Below are positions 1 to 40,532 of a stretch of 40,532 nucleotides of DNA, one piece after another; within the stretch, counting starts at the first letter, position 1; each line of letters begins with the position of its first letter. The notes below the pieces were generated by a model. It ran no database searches. It was not told the DNA's origin and saw only the letters and a list, made by a program, of their open reading frames with translations. The stretch is taken from NCBI GenBank assembly GCA_029858565.1, contig JAOUEV010000031.1, positions 1-40,532 of the forward strand, in the 5' to 3' direction. Both the position numbers and the translations under genes were made by a program. The DNA comes from Nitrospirota bacterium (GTDB lineage Bacteria > Nitrospirota > UBA9217).

Positions 1-846
1 GCAGATCGGGTCTATCTCGGTGATCCAGACCTGGGCTGACAGAGCGCGCAGCGCCTGGGCCGAGCCCTTGCCCACGTCGCCGTAGCCGCAGACCACCGCG
101 ACCTTGCCGGCCACCATGACGTCGGTGGCGCGCTTGATGCCGTCCACCAGGGATTCGCGGCAGCCGTAGAGGTTGTCGAATTTGGATTTGGTGACCGAGT
201 CGTTCACATTGATGCCCGGGAACTTCAGTTCACCGCGCTCGTGCATCTGGTAGAGGCGGTGCACGCCGGTGGTGGTCTCCTCGGTCACGCCCTTGATCTG
301 CGCCAGGCGGGTTGAGTACCAGGTCTTGTCCTGCTTGAGTTTGTCCTTGATCGAGGCGAACAGCACCGTGGCCTCTTCGCTGTCGGGCTTGTCGAGCACC
401 GAGAGGTCCTTCTCTGCCCTGGCGCCCAGGTGCAAAAGCAGCGTTGCGTCGCCGCCGTCATCGAGGATCATGTTGGAATAGCCGCCGTCGGCCCATTCGA
501 AGATGCGGTGGGTATAGTCCCAGTATTCTGGCAGGGTCTCACCCTTGACAGCGAATACCGGCGTGCCGCCCGCGGCAATGGCGGCCGCAGCGTGGTCCTG
601 GGTGGAGAAGATGTTGCAGGATGCCCAGCGCACTTCCGCGCCGAGCGCTTTCAGCGTCTCGATCAGCACGGCGGTCTGGATGGTCATGTGCAGCGAACCG
701 GTGATGCGCGCGCCTTTAAGGGGTTGGGACTTGGCGAACTCTTCACGAATGGCCATCAGGCCGGGCATCTCGGTCTCGGCAATGGCGATCTCTTTGCGGC
801 CCCACGAGGCCAGGTTGATGTCTGCTACTACGTAATCTTTGGTCAT
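1..846 (-). CDS. ahcY: Adenosylhomocysteinase, partial (C-terminal part beyond the window)
   Basis: The 282 residues visible begin [20 protein letters not shown] and match S-adenosylhomocysteine hydrolase, the cytosolic NAD-dependent enzyme that splits SAH into adenosine and homocysteine. The family hallmarks seen are [18 protein letters not shown], the substrate-binding stretch [13 protein letters not shown], the [13 protein letters not shown] segment and the start of the NAD-binding fold, [18 protein letters not shown]. The gene runs off the left edge, so the C-terminal part is missing. The ATG at 846 follows a GGAGAG Shine-Dalgarno sequence 4 nt upstream, itself close to an SAH riboswitch. 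It lies downstream of metK in the same orientation, which groups SAM-cycle genes beside many SAM-dependent corrin methyltransferases. The protein reads like a proteobacterial AhcY, which is an impression rather than a computed result. Confidence 0.96.
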
Positions 847-875
847 AACGCTCTCCATTCACAGGGTAAATGAAT

Positions 876-955
876 GGGCGCCGTTGTTGCCGGTGAACTA
901 TCCATCGAGCCTGACAGACCCACCTTGCGGTGACTGCTGCAGCGCCCCTCGACGG
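876..955 (-). promoter_or_regulatory. S-adenosylhomocysteine (SAH) riboswitch upstream of ahcY
   Basis: Read on the minus strand, this leader has the SAH riboswitch layout. The stem CCGTCGAG (948-955) pairs with CTCGATGG (902-909). The conserved core GGGCGCTGCAGC follows the first arm, and GGGCGC (942-947) can form the pseudoknot with GCGCCC (876-881) in the conserved 3' block CAACGGCGCCC. Known SAH riboswitches turn on SAH-recycling genes when SAH accumulates, which fits ahcY 30 nt downstream. A possible expression platform is the inverted repeat CCATTCA/TGAATGG (855-861 and 871-877). It overlaps both the last riboswitch strand and the start of the GGAGAG ribosome binding site, so ligand binding could free the site. 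Confidence 0.88.
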
Positions 956-970
956 GGTCACACAATGATT

Positions 971-995
971 GAGGGCAGCCACTGAGGGCTGCCCT
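971..995 (-). other. Inverted repeat between metK and ahcY
   Basis: AGGGCAGCC and GGCTGCCCT face each other across a 6-nt loop, a 9-bp perfect hairpin between the metK stop and the ahcY riboswitch. It has no T-tract on either strand, so it is not a convincing intrinsic terminator. It could be an RNA processing or stabilising hairpin. Confidence 0.45.
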
Positions 996-1026
996 AGAAT
1001 TTCACTTAGCTCGGATTTCGGTTCTA

Positions 1027-1056
1027 ATTCCACATTCCGAATTCCGAATTCCGCAT
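1027..1056. repeat. Heptanucleotide array, family A (metK-ahcY intergenic)
   Basis: Roughly four imperfect 7-bp units of the ATTCCGC/ATTCCGA type abut the metK stop codon. This is the only clearly intergenic copy of the repeat family otherwise seen inside the cobalamin genes. Confidence 0.75.
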
Positions 1057-2213
1057 TACTTAAGACCAGCGTCCTTCTTCAGCTTCGCAGCCTTGTCCGT
1101 CTTTTCCCAGGTGAACTCCGGCTCGTTCCGGCCGAAGTGACCGTAGGCTGCCGTTTTCCGGTAGATCGGCCGCCGCAGGTTCAGGGTCTTGATGATACCC
1201 TTGGGTGTCATGTCAAAGTTCTTCCTGATGAGATCGACAAGCTTGTCATGGCTGATCTTGCCGGTTCCGAAGTCGTCAACATGGATCGAGACCGGATCGG
1301 GAACGCCGATGGCATAGGCCAGCTGCACCTCGCACTCGGAAGCGATCCCGGCTGCCACGATGTTCTTGGCGATGTAGCGAACCATGTACGCCGCAGAACG
1401 GTCCACCTTTGAGGGGTCCTTGCCCGAGAAGGCTCCGCCGCCGTGGCTTCCCACGCCGCCGTAGGTGTCCACGATGATCTTGCGGCCCGTGACGCCCGTA
1501 TCCCCCATGGGTCCGCCGACCACGAACTTGCCCGTCGGGTTGATATGATAAACGATCTTGTTATCCACGAGCTTCTTCGGAAGCACCGGCTTGATCACCT
1601 TCTCGATGATATCCTTCCGGATCTTGGCCTGGGCGATATCGGGAGCATGCTGGCTCGAGACGACGACGGTGTGGATCCGCTTCGGCTTGCCGTTTTTGTA
1701 CTCGATAGTGACCTGGGACTTGCCGTCGGGCCGCAGGTACGGCAGGATACCCTTCTTCCGCACGTCGCTCAGACGCTTGGTGATCTTGTGAGCCAGACTG
1801 ATCGTGAGCGGCATCAGTTCAGGCGTCTCGTCGCAGGCATAGCCGAACATGAGTCCCTGGTCCCCGGCGCCGCCGGTGTCCACGCCCTGGGAGATGTCGG
1901 GCGACTGCGCGTGCACCGATTCCATGATGCCGCAGGTCTCTGCATCAAAGCCGTACTTGGCTCGGGTATAGCCGATCTCGGTGATCGTCTTGCGTACCAG
2001 GTCCTGGATGTTGACCTTGCCCTTCGAGGTGATCTCGCCTGCGACCACGACGAGTCCCGTGGTCAGAAGCGTCTCGCAAGCGACCCGGCTCATGGGGTCC
2101 TGTGCCAGGAACGCGTCCAGAACCGCGTCCGATATCTGGTCCGCTATTTTATCGGGATGCCCTTCGGTAACCGATTCTGAAGTAAAAAGGTAGTTCTTAT
2201 GAACACTGCTCAT
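1056..2213 (-). CDS. metK: S-adenosylmethionine synthetase (methionine adenosyltransferase)
   Basis: This 385-residue protein is full length for MetK, which makes SAM from methionine and ATP in the cytoplasm as a tetramer. Visible signatures are [19 protein letters not shown] near the N-terminus (ATP and metal binding), [12 protein letters not shown] around residue 116, [16 protein letters not shown] around residue 240 and the phosphate-binding [19 protein letters not shown] that follows. The start ATG at 2213 is preceded by AAGGAGG about 13 nt upstream, a rather long spacing. The gene has its own sigma-70-like promoter at 2253-2280. Its product is the methyl donor for the many corrin methyltransferases in the operon to the right and is recycled through AhcY to the left. 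The stop codon is immediately followed by a heptanucleotide repeat array. Confidence 0.98.
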
Positions 2214-2252
2214 CTTATTTGCCCTGCCTCCTTAAACGGATAAAGTTCAACA

Positions 2253-2280
2253 GTTATAGCATAGCCATGGCTTTTGTCAA
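2253..2280 (-). promoter_or_regulatory. Sigma-70-type promoter of metK
   Basis: On the minus strand TTGACA (2275-2280) and TATAAC (2253-2258) are separated by 16 bp. The predicted start is near 2246, giving a leader of about 33 nt to the metK ATG. The -35 is a consensus hexamer. I saw no SAM riboswitch in this short leader. Confidence 0.75.
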
Positions 2281-2362
2281 GACAAAACTGCCTGGAAAGC
2301 GCAAAATCTTGTGGTCACTGACATGGGCACCCCCAACAGGCTGATGCTGAGCTTTCTTCCGG

Positions 2363-4348
2363 TCATTTTCCGGGTTCAGCTGTTTTCGTGGCGAATGATG
2401 CGGGATCAAAACGCTTCAGATTGGGCATAAAACTCACGGATCCCGCCGGCATCTCATAAAGCCGGACCTCGAAAGGCACGGTGCCCCGTGCGGGTATGGA
2501 AGATCGGGAAGCCTGGACCATTGATTCCCTGAGCGCATCAATATTCACCGAGCGTTTTGCAAGCACAGCCCGGTCCCGCTGGGAAAAGAGCTGCACTCCG
2601 TTCAACACGCGTACGGTAGCCAGTACTTTCTGACCGGCATCGAGCACATCGGCCTCGAGATACCAGCCCTCCTTGGGCCGGTCCTGCATGTTCTGGACCG
2701 CTCCGGTAATGACCAGGTCGCCGCTCGCGGGATCCGGATAAGCCATGCCGTTAACCACCGCAAGGCCGTCAGGCGTGATAAGGGTCATCTTCTTCTGGAC
2801 CGCCCCGGCCTGTTTCGCCATCTGTTTCAGCGCCTGTTCCATCCGACCAGACAGGGTCCCTTCCCCATATAACGCGCCGAGGATAACAAGCGCCGAGAGA
2901 CCGAGACCTACCTTCCCAAGTGTAGATATCTCTGCGCCGAAGGTCTCCTCTTTGGTGAAGACCATGAGGCGCCGCGCGATGACCACGAAGATGCCGAGCA
3001 AAAAGGAGACGCCGCCCCAGGCGATCGCTGCAGCGGAGATCCGCTCCACGGAAAAACCGGAGCCTGATGCCAGTGCGACCACGGCGCTCATACCTGCGCC
3101 AAACACAGCTCCGAAGAACGTGCCTATCAGGATGTTCACGAGGAAAAAGAACCGTTTCCCGGTCTGCGCCTGTACAACTGCGATCAGGAGTCCGATCATG
3201 ATCCCCAAGCCGGTGATGCCGCTCGCCGCTACCGCGACGAGATACAGGACCGGCATCGCCGACAGAACAGGTATGATCCTGGCGGCGATATCCATGCCAA
3301 GCGTGAACAGAAGCACGACCGGGATGGTGCAGATGATGCCGGCTATCGCTCCGGTTATATTGCCCGATGAGAACGGATTGATCTCGCCGTCATAGTCGGT
3401 ATCCGCGGTTCCGCTCGCTGGCTGTTCATCGTGCGCTGAAGGCTCGGATTCTTCCGCCTCGTCGGAATCGGCCCTCGGCATGGACAGCGCCGCACCAAGG
3501 TCCGTATCATCTTCGTTCTTGGCAGCAGGTTTGAGAGGAGGCGTGAACACCGGTCCGGTCTTTGCCGCTGCAGCGGCTGGTTTGGGACTTTCCGCCTGCT
3601 CGATCCTGGGCATGGCAAGTGCCGCTCCCAGATCGAGGTCATCATCGTCGGTCTTTTGTGCCGGTGGCGATGGAGGAGCGGACTTGGCCGCTGCCGGACC
3701 GGGCGCAGGTTTCGGCGTCTCAGCGGGAGCCGCCGGCATGGCGAGCGCGGCGCCGAGATCAAGGCTGACGTCTTCCTGTTCCGCGGGAACGGACAGGAGT
3801 GCAGCAGCAGTTGGAGGTGTCCTGGATTTGGAGGAAGGAAGCGGTTTTGGCTCCGCTATGATGTCCGTGGGGAACTGGAATGCCGCCTCCGCTGCCTGCG
3901 CATCCTCTTCGGAGATACTTATCTCCGAAGAGCCCTCCTGATCGTCAAGGCCTGACTGATCGCCAAAGGAGAAACCGCCCTCCATGACCGCGCCCCCGCC
4001 ATCGGCAGAGGCGGCGGCAGCGGCGTGGGGTTCACTGAAATCGAAATCGCCGAGAGAACCCGCATCTGTCTGCGGAGGCTGATATTCACGGGGCTGAAAA
4101 TCCTGATCTGGCTGGGGTGGCATGGTGGCTTCGCCCGGACCCGCGGCAAGCGGTACCGGCGGTGCCGGCGGGGGAACAGCGGACTCGACAGCGGCTTCAT
4201 CACGGGCCATCTTGTCAAGCTCGAACTCGTCCTTGGTGACCGTGACCATTTCGCCGCAGCGGGAGCATTTGAAGCGTACTCCCTTCCCGGCGATTTTCTC
4301 GTCTGCCACGCGGAACAGCTTGCTGCAACTTCCGCAACGGATGTCCAT
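2363..4348 (-). CDS. Zinc-ribbon (MJ0042-type) membrane protein with DUF3426-like C-terminus
   Basis: The 661-residue protein has three parts. Residues 1-40 form a zinc ribbon with two CXXC pairs (CGSCSKLF and CSRCGEMV), the MJ0042/zf-ribbon type. Residues about 60-320 are a Pro/Ala/acidic low-complexity linker holding three copies of a short motif, DLGAALAMP or DLGAALSMP, each preceded by an acidic patch. Residues about 330-490 contain five or six hydrophobic segments, and a C-terminal soluble domain (about 520-650) resembles the DUF3426 domain that follows such zinc ribbons in other delta-type bacteria. The start ATG at 4348 has an AGGAG about 10 nt upstream. It lies 125 nt downstream of yacG, so it may be the last gene of the cobalamin operon or have its own promoter. 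Its function is unknown. Confidence 0.75.
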   Translation of the reverse strand: MDIRCGSCSKLFRVADEKIAGKGVRFKCSRCGEMVTVTKDEFELDKMARDEAAVESAVPPPAPPVPLAAGPGEATMPPQPDQDFQPREYQPPQTDAGSLGDFDFSEPHAAAAASADGGGAVMEGGFSFGDQSGLDDQEGSSEISISEEDAQAAEAAFQFPTDIIAEPKPLPSSKSRTPPTAAALLSVPAEQEDVSLDLGAALAMPAAPAETPKPAPGPAAAKSAPPSPPAQKTDDDDLDLGAALAMPRIEQAESPKPAAAAAKTGPVFTPPLKPAAKNEDDTDLGAALSMPRADSDEAEESEPSAHDEQPASGTADTDYDGEINPFSSGNITGAIAGIICTIPVVLLFTLGMDIAARIIPVLSAMPVLYLVAVAASGITGLGIMIGLLIAVVQAQTGKRFFFLVNILIGTFFGAVFGAGMSAVVALASGSGFSVERISAAAIAWGGVSFLLGIFVVIARRLMVFTKEETFGAEISTLGKVGLGLSALVILGALYGEGTLSGRMEQALKQMAKQAGAVQKKMTLITPDGLAVVNGMAYPDPASGDLVITGAVQNMQDRPKEGWYLEADVLDAGQKVLATVRVLNGVQLFSQRDRAVLAKRSVNIDALRESMVQASRSSIPARGTVPFEVRLYEMPAGSVSFMPNLKRFDPASFATKTAEPGK

Positions 4349-4473
4349 GCCGCCCGATCTCCTGTCCAGAGGTCTTGAAACTGCCGGTTTATCTGCGTTC
4401 CGTCCGGCATCGTGCCCGGTACGTTACGTCGGCCTATTGTAATGGATTTGATCAGAAATTTCCACAACCGACA

Positions 4474-4650
4474 TCACTTTTTTTCTTCCTCGTCCCCGTT
4501 CTCCGACAACCGGTCCTGTCCCGCGATGCGATACTCTTCCGAGGCCCATTTGCCAAGGTCGATCAACCTGCAACGTTCCGAGCAAAAGGGCCGGAAAGGA
4601 TTCTCTTCCCAGGTCGCTGCCTTTTTGCAGGCGGGGCATCGAACGATCAT
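4474..4650 (-). CDS. yacG: YacG-family zinc protein (DNA gyrase inhibitor family), 58 residues
   Basis: This short gene begins [19 protein letters not shown] and contains [20 protein letters not shown], the diagnostic YacG pattern. Four cysteines (5, 8, 23, 27) form the zinc knuckle, and the tail is acidic (DEEEKK). YacG in E. coli binds GyrB and inhibits gyrase; whether that holds here is not shown. The ATG at 4650 has a strong GGAGGT site about 8 nt upstream and sits 19 nt after the stop of the preceding BPL_N-like gene, so it is probably cotranscribed with it. The gene is only 177 bp and would be missed by a 60-residue cut-off. Confidence 0.92.
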
Positions 4651-4669
4651 ATCCGCACCTCCACGTCCA

Positions 4670-5893
4670 TCAACGGCCGGTCAACAAACAGAAGAGAAGA
4701 TTATCGAGCGCGTCAATGACTTCCTTGAACCGGCCGCCGTGGCTTTTCGATCGGGAGAAAAGCTCGATGCGCAACGCCGTTATCTCGGGATCGTCACAGC
4801 GTTCATAGGTAATATGGCCGTTCTGAAGCGCGAACCGCTCCATGACCAGAAGCTGTTTCGCTTTCTCGACAAAAGGAAGCAGCAACTCCCGCACCGAGGA
4901 CAGCATTTCGGTCGACTTCGGGTCTGAGATCCCCGGCGACTCCCGCAGAAGACCTGCTATCTCGCGCGTCAGGACCTCGAGCGTACAGTATTCAAGACCC
5001 CGCACGCCTCTCCTCCATTGGAGCAGCAGCGGGTTTCTCCTGATCCAGAGAAAATTCCGTGAACCGAGATCGATCAGTCCGGCCACCGCGTCCTGTATCG
5101 CCGCAAGCGCAGGAACGGACGAGGGCGGTGCGCCAGAGGTCTTGATGATCGATGTCCGTTCTTCTCCCGCAGCCAGGTAGTTCCACAGATTCCCAAGAAC
5201 GATCGCGCCGTTCAGATCATCAGGCGTGTCGAAGTGGATCAAGGACAGGACTACTCTGCCCTTGCCGCATGTCCCTTCCAGGACCGCGGGTTCGTTCCTC
5301 AGTCTTTCGGGGTCAAGGTTGATCCCGTAGGTGCGTTCGAGACCGGACCATGCGCCCAGGGACCGCGCGTCCCCCACATTCACATCGGAACTGAAGGCAT
5401 CGGGCAATGCTTCACCATAGGTTGCAAGGACCGCGACGCTGTTGTCTGCCGTGAACTGGGAGGGCCACCAGGCATGGAACACAGGATCAGCGATCCCCCG
5501 CCACAAAGCATGGTCCGTAACAGTGAGCCTGATGGGTCCGCTGAAGCTCGGGACCCGGTCCTTTGTCGGCCTTCTCCTGACCGGGAGCAATCCGATCCCG
5601 TCCTCGGTGGCCAATCCCGCGCCGCCGCAGAATCCCACATAGGAACCGCCGTTCCTGACGAACTGCATGACCGCATCGACCCCGCCGTCACCCAGCGCCT
5701 TGATCTTGTTCGACGCCCAGCCACCAGGAACGAAGAGCGCGCTGTAGTCGCGAAGCCGACCCGACCGCACGTCCGCTGCGCGAATGATGTCGCAGGCCAG
5801 ACCGCAGGACGCCAGTGCCCGGTGCGCCATCACACCCCAGAGAAAGGACTCATCCCACAGCAGGGCCGCCCGTTTTAAAGGTAGCCTATCCAT
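4670..5893 (-). CDS. BPL_N/class I glutamine-amidotransferase-like protein of unknown function
   Basis: Using the ATG at 5893, one base after the CbiGH stop, the protein has 407 residues. The first 235 or so resemble the BPL_N domain (biotin-protein ligase N-terminal, a class I amidotransferase or DJ-1-like fold). [11 protein letters not shown] is followed by [18 protein letters not shown], where the Cys sits at the nucleophile elbow, and later by [20 protein letters not shown], which includes a possible active-site His. The C-terminal 170 residues look helical and are unrecognised; there is no biotin ligase catalytic domain. A start at 5917 is also open but would overlap cbiGH by 23 nt. The gene closely follows the corrin genes and no CbiJ is visible, but I have no evidence that it replaces CbiJ. 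Its substrate is unknown. Confidence 0.7.
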
Positions 5894-5894
5894 G

Positions 5895-7775
5895 TTAAAT
5901 ATCGAACTTCCTCTCATAGCCCCGGGGCGTGATCATGAGATCGTTCCATCTAAAGGTCTTTGAGTTGCCGATGACCACCGTGGTCTGCATATCGATATCG
6001 CTGTCCTGCATATGGCCAAGGTCCGTCACGATGACCTGTTCCTGCTCCCGCATCGCGCCTTTGACGATGCCCACGACCGTTGCGGCCGCCCGATGCTTCA
6101 GGACGATCTCCCGCGCCCGGTTAATGTGGCCGGCCCTGCCCTTGCTGCGCGGGTTGTACAGCACGATCACAAAATCCGCCGCCGCCGCCGCATCAAGCCG
6201 TTTCTCGATCATTTCCCAGGGTGTCAGGCGGTCGGACAGGCTGATGCAGGCGAAATCATGCATCAGCGGAGCGCCGAGCCGAGAAGCAGCCGCGTTCAGC
6301 GCCGAGATACCTGGAATCACTTCAACAGGAATCGCGGTCTTGCCGTTTATTTCTTTATTACATTCCGCATTCCGCATTCCGCACTCCGCACTTCGTAGCA
6401 CCTCGAACACAAGCCCGGCCATGGCATAGACGCCCGGGTCTCCGCCGCTGATCACGGCGACCGTCCTGCCGGTCCTCGCCAGTTCCACCGCTTTCCTGCA
6501 CCGGTCGACCTCCTGGGTCATGCCGGTCGACAGGACCTCTTTGTCCTTCAGCAGGTCCTGGATAAGATCGAGGTACGTGCCGTACCCGACGATCACGTCG
6601 GCATGCCTGATCGCCTCCCGTGCCGCAGGCGTCAGATGCTCCAGGCTTCCCGGTCCGGTCCCGACAACGAAGATCCTGCCCTTGCGCGCTTCCTTGGCAT
6701 CTTTCTTCCCCACTCCGCACTCCGCACTCTGCTCTGTCTTTATTGCTATTGCCACGGTCACATTCCCTTTCTTCTGTTTCTGCACCAGCAGCCGCCCTTC
6801 TCCGGCCGCGAGCAGCGCCGCAGGTTCGGCCACACCGATCGCGCCTGTTGCCTGAAGAACGATGTCAGACGGCGTAATGCCCTTCACGCTGTTCAGCTCC
6901 TCCGCCCTGAAGGTCCTGAGCAACAGGCCCTGCTTTCTCACAAACCCGACGAGGCCCGGCTCCTCGGCCTTGATATCGATCGTTGCTGCGCAGCACAGGG
7001 ACAGGAAAGCGAGATTATGCTCCGCGAACGTGCTCGCAACAGCTGCCTCGATCTCCTCGGCAGGTGTCCCGCTGTTGCACCCGATGCCTACCACGAGATT
7101 ACGTGGCCGGAGATAGAGCTGTCCCTTTACCCTGCAGGTATCGATCGTACACTTGTCGCCATCCCCCTCATTCTCAGGGGTTTCGCCGTAAGCGTTCCTG
7201 CGATTGGTGATGATGACATCTGCCTGTCGCGGCTCAGCCACCCGGAGGAAATCATCGGGCAGCTGCAGTTCAAGCCCCTGGTCCGGATAGACCCGCAGTG
7301 CGCCGTTGTTCACGTACCTCGTTCCGACCAGCGGCAGCAGGTTATCGTTCTCCACGACCAGATCATGGTCCCGCGCCCAAAGGTCGATCGCAGTCAGACC
7401 GTTGACGTCCGATGCAGTGGTGATGACCGCTTCGCCCTTTATCATGCCCGCGACCTTCCGCGCAAGATCGTTCGCTCCGCCAAGATGGCCGCCCGCCAGG
7501 CTGATCACGTACTTTCCCGCGTCATCGATCACCACCACCGCGGGATCGGTCTTTTTATCCTTGAGCAGCGGCGCAATGGTCCGCACCACAATGCCGGTGG
7601 CCATAATGAACACCAGTGAGGCGTTGTTCTTCCACTGCTTCTCAACGGCTGCAGCAGAGAACTTCAGGATCTCAGCGCCTGGCAATTCTGATTTCAACCG
7701 TTCTGACAGCTCAAGGCCGTTGTTTGTAATATGGAATATGGCAGTGTTCTTCATTCCGCATTCCGCATACGTCAT
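5895..7775 (-). CDS. cbiGH: Fused cobalt-precorrin-5A hydrolase (CbiG) and precorrin-3B C17-methyltransferase (CbiH/CobJ)
   Basis: The 626-residue protein joins two steps of anaerobic corrin synthesis. CbiG spans about residues 8-345: the N-domain has FIMATGIVVRTIAPLL and SLAGGHLGGANDLAR, the C-domain has VVGIGCNSGTPAEEI and DIVLQATGAIGVAEPAAL. It opens the delta-lactone of cobalt-precorrin-5A. CbiH spans about 363-626: a tetrapyrrole methylase with FVVGTGPGSLEHLTP, the SAM loop VISGGDPGVYAMAG, PLMHDFACISLSDRLTPW and VLYNPRSKGR. It methylates C17 with ring contraction. Heptanucleotide repeats encode the N-terminal TYAECGM, the inter-domain linker QSAECGV and a loop RSAECGMRNAECN in CbiH. The ATG at 7775 overlaps the cbiF stop by 4 nt (ATGA); a second ATG at 7754 (MKNTAIF) is a possible start. 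Confidence 0.95.
   Translation of the reverse strand: MTYAECGMKNTAIFHITNNGLELSERLKSELPGAEILKFSAAAVEKQWKNNASLVFIMATGIVVRTIAPLLKDKKTDPAVVVIDDAGKYVISLAGGHLGGANDLARKVAGMIKGEAVITTASDVNGLTAIDLWARDHDLVVENDNLLPLVGTRYVNNGALRVYPDQGLELQLPDDFLRVAEPRQADVIITNRRNAYGETPENEGDGDKCTIDTCRVKGQLYLRPRNLVVGIGCNSGTPAEEIEAAVASTFAEHNLAFLSLCCAATIDIKAEEPGLVGFVRKQGLLLRTFRAEELNSVKGITPSDIVLQATGAIGVAEPAALLAAGEGRLLVQKQKKGNVTVAIAIKTEQSAECGVGKKDAKEARKGRIFVVGTGPGSLEHLTPAAREAIRHADVIVGYGTYLDLIQDLLKDKEVLSTGMTQEVDRCRKAVELARTGRTVAVISGGDPGVYAMAGLVFEVLRSAECGMRNAECNKEINGKTAIPVEVIPGISALNAAASRLGAPLMHDFACISLSDRLTPWEMIEKRLDAAAAADFVIVLYNPRSKGRAGHINRAREIVLKHRAAATVVGIVKGAMREQEQVIVTDLGHMQDSDIDMQTTVVIGNSKTFRWNDLMITPRGYERKFDI
6360..6395. repeat. 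Heptanucleotide array, family A, inside the CbiH domain
   Basis: Five 7-bp units (three ATTCCGC, then ACTCCGC and ACTTCG) are read on the minus strand as RSAECGMRNAEC. The array sits between GLVFEVL and IPVEVIPGISALNAA, where CbiH/CobJ homologues have a short surface loop. Confidence 0.85.
6710..6736. repeat. Heptanucleotide array, family A, in the CbiG-CbiH linker
   Basis: About three units of CACTCCG/CACTCTG lie at the fusion junction of CbiG and CbiH and encode part of EQSAECGVGKK. Confidence 0.8.
7752..7770. repeat. Heptanucleotide array, family A, at the 5' end of cbiGH
   Basis: Just under three ATTCCGC units cover codons 2-8 of cbiGH. They create the extra N-terminal residues TYAECGM before the conserved KNTAIFHITNNG start. 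Confidence 0.75.
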
Positions 7776-8530
7776 TTCCTGAATTCATGCTTGAAATCCT
7801 TATTATAGAGCTTTGATTCTTTCCCGAGCGATTCTCCGGATGCGCGGAGGGACTCTCCCACGTAGATCAATGCGGTTTTCCTTATACCGGCCTCATTCAC
7901 GATCTGCGCGATGTCATTGAGCGTTCCCCGGAGCACTTTCTGCTCCGGCCAGGTCGCCTTCTCAATGACCACCACCGGCGTGTCTCCGGAATAGCCCTGC
8001 AGCAGTTCGTCGCGCACCTTCTCGATCATCCCGACGCTCAGGAAGATCGCCATCGTGGCCTTGTGCGATGCAAGCAGGCCGAGCCGCTCAGGTGCCGGGA
8101 CCGGGGTCCTGCCTTCCATCCGGGTAAAAATGACGGTCTGGCTGATCTCGGGTACGGTCAGTTCCTGCCCAAGGACCGCGGCACCCGCCATGGCGGACGA
8201 TACCCCGGGGATGACCTCAAAAGGGATGTTCAGTTCGCGGAGACGTTCGATCTGCTCGGTAATAGCGCTGTAGAATGAAGTGTCGCCGGTGTGCAGTCTC
8301 ACGACCGACTTGCCGTTCTCCGCTGCTTGTCGCATGACCGCAATGATCCCGCCAAGATCCATCTGAGCGGAATCGTGTATTTCCGCCCTGATGCCGCTGA
8401 GCAGCGCGGGGTTCACCAGGCTGCCAGCGTAGATCACCACGTCAGCATTGTCCAGCGCTTTCCTGCCTTTTATGGTAATGAGCTCCGGGTCCCCGGGTCC
8501 GGCCCCCACAAAGAGTATCTTCTGCATCAT
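7772..8530 (-). CDS. cbiF: Cobalt-precorrin-4 C11-methyltransferase (CbiF/CobM)
   Basis: The 252-residue protein is a tetrapyrrole methylase of the usual CbiF size. It begins MMQKILFVGAGPGDPELITI, has ADVVIYAGSLVNPALL characteristic of CbiF/CobM, the SAM-binding VVRLHTGDTSFYSAI, and VIPGVSSAMAGAAVLGQELT with SQTVIFTRMEGRTPVP. It transfers a methyl group from SAM to C11 of cobalt-precorrin-4. The start overlaps the cbiL stop (CAATGATG), so either of two adjacent ATG codons may be used, and the stop overlaps cbiGH by 4 nt, indicating translational coupling. No heptanucleotide repeat interrupts this gene, unlike most of its neighbours. Confidence 0.97.
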   Translation of the reverse strand: MMQKILFVGAGPGDPELITIKGRKALDNADVVIYAGSLVNPALLSGIRAEIHDSAQMDLGGIIAVMRQAAENGKSVVRLHTGDTSFYSAITEQIERLRELNIPFEVIPGVSSAMAGAAVLGQELTVPEISQTVIFTRMEGRTPVPAPERLGLLASHKATMAIFLSVGMIEKVRDELLQGYSGDTPVVVIEKATWPEQKVLRGTLNDIAQIVNEAGIRKTALIYVGESLRASGESLGKESKLYNKDFKHEFRK

Positions 8531-9270
8531 TGTTTCCTCACGATCACCAGCGAAAAGTAGTTCAGGTCCCCGCTGCGCACGCGGGTGATGTCCTTTATGA
8601 TGCGCTCGTCTTCCATTCCCGCGCGCGCGACATAGACCGCGCCTGCGGCCAGCCCCATCCGCACCAGCACCTCGCGAACCTCATCAAAGACCTTGTTCAC
8701 CTTCATCAGCACCACCGTATCGAACCGTTCCAGCGTTTCCTGGAGACTGTCCAGATAGTTCGCCGGAAGGATCGCGATCCGGTCGTTCCCCAGTCCCAGA
8801 TACATGCCGGCCTGCGCGGCAGCTGCGGTGATCGACGATATCCCCGGGATGAACTCGATGGTCAGGGCCGGCCTTTGCTCAAGCAAGCGGGAATGAAGAT
8901 AGAAGAAGGTGCTGTAGATGGACGGATCGCCGATGGTGATGAACGCCGCGTCACTGCCTCCGTCAAGCTGTGAAAGGATTGCATCAGCGGCTGCCTTCCA
9001 TTTTGTTTCCAGCTGCTGGTCTGATTCTTCACTCTGCATTCCGCATTCCGCATTTGAGGCGGTTTTCACCATCGGGAAATGCAGCTCCACGATCTTTTTG
9101 CCTTCGACACTTACGGCGCCCTTGATGATCGAGAGTGCCAGGCTTGCCCCTTCCTCCCGCCCCTTGGGAACGCAGAGCACCGGGACGCTCTTGATGATGC
9201 GGGCGGCCTTCAAGGTCAGCAATTCCGGGTCCCCCGGACCTACGCCGACAACGTACAGTTTTCCGGCCAT
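8527..9270 (-). CDS. cbiL: Cobalt-precorrin-2 C20-methyltransferase (CbiL/CobI)
   Basis: The 247-residue protein begins MAGKLYVVGVGPGDPELLTL and carries CbiL features: PVLCVPKGREEGASLALSII, the SAM loop AAFITIGDPSIYSTF and FIPGISSITAAAAQAG. The enzyme methylates C20 of (cobalt-)precorrin-2, the first committed methylation after cobalt insertion. A heptanucleotide array at about residues 72-80 adds SNAECGMQSEESDQQ between HFPMVKTA and KWKAAADAIL, a region where homologues have a short acidic linker. The ATG at 9270 has AAAGGA about 5 nt upstream and lies one base after the cbiET stop. Confidence 0.96.
   Translation of the reverse strand: MAGKLYVVGVGPGDPELLTLKAARIIKSVPVLCVPKGREEGASLALSIIKGAVSVEGKKIVELHFPMVKTASNAECGMQSEESDQQLETKWKAAADAILSQLDGGSDAAFITIGDPSIYSTFFYLHSRLLEQRPALTIEFIPGISSITAAAAQAGMYLGLGNDRIAILPANYLDSLQETLERFDTVVLMKVNKVFDEVREVLVRMGLAAGAVYVARAGMEDERIIKDITRVRSGDLNYFSLVIVRKQ
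9031..9055. repeat. Heptanucleotide array, family A, inside cbiL
   Basis: About three and a half units (ACTCTGC then ATTCCGC twice) encode NAECGMQS on the minus strand, between a beta strand and the helix of the first CbiL domain. Confidence 0.8.
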
Positions 9271-9271
9271 G

Positions 9272-10579
9272 CTATCCTTTCACTCCGGTGACAATATATA
9301 TGGGATTGAGCGCGCTCATCAATCGCTTGCCAGCCACCGGCTTGGAGCGGGAGACCGATATCTCCGACACCTCCGCGCTGTACCCGCATGCTTCGAGAGA
9401 TGCAAGCGCTTCCTGCAGCGTTTCCAGGGTCGCCGCATTGATCACGATGATGCCGGACGTCATCTTTTCCTGAATGTATCGCACGATATCGCTCAGGTTC
9501 CCCCCGCTCCCGCCGATGAACACCCGGTCCGGAGCTGCAAGCCCGGACAGGGCGTCCGGCGCTGTTCCCCGGACGATATCGTAGTTCCTTATGCCACAGG
9601 ATGCGCGGTTGGCCTTCAGGTGGCCGATCTGCTCATCATCCCGCTCAACGGCAATGACCTTGAGTCCCGGGACCATTCGTGCCGCTTCGATGGAGACCGA
9701 ACCGGATCCCGCGCCGATGTCCCACAGCACGCCCTGCTCCGGCAGGCGCAGTTTATGGATCGACACAGCCCGCACTTCGTCCTTGGTGATCAAACCGCGA
9801 GAATGGGAAAGCTCCTGTTCCTTCAGCCCGAATCTCGCGTTGCCTGTCTTTTGTCCCTTGTCGCTCGTCTCTTGTCGCTGCAAGATCACCACATTGGGAT
9901 CAGCGAACTGCATGGCCACGGCCTGTTCAACGGTCCCTGACCAGACGCGTTCTTCAGGATACCCGAGCTTCTCGCAGACATGCATGAGAAGTGCGGAGTG
10001 CGAAGTGCGGAGTGAGGAGTGAAGAACTCGCGCTATTTGAGAGGGATTGTTCTGCTTATCCGTCAGCACGGCAAGTTTTCCGAACCGTTCGAGAAGCCGG
10101 GGAATATCATCGACTTCATAGGGAAGCTTCCGCCGTTTTGCGATATCCGGTCCGCCATGCACGCTGATGCAGAAGGCGTCGTCCCAGGGAAGATTGACCC
10201 GGCTAAAGGCCACCTGCATGCTCGACAGGTCAGGCAGGACCTCCACCCGGTCGCTCCCGAACTCCTCGATCATGCGCCTGCCGATGCCGAAGAAGAACGG
10301 GTCGCCGGAAGCGAGGAGAACAACCGCACCTGGTTCGTTGTTCCCGGCACTCAGTTTATCCCTAATGAAAGCTATCGTCTCCGGCACCTTGTCGATGACC
10401 TTGATGCGGTCTTTTACAGCCTCATACTCGGCATAGCGCTTGAACACGTCGAGCAGTCGGGACGAGGTCAGCAGCACACCGGCTCCACCGACCGTTTCTA
10501 TCGCTTTCTCGCTCAGGGGGCGATAACCGATACCGACAAGAATGAGCCTACCTGCTTTCGGCAATGATCTCTCCTTCAT
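9272..10579 (-). CDS. cbiET: Fused cobalt-precorrin-7 C5-methyltransferase (CbiE) and cobalt-precorrin-6B C15-methyltransferase/decarboxylase (CbiT); CobL-like
   Basis: With the ATG at 10579 the protein has 435 residues. The N-terminal half is CbiE: RLILVGIGYRPLSEKAIE, the loop VVLLASGDPFFFGIGRR and VEVLPDLSSMQVAFSRVNLPW. The C-terminal half is CbiT: HSRGLITKDEVRAVSIHKL followed by the SAM motif VLWDIGAGSGSVSIEAARM and DRVFIGGSGGNLSDI. CobL-type fusions methylate C5 and C15 and decarboxylate the acetate side chain. Two heptanucleotide arrays lie in non-conserved stretches: family A (SSLRTSHSALL, about residue 190) and family B (QETSDKGQKTGN, about residue 238), just before the CbiT domain. 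The start overlaps the end of cbiD by about 32 nt; a TTG at 10564 is an alternative start. Confidence 0.95.
   Translation of the reverse strand: MKERSLPKAGRLILVGIGYRPLSEKAIETVGGAGVLLTSSRLLDVFKRYAEYEAVKDRIKVIDKVPETIAFIRDKLSAGNNEPGAVVLLASGDPFFFGIGRRMIEEFGSDRVEVLPDLSSMQVAFSRVNLPWDDAFCISVHGGPDIAKRRKLPYEVDDIPRLLERFGKLAVLTDKQNNPSQIARVLHSSLRTSHSALLMHVCEKLGYPEERVWSGTVEQAVAMQFADPNVVILQRQETSDKGQKTGNARFGLKEQELSHSRGLITKDEVRAVSIHKLRLPEQGVLWDIGAGSGSVSIEAARMVPGLKVIAVERDDEQIGHLKANRASCGIRNYDIVRGTAPDALSGLAAPDRVFIGGSGGNLSDIVRYIQEKMTSGIIVINAATLETLQEALASLEACGYSAEVSEISVSRSKPVAGKRLMSALNPIYIVTGVKG
9844..9881. repeat. Heptanucleotide array, family B, in the CbiE-CbiT linker
   Basis: About five 7-bp units (TGTCTTT, TGTCCCT, TGTCGCT, CGTCTCT, TGTCGCT) are read on the minus strand as QETSDKGQKTG, exactly in the linker before CbiT. 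Confidence 0.8.
9989..10025. repeat. Heptanucleotide array, family A (opposite orientation), inside cbiE
   Basis: About five units of AGTGCGG/AGTGCGA/AGTGAGG run in the opposite orientation to the other arrays and so encode SLRTSHSAL rather than SAECGVR. Confidence 0.82.
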
Positions 10580-11702
10580 AGGACACAAGGTGAATAGACA
10601 CGGGAACACCTCCGGTCACTGTTTCGCAATACCTCTTGGCTGCTTTACAAACAAGCCCGATCGAAGACCGGGGATCATGGGCCGTCGTATTGACCAGGTC
10701 AAATATCTCACGGGTCGTATTGAACTCCCGGTCCTTCGGCAGATCCATCCCCAGGGACACCAGGTAATCCCGTGCAGCCTGCGCTTCCAGCGCACCGTGA
10801 CGGACATGTGTCTCGGGCGTTCCCATGGCGATCTTGACCATCTTGGCCCACTGCGCGCACAGATGGACCTTCCGGAAGCCGTGCTTTTTCGCGTCCGCAA
10901 GCGAGAACTCGGCGAAGTCACCCATCATGGCATAGGCTTCGGCCGGAAATGCATATTTCTTCTGGTGGGCCTTCTCCGATGTCCTTCCGGTCGACACCAC
11001 GACCTCGCCGATGCCCTGCGCCTTTGCCACGTCGAACGACGCGGTGATCGTCGCTGTCCAGGCGGCCTCCGACAGCGGCTTGACAATGCCCGTGGTCCCG
11101 AGGATCGAGATTCCGCCAATGATGCCAAGGCGGTGGTTCAGCGTCTTCTTTGCCAGTTCCTCGCCCTGGGGAACGGAGATCGTTATTTCCAAGTGCGAAG
11201 TGCGGAGTGCGGAGTGCGGAATGTCAGTCTTGCATTCACTCACCGCCTCTTGTACCGCAGCAAGGATCATCTTTCTCGGTACTGGATTAATAGCCGCTTC
11301 CCCGACGGGAATCGCAAGACCGGGTTTCGTAACAGTTCCCACGCCTCTTCCGCCTTTTACGTTTATTATCGCTGCATCGCCACTCTGCTCTCCGCATACC
11401 GCGCTTCGCACTTCTGCTACTATCTCTGCGCCATTCGTGATATCCGGATCATCGCCCGCGTCTTTGATCACTGATGCTCGCGCAAACTGTACGCCGTTGT
11501 CAATTCCGCACTCCGCACTCAGAACTCCGAACTGAATCCTGCTGCCGTCCGGAAATGGAATGGTGACTGATTCGATGCGGACGTTACTCCGCACTCCGCA
11601 CTCCGCGCTCCGCACTAGCAACAGCGTCGCCGCCTTCGCTGCCGCAGCAGCGCAGGCGCCCGTTGTGTAGCCGGACCTCAGTTGTTTACTTTTCGATCCC
11701 AC
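10548..11702 (-). CDS. cbiD: Cobalt-precorrin-5B C1-methyltransferase (CbiD)
   Basis: The 384-residue protein is CbiD: LRSGYTTGACAAAAAKAAT at the N-terminus, INVKGGRGVGTVTKPGLAIPVGEAAINPVPRKMI, and GIIGGISILGTTGIVKPLSEAAW. It methylates C1 of cobalt-precorrin-5B in the anaerobic route. The start is a GTG at 11702, overlapping cobO by 17 nt. Four separate heptanucleotide arrays interrupt the first 175 residues (about 28-39, 56-67, 95-107 and 159-170). They give the peptides RSAECGVRS, LSAECGIDN, RSAVCGEQS and, in reverse orientation, PHSALRTSH. All keep the reading frame and all fall between conserved blocks. This is the most heavily interrupted gene in the window. Confidence 0.96.
   Translation of the reverse strand: MGSKSKQLRSGYTTGACAAAAAKAATLLLVRSAECGVRSNVRIESVTIPFPDGSRIQFGVLSAECGIDNGVQFARASVIKDAGDDPDITNGAEIVAEVRSAVCGEQSGDAAIINVKGGRGVGTVTKPGLAIPVGEAAINPVPRKMILAAVQEAVSECKTDIPHSALRTSHLEITISVPQGEELAKKTLNHRLGIIGGISILGTTGIVKPLSEAAWTATITASFDVAKAQGIGEVVVSTGRTSEKAHQKKYAFPAEAYAMMGDFAEFSLADAKKHGFRKVHLCAQWAKMVKIAMGTPETHVRHGALEAQAARDYLVSLGMDLPKDREFNTTREIFDLVNTTAHDPRSSIGLVCKAAKRYCETVTGGVPVSIHLVSYEGEIIAESR
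11191..11224. repeat. Heptanucleotide array, family A (opposite orientation), fourth in cbiD
   Basis: Nearly five units (AGTGCGA then AGTGCGG repeated) encode IPHSALRTSHLE in CbiD, between AVQEAVSECKTD and ITISVPQGEEL. Confidence 0.85.
11381..11417. repeat. Degenerate heptanucleotide array, family A, third in cbiD
   Basis: Diverged 7-bp units (CACTCTG, CTCTCCG, CATACCG, CGCTTCG, CACTTCTG) encode VRSAVCGEQSG. The divergence suggests an older copy. Confidence 0.65.
11502..11534. repeat. Heptanucleotide array, family A, second in cbiD
   Basis: Four to five units (ATTCCGC, ACTCCGC, ACTCAGA, ACTCCGA) encode FGVLSAECGID on the minus strand. Confidence 0.78.
11586..11617. repeat. Heptanucleotide array, family A, first in cbiD
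   Basis: Four and a half nearly perfect units of ACTCCGC (one GCTCCGC) encode VRSAECGVRSN right after the conserved GYTTGACAAAAAKAAT block. Confidence 0.85.
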
Positions 11703-12204
11703 GCCGCGCCTGTGTCCCCTTGCTCCAGTAGTGCCTGATCTCTTTCATTTCCGTCACCAGGTCCGCGGCGTCCATGATCCTCTTGTCCGCGTACCTGCCG
11801 GTGATCACCAGTTCCACATCCTTCGGCCTGCTCTGCATGATGTCCAGAAGTTCCTCGACCGACAGGAGCCCGCAATGGACCGCAACGTTCGCTTCGTCCA
11901 TGATGACCAGATCGTACTGACGCTCCCGGAGCGCATCTCTGACCTCTTCATAGCCTTTTCGCGCTGCCCGCAGGTCCGCGACCCCTGGTTTGCGTCCGAT
12001 CAGCAGACCCTTGCCGTATTGCCGGACCGTGATGCTGTCCTCGAACCGTTCCAGTGCATGGTGCTCGCTCGTCCGCCTGCTCTTGATGAACTGAGCGATG
12101 AAGACCTTCATCCCTGCTCCTGCCGCCCTCACCGCCAGCCCCAGGGCAGCCGTGGTCTTGCCCTTGCCGTTACCGGTATAGACTTGGACGAATCCTTTAC
12201 GCAT
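11686..12204 (-). CDS. cobO: Cob(I)yrinic acid a,c-diamide adenosyltransferase (CobO/BtuR type)
   Basis: The 172-residue protein begins MRKGFVQVYTGNGKGKTTAA, with the Walker A motif GNGKGKT. It has VFIAQFIKSRRTSEHHAL, the Walker B-like YDLVIMDEANVAVHCGLL and ELVITGRYADKRIMDAADLVTEM, the standard CobA/CobO/BtuR pattern. It attaches the adenosyl group from ATP to the reduced corrin cobalt. Its length equals the family norm. The start lies inside the end of the upstream cbiO gene (8-nt overlap) behind GGAGGAA, and its end overlaps cbiD by 17 nt. No heptanucleotide repeats are present. Confidence 0.97.
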   Translation of the reverse strand: MRKGFVQVYTGNGKGKTTAALGLAVRAAGAGMKVFIAQFIKSRRTSEHHALERFEDSITVRQYGKGLLIGRKPGVADLRAARKGYEEVRDALRERQYDLVIMDEANVAVHCGLLSVEELLDIMQSRPKDVELVITGRYADKRIMDAADLVTEMKEIRHYWSKGTQARRGIEK

Positions 12205-13048
12205 GTCGTTCCTCCAGCGTCCTCAGTATCTCCCTCCGCGCTTCGCCGATCGTCAGCGGAACGCGTTCGAACCCGACGCCGTCCTCGTGCTTCAGCCGGT
12301 AAATAAGCTCTGCCATCTGCGGCAACCTAAGCTTCACGTTCTGCATAGTCTCCGGCGCGGTGAACACTTCTTCGGGAGTGCCGCTCCGGGCGATCTTCCC
12401 CTTGCTCAGGATGAACAGCCGCGACAGGAACAACGGCACGAGATCCACGCTGTGGGTCGCCATCACCACGGTCACGCCGCGTTCCCGGTTCAGCTTCATC
12501 AGCAGGTTCATCATCCGGTATTCGCCCATGGGATCGAGCCCCGCCGTGGGCTCGTCGAGCAGCAGGATCTCATGGCCCATGGCGAGCAGCCCGGCGATGC
12601 AGACCCGCTTCCGCTGTCCGAAGCTCAGATGATGGATCGATTTCTTCGCAAGGCCCTCCATGTCCACCTGCTGCAGCGCCGATAGCGCGCGCTGCCTGAC
12701 CTCGCTGTCCGAAAAGCCCATGTTCTGCGGCCCAAAGGACACGTCCTCGAGCACCGTGGGTGCAAAAAGCTGCTCGTCAGGATTCTGGAAAACAAGACCG
12801 ACCTTTGCATAGATCTGCTTTGGCGAAAGCTTGCGCACATCACTCCCGTCAAGAAGCACCGATCCCTTATAGTCCTTTATCAAGCCGTCCATGACCTTCA
12901 GCAACGTGGTCTTGCCCGATCCGTTCGATCCGAGAATGCCGAGGAATTCTCCTTTGCGCACATCAAGAGCGATGTTGCCGAGGGCCTGCGTACCGTCGGC
13001 ATAGGAGAATACATCGATATTCACCGCCAGCCTGGCTAGATCTTCCAT
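12197..13048 (-). CDS. cbiO: Cobalt ECF transporter ATPase (CbiO)
   Basis: With the ATG at 13048, chosen because GGGAG lies 4 nt upstream, the protein has 283 residues. It is an ABC ATPase with Walker A GSNGSGKTT, Q-loop VFQNPDEQLFAPTVLEDVSFG typical of ECF ATPases, signature LSFGQRKRV, Walker B ILLLDEPTAGLD and the switch His in VVMATHSVDLV. It powers the CbiMNQO cobalt importer encoded by the three genes immediately upstream. The start lies inside the end of cbiQ (13-nt overlap). An upstream ATG at 13063 is in frame but has no ribosome site. Confidence 0.97.
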   Translation of the reverse strand: MEDLARLAVNIDVFSYADGTQALGNIALDVRKGEFLGILGSNGSGKTTLLKVMDGLIKDYKGSVLLDGSDVRKLSPKQIYAKVGLVFQNPDEQLFAPTVLEDVSFGPQNMGFSDSEVRQRALSALQQVDMEGLAKKSIHHLSFGQRKRVCIAGLLAMGHEILLLDEPTAGLDPMGEYRMMNLLMKLNRERGVTVVMATHSVDLVPLFLSRLFILSKGKIARSGTPEEVFTAPETMQNVKLRLPQMAELIYRLKHEDGVGFERVPLTIGEARREILRTLEERHA

Positions 13049-13788
13049 AACACTCCCAGGCAAATGAGCAGGACCATCGTCATCGCGACTTCATGCAATC
13101 TGAAGGGTTTATGCTTCAGCATCGGCATGGTCCCGTCATACCCCCGCTGCATCATGGCCACGGTGGTGCTCTGGCTGTGATCAAAGGCCTTGATCGTGAG
13201 CGATCCCGCCAATGTGCCGAAGGAGCTTAAGCCCCGCCTCAGGGTCGAATACCCGAGCCGGTTCTTCTGTGCCTGATAGATCACCTGGGCGTCATCAAAG
13301 AGCACGAAGATATACCGGTATGCGAACATCAGTATCTCGACAAATCCTTTAGGGACCCGGAACCAGGAAAGACCGGCGATGAATTCGGCAAAAGGCGTGG
13401 AAAATCCCAGGAGCGCTATCAGCGACACAGCGCTGACGATCCTGTTCGCGATCTGCAGCCCCTCCAGGAATCCGTCCCGATAACCGTTGATCGCAATCCC
13501 CATAAATTGCGCTGAAAACATCGGGTCTTTGCCCGCGAAGAGCAACTTGACCGCAATAATGACTGCAGCAATGAACAGCGGCTCGGAATATCGAAGCAAT
13601 AATACGCGAAGACGAACGCCCATCCCGAATGTGAGAATAAGACAGATCAGCGTTACCAAACCGGGGAAAGCGAATCCCCGATAGCTCAGGATCATCGCCA
13701 GTATCACCAGGGCGGAAAGAATCTTGACCCGCGCATCGATCCGCGCAAGAGCGTGATCAATCCGGCTATGTTCTGTCAGCACATGCAT
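13036..13788 (-). CDS. cbiQ: Cobalt ECF transporter transmembrane protein (CbiQ)
   Basis: The 250-residue membrane protein starts MHVLTEHSRIDHALARIDAR, continues with VKILSALVILAMILS and has at least four hydrophobic segments, plus RGYDGTMPML near the C-terminus in the region that couples to the ATPase. This matches CbiQ, the T-component linking CbiO to the substrate-binding CbiM. The DHALARIDARVKIL start is typical of cobalt-type T-components. The ATG at 13788 lies 28 nt after the cbiN-like gene, with AAAGG about 8 nt upstream. Confidence 0.94.
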   Translation of the reverse strand: MHVLTEHSRIDHALARIDARVKILSALVILAMILSYRGFAFPGLVTLICLILTFGMGVRLRVLLLRYSEPLFIAAVIIAVKLLFAGKDPMFSAQFMGIAINGYRDGFLEGLQIANRIVSAVSLIALLGFSTPFAEFIAGLSWFRVPKGFVEILMFAYRYIFVLFDDAQVIYQAQKNRLGYSTLRRGLSSFGTLAGSLTIKAFDHSQSTTVAMMQRGYDGTMPMLKHKPFRLHEVAMTMVLLICLGVLWKI

Positions 13789-13816
13789 AAAGCCTTTCGT
13801 ATCTTGATCATATCAT

Positions 13817-14119
13817 CTACCCCTGTGAAGCCTTCTGCTGCTCTCCGCCGGCAAACCGGGGCTTCTCAGTCACCAGCACGCGCCAGTAGTATCCGGCAGC
13901 GAATCCGCCGACTGCTCCGGCCATCAGGAATACGAACAGGAGAAGATCGCCCTGGTCCGTATTGATGATCGGATCACGAGGCTCCCTTCCCTGCTCCTTG
14001 GCGTATTTCTCGACCACGGACTCGTCCACACCTGCCCATTTTTCAGAAGCAGTGACGTGTGACGAGAGACAAGCGACAAGCAGAAACAGCAAAAGACAGA
14101 TCCGCACTCGGAATTTCAT
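13817..14119 (-). CDS. cbiN: CbiN-like small membrane component of the cobalt transporter
   Basis: The 100-residue protein has an N-terminal signal or membrane segment (CLLLFLLVACLSSHVTAS), a soluble stretch beginning EKWAGVDESVVEKYAKEQGR, a second transmembrane segment (LLLFVFLMAGAVGGFAAGYYW) and a basic tail. Two membrane segments with a periplasmic loop fit CbiN, the accessory subunit of CbiMNQO, as does its place between cbiM and cbiQ. The sequence is not classical CbiN, so the call rests partly on context. Family B heptanucleotide repeats encode part of the hydrophobic N-terminal segment. Its ATG overlaps the cbiM stop by 4 nt. Confidence 0.65.
   Translation of the reverse strand: MKFRVRICLLLFLLVACLSSHVTASEKWAGVDESVVEKYAKEQGREPRDPIINTDQGDLLLFVFLMAGAVGGFAAGYYWRVLVTEKPRFAGGEQQKASQG
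14052..14099. repeat. Heptanucleotide array, family B, in the cbiN signal segment
   Basis: About five imperfect 7-bp units (GTGACGT, GTGACGA, GAGACAA, GCGACAA, GCAGAAAC) are read on the minus strand as LFLLVACLSSHVTAS, so the repeat supplies part of the hydrophobic core of the signal segment. Confidence 0.65.
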
Positions 14120-14862
14120 ATCGCCACCTCCTCCGGTTTGAGCACGCGCATTTTGACGAGAAGGTCCGGCCGCTTCTTGTACAACAGAACGACCATGCCT
14201 GCGGTCATCGCCCCTTCAAGGATCCCCAGCGGCAGCTGCGTGGGGATGAACGCAAGCAGGATCTTTCCGAAGAGCGGCAGGAAATCCGAGTCGCCGCGAA
14301 TGCCTGCTGCAAGCTCCGCCGCTGTGCTTGCATAGGTCGCCCAGTCGGCAAAAAGACCGGCCATAAACCCTGCAATCAAAAGGTTGGCCTTCAGCGCCCT
14401 CATCGTTCGAAAGGTAATATAACCTGCAAAAGAGCCCACGACCCCCATGGACAGGATATTCGCCCCCCAGGTGCTCAGGCCACCGTGGGAAAGAAAGAGC
14501 GCCTGGATCAGGAGCGCCACAGCGCCCACAAGGGTGCTTATTGCCGGACCAAGCAGGATTCCCGATATCCCTGTCCCGCAGGGATGGGAACAGGTGCCGG
14601 CTGTAGGAACAGGAATCGGCATGCAGGAGATAATGAACACAACCGCCGCCATAAGACCAACAAGGGGCTTGAACGAGAGATCATCTTTTGACAGCTTTTT
14701 GAGCTGATAGAGGCCGAAAGCCATAAAGGGCAACACGACCAGGAACCAGGCAACGGCCCAGTTAAAAGGCAGAATTCCCTCGGATATATGCATGGCATGA
14801 GCGTCAGAGACGAGCGACAAGTGACAAGAGACAAGCAAAAGCGCCATAAAAACATATCGCAT
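14116..14862 (-). CDS. cbiM: Cobalt ECF transporter substrate-binding membrane protein (CbiM)
   Basis: The 248-residue protein has a signal peptide (MRYVFMALLLVSCHLSLV...DAHA) followed by MHISEGILPFNWAVAWFLVV. In CbiM/NikM the mature N-terminus Met-His coordinates the metal, so cleavage before MHIS is expected. Further features are VFIISCMPIPVPTAGTCSHPCG, with the conserved His region, LLGPAISTLVGAVALLIQALFL and WGANILSMGVVGSFAGYI. It is the S-component that binds Co2+. Family B repeats (14803-14837) encode the signal-peptide core. The ATG at 14862 overlaps the preceding stop (TAATG) behind GGAGG. Confidence 0.96.
   Translation of the reverse strand: MRYVFMALLLVSCHLSLVSDAHAMHISEGILPFNWAVAWFLVVLPFMAFGLYQLKKLSKDDLSFKPLVGLMAAVVFIISCMPIPVPTAGTCSHPCGTGISGILLGPAISTLVGAVALLIQALFLSHGGLSTWGANILSMGVVGSFAGYITFRTMRALKANLLIAGFMAGLFADWATYASTAAELAAGIRGDSDFLPLFGKILLAFIPTQLPLGILEGAMTAGMVVLLYKKRPDLLVKMRVLKPEEVAI
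14803..14837. repeat. Heptanucleotide array, family B, in the cbiM signal peptide
   Basis: Five units (AGAGACG, AGCGACA, AGTGACA, AGAGACA, AGC) encode LLLVSCHLSLVSD on the minus strand, the hydrophobic core of the CbiM signal peptide. Confidence 0.8.
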
Positions 14863-15878
14863 TATCCTATACCTCCGGCAACTTTGAGTAAAGCATTCAC
14901 GATCGCTACTGCCGCGGGCGTACCGCCCTTTCTTCCCAAAGCAGTGATAAAAGGGAACTGCTGCTCTGCTAGCAGCGCCTTGGACTCAACCGCCTTCACG
15001 AATCCCACGGGCACGCCGACAACCAACAGTTCGGAGTTGCGAGTTCTGAGTTCCGAGTTCAGAAGTTCAATCGTTTTCAAAAGTGCGGTCGGTGCATTCC
15101 CGATGACAACAATGCCGATATTAGGATTTTCCTTGAAAGCTTTCTCAATCCCCAGCTCTGCCCTGGTTTTCCCTTCGGGCACCTGTTCATTCGATTCCCG
15201 CCCCTGCGCTCCGGTGTTCTGTATCGCGCAGATCACCTTACCTCCCCACGGATGCATCCACTTCTTGTTAATCCCTGTCCTGACCATCTCAACGTCAGTC
15301 AGGATATCCCTCCCTGCTTTGATCGCAGCAAGGCCGGCAGCAACGGCATCAGGATGAAAGGTCAGCGTGTCCTTGAAATCGAAATCCGCGGTCGCATGGA
15401 TCACCCGCTGCACGATCGGCAAGCGGTCAGCCGGGATCTTGCCCAGGTCCGCTTCAGCGGAAAGGATGTCGAAGCTCCGTTTCTCGATCGCCGCAGGCGC
15501 GAGCGGGTCAGCTGCGCTGATCCTTTCGAGCGCGATATGAGCAAGCTTTTCATGGATCCCGAGCGGCTCGGTGTAGATGAACTGCACGCCGGGATAGGCT
15601 GCGCGAGCCTCGTCGATCATTTCGGGAATGTCCTTGGTCACATGCTGTCCCGCGGTCAAAAAGAACGGGTGCAGGATCACCTTTTTCGCGCCGTCGCCGA
15701 CCGCCTGCTTTATTGCATCAGGGATCTTCGGAGCGGCAAACTCCATGTACGCGACGCGAACGCAGGTTTCCGCACAGCCGGGATGTATCAGCCGGTGGAG
15801 GATGCCTGCCACCTGGTCGAGCTGATTCGCGTCCTTCTTCGGGCTGCCGTGGCCGAGCAGCAAAATACAGTCTTTCAT
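14862..15878 (-). CDS. cbiXC: Fused sirohydrochlorin cobaltochelatase (short CbiX) and cobalt-precorrin-8 methylmutase (CbiC)
   Basis: From the ATG at 15878 the protein has 338 residues. Residues 1-120 are a short-form CbiX: ILLLGHGSPKKDANQ with the catalytic His, VAYMEFAAPKIPDAI, and VILHPFFLTAGQHVTKDIPEM with the second metal-binding His. It inserts Co2+ into sirohydrochlorin. Residues about 135-338 are CbiC/CobH: IEKRSFDIL, RVIHATADFDFKDTL with the catalytic His, AGRDILTDVEMVRTGI and GVPVGFVKAVESKALL. It moves the C11 methyl to C12. The fusion joins the first and a late step of ring synthesis. A divergent heptanucleotide array gives NSELRTRNSELL at about residue 275. A longer upstream reading frame exists, but AGGGAGAAG just before 15878 favours this start. 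Confidence 0.94.
   Translation of the reverse strand: MKDCILLLGHGSPKKDANQLDQVAGILHRLIHPGCAETCVRVAYMEFAAPKIPDAIKQAVGDGAKKVILHPFFLTAGQHVTKDIPEMIDEARAAYPGVQFIYTEPLGIHEKLAHIALERISAADPLAPAAIEKRSFDILSAEADLGKIPADRLPIVQRVIHATADFDFKDTLTFHPDAVAAGLAAIKAGRDILTDVEMVRTGINKKWMHPWGGKVICAIQNTGAQGRESNEQVPEGKTRAELGIEKAFKENPNIGIVVIGNAPTALLKTIELLNSELRTRNSELLVVGVPVGFVKAVESKALLAEQQFPFITALGRKGGTPAAVAIVNALLKVAGGIG
15029..15069. repeat. Heptanucleotide array, variant unit AGTTCNG, inside the CbiC domain
   Basis: Six 7-bp units (AGTTCGG, AGTTGCG, AGTTCTG, AGTTCCG, AGTTCAG, AAGTTCA) are read on the minus strand as LLNSELRTRNSELL. The period is the same as in family A but the unit sequence differs. Confidence 0.8.
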
Positions 15879-15882
15879 TCCT

Positions 15883-17238
15883 TCACTTCTCCCTGACGTA
15901 TGAAATAAATTGCGATGCGCACCGGGCATCACTTCCGAAATGCAGGTGGATATAGCTTGCCAGCGTCCGTTTGTACCGGAACCCCTCATCCGGCAAAGCT
16001 TTTCCCCTGCTGTCCGTCACCTGGTATGCACTTCCGGCGTTTACGCCCACGATCTCCGAATAGTGGAATTCGTGGCCTCTCCGAACGTCTCCGGCCCTGC
16101 CGATAATGCTGTCCTCCCGCAGAGCGACTGCGCGATATCCCAGACGAGGCTTGCCAAGCATCCTGGTCTCGAAGGGGAATATCCCGGCCATGGGGAATTT
16201 CACGCCATCCCCTGTTATTGCCTGGGACAGGTACATCAACCCGCCGCATTCTGCGTACATGGCGTTGCCTGACTCGGCCCAGTTGCGGACCGACGCGCGC
16301 ATGGACTCGTTGCGCGATAGCGCTTCGGCATGCAGTTCCGGGTACCCGCCGCCGAAATAGACCGCATCGGCATCGGGAATTGCCTCGTCCGCCAGAGGGC
16401 TGAAATGAATGATCTTGGCGCCTCCGGCGCGAAGCATATCAAGGTTGTCTTCGTAGTAGAAACTGAATGCCCTGTCCCGCGCAATTGCAATCCGCACCGG
16501 TTTGCCGTTCTTCGCGTCCTCCGCGCCTTCTCGGTTATCATTTTCCTTGTTTCTGTTTCCAGCATTTTGAATGATTTTATCGATATTGATACGTTCAAGC
16601 ATGACGTCCGCAAGCCTCGACAGACTTTCCTTGCCGAGCGGATTTTCCTCAACGGTCGTCAGCCCCAGGTGGCGGTGCGGGATTTCGAAGTTCAGGTCGC
16701 GAGGCAAATAGCCAAGCACAGGAATATCACGGACGCTGTTCTTCACTCTCTCGAAATGGCTTTCTGAAGCAACCCGGTTGAATATCACGCCAGCGAAATA
16801 AATTGGCTCTTGTCTTCCTCCGCACTCCGCACTCCGCACTCCGCACTCGACAAAGCCGCGAACCACCGCACCCGCGCTCTCCGCCATGCCATAGGCATCC
16901 ACAACAAGTACCACAGGCAGATCCAACAAAGCCGCAAGTGTTGCCGTACTTCGGTCGCCGTCATAAAGCCCCATAACGCCCTCGACAACCGCGATGTCCG
17001 ATCCGGCGGCATGCTTCGCAAAGCATGCTTTCACATAATCGGGACCGCACATCCAGAGATCGAGATTCCGGGATATCTGATCAGCAGCCAAACGATGCAG
17101 TCCCGCATCGATGAAGTCCGGACCGGCCTTGAAGGGTTGAACCGCAAGCCCCTTTTTCCGCAAGGCGGCCATGAGGCCGAGCGTCACCGTGGTCTTCCCG
17201 GATCCGCTGTGAGTGCCTGCGACAACTATGCCGCCCAT
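15883..17238 (-). CDS. cbiA: Cobyrinate a,c-diamide synthase (CbiA/CobB)
   Basis: The 451-residue protein combines an N-terminal ATP-grasping P-loop domain (VVAGTHSGSGKTTVTLGLM; PFKAGPDFIDAGLH; VVEGVMGLYDG) with a C-terminal class I amidotransferase domain (MYAECGGLMYLSQAI, where the Cys is the nucleophile; YSEIVG and HLHFGSDARCASQF near the end). It amidates the a and c side chains using glutamine and ATP. A family A heptanucleotide array at about residue 135 adds VECGVRSAECGGRQEP between VVRGF and IYFAGVIFNRVASE, where homologues go directly from one strand to the next. The ATG at 17238 is preceded by AAGGAG at longer spacing. The gene is followed after 4 nt by cbiXC. Confidence 0.96.
   Translation of the reverse strand: MGGIVVAGTHSGSGKTTVTLGLMAALRKKGLAVQPFKAGPDFIDAGLHRLAADQISRNLDLWMCGPDYVKACFAKHAAGSDIAVVEGVMGLYDGDRSTATLAALLDLPVVLVVDAYGMAESAGAVVRGFVECGVRSAECGGRQEPIYFAGVIFNRVASESHFERVKNSVRDIPVLGYLPRDLNFEIPHRHLGLTTVEENPLGKESLSRLADVMLERINIDKIIQNAGNRNKENDNREGAEDAKNGKPVRIAIARDRAFSFYYEDNLDMLRAGGAKIIHFSPLADEAIPDADAVYFGGGYPELHAEALSRNESMRASVRNWAESGNAMYAECGGLMYLSQAITGDGVKFPMAGIFPFETRMLGKPRLGYRAVALREDSIIGRAGDVRRGHEFHYSEIVGVNAGSAYQVTDSRGKALPDEGFRYKRTLASYIHLHFGSDARCASQFISYVREK
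16816..16850. repeat. Heptanucleotide array, family A, inside cbiA
   Basis: Five nearly perfect CACTCCG units encode VECGVRSAECGG on the minus strand. This is one of the cleanest arrays in the window, suggesting recent expansion. Confidence 0.87.
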
Positions 17239-17257
17239 GAGATATCATGCTCCTTCA

Positions 17258-18259
17258 TCAGAGGCTCCAAAGCGCCGCTGCTGCCGCGGCCAGCGCAGTT
17301 GCCATAATCGACGCCAGGGACGCCAATAGCAATGCTGTCCTGGCAGACTCCTGATAGTCAGAGTTGCCGGCGTCTCCGATCCAGGGTTTTTCAACAAGAA
17401 TGCCGCCATAAGTCGATGGCCCGCCGAACCGCACTCGCAACGCTCCTGCCATGGCTGCCTCAGGCACGCCGCTGTTCGGGCTTGTATGGTTTCTGCCGTC
17501 GCGACGCATGATTGCATAAGCGTGGCACATCTCACCAAAGACGCTGCCGGGTTTCTTCACGAGCCCATAGGCAAATACCGCTGCCACGATAAGAAAGCCC
17601 GTTATCCGCGCTGGGATATAGTTCGCCGCATCGTCCAGCCTGGCCGCTGCCCGGCCGAAATTCAGGTACCGCGCATTCTTGTATCCTACCATGGAGTCGA
17701 GCGTGTTCACTGCCTTATACGCCAGGGCAAGCGGAAGACCGCCGAGAGCCAGATAAAAAAGCGGCGCGACCACGCCGTCCGAAAGATTCTCAGCAAGCGA
17801 CTCGATCGCAGCCTTCAGCACGCCCTGTTCATTCAGGGTTTTCGTGTCCCTGCCAACGATCATGCTGACGTTCCTACGTCCGGCCTCAAGGTCGCCGGTG
17901 CCGATCGCATCAACGACGCCTTTTACCGACGAGATCAATTCCCGCGCCGCAATCGTCTGGGCAATCAGGAATACAAGGACCAGCGGTCCGATAACGGTCA
18001 TCCCTGCGGCAGCAGTCCTGTTCAGGAAATCAGTTGCCAGCGCTGCCAATAGATAGACCGGAAGAACAATGACAAGGACCAAAACCACACCGGCCAGACG
18101 TTCCCCTCGCGGCGTAGAACAAAACCGGCGAAGCGCATTTTCGCAGGCGCTGATGGCCCGTCCGATGAACCTCACCGGATGGGGCAGCCAGGCAGGATCG
18201 CCGATCAGAAGATCGAGCGCACCGGCCAAAAGCACCTGTGTTGCGGTGACCGGAATCAC
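17258..18259 (-). CDS. cbiB: Adenosylcobinamide-phosphate synthase (CbiB/CobD), integral membrane
   Basis: The 333-residue membrane protein shows LLAGALDLLIGDPAWLPHPVRFIG at the N-terminus, ESLAENLSDGVVAPLFYLALGGLPLALAYKAVNTLDSMVGYKN in the middle and PEAAMAGALRVRFGGPSTYGG near the end, all conserved in CbiB. It attaches the aminopropanol linker to cobyric acid. The start is a GTG at 18259 behind GAGGGA, overlapping the cbiP stop by 4 nt (GTGA). No heptanucleotide array was seen in this gene. Confidence 0.96.
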   Translation of the reverse strand: MIPVTATQVLLAGALDLLIGDPAWLPHPVRFIGRAISACENALRRFCSTPRGERLAGVVLVLVIVLPVYLLAALATDFLNRTAAAGMTVIGPLVLVFLIAQTIAARELISSVKGVVDAIGTGDLEAGRRNVSMIVGRDTKTLNEQGVLKAAIESLAENLSDGVVAPLFYLALGGLPLALAYKAVNTLDSMVGYKNARYLNFGRAAARLDDAANYIPARITGFLIVAAVFAYGLVKKPGSVFGEMCHAYAIMRRDGRNHTSPNSGVPEAAMAGALRVRFGGPSTYGGILVEKPWIGDAGNSDYQESARTALLLASLASIMATALAAAAAALWSL

Positions 18260-19767
18260 AGGAGTCCCTCGATGAATTCCAAGTCCACGTGCTGCCGAAA
18301 TACATCTGCCAGCCGGTCAAGAGCGCTCTCGATACTAGCCCCATAATTTACTCCACTCTCGAACGGAGCCAGTCCTTTCCGCACACGGACCTGATTGAGA
18401 ACACCGCGCCGGAACGCGTCATTGTCGAATATCCCGTGCAGATAAGTCCCCCAGCAATTATTGTTCATGGAACCGTCGAGAACAATCGCGGAATCTCCAT
18501 CTGACCTTTTGATCTTGAAAAGACCGATTTCTCCGATGCTCGTCCCCATATGAATCTCATAACCTGCAATCGGAGATTCGCTGTTCCAATCCGCAATCCG
18601 CAATCCGCAATCCGCAATCAAATGCGCTTCCGACCAGCAGGTTATCTTCTCTTTATCGAACCTCGTCTCGATGTTCAGGAGACCTATGGCGTCCATGCTC
18701 CGGTGTTCGCTCTCGACGCCGTGGTGATCGTCAATCCGTTTCCCGAGCATCTGATAGCCGCCGCAGATGCCGATGATCTGCGTACCCTTGGCAAATGCCC
18801 GCCGGATAGATTCGTCCAGATGCTGTTCCTTAAGCTGCAGCAGATCGGCAACCGTATTCTTCGATCCCGGCAGAATGGCCAGGTCGGCATTCTCGATATC
18901 CTCGGATCGGTCGGAATATTGGAGCATGGCATCCGGTTCCAGCATAAAGGGATCAAAGTCCGTAAAGTTCGAAATTGATTTCAACCGAACCACTACGATC
19001 CTTACCGCTTTACTTTCCGCACTCCGCACTCCGTACTCCGCACTCCGTGCCAACGCCAGCCCGTCCTCCTCCGGCAGCCCCATATTGGTGATATAAGGAA
19101 GCACGCCGATCACGGGCTTGCCGGTCTTTTCGCGGATCATGTCCAGCCCTGGATCAAGGATCGCTTTATCGCCGCGAAACTTATTGATAATAAATGCCTT
19201 GATACGATTGCTATCCCGCCCGACCAGTTTGACCGTGCCGTAGAGCGATGCGAACACGCCGCCCTTGTCGATATCGCCGACCAGCAGCACAGGCGCTTTC
19301 GCATGCCGTGCCATGGACATGTTCACAATGTCCACATCTGCCAGGTTGATCTCCGCCGGACTGCCTGCGCCTTCCATGATAATAAGATCGTGCTTCGCAG
19401 CAAGCCGTTTATAGGATGTCTTTACGGTCTTCCACGCCTCGTCACGAAACGCATAGTAATCCCGTGCCTGCATGGTTGCATGGACCTTGCCCCGCAGGAT
19501 CACCTGGGAACCGCGCTCACCCGCTGTTTTAAGCAGCACCGGATTCATATCCACCGACGGTTCGAGACCGCAGGCGCGCGCCTGGAGCACCTGCGCACGA
19601 CCGATCTCTCCCCCTTCGATTGCGATGGCAGAATTAAGAGCCATGTTCTGCGCCTTGAAGGGCGCGACATTCATGCCCCTGTCCCGGAATATCCGGCAGA
19701 GCGCGGCGACGAGAAGGCTCTTGCCCGCTCCGGAACCGGTGCCTTGTATCATTAACGCTTTGCTCAA
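18256..19767 (-). CDS. cbiP: Cobyric acid synthase (CbiP/CobQ)
   Basis: From a TTG start at 19767, chosen because AGAGGAA lies about 7 nt upstream, the protein has 503 residues. The N-terminal domain has ALMIQGTGSGAGKSLLVAALC, FKAQNMALNSAI, GAGSPAEINLADVDIVNM and VGDIDKGGVFASLYGT. The C-terminal amidotransferase domain has GICGGYQMLG with the nucleophile Cys and WGTYLHGIFDNDAFRR with the catalytic His. It amidates the four remaining side chains of the corrin. Two heptanucleotide arrays are read through: RSAEYGVRSAES at about residue 245 and IADCGLRIADW at about residue 388. Both lie in surface regions between conserved blocks. An ATG at 19803 is in frame but poorly placed. Confidence 0.95.
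   Translation of the reverse strand: MSKALMIQGTGSGAGKSLLVAALCRIFRDRGMNVAPFKAQNMALNSAIAIEGGEIGRAQVLQARACGLEPSVDMNPVLLKTAGERGSQVILRGKVHATMQARDYYAFRDEAWKTVKTSYKRLAAKHDLIIMEGAGSPAEINLADVDIVNMSMARHAKAPVLLVGDIDKGGVFASLYGTVKLVGRDSNRIKAFIINKFRGDKAILDPGLDMIREKTGKPVIGVLPYITNMGLPEEDGLALARSAEYGVRSAESKAVRIVVVRLKSISNFTDFDPFMLEPDAMLQYSDRSEDIENADLAILPGSKNTVADLLQLKEQHLDESIRRAFAKGTQIIGICGGYQMLGKRIDDHHGVESEHRSMDAIGLLNIETRFDKEKITCWSEAHLIADCGLRIADWNSESPIAGYEIHMGTSIGEIGLFKIKRSDGDSAIVLDGSMNNNCWGTYLHGIFDNDAFRRGVLNQVRVRKGLAPFESGVNYGASIESALDRLADVFRQHVDLEFIEGLL
18585..18620. repeat. Heptanucleotide array, variant unit CAATCCG, in the amidotransferase domain of cbiP
   Basis: About five units of CAATCCG in a row are read as DCGLRIADWN on the minus strand, with the same 7-bp period as family A. 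Confidence 0.85.
19014..19051. repeat. Heptanucleotide array, family A, in the central region of cbiP
   Basis: Five units (ACTCCGC mostly, with ACTCCGT variants) encode RSAEYGVRSAES between DGLALA and KAVRIVVVRLKSISN. Confidence 0.85.
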
Positions 19768-19797
19768 TTTCTGTTTTCCTCTACACAAAACAATGTT

Positions 19798-19889
19798 AAC
19801 CACGGGCGGCTGCGCCGCACACGGACAAGTTCAAAATTAGTCATTTTTGATTCCATCTGTGTGTCATGACAAAGTCATGACCCGTGGTT
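19798..19889. repeat. Palindromic intergenic element between cobT and cbiP
   Basis: The element is bounded by the 9-bp inverted ends AACCACGGG (19798-19806) and CCCGTGGTT (19881-19889). Inside is a second inverted repeat, TCATGAC-AAA-GTCATGA (19864-19880), and a small GCGGC/GCCGC palindrome near the left end. It fills almost the whole cobT-cbiP gap and has no T-tract. It looks like a small mobile or REP-like element rather than a terminator. Confidence 0.55.
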
Positions 19890-19904
19890 CCCAAGTTTTT
19901 TCTG

Positions 19905-20975
19905 TTACTGCACCGGCTGTTCAGCGTTCTTTTCCGACACCCCTGCTGATGAAAACGTCGCCATCTCGCTTAGAATGCGCAGGCTTGCCTCGACCAGCGA
20001 AATCCCGAGTGCCGCGCCGGTACCTTCGCCGAGCCGCAGGTTCAGGTCCAGAAGCGGCCGCTGTTCCAGGCGCTCCAGCATCTTCCGGTGGCCGATCTCG
20101 ACCGATTGATGGGCAGCGATGATGTAATCTTTCACCGCGGGACAGAGTTCCGCTGCGATCAACGCGCCGGCAGTTGAGATGAAACCGTCCACAACGACCG
20201 GGATTCTGTACAGCGCAGCTCCGAGAACCAGTCCTGCAATCCCGCCGATCTCGTATCCTCCCACCTTGGCCAGCACATCAAGGGCGTCTTTTCGATCCGG
20301 CTGGTTCAGTTGAATTGCTTTTCTGATCGTCGCGACCTTGCTTTTAAGTCCTGCGTCGTCGATACCGGTGCCCCTGCCCGTTACCAGTTCGGGATCTGTT
20401 CCCGTGATCACCGATACGATTGCAGATGACGGCGTGGTATTACCGATGCCCATGTCGCCGGTCCCGATGATGTCCAGACCTTCGCGGTACTTTTCCACCA
20501 AACCCACGCCCGCCAGGATTGATTCTTCAGCCTGTTCCCGCGTCATGGCCGGACCAACAGCCATGTTTGCCGTACCTTTGGCGATCTTCCGTATCTCCAA
20601 TCCTTCGGCAGGCTCGAAATCATGGTCAACACCCATGTCCACCACGATCACCCGGGCGCCCGCATGGCTGGCGAGCACATTCACGCCCGCGCCGCCGCGC
20701 AGGAAGTTGTAGACCATCTGTGGGGTCACTGCAGCCGGGAACGCACTCACGCCCTCCGTCGTCACGCCGTGATCTCCCGCGCAGGTGAAGATGATCTTCT
20801 TTTTGATTACCGGCTTGTCCTTGCCGGTAATCAGGCAATACCGCTTGGCCAGCTCTTCGAGGCGGCCCAAGCTTCCCTGCGGCTTGGTCAGGTCGTCGAG
20901 CTGTGCCTGAATCGCGTTCGTTCGCGAGCCGTCAACGGGCTTGATATGTGCAATGACTTCTTTCAATGTTTTCAT
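19905..20975 (-). CDS. cobT: Nicotinate-nucleotide:dimethylbenzimidazole phosphoribosyltransferase (CobT)
   Basis: From the ATG at 20975, behind AAGGAGAT 4 nt upstream, the protein has 356 residues, the usual CobT size. Family hallmarks are LDDLTKPQGSLGRLEELA, FTCAGDHGVTTEGVSAFP, RGGAGVNVLA, GDMGIGNTTPSSAIVSVITG and LNLRLGEGTGAALGISLVEA, whose Glu is the catalytic base. It makes the alpha-ribotide of the lower-ligand base. The gene follows the BzaF/ThiC-like gene by 41 nt, so lower-ligand formation and activation are probably coupled. Longer upstream starts are possible but would overlap the preceding gene. Confidence 0.97.
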   Translation of the reverse strand: MKTLKEVIAHIKPVDGSRTNAIQAQLDDLTKPQGSLGRLEELAKRYCLITGKDKPVIKKKIIFTCAGDHGVTTEGVSAFPAAVTPQMVYNFLRGGAGVNVLASHAGARVIVVDMGVDHDFEPAEGLEIRKIAKGTANMAVGPAMTREQAEESILAGVGLVEKYREGLDIIGTGDMGIGNTTPSSAIVSVITGTDPELVTGRGTGIDDAGLKSKVATIRKAIQLNQPDRKDALDVLAKVGGYEIGGIAGLVLGAALYRIPVVVDGFISTAGALIAAELCPAVKDYIIAAHQSVEIGHRKMLERLEQRPLLDLNLRLGEGTGAALGISLVEASLRILSEMATFSSAGVSEKNAEQPVQ

Positions 20976-21016
20976 TTTTATCTCCTTTAGGATATTCGAT
21001 TCGTTTTTTATCGGCA

Positions 21017-22327
21017 TCAGAGCTTCCCGCTTGCCTGCAGATCTTCGGAAAACAGCTTGGCAGCGCCTTTCGCAGCGCAGAAACTCCCGCACATGGTGCA
21101 GGAATCCTCGTGCTCGGGCATGCGGCTTTTACGGATCGCCTTTGCTTCTTCAGGATAGAGCGCGAGTTCGAACTGTTTCCCCCAGTCGAGATCCCTCCTC
21201 GCCTTGCTCATCTCCCGGTCCCGCTCCCTGCCCTTTTCAGGGTACTTGTTCATATCGCCGATATAGGCCGCGATCTTTGCCGCCTGCACACCCTGGCGCA
21301 CGTCCTCCTCATTCGGCAGCGCCAGGTGCTCTGCCGGGGTTATATAGCAGATCAGGTCGGCGCCGAAGCGGCTTGACTGGGCTGCGCCGATGGCCGCGGT
21401 GATATGGTCGAACCCCGGTGCAACATCGGTTGAGATGGGCCCGAGCATATAGTAAGGAGCTCCATTGCTCATCCGTTTCTGGAGCTGGATGTTTCCCTCG
21501 ATCTCGTCGAGCGGCACATGGCCGGGACCTTCCACCAGCATCTGACATCCCATTTCCCTGCCGATCTCCGCGAGTTCGCAGTTGATGACCAGTTCCTGGA
21601 TCTGCGCCCGGTCGGATGAATCATGGATCGCCCCTGCCCTGAGGCCGTTGCCGAGGGACAGAACTACGTCGTATTTTTTCAGGATCGAGACGACGCGGTC
21701 GAATTTCTCATACAGGGGGTTTTCCCGATTATTGGCAAGCATCCATGCCACCATGCCGACCCCGCCCTTGCTCACCAGACCGCCATACCGGTATCCCTGC
21801 TTCCGCAGACGCTCGATGGTGTAGAGATTGATGCCGCAGTGAATCGCCATGAAGGCTATGCCGTCTGCGCACTGCTGTTCGATCAGGTCGAACAGCATCT
21901 CCTCGTCGAGCTTGTTCGGATCTCCGTATTTCCGTCCTGCCTCGCAGAACGCCTGGTACAACGGGACGTTCCCGACCGGCAGGTCCACGGCAGCCAGCAC
22001 CTCGCGCCGTACACGGTCCAGGTCTCCACCGACAGAAAGTTCCATGAGCGTGTCCGCGCCGGCCGCTTCGGCGATCTTTGCCTTCCGGACCTCCGCAGAG
22101 TAATCGACGATGTCCGAAGATGTCCCGATCGAGGCATTTATCTTGGTGCGAAGTCCCTTTCCGATACCGACAGCTTTCGGTTTCCTGAAAACGTTCCCGG
22201 GAATAACGACTTTCCCTTCTGCAATCATGGTCCTGATGAAATCCGTTGATACGTCTTCCGCAGCAGCGACATCCGCCATCTGCGGCGTAATCAGCCCGCT
22301 GCGGGCACACTCGATCTGAGTTGTCAT
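21017..22327 (-). CDS. bzaF: Radical SAM BzaF/ThiC family enzyme, probably 5-hydroxybenzimidazole synthase
   Basis: The 436-residue protein belongs to the ThiC/BzaF radical SAM family. It has ASIGTSSDIVDYSAEVRKA, MAIHCGINLYTIERL, MLVEGPGHVPLDEIEGN, YYMLGPISTDVAPGFDHITAAIG and a C-terminal iron-sulfur motif CTMCGSFC (C-X2-C-X3-C). ThiC makes the thiamine pyrimidine from aminoimidazole ribotide; BzaF converts the same substrate to 5-hydroxybenzimidazole, a cobalamin lower-ligand precursor. Sequence alone cannot separate the two by eye. BzaF is favoured because the gene is the first of the cobalamin operon, lies directly behind cobalamin riboswitches, and is followed by cobT. I see no TPP riboswitch. 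The ATG at 22327 has AAGGAG 7 nt upstream. Confidence 0.8.
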   Translation of the reverse strand: MTTQIECARSGLITPQMADVAAAEDVSTDFIRTMIAEGKVVIPGNVFRKPKAVGIGKGLRTKINASIGTSSDIVDYSAEVRKAKIAEAAGADTLMELSVGGDLDRVRREVLAAVDLPVGNVPLYQAFCEAGRKYGDPNKLDEEMLFDLIEQQCADGIAFMAIHCGINLYTIERLRKQGYRYGGLVSKGGVGMVAWMLANNRENPLYEKFDRVVSILKKYDVVLSLGNGLRAGAIHDSSDRAQIQELVINCELAEIGREMGCQMLVEGPGHVPLDEIEGNIQLQKRMSNGAPYYMLGPISTDVAPGFDHITAAIGAAQSSRFGADLICYITPAEHLALPNEEDVRQGVQAAKIAAYIGDMNKYPEKGRERDREMSKARRDLDWGKQFELALYPEEAKAIRKSRMPEHEDSCTMCGSFCAAKGAAKLFSEDLQASGKL

Positions 22328-22374
22328 AGGTCCGCTCCTTGCGCATATGCGCGATACTGCATGAGACCGCGCAT
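22324..22374 (-). CDS. Possible 16-residue leader ORF overlapping the bzaF start
   Basis: An ATG at 22374 opens a 16-codon frame (MRGLMQYRAYAQGADL) whose TGA overlaps the bzaF ATG as ATGA. AAAAAGGA lies directly against the ATG, so initiation would be weak. It could couple translation to bzaF, or be chance. The same stretch forms competing hairpins near the bzaF ribosome site. Confidence 0.22.
   Translation of the reverse strand: MRGLMQYRAYAQGADL
22335..22374 (-). promoter_or_regulatory. Candidate translational expression platform in front of bzaF
   Basis: ATGCGCG/CGCGCAT inverted arms (22347-22353 and 22368-22374) can form one hairpin. The perfect palindrome GCGCATATGCGC (22341-22352), directly adjacent to the bzaF AAGGAG site (22335-22340), can form another. 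They share bases and cannot form together, a possible on/off switch for translation. Confidence 0.4.
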
Positions 22375-22410
22375 TCCTTTTTCTCGCCGGCCAATTGTAT
22401 CGTGCGGCGC

Positions 22411-22443
22411 CTATGACGACCGTGTGAATACTGAAATGATCAT
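22411..22443 (-). CDS. Possible 10-residue leader peptide after the second cobalamin riboswitch
   Basis: ATG at 22443 with AAAAGGAG 6 nt upstream, a near-ideal ribosome site, opens MIISVFTRSS and stops at 22411. It lies between the second cobalamin riboswitch and bzaF. The good site makes it worth noting, but no family is recognisable in ten residues. Confidence 0.3.
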   Translation of the reverse strand: MIISVFTRSS

Positions 22444-22468
22444 ACGAGACTCCTTTTACGCGAAGATC

Positions 22469-22650
22469 GGAATAAGACGTCTCCTGGCTTAGGACAACCT
22501 ACTTGCCGGCCTTCCCATCCCTGCACGGACAGTGGCATAAAGATCAACGAGTCGTTTGCAACTTGTCTCTCGTCGCTGATCCTCGGCTTTCGTTTCCATC
22601 ACAGTTGCGCGACAGCAGGGGAATCGCACCCCTTTCCGTTCTCTTATTCC
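22469..22650 (-). promoter_or_regulatory. Cobalamin riboswitch, second (proximal to bzaF)
   Basis: The minus strand shows the class features. The closing stem pairs GGAATAAGA (22642-22650) with TCTTATTCC (22469-22477). The core reads GGGGTGCGATTCCCCTGCTGTCGC then GCAACTGTGA, followed further on by GATGGGAAGGCCGGCAAG and the B12-box region AAGCCAGGAGACGTC. A family B heptanucleotide repeat (22561-22577) sits in a variable peripheral stem. No T-tract hairpin follows, so control is more likely at translation of bzaF or at a non-obvious terminator. Confidence 0.9.
22561..22577. repeat. Short heptanucleotide array, family B, inside the second cobalamin riboswitch
   Basis: Two and a half units (ACTTGTC, TCTCGTC, GCT) match the repeats found in cbiM, cbiN and cbiET. 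They fall in a variable part of the aptamer between the conserved cores. Confidence 0.6.
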
Positions 22651-22664
22651 TCCGTTTCATTACA

Positions 22665-22712
22665 ATTTTTTGAAAACAAAAAATCCCCGGTCTTCTGGAG
22701 AGGACCGGGGAT
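22665..22712 (-). terminator. Intrinsic terminator between the two cobalamin riboswitches
   Basis: A perfect 10-bp stem ATCCCCGGTC/GACCGGGGAT (arms 22683-22692 and 22703-22712) with a 10-nt loop is followed on the minus strand by TTTTTTGTTTT. The upstream GGTCTTC (22752-22758) is complementary to GAAGACC in the loop and 3' arm, and could act as the antiterminator strand controlled by the first riboswitch. Confidence 0.9.
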
Positions 22713-22767
22713 GAAAGATGATGCTATCAGCCCACACATCGTCTTAACGCCGAAGACCGTGCGAGAA

Positions 22768-22930
22768 ACATCAAGACAGGTCTTCTGGCTTTCCCTCCTC
22801 TGCCGGCCTTCCCAATTGATCTTCAATCAGTGGCTAACGTCGGCAGAGGCATTGACCCCGCTTTCGCGGGACCGGGATCACAGCGGCGGGTCCGCTCCCG
22901 ATTTGCACGGGATTCCCTTCGCCTTGATGT
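22768..22930 (-). promoter_or_regulatory. Cobalamin riboswitch, first (promoter-proximal)
   Basis: On the minus strand the closing stem pairs ACATCAAGG (22922-22930) with TCTTGATGT (22768-22776). The core contains GGGAATCCCGTGCAAATCGG, then GCGGACCCGCCGCTGTGATC, then TTGGGAAGGCCGGC and the B12-box region AAAGCCAGAAGACCTGTC. It is more canonical than the second copy. It begins about 17 nt after the predicted transcription start and is followed by a strong intrinsic terminator, consistent with premature termination when B12 is abundant. Confidence 0.93.
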
Positions 22931-22953
22931 GTCAGCTATTCAATTGTGTTCGT

Positions 22954-22982
22954 TTTATACCACGGCAGGCAGGGCAAGTCAA
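22954..22982 (-). promoter_or_regulatory. Sigma-70-type promoter of the cobalamin operon
   Basis: TTGACT (22977-22982) and TATAAA (22954-22959) lie 17 bp apart on the minus strand, immediately before the first cobalamin riboswitch. The predicted start is near 22947. Confidence 0.75.
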
Positions 22983-23005
22983 AGGGAATTCTCCCGCCAG
23001 CCGGA

Positions 23006-24316
23006 TCAGGGCTTCTGGAACGGGAGCATGAGGTCGCGGGCACGCTTGCATGCCATTGCTGCGGCAGCGGTCATTTTCTGCTCGCTGTCGATGTTCTTGT
23101 CCGGCAGACCAGCCACACCGATGCTCATGGTCACCTTCGTGGAATCGGGCCAAGTAAAAGGATGGTTCGCCACGACCTCGAGAATGCGCGCGGCTGCCTG
23201 TACCGCGTCGTTCCTGAGCGTGTTCGGGAGCATTACCACGAGCGCGTCCCCGGTCCACCACGCAGCCGTGTCCACCTCGCGGATCGTGCTCTGCACCAGT
23301 TTGATGATCGCCTTTACGAGCTTTTCGTCTGCCACCCGTCCCATGGATTTGCCGTCCAGGTCGATCATCATGCAGCTCATCTGCTGCTTGAAGCGCACGC
23401 TGCGCTTAAACTCCTTGGAGAACATGGCCTCGAACTGCAAACGGGTGAACAATCCGGTCGAGGCATCAACGACTTCTGCCATGGTCCCCATGTGGGAAGG
23501 ATCAGATGGAGTTGGTTTGGCAATTGGCTTTCTATCCCCTGCCGGCGCGTGTGCAAGCGCAGGCGATGCTGGTTGCGTTCTCGCGGCCTGAGGCTTCGCT
23601 GCAGGTTTCGCGGCCGGAAAGGTCTGCGCTGGGCGTGATGGGCCGGATGCCGCGCCGTCCGGCGATGTCCCCGAACCGCCCTTCTGCGGATGCGGCTGTT
23701 CCGGCTGGGGACGCAATACCTGCGATGTGATCGGCGTTGACCGAGGGTCCCAGTCAGGCATGTTCACTTCAGCGGCAACGGGCGCCTCCCGTGGCCGAAA
23801 TTTCGCAACTGCCTGCGGGGCTGCCTCCTGCAATGGTTTCAGCTGCGCATTGATCCTTGCTCCACCCTCGGCCTCTGATTCTGATGCGGCAGTTTCAGCG
23901 AGAGAGGCGGCCTTATTCACAGCAACCGCCCTCAGCATGGACATGATCCTGTCGTCAAGCTCGTTCTCGGTAAAGGGCTTCGCGAGATAATCATCAGGCC
24001 CTGCCGGCGGCCGGTTAAAGGACTCCGGTGCGGAGCCGCGGGCCGTGAGCAGGATGATCGGGATGTTCTTCGTTTCATCGCGCGACCGGAACCTTCTGCA
24101 AAGGTCGCTGCCTTCGATATCCGGAAGCGCAAAATCCATCAGGATCATGTTCACGGCCTGGTTCTTCGCAGCCATGAGCGCCGACATGCCGGACCCGGCC
24201 CAGACCACGTCGTAACCCGAATGTTCGAGAAAACGGCGTGTGCCGTTGCCCTGGGTCTGGGCGCTCTGTACGAGCAATACCTTCGCCTTAGGTGTTATGG
24301 CAGTTGTGTTCGTCAT
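23006..24316 (-). CDS. Receiver-GGDEF hybrid protein with degenerate catalytic motifs
   Basis: From the ATG at 24316 the protein has 436 residues. Residues 1-125 are a CheY-like receiver: the phospho-acceptor Asp is in ILMDFALPDIEG, with Thr in IILLTARG and Lys in DYLAKPF. The acidic pair normally at the start (VDDD-like) is replaced by VLLVQSAQTQG. A long Pro/Ala-rich linker follows (about 140-265). The C-terminal 160 residues resemble a GGDEF domain (STGLFTRLQFEAMF; CMMIDLDGKSMGRVADEKL; TMSIGVAGLPD), but the signature reads WWTGDALVVML, so diguanylate cyclase activity is unlikely. A GTG at 24352 is an alternative start. It may be a c-di-GMP or phospho-signal sensor; its function is not known. 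Confidence 0.85.
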   Translation of the reverse strand: MTNTTAITPKAKVLLVQSAQTQGNGTRRFLEHSGYDVVWAGSGMSALMAAKNQAVNMILMDFALPDIEGSDLCRRFRSRDETKNIPIILLTARGSAPESFNRPPAGPDDYLAKPFTENELDDRIMSMLRAVAVNKAASLAETAASESEAEGGARINAQLKPLQEAAPQAVAKFRPREAPVAAEVNMPDWDPRSTPITSQVLRPQPEQPHPQKGGSGTSPDGAASGPSRPAQTFPAAKPAAKPQAARTQPASPALAHAPAGDRKPIAKPTPSDPSHMGTMAEVVDASTGLFTRLQFEAMFSKEFKRSVRFKQQMSCMMIDLDGKSMGRVADEKLVKAIIKLVQSTIREVDTAAWWTGDALVVMLPNTLRNDAVQAAARILEVVANHPFTWPDSTKVTMSIGVAGLPDKNIDSEQKMTAAAAMACKRARDLMLPFQKP

Positions 24317-24555
24317 GATGCAACTTACAGGGGCATTTTTATTGTAGTCCACGGCGCAAGCAACGAGCGCTTCCTGGCCCTATTCCTTGTGAGAACTGTC
24401 CGAAACCTGTCGTTCTATATACGAAATGAGCAAGGGCCAGAAATAAAATCGATGAGTGCTGACAAGAGGTCTTTCTGAAATTTAGACGATATGCACAAAA
24501 GCGCCCGATGCCGACCGCTCGTCGCAACATATTCCCGCCTGTCTGATCAGTAGTC

Positions 24556-24924
24556 CTATTGCATCGGTTCGGGGTCGGTCATATCAGCCCCGTCGATCAT
24601 CATGGCGATTTCGTAAGGCACAAAAGGTTTCTGGCGGAAATCGTTGGCCCCGGCCCGAAGGAAATCCTCACTGCAGTCAATGCCGCTGATCCCGATGATG
24701 ATCGTGCGGGGCATGACCGCGCGGATCGCCTGGGTAAGCGTGATCCCGTCCGTGTCCGGCATTTCAAAGTCAGTGATGACAAATCCGAAAGGCTCCTTCC
24801 GGATATGCTCCATGGCCTCGCAGGCGGTCCCGCAGGACACGACCTCATATCCGTAGGATTCGAGCGCGTATTCCAGGCAATGCCTGACGTCTTCACAGTC
24901 ATCAATGACCAATATTCTCGACAT
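24556..24924 (-). CDS. CheY-like single-domain response regulator
   Basis: From the ATG at 24924 the protein has 122 residues, one receiver domain. It begins MSRILVIDDCEDVRHCLEYA, with the acidic pair. The phospho-acceptor Asp lies in FVITDFEMPDTDG, and the conserved Lys in FRQKPFVPYEIA. It has no output domain, so it should act by protein contact or pass phosphate on. It lies 240 nt upstream of the receiver-GGDEF gene on the same strand. A longer frame to 25002 exists, but the chosen start gives the normal receiver N-terminus. No cognate kinase gene is in the window. Confidence 0.93.
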   Translation of the reverse strand: MSRILVIDDCEDVRHCLEYALESYGYEVVSCGTACEAMEHIRKEPFGFVITDFEMPDTDGITLTQAIRAVMPRTIIIGISGIDCSEDFLRAGANDFRQKPFVPYEIAMMIDGADMTDPEPMQ

Positions 24925-25135
24925 ATCATCATACCTATCCCGCACGCAACAGGCGGTACCTTGTCTTGATAGTATATTTTGACTGTCCCGTCCGGTATCC
25001 ATGTGGTCACGCCGAACGACTTCTTTTTTGTTTGCAACAATTTATACTGTTATAGTTTAAGTCAAATATCTGTCTTTTGCAATCATCACGAAGGGGTATT
25101 TTTGGGGTATGGGGAGAAGGAACAAAATGCAGATA

Positions 25136-25969
25136 TCACGGATGTATCAGTTTATGCTCGATCGCAATGGCAATGGCCTGCATCCTGCCGTTGGCGTTCA
25201 ACTTGGAATAGATCTTCTTCAGATGGAACTTCACCGTGTCGTTGCTGATCTTGAGTATTCCTGCGATCTCGCCGATGCTCTTTCCGTCCTTGAGCCAGAT
25301 CAGGATCTCGATCTCCCGCGCGGTGAGCGAGGCGATGGGCCCCTTCTTCTCCCCCAGAGGCGCGCGCTGCAGATAGGGCACCACATGCCTCATCACGACC
25401 GACTGGAGCAGGACCTCGACCTCGGGAACCGTCATATCCAGGTGCGATGCCACTGCCTCGCGGTCCTTCCCTTTTGCCGAAAGTTGCAGGACCTCACGGT
25501 CCAGTTCAGTGAGCTTCACATCCTGAGGCAGGTCACCCCGTGATATCCGGTGGTAATACTCACGCAGCAGTAGGTCGATGACCGGCCAGCTGAGCCATGT
25601 CGCTCCGGAGGAAATCCTGCGAAGCGCATGGATCATCTCTTCGAAGCCCGAGTTCTTCAGGATATATCCAGCAGCTCCGGCATCGACCATCTCCAGCACC
25701 ATGCGGCGGTCGAGATGCATGGACAGGGCAATGATCCTGGATGCTGATCCGGCAGCCCGCAGCTGGCGCGTTGTTTCGATGCCGTTCAGGCCGGGCATGG
25801 AAACGTCCATCATCACAATGTCCGGTGACAGTTTGGGAGCCTGGAGCACCACGGTCCATCCCTGGTCAGCCTCGCCCACAACGGTCATACCCGGCTCGTC
25901 CTCGATCAGCATCTTCAGGCCTTCGCGTATGATCTTATGGTCTTCTGCCAGATAGATGCGTATATCCAT
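25136..25969 (-). CDS. NarL/LuxR-family response regulator
   Basis: From the ATG at 25969, behind GGGGAG, the protein has 277 residues. The receiver spans about 1-120: MDIRIYLAEDHKIIREGLKM, Asp in DIVMMDVSMPGLNG and Lys in YILKNSGFEEM. The GerE/LuxR helix-turn-helix is at the C-terminus: SLTAREIEILIWLKDGKSIG, EIAGILKISNDTVKFHLKKI and YSKLNA. The segment between them (about 120-205) is longer than in NarL. It probably activates or represses promoters upon phosphorylation by an unlinked kinase. Its own strong promoter lies at 26236-26264, giving a leader of about 260 nt. It is a candidate for the regulator that binds the two CTACCC-N4-GGGTAG sites further right, but that is inference. Confidence 0.94.
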   Translation of the reverse strand: MDIRIYLAEDHKIIREGLKMLIEDEPGMTVVGEADQGWTVVLQAPKLSPDIVMMDVSMPGLNGIETTRQLRAAGSASRIIALSMHLDRRMVLEMVDAGAAGYILKNSGFEEMIHALRRISSGATWLSWPVIDLLLREYYHRISRGDLPQDVKLTELDREVLQLSAKGKDREAVASHLDMTVPEVEVLLQSVVMRHVVPYLQRAPLGEKKGPIASLTAREIEILIWLKDGKSIGEIAGILKISNDTVKFHLKKIYSKLNANGRMQAIAIAIEHKLIHP

Positions 25970-26602
25970 TATCTCCCCCCCGGGGTTCAGCTTTAAGATC
26001 AACTGCGGAACTGTTGAGAACAGCGTTGGTATTTCCCTCAGCTTCAGATGACAACAAGCAGTGCCCGCGCAACCGGGCTCCTATCTTCATCTCAACGTAC
26101 GCCTAGGGCAAAGCTGATTCTACAGTCGGGTAATAATGCACTGATAACTTGCGGGAGGGCATTGCATGACCAGCGATCCGGGGACCGCTGTGCGCACCTG
26201 TCATGCAACTGAAATATCAAGCGATTTGACACTTGAATATAGTGATGTCACTGTTTATTGTCAAGCGGATTTTATTTTTTCGCAGCAGTCCTGTACATTA
26301 CCGCAAGTCAATCCAGCAGAACTGAGCTATACACCTCCTCTGCTCGTTTCAAAGAGCCTGGGGAAAGGCATTGGTCAATGGAGAATGATATTACAGCGGT
26401 TATTCTGGCAGGTATTATGAATCTGATAAGGCCCGGGATAGTTACAGGTAGGACTGTCCGGCATTGTTCAGTACATCAGGTCCATCAGATCACACTGCTT
26501 AGCACTATATGACCGCAAGATCCTCGTCCGCTGCATCAAGATGTTCTTCCTCCTTGTTACCTCATCTGATGATATTCATGAACGCGCCGATATTCAATGG
26601 TT
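25970..26602. other. Long intergenic region upstream of the response regulator
   Basis: About 630 bp without a convincing gene. It contains the minus-strand promoter at 26236-26264 that points at the response regulator. A plus-strand 84-codon frame (26166-26420) has GGGAGG about 8 nt before its ATG, but crosses that promoter and resembles nothing I know. No RNA gene was recognised. Confidence 0.6.
26236..26264 (-). promoter_or_regulatory. Strong sigma-70-type promoter of the NarL/LuxR regulator
   Basis: TTGACA (26259-26264) and TATATT (26236-26241) are exactly 17 bp apart on the minus strand. The spacer contains AGTGACATCACT, an imperfect palindrome that could be an operator. The transcript would carry an unusually long leader to the ATG at 25969. 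Confidence 0.72.
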
Positions 26603-26878
26603 TCAATCTGTGATCACGTTGTTCTGTTCCTGCACAGTCACAACAGGAGCGGTCACGGTCTTATGCGTCGCCGTGTTGGTCTGCGCAGTCACAGGCAGTT
26701 GACCGCCTGCATATGTCCGAGCATAGGCCTCTGACAGGATAAAAGGCCCTACTCCCGAACGGGACTCCGTTATCGCGCAGGATAAGTCCACAGGAGGCGC
26801 CGGAGGCGGATTGACCGTAATTACCGCGTCTACGGTAACCGAAAATATGACCAAAGCTTTTTTAATGCCAGTCCTCAA
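26603..26878 (-). CDS. Possible small exported protein downstream of the beta-barrel-like gene
   Basis: A frame open from a TTG at 26878 to 26603 (91 codons) starts 4 nt after the neighbouring gene. It has a basic and hydrophobic beginning (RTGIKKALVIFSVTVDAVIT) followed by NPPPAPPVDL and a Thr/Val-rich tail. There is no clear ribosome site for the TTG, and AGGA is better placed for a non-standard ATT. It may be a real secreted peptide or a chance frame. Confidence 0.3.
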   Translation of the reverse strand: MRTGIKKALVIFSVTVDAVITVNPPPAPPVDLSCAITESRSGVGPFILSEAYARTYAGGQLPVTAQTNTATHKTVTAPVVTVQEQNNVITD

Positions 26879-26882
26879 GTAG

Positions 26883-27590
26883 TTAAAAAGCGAAGGACAG
26901 CAGGAGCAGGAGACCTCCTTGCGATGTCTTTTTATATCGGATCTCCGTTTCTCCTGAAGGCAGCGGTTCATTCTCCCTGACGCCATCGCCAAGCACCTTG
27001 ACCGAGGAATCCATGATCGCGCCGATGCCGAAATTGAAGCTGTCGCTCCGAGCCTTGTCGCGGCGCCACCCGAACATGATCCCGGCCCCGATCGATCTGA
27101 TCGGCCCGCCGCCGTCCGATGCAGGTTCAAATGCGACAAAGGGCCCCCACCCGCCTTTCCCCTTGTCGCCATACCAGTGATCGCTCGTGAAGGGAAAGAA
27201 ATAGTGCGTTTCCAGCATAAACCTGACGATATCGTTGTTCTCCTCGTTAACCCGCACGACCCCGTTCACGATGCTCGCATCAACGACCCGGTTCCTCTTG
27301 CCCAGGTCGTGGGTGTAGGACAACGCTACGCCGAAGCCCAGTCCTTTGAACTTTTCAGCCGATTTTTGGATGTTCTCCAGTTCCTTCACGCTGTCCGACA
27401 AACTCTCATCCACAGCTTTTTTCTCGGGTGCGCTCAACGTTGCATCGGGGATCTGCCTTACCTTCTTTTGCAGGTCCTCGAGCTGCGCTTTGCGCGCTCC
27501 CGGCTCGGGGTCTGTTTCCTGGGCGCCTGCCAGGCTCCAGCACATCAACCACATCAGCGCAACAGTTGCGACACCATAGCTATTGATCAT
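26883..27590 (-). CDS. Exported protein with coiled coil and beta-barrel-like C-terminus
   Basis: From the ATG at 27590, directly behind AAAGGGGAGGGGC, the protein has 235 residues. It has a signal peptide (MINSYGVATVALMWLMCWSLAGA, cleavage near AQE), then a charged, coiled-coil-like stretch (RKAQLEDLQKKVRQIPD through VKELENIQKSAEKF). Alternating hydrophobic strands follow (GLGFGVALSYTHDL, RFMLETHYFFPF, GPFVAFEPASD, SIGAGIMFGWRRD, SFNFGIGAIM) ending in LLLLLSFAF. The terminal Phe and the strand pattern suggest an outer-membrane or periplasmic barrel-like protein. I do not recognise the family. It has the shared class II-type promoter element at 27659-27701, so it is probably co-regulated with the HTH/zinc-finger pair at 29405-30468. 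Confidence 0.75.
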   Translation of the reverse strand: MINSYGVATVALMWLMCWSLAGAQETDPEPGARKAQLEDLQKKVRQIPDATLSAPEKKAVDESLSDSVKELENIQKSAEKFKGLGFGVALSYTHDLGKRNRVVDASIVNGVVRVNEENNDIVRFMLETHYFFPFTSDHWYGDKGKGGWGPFVAFEPASDGGGPIRSIGAGIMFGWRRDKARSDSFNFGIGAIMDSSVKVLGDGVRENEPLPSGETEIRYKKTSQGGLLLLLSFAF

Positions 27591-27658
27591 GCCCCTCCCC
27601 TTTACAGCGATAGCCAGAATGAATTTCACGGGCACATTCTGCTCCAGCACAGCACGAC

Positions 27659-27701
27659 TATACAGATTTCCTATCCCTTTGGGAACTACCCATAAGGGTA
27701 G
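27659..27701 (-). promoter_or_regulatory. Promoter with inverted-repeat operator at -41.5 (copy 1)
   Basis: On the minus strand CTACCCTTATGGGTAG (27686-27701), TTCCCA, 15 bp and TGTATA (27659-27664) precede the exported-protein gene. Taking TGTATA as the -10, the repeat is centred at -41.5. Operator sequence, spacing and flanks match copy 2 at 30522-30564. Confidence 0.7.
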
Positions 27702-27845
27702 GAGATAAAAGACCAGTATTCCTGAGCTGTTGCATGGCCTGAATACAGCCCCTGTGCCGGCCGGCGGGATGGTATTGCGAAATTTGTCATACTGCGGTAC
27801 TCTGCAAATATCCCTATTTCACCCGTATCCAACACAAGGAGCGCC

Positions 27846-29036
27846 ATGGATAGCCTGTTCTCCGACCGGATTGCCGATGTTCCCCGGTCCTTCATCCGAG
27901 AGATATTAAAGACCGCGCTGCAGCCGAACGTCATCTCTTTTGCCGGCGGCCTTCCGAACCGGGACCTGTTCCCGGTCAAGGAAATAGCCGAGGCGGCGAG
28001 AAAGGTCCTTGACCGCGAGGGACGGGACGTTTTCCAGTACGGAAATTCCGAGGGGTCTGTGAAGCTCCGGGAGTTTATTGCCCGGCGCTATGAATCCAGG
28101 CTCGGGCTGCAGGTTGCTGTTGACGACATCTTGATCACGAACGGTTCGCAGCAGGGACTCGATCTTCTCGGAAAAGTGCTGCTGAACGAGGGAGATGGAC
28201 TGATCATTGAGGAACCGGGCTACCTCGGGGCTATTCAAGCATTTTCGCTTTACCGCCCCCGGTTCCTGCCGGTACCGCTCGTGCAGGAGGGCCTTGATAC
28301 CGCGGTCCTGAAACAAACCCTTGCGCAAAGCAGGCCGAAGCTCCTGTACACAGTGCCGAATTTTCAGAACCCCTCGGGGATCACCTATTCCAGAGGGAAC
28401 CGGCAGGCTGTAGCGGAGGCGGTCAGGGAAAGCGGCGCCCTGCTGATTGAGGATGATCCCTACGGCGACCTTCGGTTCTCAGGCGAACCTGCGCCGTCGT
28501 TCCGTACGTACCTTCCGCAGACCACCATCCTGCTGGGGTCGTTCTCCAAGTCCGTGGTGCCGGGATTCCGGTTGGGGTGGATCGTGGCGCCCAGGCCGCT
28601 TATGGACAAGCTGGTGATCGCGAAACAGGCCGCTGACCTCCATACCAGCCACATGATCCAGGCGATCATGCATCAGTATCTTGCGGACAATGATATCGAT
28701 CAGCACATCCAAACCATCCGCGATGCCTACGGCAAGCAGTGCGCTGCCATGCTGGCCGGCATGGAGCGACACTTTCCCAATAGCGTGACCCATACACGCC
28801 CGGAAGGAGGCATGTTCGTCTGGGCCGAACTTCCGCGCGGTCTTGCCGCGCTGGACCTCTTTGAGCTTGCGGTGAAGGAGAATGTAGTCTTTGTGCCAGG
28901 TGATCCTTTTTATGTCAACAAAAGCAGGACACGGGCCATGCGGATCAACTTTTCCTGCGTTGATGAATCAACGATAGCAGCCGGGATCGAGAGGCTGGGC
29001 AACGTCATGAAAAGGATGATCGAACAGACGGGATGA
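27846..29036 (+). CDS. PLP-dependent aminotransferase, class I/II, 2-aminoadipate transaminase (LysN)-like
   Basis: The 396-residue protein is a fold-type I PLP enzyme. It has VISFAGGLPNRDLFP near the N-terminus, ILITNGSQQGLDLLGKVLL for cofactor phosphate and ring binding, YTVPNFQNPSGITYS, LIEDDPYGDLRFSG with the Asp that binds the pyridine nitrogen, and LLGSFSKSVVPGFRLGW, whose Lys forms the Schiff base. RINFSCVDE near the end carries the Arg that binds the substrate carboxylate. The pattern is that of the LysN/MocR-type aminotransferase group acting on 2-aminoadipate, leucine or aromatic substrates, but there is no GntR domain. The ATG has AAGGAG 4 nt upstream. It is the only clear plus-strand gene in the window and stands alone. 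Confidence 0.92.
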   Translation: MDSLFSDRIADVPRSFIREILKTALQPNVISFAGGLPNRDLFPVKEIAEAARKVLDREGRDVFQYGNSEGSVKLREFIARRYESRLGLQVAVDDILITNGSQQGLDLLGKVLLNEGDGLIIEEPGYLGAIQAFSLYRPRFLPVPLVQEGLDTAVLKQTLAQSRPKLLYTVPNFQNPSGITYSRGNRQAVAEAVRESGALLIEDDPYGDLRFSGEPAPSFRTYLPQTTILLGSFSKSVVPGFRLGWIVAPRPLMDKLVIAKQAADLHTSHMIQAIMHQYLADNDIDQHIQTIRDAYGKQCAAMLAGMERHFPNSVTHTRPEGGMFVWAELPRGLAALDLFELAVKENVVFVPGDPFYVNKSRTRAMRINFSCVDESTIAAGIERLGNVMKRMIEQTG

Positions 29037-29404
29037 GCAGTGGAGTTGTCTTTCGCTTGAGGTGATGAATATACGGCCTGGCTGCCTGCAATGGAGCTGA
29101 TCCCTTTTACTACTACGCTGCCGCCGGTTGCGACCCCGACGGCAGCGTTTTGGAACAAGGTGACCCCCCCCTTTTTCCGGCCCCTCCGACTTGCGATAGT
29201 TCAGAACACCGCGTTCGGTCACCAGTCTAGGATCACCATGCTTGCTGCTTTCGCTACTGGACAGTTGTATAACCCTGTCAACCATTCCTGCAGGTATTTC
29301 ACTATGACCCGTCTGCACATCCAACAGGATTACTTTCGGACCTGCAGCCCGTCTCATGGCACACTCAAGGCACCTGCCGCTCCCTGCAGATCGGAACTTA
29401 CTTT
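29037..29404. other. Convergent intergenic region
   Basis: About 370 bp between the converging aminotransferase and zinc-finger genes. Besides the hairpin at 29115-29152 and a run of eight Cs at 29164-29171, I recognise nothing. Frames crossing it on either strand lack ribosome sites and family likeness. Confidence 0.6.
29115..29152 (+). terminator. Probable intrinsic terminator of the aminotransferase gene
   Basis: ACGCTGCCG (29115-29123) and CGGCAGCGT (29140-29148) form a 9-bp perfect stem with a 16-nt loop, followed by TTTTGG. The T-tract is short, so it is moderate in strength. Confidence 0.6.
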
Positions 29405-29911
29405 TTACTCCTGCTCTTCGCTCCGGGTCAGGACCATTGGCACGGGGATACCTAATACCTTCATCGAGCCCCGGAGCGTATTCTCCTGGTACTCAAGTTG
29501 AAAGGAATACCTTCCCAGCAGAACGTTCGTGACCTGCAGTTCTACACGGTTCCCCAACAAGGTGGCAACGCCTGTTCCTGAGCGGCCCAGCAGGCCGTAT
29601 TCATTCAATTCGTAATATCCACCTCGGTTGATGAACTCATAGGTTCCGCCCTGGGTCCCCTTCCAGGTGCCAGCGAGGATATCCTTGCCCGGCACAGGGA
29701 GGCCGGCCGAAGGTGATGACAGCGGCTTCTGCCGCATGAACCTGCCTGTTCCCGAGCAGGGATCGCAACGCATACGTCGCATTCCTCCACAGAGGGGACA
29801 CGGCCTTGTTTCATGTTCTCCGGCATCGGCGTGCCCGATCACATACCCGCGGCCGCTGCAGCTTGAGCAGGATATGCTGCCCTCTCCAAAACAATGTATG
29901 CAGGTTGTCAT
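29405..29911 (-). CDS. Protein with DnaJ-like zinc-finger cysteine repeats
   Basis: The 168-residue protein begins with four CXXC pairs arranged like the DnaJ cysteine-rich domain: CIHCFGEGSISCSSCSGRGY and CPLCGGMRRMRCDPCSGTGRF. It lacks a J domain. After a short Pro/Ser linker, the last 90 residues look like a small beta-rich domain (GTWKGTQGGTYEFINRGGYY; LLGNRVELQVTNVLLG; RGSMKVLGIPVPMVLTR) of unknown type. The zinc part probably binds unfolded protein or nucleic acid. Its ATG overlaps the stop of the HTH gene upstream (TAATG), so the two should be translated together from the shared regulated promoter at 30522-30564. Confidence 0.8.
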   Translation of the reverse strand: MTTCIHCFGEGSISCSSCSGRGYVIGHADAGEHETRPCPLCGGMRRMRCDPCSGTGRFMRQKPLSSPSAGLPVPGKDILAGTWKGTQGGTYEFINRGGYYELNEYGLLGRSGTGVATLLGNRVELQVTNVLLGRYSFQLEYQENTLRGSMKVLGIPVPMVLTRSEEQE

Positions 29912-30468
29912 TATATTTTATCCAGCTCCGACGTCCCGGTACTTTCAAGACCGGGATTCCCGATCTGACCTTTGCCGCTGTTTTGACTTATTCCCGAACT
30001 GGCTGCGGCATCACCCTTCGCTGAGTTATTGGTCTTTCTCGCCGTACTGTATATGTAGTCTATATATCCACGACTCTGGATCTTTCCTTCATCGGACAGT
30101 TGACGGTACTTCCTGACCAGCTGGATCTCATCGGTGCCGATCTCCTGTTTGAGATAGTCGCACTGTTCCTGGGACAGGGGAGCTTTTCGCCTGGATTTCC
30201 CGTTTCTCCCTCGATAGTTGTCCGGAACGAGGAACTGCCCCTTGACATCCCCAGGCAGCTTTTGCTGGTGAGCGACGATGACCAGCAGTGAAAGGTCCAG
30301 CTCCAGGCTTTGCGCGATGGCACGAAGGGTCCTGTCCTTGGGAATGTGGTCTTTCACCAGGATGGCCCGGATGATCTCCGCACTGATGCCGATAAGCTGT
30401 GACGCGGCCTTGAGGCTTCTCACCTTGCGATTTTTCAGCTCACGATCAATGATCTCCGCCAGCTTCAT
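29911..30468 (-). CDS. Helix-turn-helix (XRE-like) protein
   Basis: From the ATG at 30468, behind AAAGGAACC, the protein has 185 residues. The first 75 contain an XRE-type helix-turn-helix: MKLAEIIDRELKNRKVRSLK, AASQLIGISAEIIRAILVKD and RTLRAIAQSLELDLSLLVIV. A basic middle (RGRNGKSRRKAPLSQEQCDY) and a helical stretch (KQEIGTDEIQLVRKYRQLSD) precede a Ser/Gly/Asn-rich tail that looks disordered. It probably binds DNA. A GTG upstream would extend it by 16 residues but has no ribosome site. It is coupled by a TAATG overlap to the zinc-finger gene. It shares its promoter architecture with the exported-protein gene at 26883-27590. Confidence 0.82.
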   Translation of the reverse strand: MKLAEIIDRELKNRKVRSLKAASQLIGISAEIIRAILVKDHIPKDRTLRAIAQSLELDLSLLVIVAHQQKLPGDVKGQFLVPDNYRGRNGKSRRKAPLSQEQCDYLKQEIGTDEIQLVRKYRQLSDEGKIQSRGYIDYIYSTARKTNNSAKGDAAASSGISQNSGKGQIGNPGLESTGTSELDKI

Positions 30469-30521
30469 TGGTTCCTTTTTTGCAGTAGATGTGGTCGGCC
30501 CGTTTTCACTGTTCACAGGAA

Positions 30522-30564
30522 TATACAGACTTTTCCCTATCTTGGGAACTACCCATAAGGGTAG
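30522..30564 (-). promoter_or_regulatory. Promoter with inverted-repeat operator at -41.5 (copy 2)
   Basis: CTACCCTTATGGGTAG (30549-30564), TTCCCA, 15 bp and TGTATA (30522-30527) on the minus strand precede the HTH gene with the same spacing as copy 1. A smaller inverted repeat, TTCCC-N6-GGGAA, lies inside. The predicted start near 30515 leaves a leader of about 47 nt to the ATG at 30468. Confidence 0.7.
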
Positions 30565-30752
30565 GTGAATTAACCTGCTGATAAATCAAGTGTTCAGCGC
30601 CAAGCAAGGATCTTCCACGATCCTTCATTTAAGCGGGTAGTAACTGCTCACAGGATAAGCTGAGTAGGAAGAAAAGTCGGAGTGTTCAAGTCCTGGTAGG
30701 AAGCATGGGACCGACAAAATGGGTCATATTCATAGCTGCTATTGCAGGAATG

Positions 30753-31568
30753 TCAATTTTTCCTGAGCAACGCGAGTGCTTTTTGATGGGTGACACTGTT
30801 CTTAGCCGCAAGAAGCGGCACAGTGCGGTCAAGACCGGCCCGAACACTCCCCAGGGAACTGCCTGCCCAGTCAGTCACGATACCCCCAGCTTCCTCCAGT
30901 ATCAGCATGCCCGCAGCATAGTCAAAGGTCCGGGACGGTGTCGCAGTGACAAAGACACTTGTGGCGCCTGACGCCAGGTAGGTCAGGTCGAGCGCTGTTG
31001 ACCCGAAGCAGCGCGTTCTCCGCGCAGACGTGAGCAGCGGCAGGATCAGAGGAAGATCATTAGCGGGATCCGTCGCCTCATAGGATACGATCACGATATC
31101 AGCCGTATCCGGGGTCCGGAGCGTTTTGCCGTTCTTGAACGCGCCTTTCCCCCGCACAGCCCAGAACTCGTCGCCAACCGCGAGATTCATGACATAGCCT
31201 GCCTTGAGTTCCGCAAGGGTGCTCCCATCCAGAAGTGCTATGGCGAACCCGAAGAACGGCACGCCGTTCTTTGCATTATTGCTCCCGTCAACCGGGTCCA
31301 CGAGCACGACCTGGGTACCTGCTCCGAACGTTCTGGTTCCCAGTTCCTCGGAAACGAGCGTGAAGGCAGCGCCATTGGTGGCATGGACCTGTTCCATCGC
31401 CGCCACCATGATATCCTCGGCCCATTTGTCCACGGGAAAGGTCTTGTCCCCGCCTGCGCCGCGCCCGATCGCGGTCCTGCCGGTCTCAAGATCAAGGATC
31501 GCGGGAAGTCCTGCGCGCATCTCTTTGCCGATGCCGCGGAACACCTCAAGCCACTGTTCGGTCGTCAT
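30753..31568 (-). CDS. Inositol monophosphatase-family phosphatase
   Basis: The 271-residue protein has the IMPase/FBPase fold motifs: TFPVDKWAEDIMVAAME in place of the first Asp/metal site, LVSEELGTRTFG with a metal-binding Glu pair, VVLVDPVDGSNNAKNGVPF (the DPxDG metal motif) and RTFDYAAGMLILEEAGG near the C-terminus, where the usual WD is FD. Such enzymes remove phosphate from inositol phosphate, fructose bisphosphate or PAP; the substrate here is unknown. DGSNN instead of DGTxN resembles the archaeal-type branch. The ATG at 31568 overlaps the uvrC stop (ATGA) behind a perfect AAGGAGG, so the two are translationally coupled. Confidence 0.88.
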   Translation of the reverse strand: MTTEQWLEVFRGIGKEMRAGLPAILDLETGRTAIGRGAGGDKTFPVDKWAEDIMVAAMEQVHATNGAAFTLVSEELGTRTFGAGTQVVLVDPVDGSNNAKNGVPFFGFAIALLDGSTLAELKAGYVMNLAVGDEFWAVRGKGAFKNGKTLRTPDTADIVIVSYEATDPANDLPLILPLLTSARRTRCFGSTALDLTYLASGATSVFVTATPSRTFDYAAGMLILEEAGGIVTDWAGSSLGSVRAGLDRTVPLLAAKNSVTHQKALALLRKN

Positions 31569-33424
31569 GACACCTCCTTTTCTTCCTGTGCCGGGGAACC
31601 CTGCCTGGCCGCAAAATGGCCGTACACTTCCTCCGCAGCCTTCCTGGTCATGCCCTTCACTGCAGCCAGGTCCTCTACTTTGGCCTGGCGCACCTTTGCC
31701 AGGCTCCCGAAATGGCGCAGCAGCGCTTTTTTTCTTGTCTCGCCGATGCCCGGAATGTCGTCGAGCTCGGATGCAATTGCGCGCTGGGCCCGCAGTTTCC
31801 GGTGATACTCAATAGCGAACCGGTGCGCCTCGTCCCTCACCCGGGCGACCAGGTGGGTCACCGCGCTCGCGGGGTCCAGAATGACCGGCTCTTCCACGCC
31901 GGGAAGGAATACCCGTTCGAACTCTCTTCTCGATCCGTCCTCCCCGCTTCTCGCCTTGGCCAACCCCAGGACATCCGGCTCCTGCACCTCCAGTTCCTTC
32001 AGTACATCGAGCGCCTTGTTGAGCTGGCCCTTTCCGCCGTCGATCAGGATGAGGTCCGGCAAGTGCCCTTCTTCCTTCGCCCGCAGATACCTGCGGCGGA
32101 CGACCTCCGCCATGCTCGCGAAATCGTCCTGGCCCGCGACTGTTCTGATCTTGAATCGTTTGTAGCTCCGCTTGTCCGGAAGGTTGTTCTCAAAGGCCAC
32201 CATGCTGGCAACCGCCTCCGTTCCCTGGATGTTCGAAATATCAAAAGCCTCGATCCTTCGGGGCAGATGCTTGAGCCCCAGCTCCTCCTGCAGCGCCCGA
32301 AGAACGCGCTCTTTGCTCTTGCGGGAAAGGGTCTGTTCCTTCAGCGCCTGCATCGCGTTATCGCATGCCATTTGAACAAGTTCACGTTTCCTGCCCCGGT
32401 GGGGCACGGAGACTTCCACTTTCGCGCCGCGCCGGTCTGCAAGCCAGCGTTCGAGAATATCCCGGTCCGGGACCTCGAGCGGCAGCAGGACCTCAGCGGG
32501 CACGATCATTTCCTTTGCATAGAATTGGTGCAGGAAATCCGTAAGGACATCCTCTCCGGACATGCCGCGGACTTCCGTGAAGGTGAAATCCTTTCTCCCG
32601 GTCAGCATGCCGTTCCTGATGAAGAGCACCTGGATGTCCGCGTGGCCGCCTTCGGCTGCGTAACCAATGACATCCTGGTTCTCGAATCCCGGGGAGATGA
32701 TCTTCTGCTTCTCAAAGGCCCCTTCGATCTTCGCTATCCTGTCGCGAAGCTCCGCCGCCCGTTCGTACTCCAGCTGCTCCGAAGCATCCGTCATGCGCTG
32801 CTTCAGGATCGTGATAAGGTCCCGGTTCTTTCCCTCGATGAACAACCGCACCTGTTGCACCATGTCGCGGTAGGCGTTCTGGTCGGCCTCACCCGAGCAG
32901 GGAGCCAGACATCTGCCGATCTGGTGCTGCACGCAGGGCCGTTCCGGTTTTTCCCGGTTGAACTCCTTTTTGCAGGTGGCGAGCGGAAAGGTGCGACGGA
33001 TAAGAGCAAGGATCTCCCACATGCCGCCGGCAGGCACATAGGGACCGTAGTAGACCGAACCGTCCTTCTTGAGCCCCCGGACAACGTCAAGGCGAGGATA
33101 CTCGGCCTTCATGTTCAGCTTCAAATACGGGTAGTTCTTGTCGTCACGCAGGATGATATTGAACCGCGGGTGGTGTTTCTTAATGAGCGTGGCCTCGAGG
33201 ATCAACGCCTCAAGCTCCGTATGGGTAACGATGGTCTCCAGGTCCGAGATATTCCGGACCAGCGCCTCGGTCTTTTCATCCTTCGCGCCCTTCTGGAAAT
33301 AGGACCGTACGCGATTCCTGAGGGATAGCGCCTTGCCCGCATAAATGATGTGTCCGCGTGCGTCCTTCATGAGATAGACGCCGGGCGAGTCCGGAAGGTT
33401 CTGGAGCTTTTCTTCGAGGGTCAT
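31565..33424 (-). CDS. uvrC: Excinuclease ABC subunit C
   Basis: From the ATG at 33424 the protein has 619 residues, normal for UvrC. The N-terminal GIY-YIG domain reads LPDSPGVYLMKDARGHIIYA, then GKALSLRNRVRSYF; the Cys-rich segment has CVQHQIGRCLAPCSG; the UVR motif is near MTDASEQLEYERAAELRDR; the C-terminal nuclease has IEAFDISNIQGTEAVASMV and LILIDGGKGQLNKALDVL; the tail has the helix-hairpin-helix pair DDIPGIGETRKKALLRHFGS and AKVEDLAAVKGMTRKAAEEV. It makes both incisions in nucleotide excision repair. A GTG at 33439 is an alternative start with no ribosome site. It is coupled to the phosphatase gene. Confidence 0.97.
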   Translation of the reverse strand: MTLEEKLQNLPDSPGVYLMKDARGHIIYAGKALSLRNRVRSYFQKGAKDEKTEALVRNISDLETIVTHTELEALILEATLIKKHHPRFNIILRDDKNYPYLKLNMKAEYPRLDVVRGLKKDGSVYYGPYVPAGGMWEILALIRRTFPLATCKKEFNREKPERPCVQHQIGRCLAPCSGEADQNAYRDMVQQVRLFIEGKNRDLITILKQRMTDASEQLEYERAAELRDRIAKIEGAFEKQKIISPGFENQDVIGYAAEGGHADIQVLFIRNGMLTGRKDFTFTEVRGMSGEDVLTDFLHQFYAKEMIVPAEVLLPLEVPDRDILERWLADRRGAKVEVSVPHRGRKRELVQMACDNAMQALKEQTLSRKSKERVLRALQEELGLKHLPRRIEAFDISNIQGTEAVASMVAFENNLPDKRSYKRFKIRTVAGQDDFASMAEVVRRRYLRAKEEGHLPDLILIDGGKGQLNKALDVLKELEVQEPDVLGLAKARSGEDGSRREFERVFLPGVEEPVILDPASAVTHLVARVRDEAHRFAIEYHRKLRAQRAIASELDDIPGIGETRKKALLRHFGSLAKVRQAKVEDLAAVKGMTRKAAEEVYGHFAARQGSPAQEEKEVS

Positions 33425-33499
33425 GCAGTATTTTACCACGGAAGGGGGGCTGGAGACAGGAACGACACAAGAAAGTGAACCGCGGGAGTTGTCAGACCA

Positions 33500-35314
33500 T
33501 CACATCTCGACCCGCGTCACCACTCCGTGGAGTTTGTTCGACGGCAGCCGGTAGAACTGGACGATCGTGGGCGTCAGTTTTTTAATGACCGAGAACAACT
33601 GCCAGAGGATATTGGCTGTTGATATGTCCTCTACTCCGTAGAATATGGCCCGCTCGGTGATCCCGGCCTCGCGCAGGATCTCTTCCACATCCGGGATCTC
33701 CATGTATCCCATCTGGATCTCGAATGCCCGGAGGCCCGGTGCGATGTCCTCCTTGAAGAACCCGGTCACTCCAAAAGGGTCCTCACGCCGTACAATGGAA
33801 ACAATGATATTGTCCTCATAAACGATCCCGTTCTTGAACATTGCGTGTACGAGATAAGGCGGCATCTCCCGGGTGTCCTTGGCAAAGAACAGCGCAGTGC
33901 CGCGGATCCGTGGAGCACCTGCATAGATCTGACCGTAGCTCAGCAGGAACACATCCCGGGGAAGCGGCTGCAGCGATAGATAGAGTTGCTTCTGCCCCCG
34001 CGTGTAGAGAACGATTATAAAGAGCGGGACCGCAGCGATGATCAGCGACCAATAGCCGCCATGCGGTATCTTATAAGTATTGGAAACGAGGAATGCCACA
34101 TTCACCGCGGTCACGAAGATCGCCACGGCCGCGTGCCAATACTTGCTCCGCCGCAGGAATATCCATGTCATGATGAATCCGGTAAGGGTCATCGTGCCGG
34201 TCACTGCCAGGCCGTAGGCTGCGGCAAGATTGCTCGACCGCTGGAACAGGAACATGATGGACAGCACGGCGCCGAGCAGGAACCAGTTGACGAAACCGAT
34301 ATAGATCTGCGATTGCCGCGCGCGGGATGTGAAACTGATCCGGAACATAGGCATGATGCGGGTCGAGATGCCCTGGTAGACGATGGAGAACATGCCGCTG
34401 ATCATGGCCTGGGAGGCGATCACCGTGGCCATGATGCTCAGGAGCAGGAATGGAATATAGAGCGGCCGGACCTGATCGCGTACCATCTCGAACAGAATGA
34501 ACTTTGCATGCGGGTGATGCATGAGGTATGCGCCCTGGCCCAGATAGTTGATCACCAGCGCAATAAAAACGAAATTCCAGGCACGGATGATCGGCTTCCG
34601 GCCGAGGTGACCCATGTCCGCGTAGAGCGCTTCACCTCCTGTTGCGCACAGGATGACCTCTGACAGCACGAGAAATCCCGTCATAACGTTGCCTGACAGA
34701 AAATGCACCGCCTCAAGCGGATTCAGCGCTTTCAGGACCGACGGCGCCGTAACGATCGCTACCAACCCAGATAGCGCGAGCACGCAGAACCAGATCACCA
34801 TGATAGGTCCGAAAGCGCCGGCAACCTTGTCCGTCCCCTTGCGCTGCACCGAGAACAAGACTATCGCGATGAAAGCCGCGACCGCGATCAGAACGTTCTG
34901 CTGGAGCAACTCCAGACCCGGGATCAGGAGCGCTCCTTCGACCGCGGAGAGAATACTGATGGCCGGCGTGATAACGCCGTCACCGATGATGAGCGCGATA
35001 CCGGCAAAAGAAAGCGCGGTGACGAATGCTCGCTGCCTCGGCGAGGTGAGCAGCGGCGTGAGGATCTCGCGGAGAACAATGGTCCCTCCTTCACCGCGAT
35101 GACCGAGGCTCATTGCCAGCCAGGCATATTCAATGGTCACCAGGATGATGAGGGTCCAGACGATGAGGGATAGCACACCGATGATATGGTCTGGCGACGG
35201 GTCCGTGAGCAGGAAAACGACCGTAAGGGTATAAATAGGACTTGTGCCGATGTCACCGAACACCAGGCCGAGCGATTGGACAATGCCTTTTACAGTATCT
35301 TTTTGCGTGCTCAT
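33500..35314 (-). CDS. kup: KUP-family potassium uptake protein (second of tandem pair)
   Basis: The 604-residue membrane protein begins with the KUP signature GLVFGDIGTSPIYTLTVV and continues through about 12 hydrophobic segments, including GEGGTIVLREILTPLL, GDGVITPAISILSAVEGALL, CATGGEALYADMGHLG and QAMISGMFSIVYQGI. The C-terminal cytoplasmic part is short (about 170 residues) and ends KLHGVVTRVEM. Kup takes up K+ with protons. It is a close paralogue of the upstream neighbour; their N-terminal cores and the segment EDNIIVSIVRREDPFGVTGF onwards are almost identical, while parts of the membrane region differ more. The ATG at 35314 follows the first copy by 33 nt with no obvious Shine-Dalgarno sequence. 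Confidence 0.95.
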   Translation of the reverse strand: MSTQKDTVKGIVQSLGLVFGDIGTSPIYTLTVVFLLTDPSPDHIIGVLSLIVWTLIILVTIEYAWLAMSLGHRGEGGTIVLREILTPLLTSPRQRAFVTALSFAGIALIIGDGVITPAISILSAVEGALLIPGLELLQQNVLIAVAAFIAIVLFSVQRKGTDKVAGAFGPIMVIWFCVLALSGLVAIVTAPSVLKALNPLEAVHFLSGNVMTGFLVLSEVILCATGGEALYADMGHLGRKPIIRAWNFVFIALVINYLGQGAYLMHHPHAKFILFEMVRDQVRPLYIPFLLLSIMATVIASQAMISGMFSIVYQGISTRIMPMFRISFTSRARQSQIYIGFVNWFLLGAVLSIMFLFQRSSNLAAAYGLAVTGTMTLTGFIMTWIFLRRSKYWHAAVAIFVTAVNVAFLVSNTYKIPHGGYWSLIIAAVPLFIIVLYTRGQKQLYLSLQPLPRDVFLLSYGQIYAGAPRIRGTALFFAKDTREMPPYLVHAMFKNGIVYEDNIIVSIVRREDPFGVTGFFKEDIAPGLRAFEIQMGYMEIPDVEEILREAGITERAIFYGVEDISTANILWQLFSVIKKLTPTIVQFYRLPSNKLHGVVTRVEM

Positions 35315-35347
35315 GGCAGCAACCGGGGTGGACGAAGTTCTTTCCCA

Positions 35348-37162
35348 TCACATCTCGACGCGGGTCACCACCCCGTGCAGCTTGTTCGCGGGAAGTTTGA
35401 AGAACTGGACAATGTTCGGTGTCAACTTCTTGATGACCGAGAAAGCCTGCCAGAGGATGTTCGAAGCAACAATATCCTCGACGCCGTAGAAGATCGTCTT
35501 CTCGCTGATCCCGGCCTCGCGGAGGATCTCCTCCACATCAGGGATCTCCATGTATCCCATCTGGATCTCGAAAGCCCGGAGACCCGGTGCGATGTCCTCC
35601 TTGAAGAATCCGGTCACGCCAAAGGGATCCTCACGCCTCACAATGGACACGATGATGTTGTCTTCATAGATGATATGGTTCTTGAACATCGTGTGGACGA
35701 TATAGGGCGGCACCGCCTGGGCGTCCTTGGCAAAGAAGAGCGCCGTACCCCGGATCTTTGGCACCGCAGAGAATATCTGATTATAGCTCAGCAGGAATAC
35801 ATCCATGGGAAGCGGCTGGAGGGAATAATAGAGCTTTCGCTGTCCCCGGGTGTAAAGCATGATGATCCCGAAAGGGATCGAGGCTATGACGAGCGACCAG
35901 TAGCCGCCGTGCGGGATCTTCGTGGTGTTTGAAAGCAGGTACACTGTCGCTATCAGCGTCACGAGTGCGGACACGGCCGCTTTGACGCTATCCTGACGCT
36001 TCAGGAAGATCCAGACCATCATGCTCCCGGTGATTGCCATGGTGCCGGTGACCGCGAGACCATAGGCCACGGCAAGGCGTGCGGAGGTCTGAAACTCGAA
36101 GATGATGAACAGGACCGCCAGGAGCAGCGACCAGTTCACGGCGCCAATATAGATCTGCGTTTGCCGTTCATGAGACGTGAAATCGACCTTGAGGATCGGC
36201 ATGATGCGGGTCATGATGCCCTGGAACACCAGTGAATACATGCCGCTGATCATGGCTTGCGATGCGATGATCGTTGCCGCGATACTAAGCAGCAGGAACG
36301 GGATATAGAATGCCGGAGCCTGATAGAAGAGCATTTCGAACAGCACGTTCTTCACGTCGGGATGACTGGCCAGGAAGGCCCCTTGTCCTAAGTAGCTCAG
36401 CAGAAGCGCCGGAAACACGAAGTTCCAGGCCCGCCTGATCGGAACGCCGCCCAGATGTCCCATATCAGCATAGAGGGCCTCCCCGCCGGTGGCGCACAGG
36501 ATGACCTCGGCGAGGACGAAAAATCCCGTGGTCACATTCTGGCAGAGGAACCGGATTCCGGGCACGGGGCTAATTGCGTTCAGCACGATCGGCATCTGAA
36601 TGATCGACGCGATCCCTGACAGTGCCAGTATTGCGAACCAGACAAGCATGATCGGTCCGAACGCACCGGACACCTTTTCGGTGCCTTTCTTCTGGACCGA
36701 GAACAGTGCGATGGCGATGACCGCGGCAATTGCGATAAGAACGGCCTGGCTCGTGCCGGAAAGCACGGGAATGAGCAGGAGTCCCTCGACTGCGGAAAGA
36801 ATGGAGATGGCCGGCGTAATCACGCCATCACCGACGAACAGGGATATGCCCACGTACGATATGAGCGTCACGAACGCAGCTTGACGACCCGTGGTCAGAT
36901 AGGGCAGCAGGATCTCGGTCATGACGATGATGCCGCCTTCGCCGCGCCTTCCCAGTCCCATGGCGAGCCAGGCATACTTGATCGTGACCAGTGTGATCAT
37001 CGTCCAGACAATGAGCGACAGGACCCCGATAACGTTCGGCACTGTTCGCTCGGTAAGAAGGAAGACGACAGTCAGTGTGTAGATGGGGCTTGTGCCGATG
37101 TCGCCGAACACAAGACCGAGTGACTGAACTATGCCGCGGAAATTTGCCTTCTGCTGGGTCAT
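35348..37162 (-). CDS. kup: KUP-family potassium uptake protein (first of tandem pair)
   Basis: The protein has 604 residues, the same length as the downstream copy. The signature GLVFGDIGTSPIYTLTVV, GDGVITPAISILSAVEGLLL, CATGGEALYADMGHLG and QAMISGMYSLVFQGIMTRIM are all present with about 12 membrane spans. The ATG at 37162 overlaps the stop of the NHL lipoprotein gene by 4 nt (ATGA), which couples K+ uptake to two beta-propeller lipoproteins and a cytochrome in one operon. Two tandem copies may differ in affinity or ion, which sequence cannot show. Confidence 0.95.
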   Translation of the reverse strand: MTQQKANFRGIVQSLGLVFGDIGTSPIYTLTVVFLLTERTVPNVIGVLSLIVWTMITLVTIKYAWLAMGLGRRGEGGIIVMTEILLPYLTTGRQAAFVTLISYVGISLFVGDGVITPAISILSAVEGLLLIPVLSGTSQAVLIAIAAVIAIALFSVQKKGTEKVSGAFGPIMLVWFAILALSGIASIIQMPIVLNAISPVPGIRFLCQNVTTGFFVLAEVILCATGGEALYADMGHLGGVPIRRAWNFVFPALLLSYLGQGAFLASHPDVKNVLFEMLFYQAPAFYIPFLLLSIAATIIASQAMISGMYSLVFQGIMTRIMPILKVDFTSHERQTQIYIGAVNWSLLLAVLFIIFEFQTSARLAVAYGLAVTGTMAITGSMMVWIFLKRQDSVKAAVSALVTLIATVYLLSNTTKIPHGGYWSLVIASIPFGIIMLYTRGQRKLYYSLQPLPMDVFLLSYNQIFSAVPKIRGTALFFAKDAQAVPPYIVHTMFKNHIIYEDNIIVSIVRREDPFGVTGFFKEDIAPGLRAFEIQMGYMEIPDVEEILREAGISEKTIFYGVEDIVASNILWQAFSVIKKLTPNIVQFFKLPANKLHGVVTRVEM

Positions 37163-38196
37163 GGCGCGGCGCTTTGCCCCTTATCCTTCATATAACGGAA
37201 CACCTGGACACGGGAATTCAGCTGATCGGCAATGTAGATCTGGTCGTTCTCGTCAATGGCAATGCCCGCAGGCATGTTCAGAAAACCGGGCCACGGCCCG
37301 GCCTCTCCAATGAATAGCAGTACCTTGCCGGTGGAGTCGAATATCTGATAGTTACTGAACGCCGCGTCGGTCACATAGATGTGCCCCTCGGAATCGACGG
37401 CCACACCCTTGGGGTTCGCGAACATCCCGGGCCGGTCCCCCACCTCGCCGAACCTGGACAGATACTTGCCGTCTGCCGTGAACACCTGGACCCGGAAATT
37501 TCCGCTGTCCAGCACGTAGACCTTGCCGGTATGATCCACGGTCACATCAAGCGGGATATTGAGCCTGCCATCGGCATTCCCGCGGCCGCCGAACTCGAAC
37601 AGGAACCTACCGTCAAGATCAAATACCATGATGCGGTGCTTTGCGCGATCTGCCACATAGAGCCGCCCAAGGCCCTCGTTGATCGCCAAGCCGACCGGAA
37701 CCCCGCCAGAAAGGGAAAAGTTGGTTACATATCCTCCCTGGCGATCGAAGACAACAACCTTGGCGCCACTGCTGTCAGCGACGTAGATCCTGCCCTTTCC
37801 CTCCATGACAGCCGCAGCGGGCAGGCGAAAAGACCCATCGTTCCCCGTAATGATCATCAGCCGTTTTTCAACAAGGTCCAGCACCATGACCCTCCGCGAC
37901 ACGATGTCGCAGATCAGCAGTACATTCTGCCGGACACTGACCCCATAGGGTCTGACCATTCCGTCAAAATACGGCTTCCCAAAGATCCGCTCGAAGAAGG
38001 AGTAGCGCCTTCCGATGTCGTCTTCGGTGTATATGGACTGGACGTACTGGATCCTCGGGTGATCAGGCGGCTTGGGCCAGACAAGGTTGGCCGGTTCGAT
38101 CCGGGTGCGGGGCTGTGCGCAGGAGCAGAGCAAACACCCCATGACGAGCGTGAAACCAAGAGTTGCTGCGCGATAGGATATCGAGAAAAGGCTCAT
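37159..38196 (-). CDS. NHL-repeat lipoprotein, first beta-propeller
   Basis: The 345-residue protein has a lipoprotein signal (FTLVMGCLLCSC, lipid Cys in LCSCAQ) followed by six NHL-type blades, each with the pattern G-hydrophobic-A-V-x-x-x-G-x-I-Y-V-A-D. Examples are GRIYVADSSGAKVVVFD, GRLYVADRAKHRIMVFD, GKVYVLDSGNFRVQVF, GHIYVTDAAFSNYQIFD and DQIYIADQLNSRVQVFR. The propeller probably lies in the periplasm or on the outer membrane and binds a partner or ligand. Its ATG overlaps the previous NHL gene stop and its stop overlaps kup, both by 4 nt. Confidence 0.92.
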   Translation of the reverse strand: MSLFSISYRAATLGFTLVMGCLLCSCAQPRTRIEPANLVWPKPPDHPRIQYVQSIYTEDDIGRRYSFFERIFGKPYFDGMVRPYGVSVRQNVLLICDIVSRRVMVLDLVEKRLMIITGNDGSFRLPAAAVMEGKGRIYVADSSGAKVVVFDRQGGYVTNFSLSGGVPVGLAINEGLGRLYVADRAKHRIMVFDLDGRFLFEFGGRGNADGRLNIPLDVTVDHTGKVYVLDSGNFRVQVFTADGKYLSRFGEVGDRPGMFANPKGVAVDSEGHIYVTDAAFSNYQIFDSTGKVLLFIGEAGPWPGFLNMPAGIAIDENDQIYIADQLNSRVQVFRYMKDKGQSAAP

Positions 38197-39332
38197 TTTT
38201 CGTACTGAAATACCTGTACTCTGCCATTCATCTGATCCGGGACATAGAGATAATCCCTGTTGTCAATAAAAATGCCTGCCGGTGACCAGAAGCCATCACG
38301 CTGATCGCCGATACCGCCCCATCGCTGAAGATACATGCCGTTCTGATCGAAAATAAGGATGGTATTGGCGACGCCGTCGCTCACATAGACATGGCCGTCG
38401 GAGTCTATGGCGATCCCCGTCGGATTGTTGAGGGGATGGGCAAGGTCTGCAATAAGGGAAAACCGCCGTACGAAGATGCCTTCACTGTCAAACATATGCA
38501 CCCGATTCCGGTGCGCATCAAGAACGAAGAGATTTCCCGCACTGTCCAGTGCGAGACCCACGGGAGAACGGAGGCCATCCTTCGTGCCCTGGTCACCCAG
38601 GTCACATACCCTCTGGTATGTTGTAAAGGCCCCTGCTGCATCGCTGGAATAACAGGGATTGGCCGGCGATTGTATTACCCCTGTTTTAGTCTGATTCCCG
38701 CGCGTTTCGATGGACGCCCAATCGCGCTGGTTCGTATACATGAGGACCTTATGTGCATGCTTATCGGCCACGTAAAGCCGATGGCGCCGCGAGTCAACAG
38801 CCATTGCAGCGGGATAAGCAAGGCTGCCGGTCTTCCCGAGTGTGAAGACAAGATTCCCTGCGCGGTCAAGTCCGAATATCTTCCCCTGGGGAGGATCTGC
38901 AACATAGATATCCCCGGCTTCGGCCACAGCAACAGCCGACGGATCCATGAACGATGCATTCACTGCAACGGTGGGAGTCGGCGAGGAAATGATCTTTACC
39001 GACCGTTCGTTCCGGTCAAAGATGAACAAACGGGGTACGGGAGAACGATCGACCACATAGACGCGGAACTGGTCAGCTGATACAGAGACCGGTTTCTGAA
39101 GCGAGGTAGCGGCGGGCGCCAGGGGATCCGACTGGCGGTATCGCTCCGTGAGAAAGCTGGCCTCGTTCCGCAGCGTCTCGACATATCTGATACGAACCGG
39201 TCTCGAGGGGTCCGGCAAATCACCCTCATCGGGTTTTCCGATGAGCAGCGCGCATCCCCCGATGCCAAACGCGATCAGAAACAACATGACATAGGGGATT
39301 ATCTTCTCGTGTATGTTCTTATTAGCTCTCAT
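38193..39332 (-). CDS. NHL-repeat lipoprotein, second beta-propeller
   Basis: From the ATG at 39332 the protein has 379 residues. A lipoprotein signal (IIPYVMLFLIAFGIGGCALL, lipid Cys in IGGC) is followed by six NHL-like blades: FRVYVVDRSPVPRLFIFD, GDIYVADPPQGKIFGLD, HRLYVADKHAHKVLMY, GNLFVLDAHRNRVHMFD, GHVYVSDGVANTILIFD and DYLYVPDQMNGRVQVFQ. It is longer than its neighbour because of an insert (NQTKTGVIQSPANPCYSSDA onwards, with two Cys that may form a disulfide). The AAGGA before the ATG is very close (1 nt), so initiation may depend on the cytochrome gene 34 nt upstream. In-frame extension to 39539 would overlap that gene and is unlikely. Confidence 0.9.
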   Translation of the reverse strand: MRANKNIHEKIIPYVMLFLIAFGIGGCALLIGKPDEGDLPDPSRPVRIRYVETLRNEASFLTERYRQSDPLAPAATSLQKPVSVSADQFRVYVVDRSPVPRLFIFDRNERSVKIISSPTPTVAVNASFMDPSAVAVAEAGDIYVADPPQGKIFGLDRAGNLVFTLGKTGSLAYPAAMAVDSRRHRLYVADKHAHKVLMYTNQRDWASIETRGNQTKTGVIQSPANPCYSSDAAGAFTTYQRVCDLGDQGTKDGLRSPVGLALDSAGNLFVLDAHRNRVHMFDSEGIFVRRFSLIADLAHPLNNPTGIAIDSDGHVYVSDGVANTILIFDQNGMYLQRWGGIGDQRDGFWSPAGIFIDNRDYLYVPDQMNGRVQVFQYEK

Positions 39333-39366
39333 ATCCTTAAATATACCACAACAATCCTGCGCGACA

Positions 39367-40532
39367 CTATTTTTTCTTATGGCAATAGCCGCACAGATCG
39401 GTCTCGCGGGTGACGCCGAAGGCCAGAAGATACTTTGTTTCAGCGCTGTGCGGTGAATGGCAGCTGATGCAGGAAAGCTTCCTGCCGGGCCGCAGCGGAT
39501 CCCTGACGTTCCTGGTGGGATGGCTGACGCCATGTACAAATCCCGCGATCACATGGACATCCGATGCTTTTTCCCGGTGGCAGGTCGTGCAGAGCTCCCA
39601 TGATCTTAGGCGGGTCCATGCTGAATGATCGCTGCCATGGGGATCATGACAGAGATTGCAGTACCCGGAATCCACCGGACCGTGCCGGAAAGGCATGGAC
39701 ATGACATCGCTATGACATTTCTCGCAGGTTTCCGGAACGGTCAGTCCGTTCTTGGCAGGCTTCAGGGGATCGATATCCCGGGTTTCCTCCTGCCGTCCGG
39801 CAGTGTAGGCAAGCCGGACCGCGGAGTTGATAGTCGCTGCCGTCCCTGCCGACTTTTTGACAACATAGGAAAGCGTCTCTTGATATTCTCCCGAGGGATC
39901 GCCAAGCTGCCAACGCAGCTCATCGCCTTGTACCTGCGGTTCCCTGACCGCCCCGCGGAGGATACCGCTCCCCTTCACATACTGCATTCCTTTGGGAAGC
40001 CTCTCAACGATCTTGAGGTTCTTGACACCAGCTGCCTTGCTGCTATAGGACACATTGATGATGATCTTTTCGCGATCCGCAAGAAGGGGCAGTTTCAGGC
40101 TGTTTCGCACCTGGACATCAGGAGGATAGGCAACCAACTCGATCCGGTTATTGACAATGCGGTTCTCTTTCGTCGTATTCGGTACTTTGGGAAGGGCCGC
40201 TCCCATCCCCGCGACAACGATCCTATTCTTGCCGGTGATGCCGTAGGATGCAATAAGCCGGGATATCGCGCGGGCCCGTGCGATGGTAAGCTTTTGCAGG
40301 TCTTGAGTACCTTTTTTCTTTTTCCCCTTCTCACTGGGGAAAACCGCATCATCCACATGTGCCTCAATCCGCACTTTGTCAGCCGGATTAAGCTTAAGAT
40401 GCTCGAGCAACCCTCGAAAGAGTTCCTGTTCACGTTCTTTACGCTTTTTTATTTCCATGTCCCGGGCATTCTTTCGTTCCTGATACTTTGCCCGGTCGGC
40501 CCTATTCTTCGGCTTCGGCACCAACGGCACAT
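39367..40532 (-). CDS. Multihaem c-type cytochrome with OmpA-like and DUF11-like domains (5' end beyond window)
   Basis: The visible 387 residues run off the right edge, so the N-terminus and any signal peptide are missing. The first 130 residues contain a basic coiled stretch and an OmpA-like peptidoglycan-binding pattern (LTIARARAISRLIASYGI; NRIVNNRIELVAYP). The middle resembles a DUF11 or Ig-like domain (IINVSYSSKAAGVKNLKIVE; LPKGMQYVKGSG). The last 130 residues hold five CXXCH haem-binding sites (CEKCH, CNLCH, CTTCH, CISCH, CGYCH), with the paired spacing of doubled-CXXCH cytochromes. It probably anchors to the cell wall and transfers electrons in the periplasm. It is the first visible gene of the NHL-NHL-kup-kup operon. 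Confidence 0.88.
   Translation of the reverse strand, partial: VPLVPKPKNRADRAKYQERKNARDMEIKKRKEREQELFRGLLEHLKLNPADKVRIEAHVDDAVFPSEKGKKKKGTQDLQKLTIARARAISRLIASYGITGKNRIVVAGMGAALPKVPNTTKENRIVNNRIELVAYPPDVQVRNSLKLPLLADREKIIINVSYSSKAAGVKNLKIVERLPKGMQYVKGSGILRGAVREPQVQGDELRWQLGDPSGEYQETLSYVVKKSAGTAATINSAVRLAYTAGRQEETRDIDPLKPAKNGLTVPETCEKCHSDVMSMPFRHGPVDSGYCNLCHDPHGSDHSAWTRLRSWELCTTCHREKASDVHVIAGFVHGVSHPTRNVRDPLRPGRKLSCISCHSPHSAETKYLLAFGVTRETDLCGYCHKKK

Follow-up and report, generated by a model that had tools for sequence, protein, structure and literature searches.

The leader of bzaF, the first gene of a cobamide operon on a contig of a Nitrospirota bacterium (the window, which is the whole stretch of 40,532 nucleotides analyzed), contains, downstream of a single promoter, two complete cobalamin aptamers of different lineages separated by an intrinsic terminator. 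This arrangement probably represents a homotypic bi-mechanism cobamide OFF switch in which the first copy would terminate transcription and the second would act on bzaF by way of a translated relay, the pair having apparently been built from a btuF-type and a btuB-type uptake leader. A narrower version, offered tentatively although it could well be right, is that the switch operates at two levels, the second exerted solely through a 10-codon relay whose stop codon would be paired to the bzaF start, and that it was built from the leaders of lost B12-uptake genes once the cell relied on its own synthesis. All features of the leader and operon described here lie on the minus strand, and their coordinates are given in the direction of transcription.

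The gene bzaF (22327-21017, ATG at 22327) encodes 5-hydroxybenzimidazole synthase, a ThiC paralogue (PF01964, 604.8 bits, together with BzaB/ThiC-like NCBIfam models), and is followed by further cobamide genes identified with Pfam and NCBIfam models (20975-10548), among them cobT, cobQ, cbiB, cbiA, a cbiX-cbiC fusion, cbiM, cbiQ, cbiO, cobA and cbiD. A longer bzaF starting further upstream in the open frame was not adopted, as relatives align from residue 1 and the open extension varies among genomes. The protein shares 82-91% identity with proteins from Nitrospirota and Geobacterales, and the closest named bzaF loci come from Nitrospirota MAGs; the gene occurs in 7 of 14 genomes of the family, whose other ThiC proteins are only ~47-50% identical to it. 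Given the high identity to Geobacterales and Nitrospirota proteins and the patchy presence within the family, bzaF was likely acquired by horizontal transfer. The bzaF of one relative (G004) lies in two frames (L036 936-2217; residues 1-231 and 243-436), reflecting a frameshift or an assembly error.

Upstream of both aptamers lies a sigma-70-like promoter, TTGACT-17 nt-TATAAA (22982-22954), which matches 10 of 12 consensus positions; a stricter promoter scan listed none because the -10 element does not end in T. Similarly placed promoters scoring 9-11/12 precede most of the relatives' first-type switches. A second promoter was rejected, as nothing between or after the aptamers scores above 7/12, and the stretch between them (22757-22651) contains neither an ORF nor a promoter; the two aptamers thus form a tandem of one class served by a single upstream promoter, as an earlier note on this DNA had proposed.

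Both aptamers were recovered in a covariance-model search with RF00174 (gathering score 31.5), in each case at full length (model positions 1-189); the 3.9 Mb genome contains no others. Aptamer 1 (22930-22768; match 22941-22758) scores 76.5 bits (E 2.7e-17), and aptamer 2 (22650-22469, with P1 formed by GGAATAAGA/TCTTATTCC; match 22676-22457) scores 60.8 bits (E 8.6e-13). The boundaries of the aptamers were read by eye from the P1 ends and are identical to those given in the earlier note, whose assignment of two full aptamers is therefore confirmed at the level of the model. Matches to NsiR1 and to the LasI thermometer (28.0 and 27.2 bits) fall below the gathering scores and were taken as chance.

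The two copies are only 50% identical to each other, and a tree of the family's aptamers splits into a termination-type clade and an RBS-type clade, with one window copy in each. Aptamer 1 has a mean identity of 77% to the other termination-type aptamers of the family, and aptamer 2 has a mean identity of 86% to the RBS-type aptamers that precede bzaF or cobT in relatives and of 82.5% to those that precede btuB. Local duplication of one aptamer was rejected on these grounds; since the copies belong to separate lineages, the tandem consists of juxtaposed leaders.

A termination mechanism for the first switch, also put forward in the earlier note, was evaluated using an alignment of 13 termination-type platforms of the family. 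Aptamer 1 is followed by a P13 hairpin (22763-22733; outer helix CGCAC/GTGTG, inner helix GTCTT/AAGAC), in which 98.6% of the alignment cells are paired and two pairs have changed on both sides, and whose loop, CGGCGTT, could form a putative kissing contact, read by eye, with L5 (CGCCG). Behind it the terminator scan finds an intrinsic terminator, CCCCGGTC/GACCGGGG followed by six T (22710-22678), its helix paired in 94.4% of cells; the terminator is thus present as claimed, although the limits first assigned to it (22712-22665) were a few bases too wide. Taken together, P13 and the terminator are paired in 96.5% of cells, with three pairs changed on both sides, and their covariation score exceeds that of all 500 shuffles and of all slid controls. 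The 5' arm of P13, GGTCTTC (22758-22752), can alternatively pair with GAAGACC in the 3' arm of the terminator (22695-22689), which bears out the pairing predicted earlier. This antiterminator, which includes an inner hairpin that takes up the CCCC of the 5' arm, is paired in ~91.8% of cells of the same 13 sequences; the inner hairpin is weaker in the window than in the relatives. Both pairings are kept, and GGTCTTC is thus common to two mutually exclusive helices, one of which would permit and the other prevent formation of the terminator. A role of switch 1 as a transcription-termination step is well supported by this comparison of sequences.

The second switch has a different architecture. 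On the operon strand the terminator scan called no terminator-like hairpin at or after aptamer 2, and the only other match nearby lies on the opposite strand (22575-22587). Instead, aptamer 2 is followed in the minimum free energy fold by a small P13-like hairpin (22465-22450) in which CTTC (22465-22462) pairs with GGAG (22453-22450), a layout that appears the same by eye in the relatives; its loop, GCG, could kiss L5. This GGAG belongs to the AGGAG Shine-Dalgarno sequence, located 6 nt upstream of a short ORF (22443-22411, from ATG to stop; MIISVFTRSS) that the earlier note had missed and that lies between aptamer 2 and bzaF. This anatomy agrees with the proposal that the second switch lacks a terminator and may act on translation, except that the ribosome-binding site placed in the hairpin is that of the 10-codon ORF and not that of bzaF, which has its own Shine-Dalgarno sequence, AAGGAG (22340-22335). 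Similarly, no gene separates the two aptamers, as claimed, but aptamer 2 does not directly precede bzaF. The anatomy supports masking of the relay ORF's ribosome-binding site by aptamer 2, its position placing initiation at the short ORF under the probable control of the switch.

The same layout recurs in seven leaders of the family: AGGAG, a spacing of 5-8 nt, an ORF of 9-10 codons and the stop context GTCATAG, which is kept amid otherwise variable leader sequence. The encoded peptides (MIISVFTRSS, MVVTRYSGSS, MTILFSLLS, MDMLLSSVLS, MVTILFSELS, MNTIPAALS and MKRISICVLS) are not conserved. A derivation of the ORF from a btuB signal peptide is suggestive and is not claimed, as it gave p ~0.003 in 1 of 11 leaders and was not significant in most.

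A possible reason for conserving the stop context is found at the start of bzaF. The stop region of the short ORF, GTCATAGG (22417-22410), is complementary to the bzaF start region, CCTATGAC (22330-22323), which forms the 3' side of a predicted stop/start helix. The partition function gives this helix a probability of ~1 in the window (duplex shuffle p 0.008), and in most bzaF leaders the start codon is paired with an upstream region at a probability near 1. The duplex is stronger than those of shuffled leaders in six of seven bzaF leaders (p 0.004-0.05 or better), always with a partner at about -95 nt, and the pattern GTCATAG-N70-100-TATGACAAC marks the bzaF leader of four of the seven family genomes that carry bzaF, compared with two chance matches in 184 genomes of other families. 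Among bzaF leaders of other bacteria (n=60; mean -10.2, best -20.2 kcal/mol) some duplexes are equally strong. Covariation in the stop/start helix did not exceed that of shuffles, and proof of the helix by covariation was not obtained; its weakness reflects the fact that the 3' side lies within the coding region of a conserved protein and shows little variation. One genome without bzaF (G007) still keeps the motif, before cobT, so that its conservation is not explained by stop/start pairing alone; in G011 the motif is missing before bzaF. On balance, a translated relay that opens the bzaF start is considered somewhat more probable than not.

The following sequence of events is proposed. At low cobamide the P13 5' arm would pair with the terminator 3' arm, RNA polymerase would read through, the short ORF would be translated, and ribosomes reaching its stop codon would melt the stop/start helix, which otherwise would keep bzaF closed, thus permitting bzaF production. 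With cobamide bound, the L5-L13 kissing contact would hold P13, the terminator would form, and most transcripts would end at ~22678. In those transcripts that extend past the terminator, ligand-bound aptamer 2 would stabilize the small hairpin hiding the AGGAG of the relay ORF; initiation at the short ORF would be lost and the bzaF start would stay closed. Two switches in series had been expected to give a sharper response. Simple arithmetic shows this gain to be slight: when two OFF switches act independently with the same affinity, the 90-10% range narrows from 81-fold to 40-fold (effective Hill coefficient 1.19), and switches of unequal affinity sharpen even less. What changes more is the threshold, which is lowered, the midpoint dropping to 0.41 K, and the repression, which is multiplied, as the leak of one step is multiplied by that of the other. 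The benefit of the second switch would thus be tighter repression at a lower threshold, together with silencing of mRNA that is already finished, rather than sharpness.

The comparative search covered 60 related genomes, with loci re-scanned; the counts refer to 14 genomes of the Nitrospirota family and 47 of other families, a tandem being defined by a gap of <400 nt. Tandem cobalamin aptamers are found in 8 of the 14 family genomes and in none of the 47 from other families, a distribution beyond chance; they precede bzaF in four (G000, G003, G004, G006) and cobT in four (G001, G007, G010, G011). The paired Rfam matches are 50-394 nt apart, and the intervening stretch contains the terminator or its first arm in every case. 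Five relatives (L041-L044, L047) display what may be the source of both modules, with the order termination-type switch, btuF, btuC, btuD, RBS-type switch, btuB; RBS-type aptamers stand ahead of btuB in eight family genomes. Between the two aptamers of G010 lies a fragment of the BtuD C-terminus (L039 2414-2521, E 9e-6), showing that in this genome a deletion did join them, and the genome of the window, although 100% complete, lacks btuC and btuB, as does G003. These observations bear out in part the suggestion in the earlier note that a gene was lost between the copies, directly for G010 and only as a possibility for the window itself; other relatives instead show the second module sitting between switch 1 and an intact btuFCD, as in G004 and G007, where the tandem and bzaF or cobT precede btuFCD, and btuB comes afterwards with an RBS-type switch of its own. 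In G008, btuC-btuD is followed directly by bzaF with an RBS-type leader and relay ORF, in the place where btuB would be expected. The history of the locus included both rearrangement and loss of uptake genes.

Some loci carry additional elements. A truncated RBS-type aptamer with a short 5' fragment of bzaF (L047 2655-2820) lies behind the termination-type switch and before intact btuFCD in G006, and is apparently what is left of a second tandem-bzaF locus there. MITE-like inverted repeats (CCACAGAGGACACAGAG..., GCCACATAAAGCACATAAG...) are present in leaders after aptamer 2 in G001 (L033 3453-3640) and between the aptamers in G004 (L036 468-630). A c-di-GMP-I riboswitch (L041 2499-2610, minus strand, 37.3 bits) stands back to back with a termination-type cobalamin switch.

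The main alternative dispenses with the relay: the short ORF would be the decayed remnant of the start of a replaced gene, bzaF would use its own AAGGAG, and switch 2 would act through exposure of the mRNA to Rho or to decay in a plain bi-mechanism tandem. The divergent peptides are consistent with such decay, as are the occurrence of the G008 leader in the expected place of btuB and the presence of RBS-type aptamers before btuB elsewhere in the family; against it, the Shine-Dalgarno sequence and its spacing, the length of the ORF, the position of its stop and its complementarity to the bzaF start have all been kept even though the rest of the leaders diverged, and this explanation is considered rather unlikely. 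It is improbable, moreover, that the tandem is an evolutionary accident in which btuFCD deletion brought two leaders together and just one of the switches is still of consequence. The btuD stub in L039, the missing btuC and btuB of the complete window genome, and an aptamer 2 that is decaying in G011 (34.2 bits) comport with an accident, yet both window aptamers are intact and high-scoring, and the tandem is kept in eight genomes of several genera, including some where it stands beside intact btuFCD (L036, L038), so that loss alone fails to explain it. Very little weight, finally, is given to the idea that the copies sense different corrinoids (adenosyl and methyl forms, or different lower ligands) and that the pair computes on two signals, although the copies are of distinct lineages, bzaF makes a lower ligand so that discrimination would make sense, and corrinoid selectivity is known to be broad in the cobalamin riboswitch class (PMC9600662).

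The bi-mechanism switch with a translated relay proposed here resembles several known systems in part. Tandem AdoCbl riboswitch doublets of the 'pseudo-cooperative' type (Sudarsan et al., 2006), of which 26 are counted in PMC9481103, likewise have two complete cobalamin riboswitches per 5' leader with a terminator after the first; in the window, unlike these doublets, the second platform is RBS-type, the copies represent two lineages, and they are followed by a short ORF. The SAM-II/SAM-V tandem is a bi-mechanism pair in which the first switch terminates transcription and the second controls translation in response to one metabolite (PMC9481103), the same succession as that proposed for the window, where however the cobalamin class is used twice; that review names no cobalamin bi-mechanism case and states that tandems have not been comprehensively evaluated for bi-mechanism control. 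In Mycobacterium tuberculosis ppe2, a B12 switch masks the Shine-Dalgarno sequence of a short uORF, which must be translated for the gene behind it to be expressed (PMC11260477), which corresponds to the proposed relay. The ppe2 leader, however, has a single switch and an overlapping stop/start (AUGA) that serves termination-reinitiation, whereas in the window the uORF stop (22411) and the bzaF start (22327) do not overlap but are 81 nt apart and are proposed to be base-paired; the window would thus work like ppe2 without being a member of that type. In Geotalea daltonii, a cobamide operon with bzaF among its genes is likewise predicted to be under B12-riboswitch control (PMC13119186); the riboswitch described there lies upstream of cbiMNQO and is not a tandem before bzaF. 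Cobalamin doublets, bi-mechanism pairs and relays from a B12 switch to a uORF are each known; their combination appears to be new, as searches of the open-access literature yielded neither a report of tandem switches ahead of bzaF nor one of the combination present in the window.

If the proposed mechanism is right, the window provides a cobalamin-class case of bi-mechanism control and a second, structurally different instance in which a B12 riboswitch works by way of a uORF, and it indicates that biosynthesis can take over the regulatory leaders of uptake genes once those genes are gone. The natural variants in the family, with or without the relay and with single or tandem switches, form a set for asking what a second serial switch buys, a question made worthwhile by the small gain in sharpness predicted by the arithmetic.

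Elsewhere in the window, the cbiX-cbiC fusion of the operon is a single ORF (15989-14862) joining a CbiX-type chelatase to CbiC (precorrin-8X methylmutase), and an SAH riboswitch (RF01057, 56.2 bits; 869-956, minus strand) faces the window edge, the gene it controls lying beyond the window.
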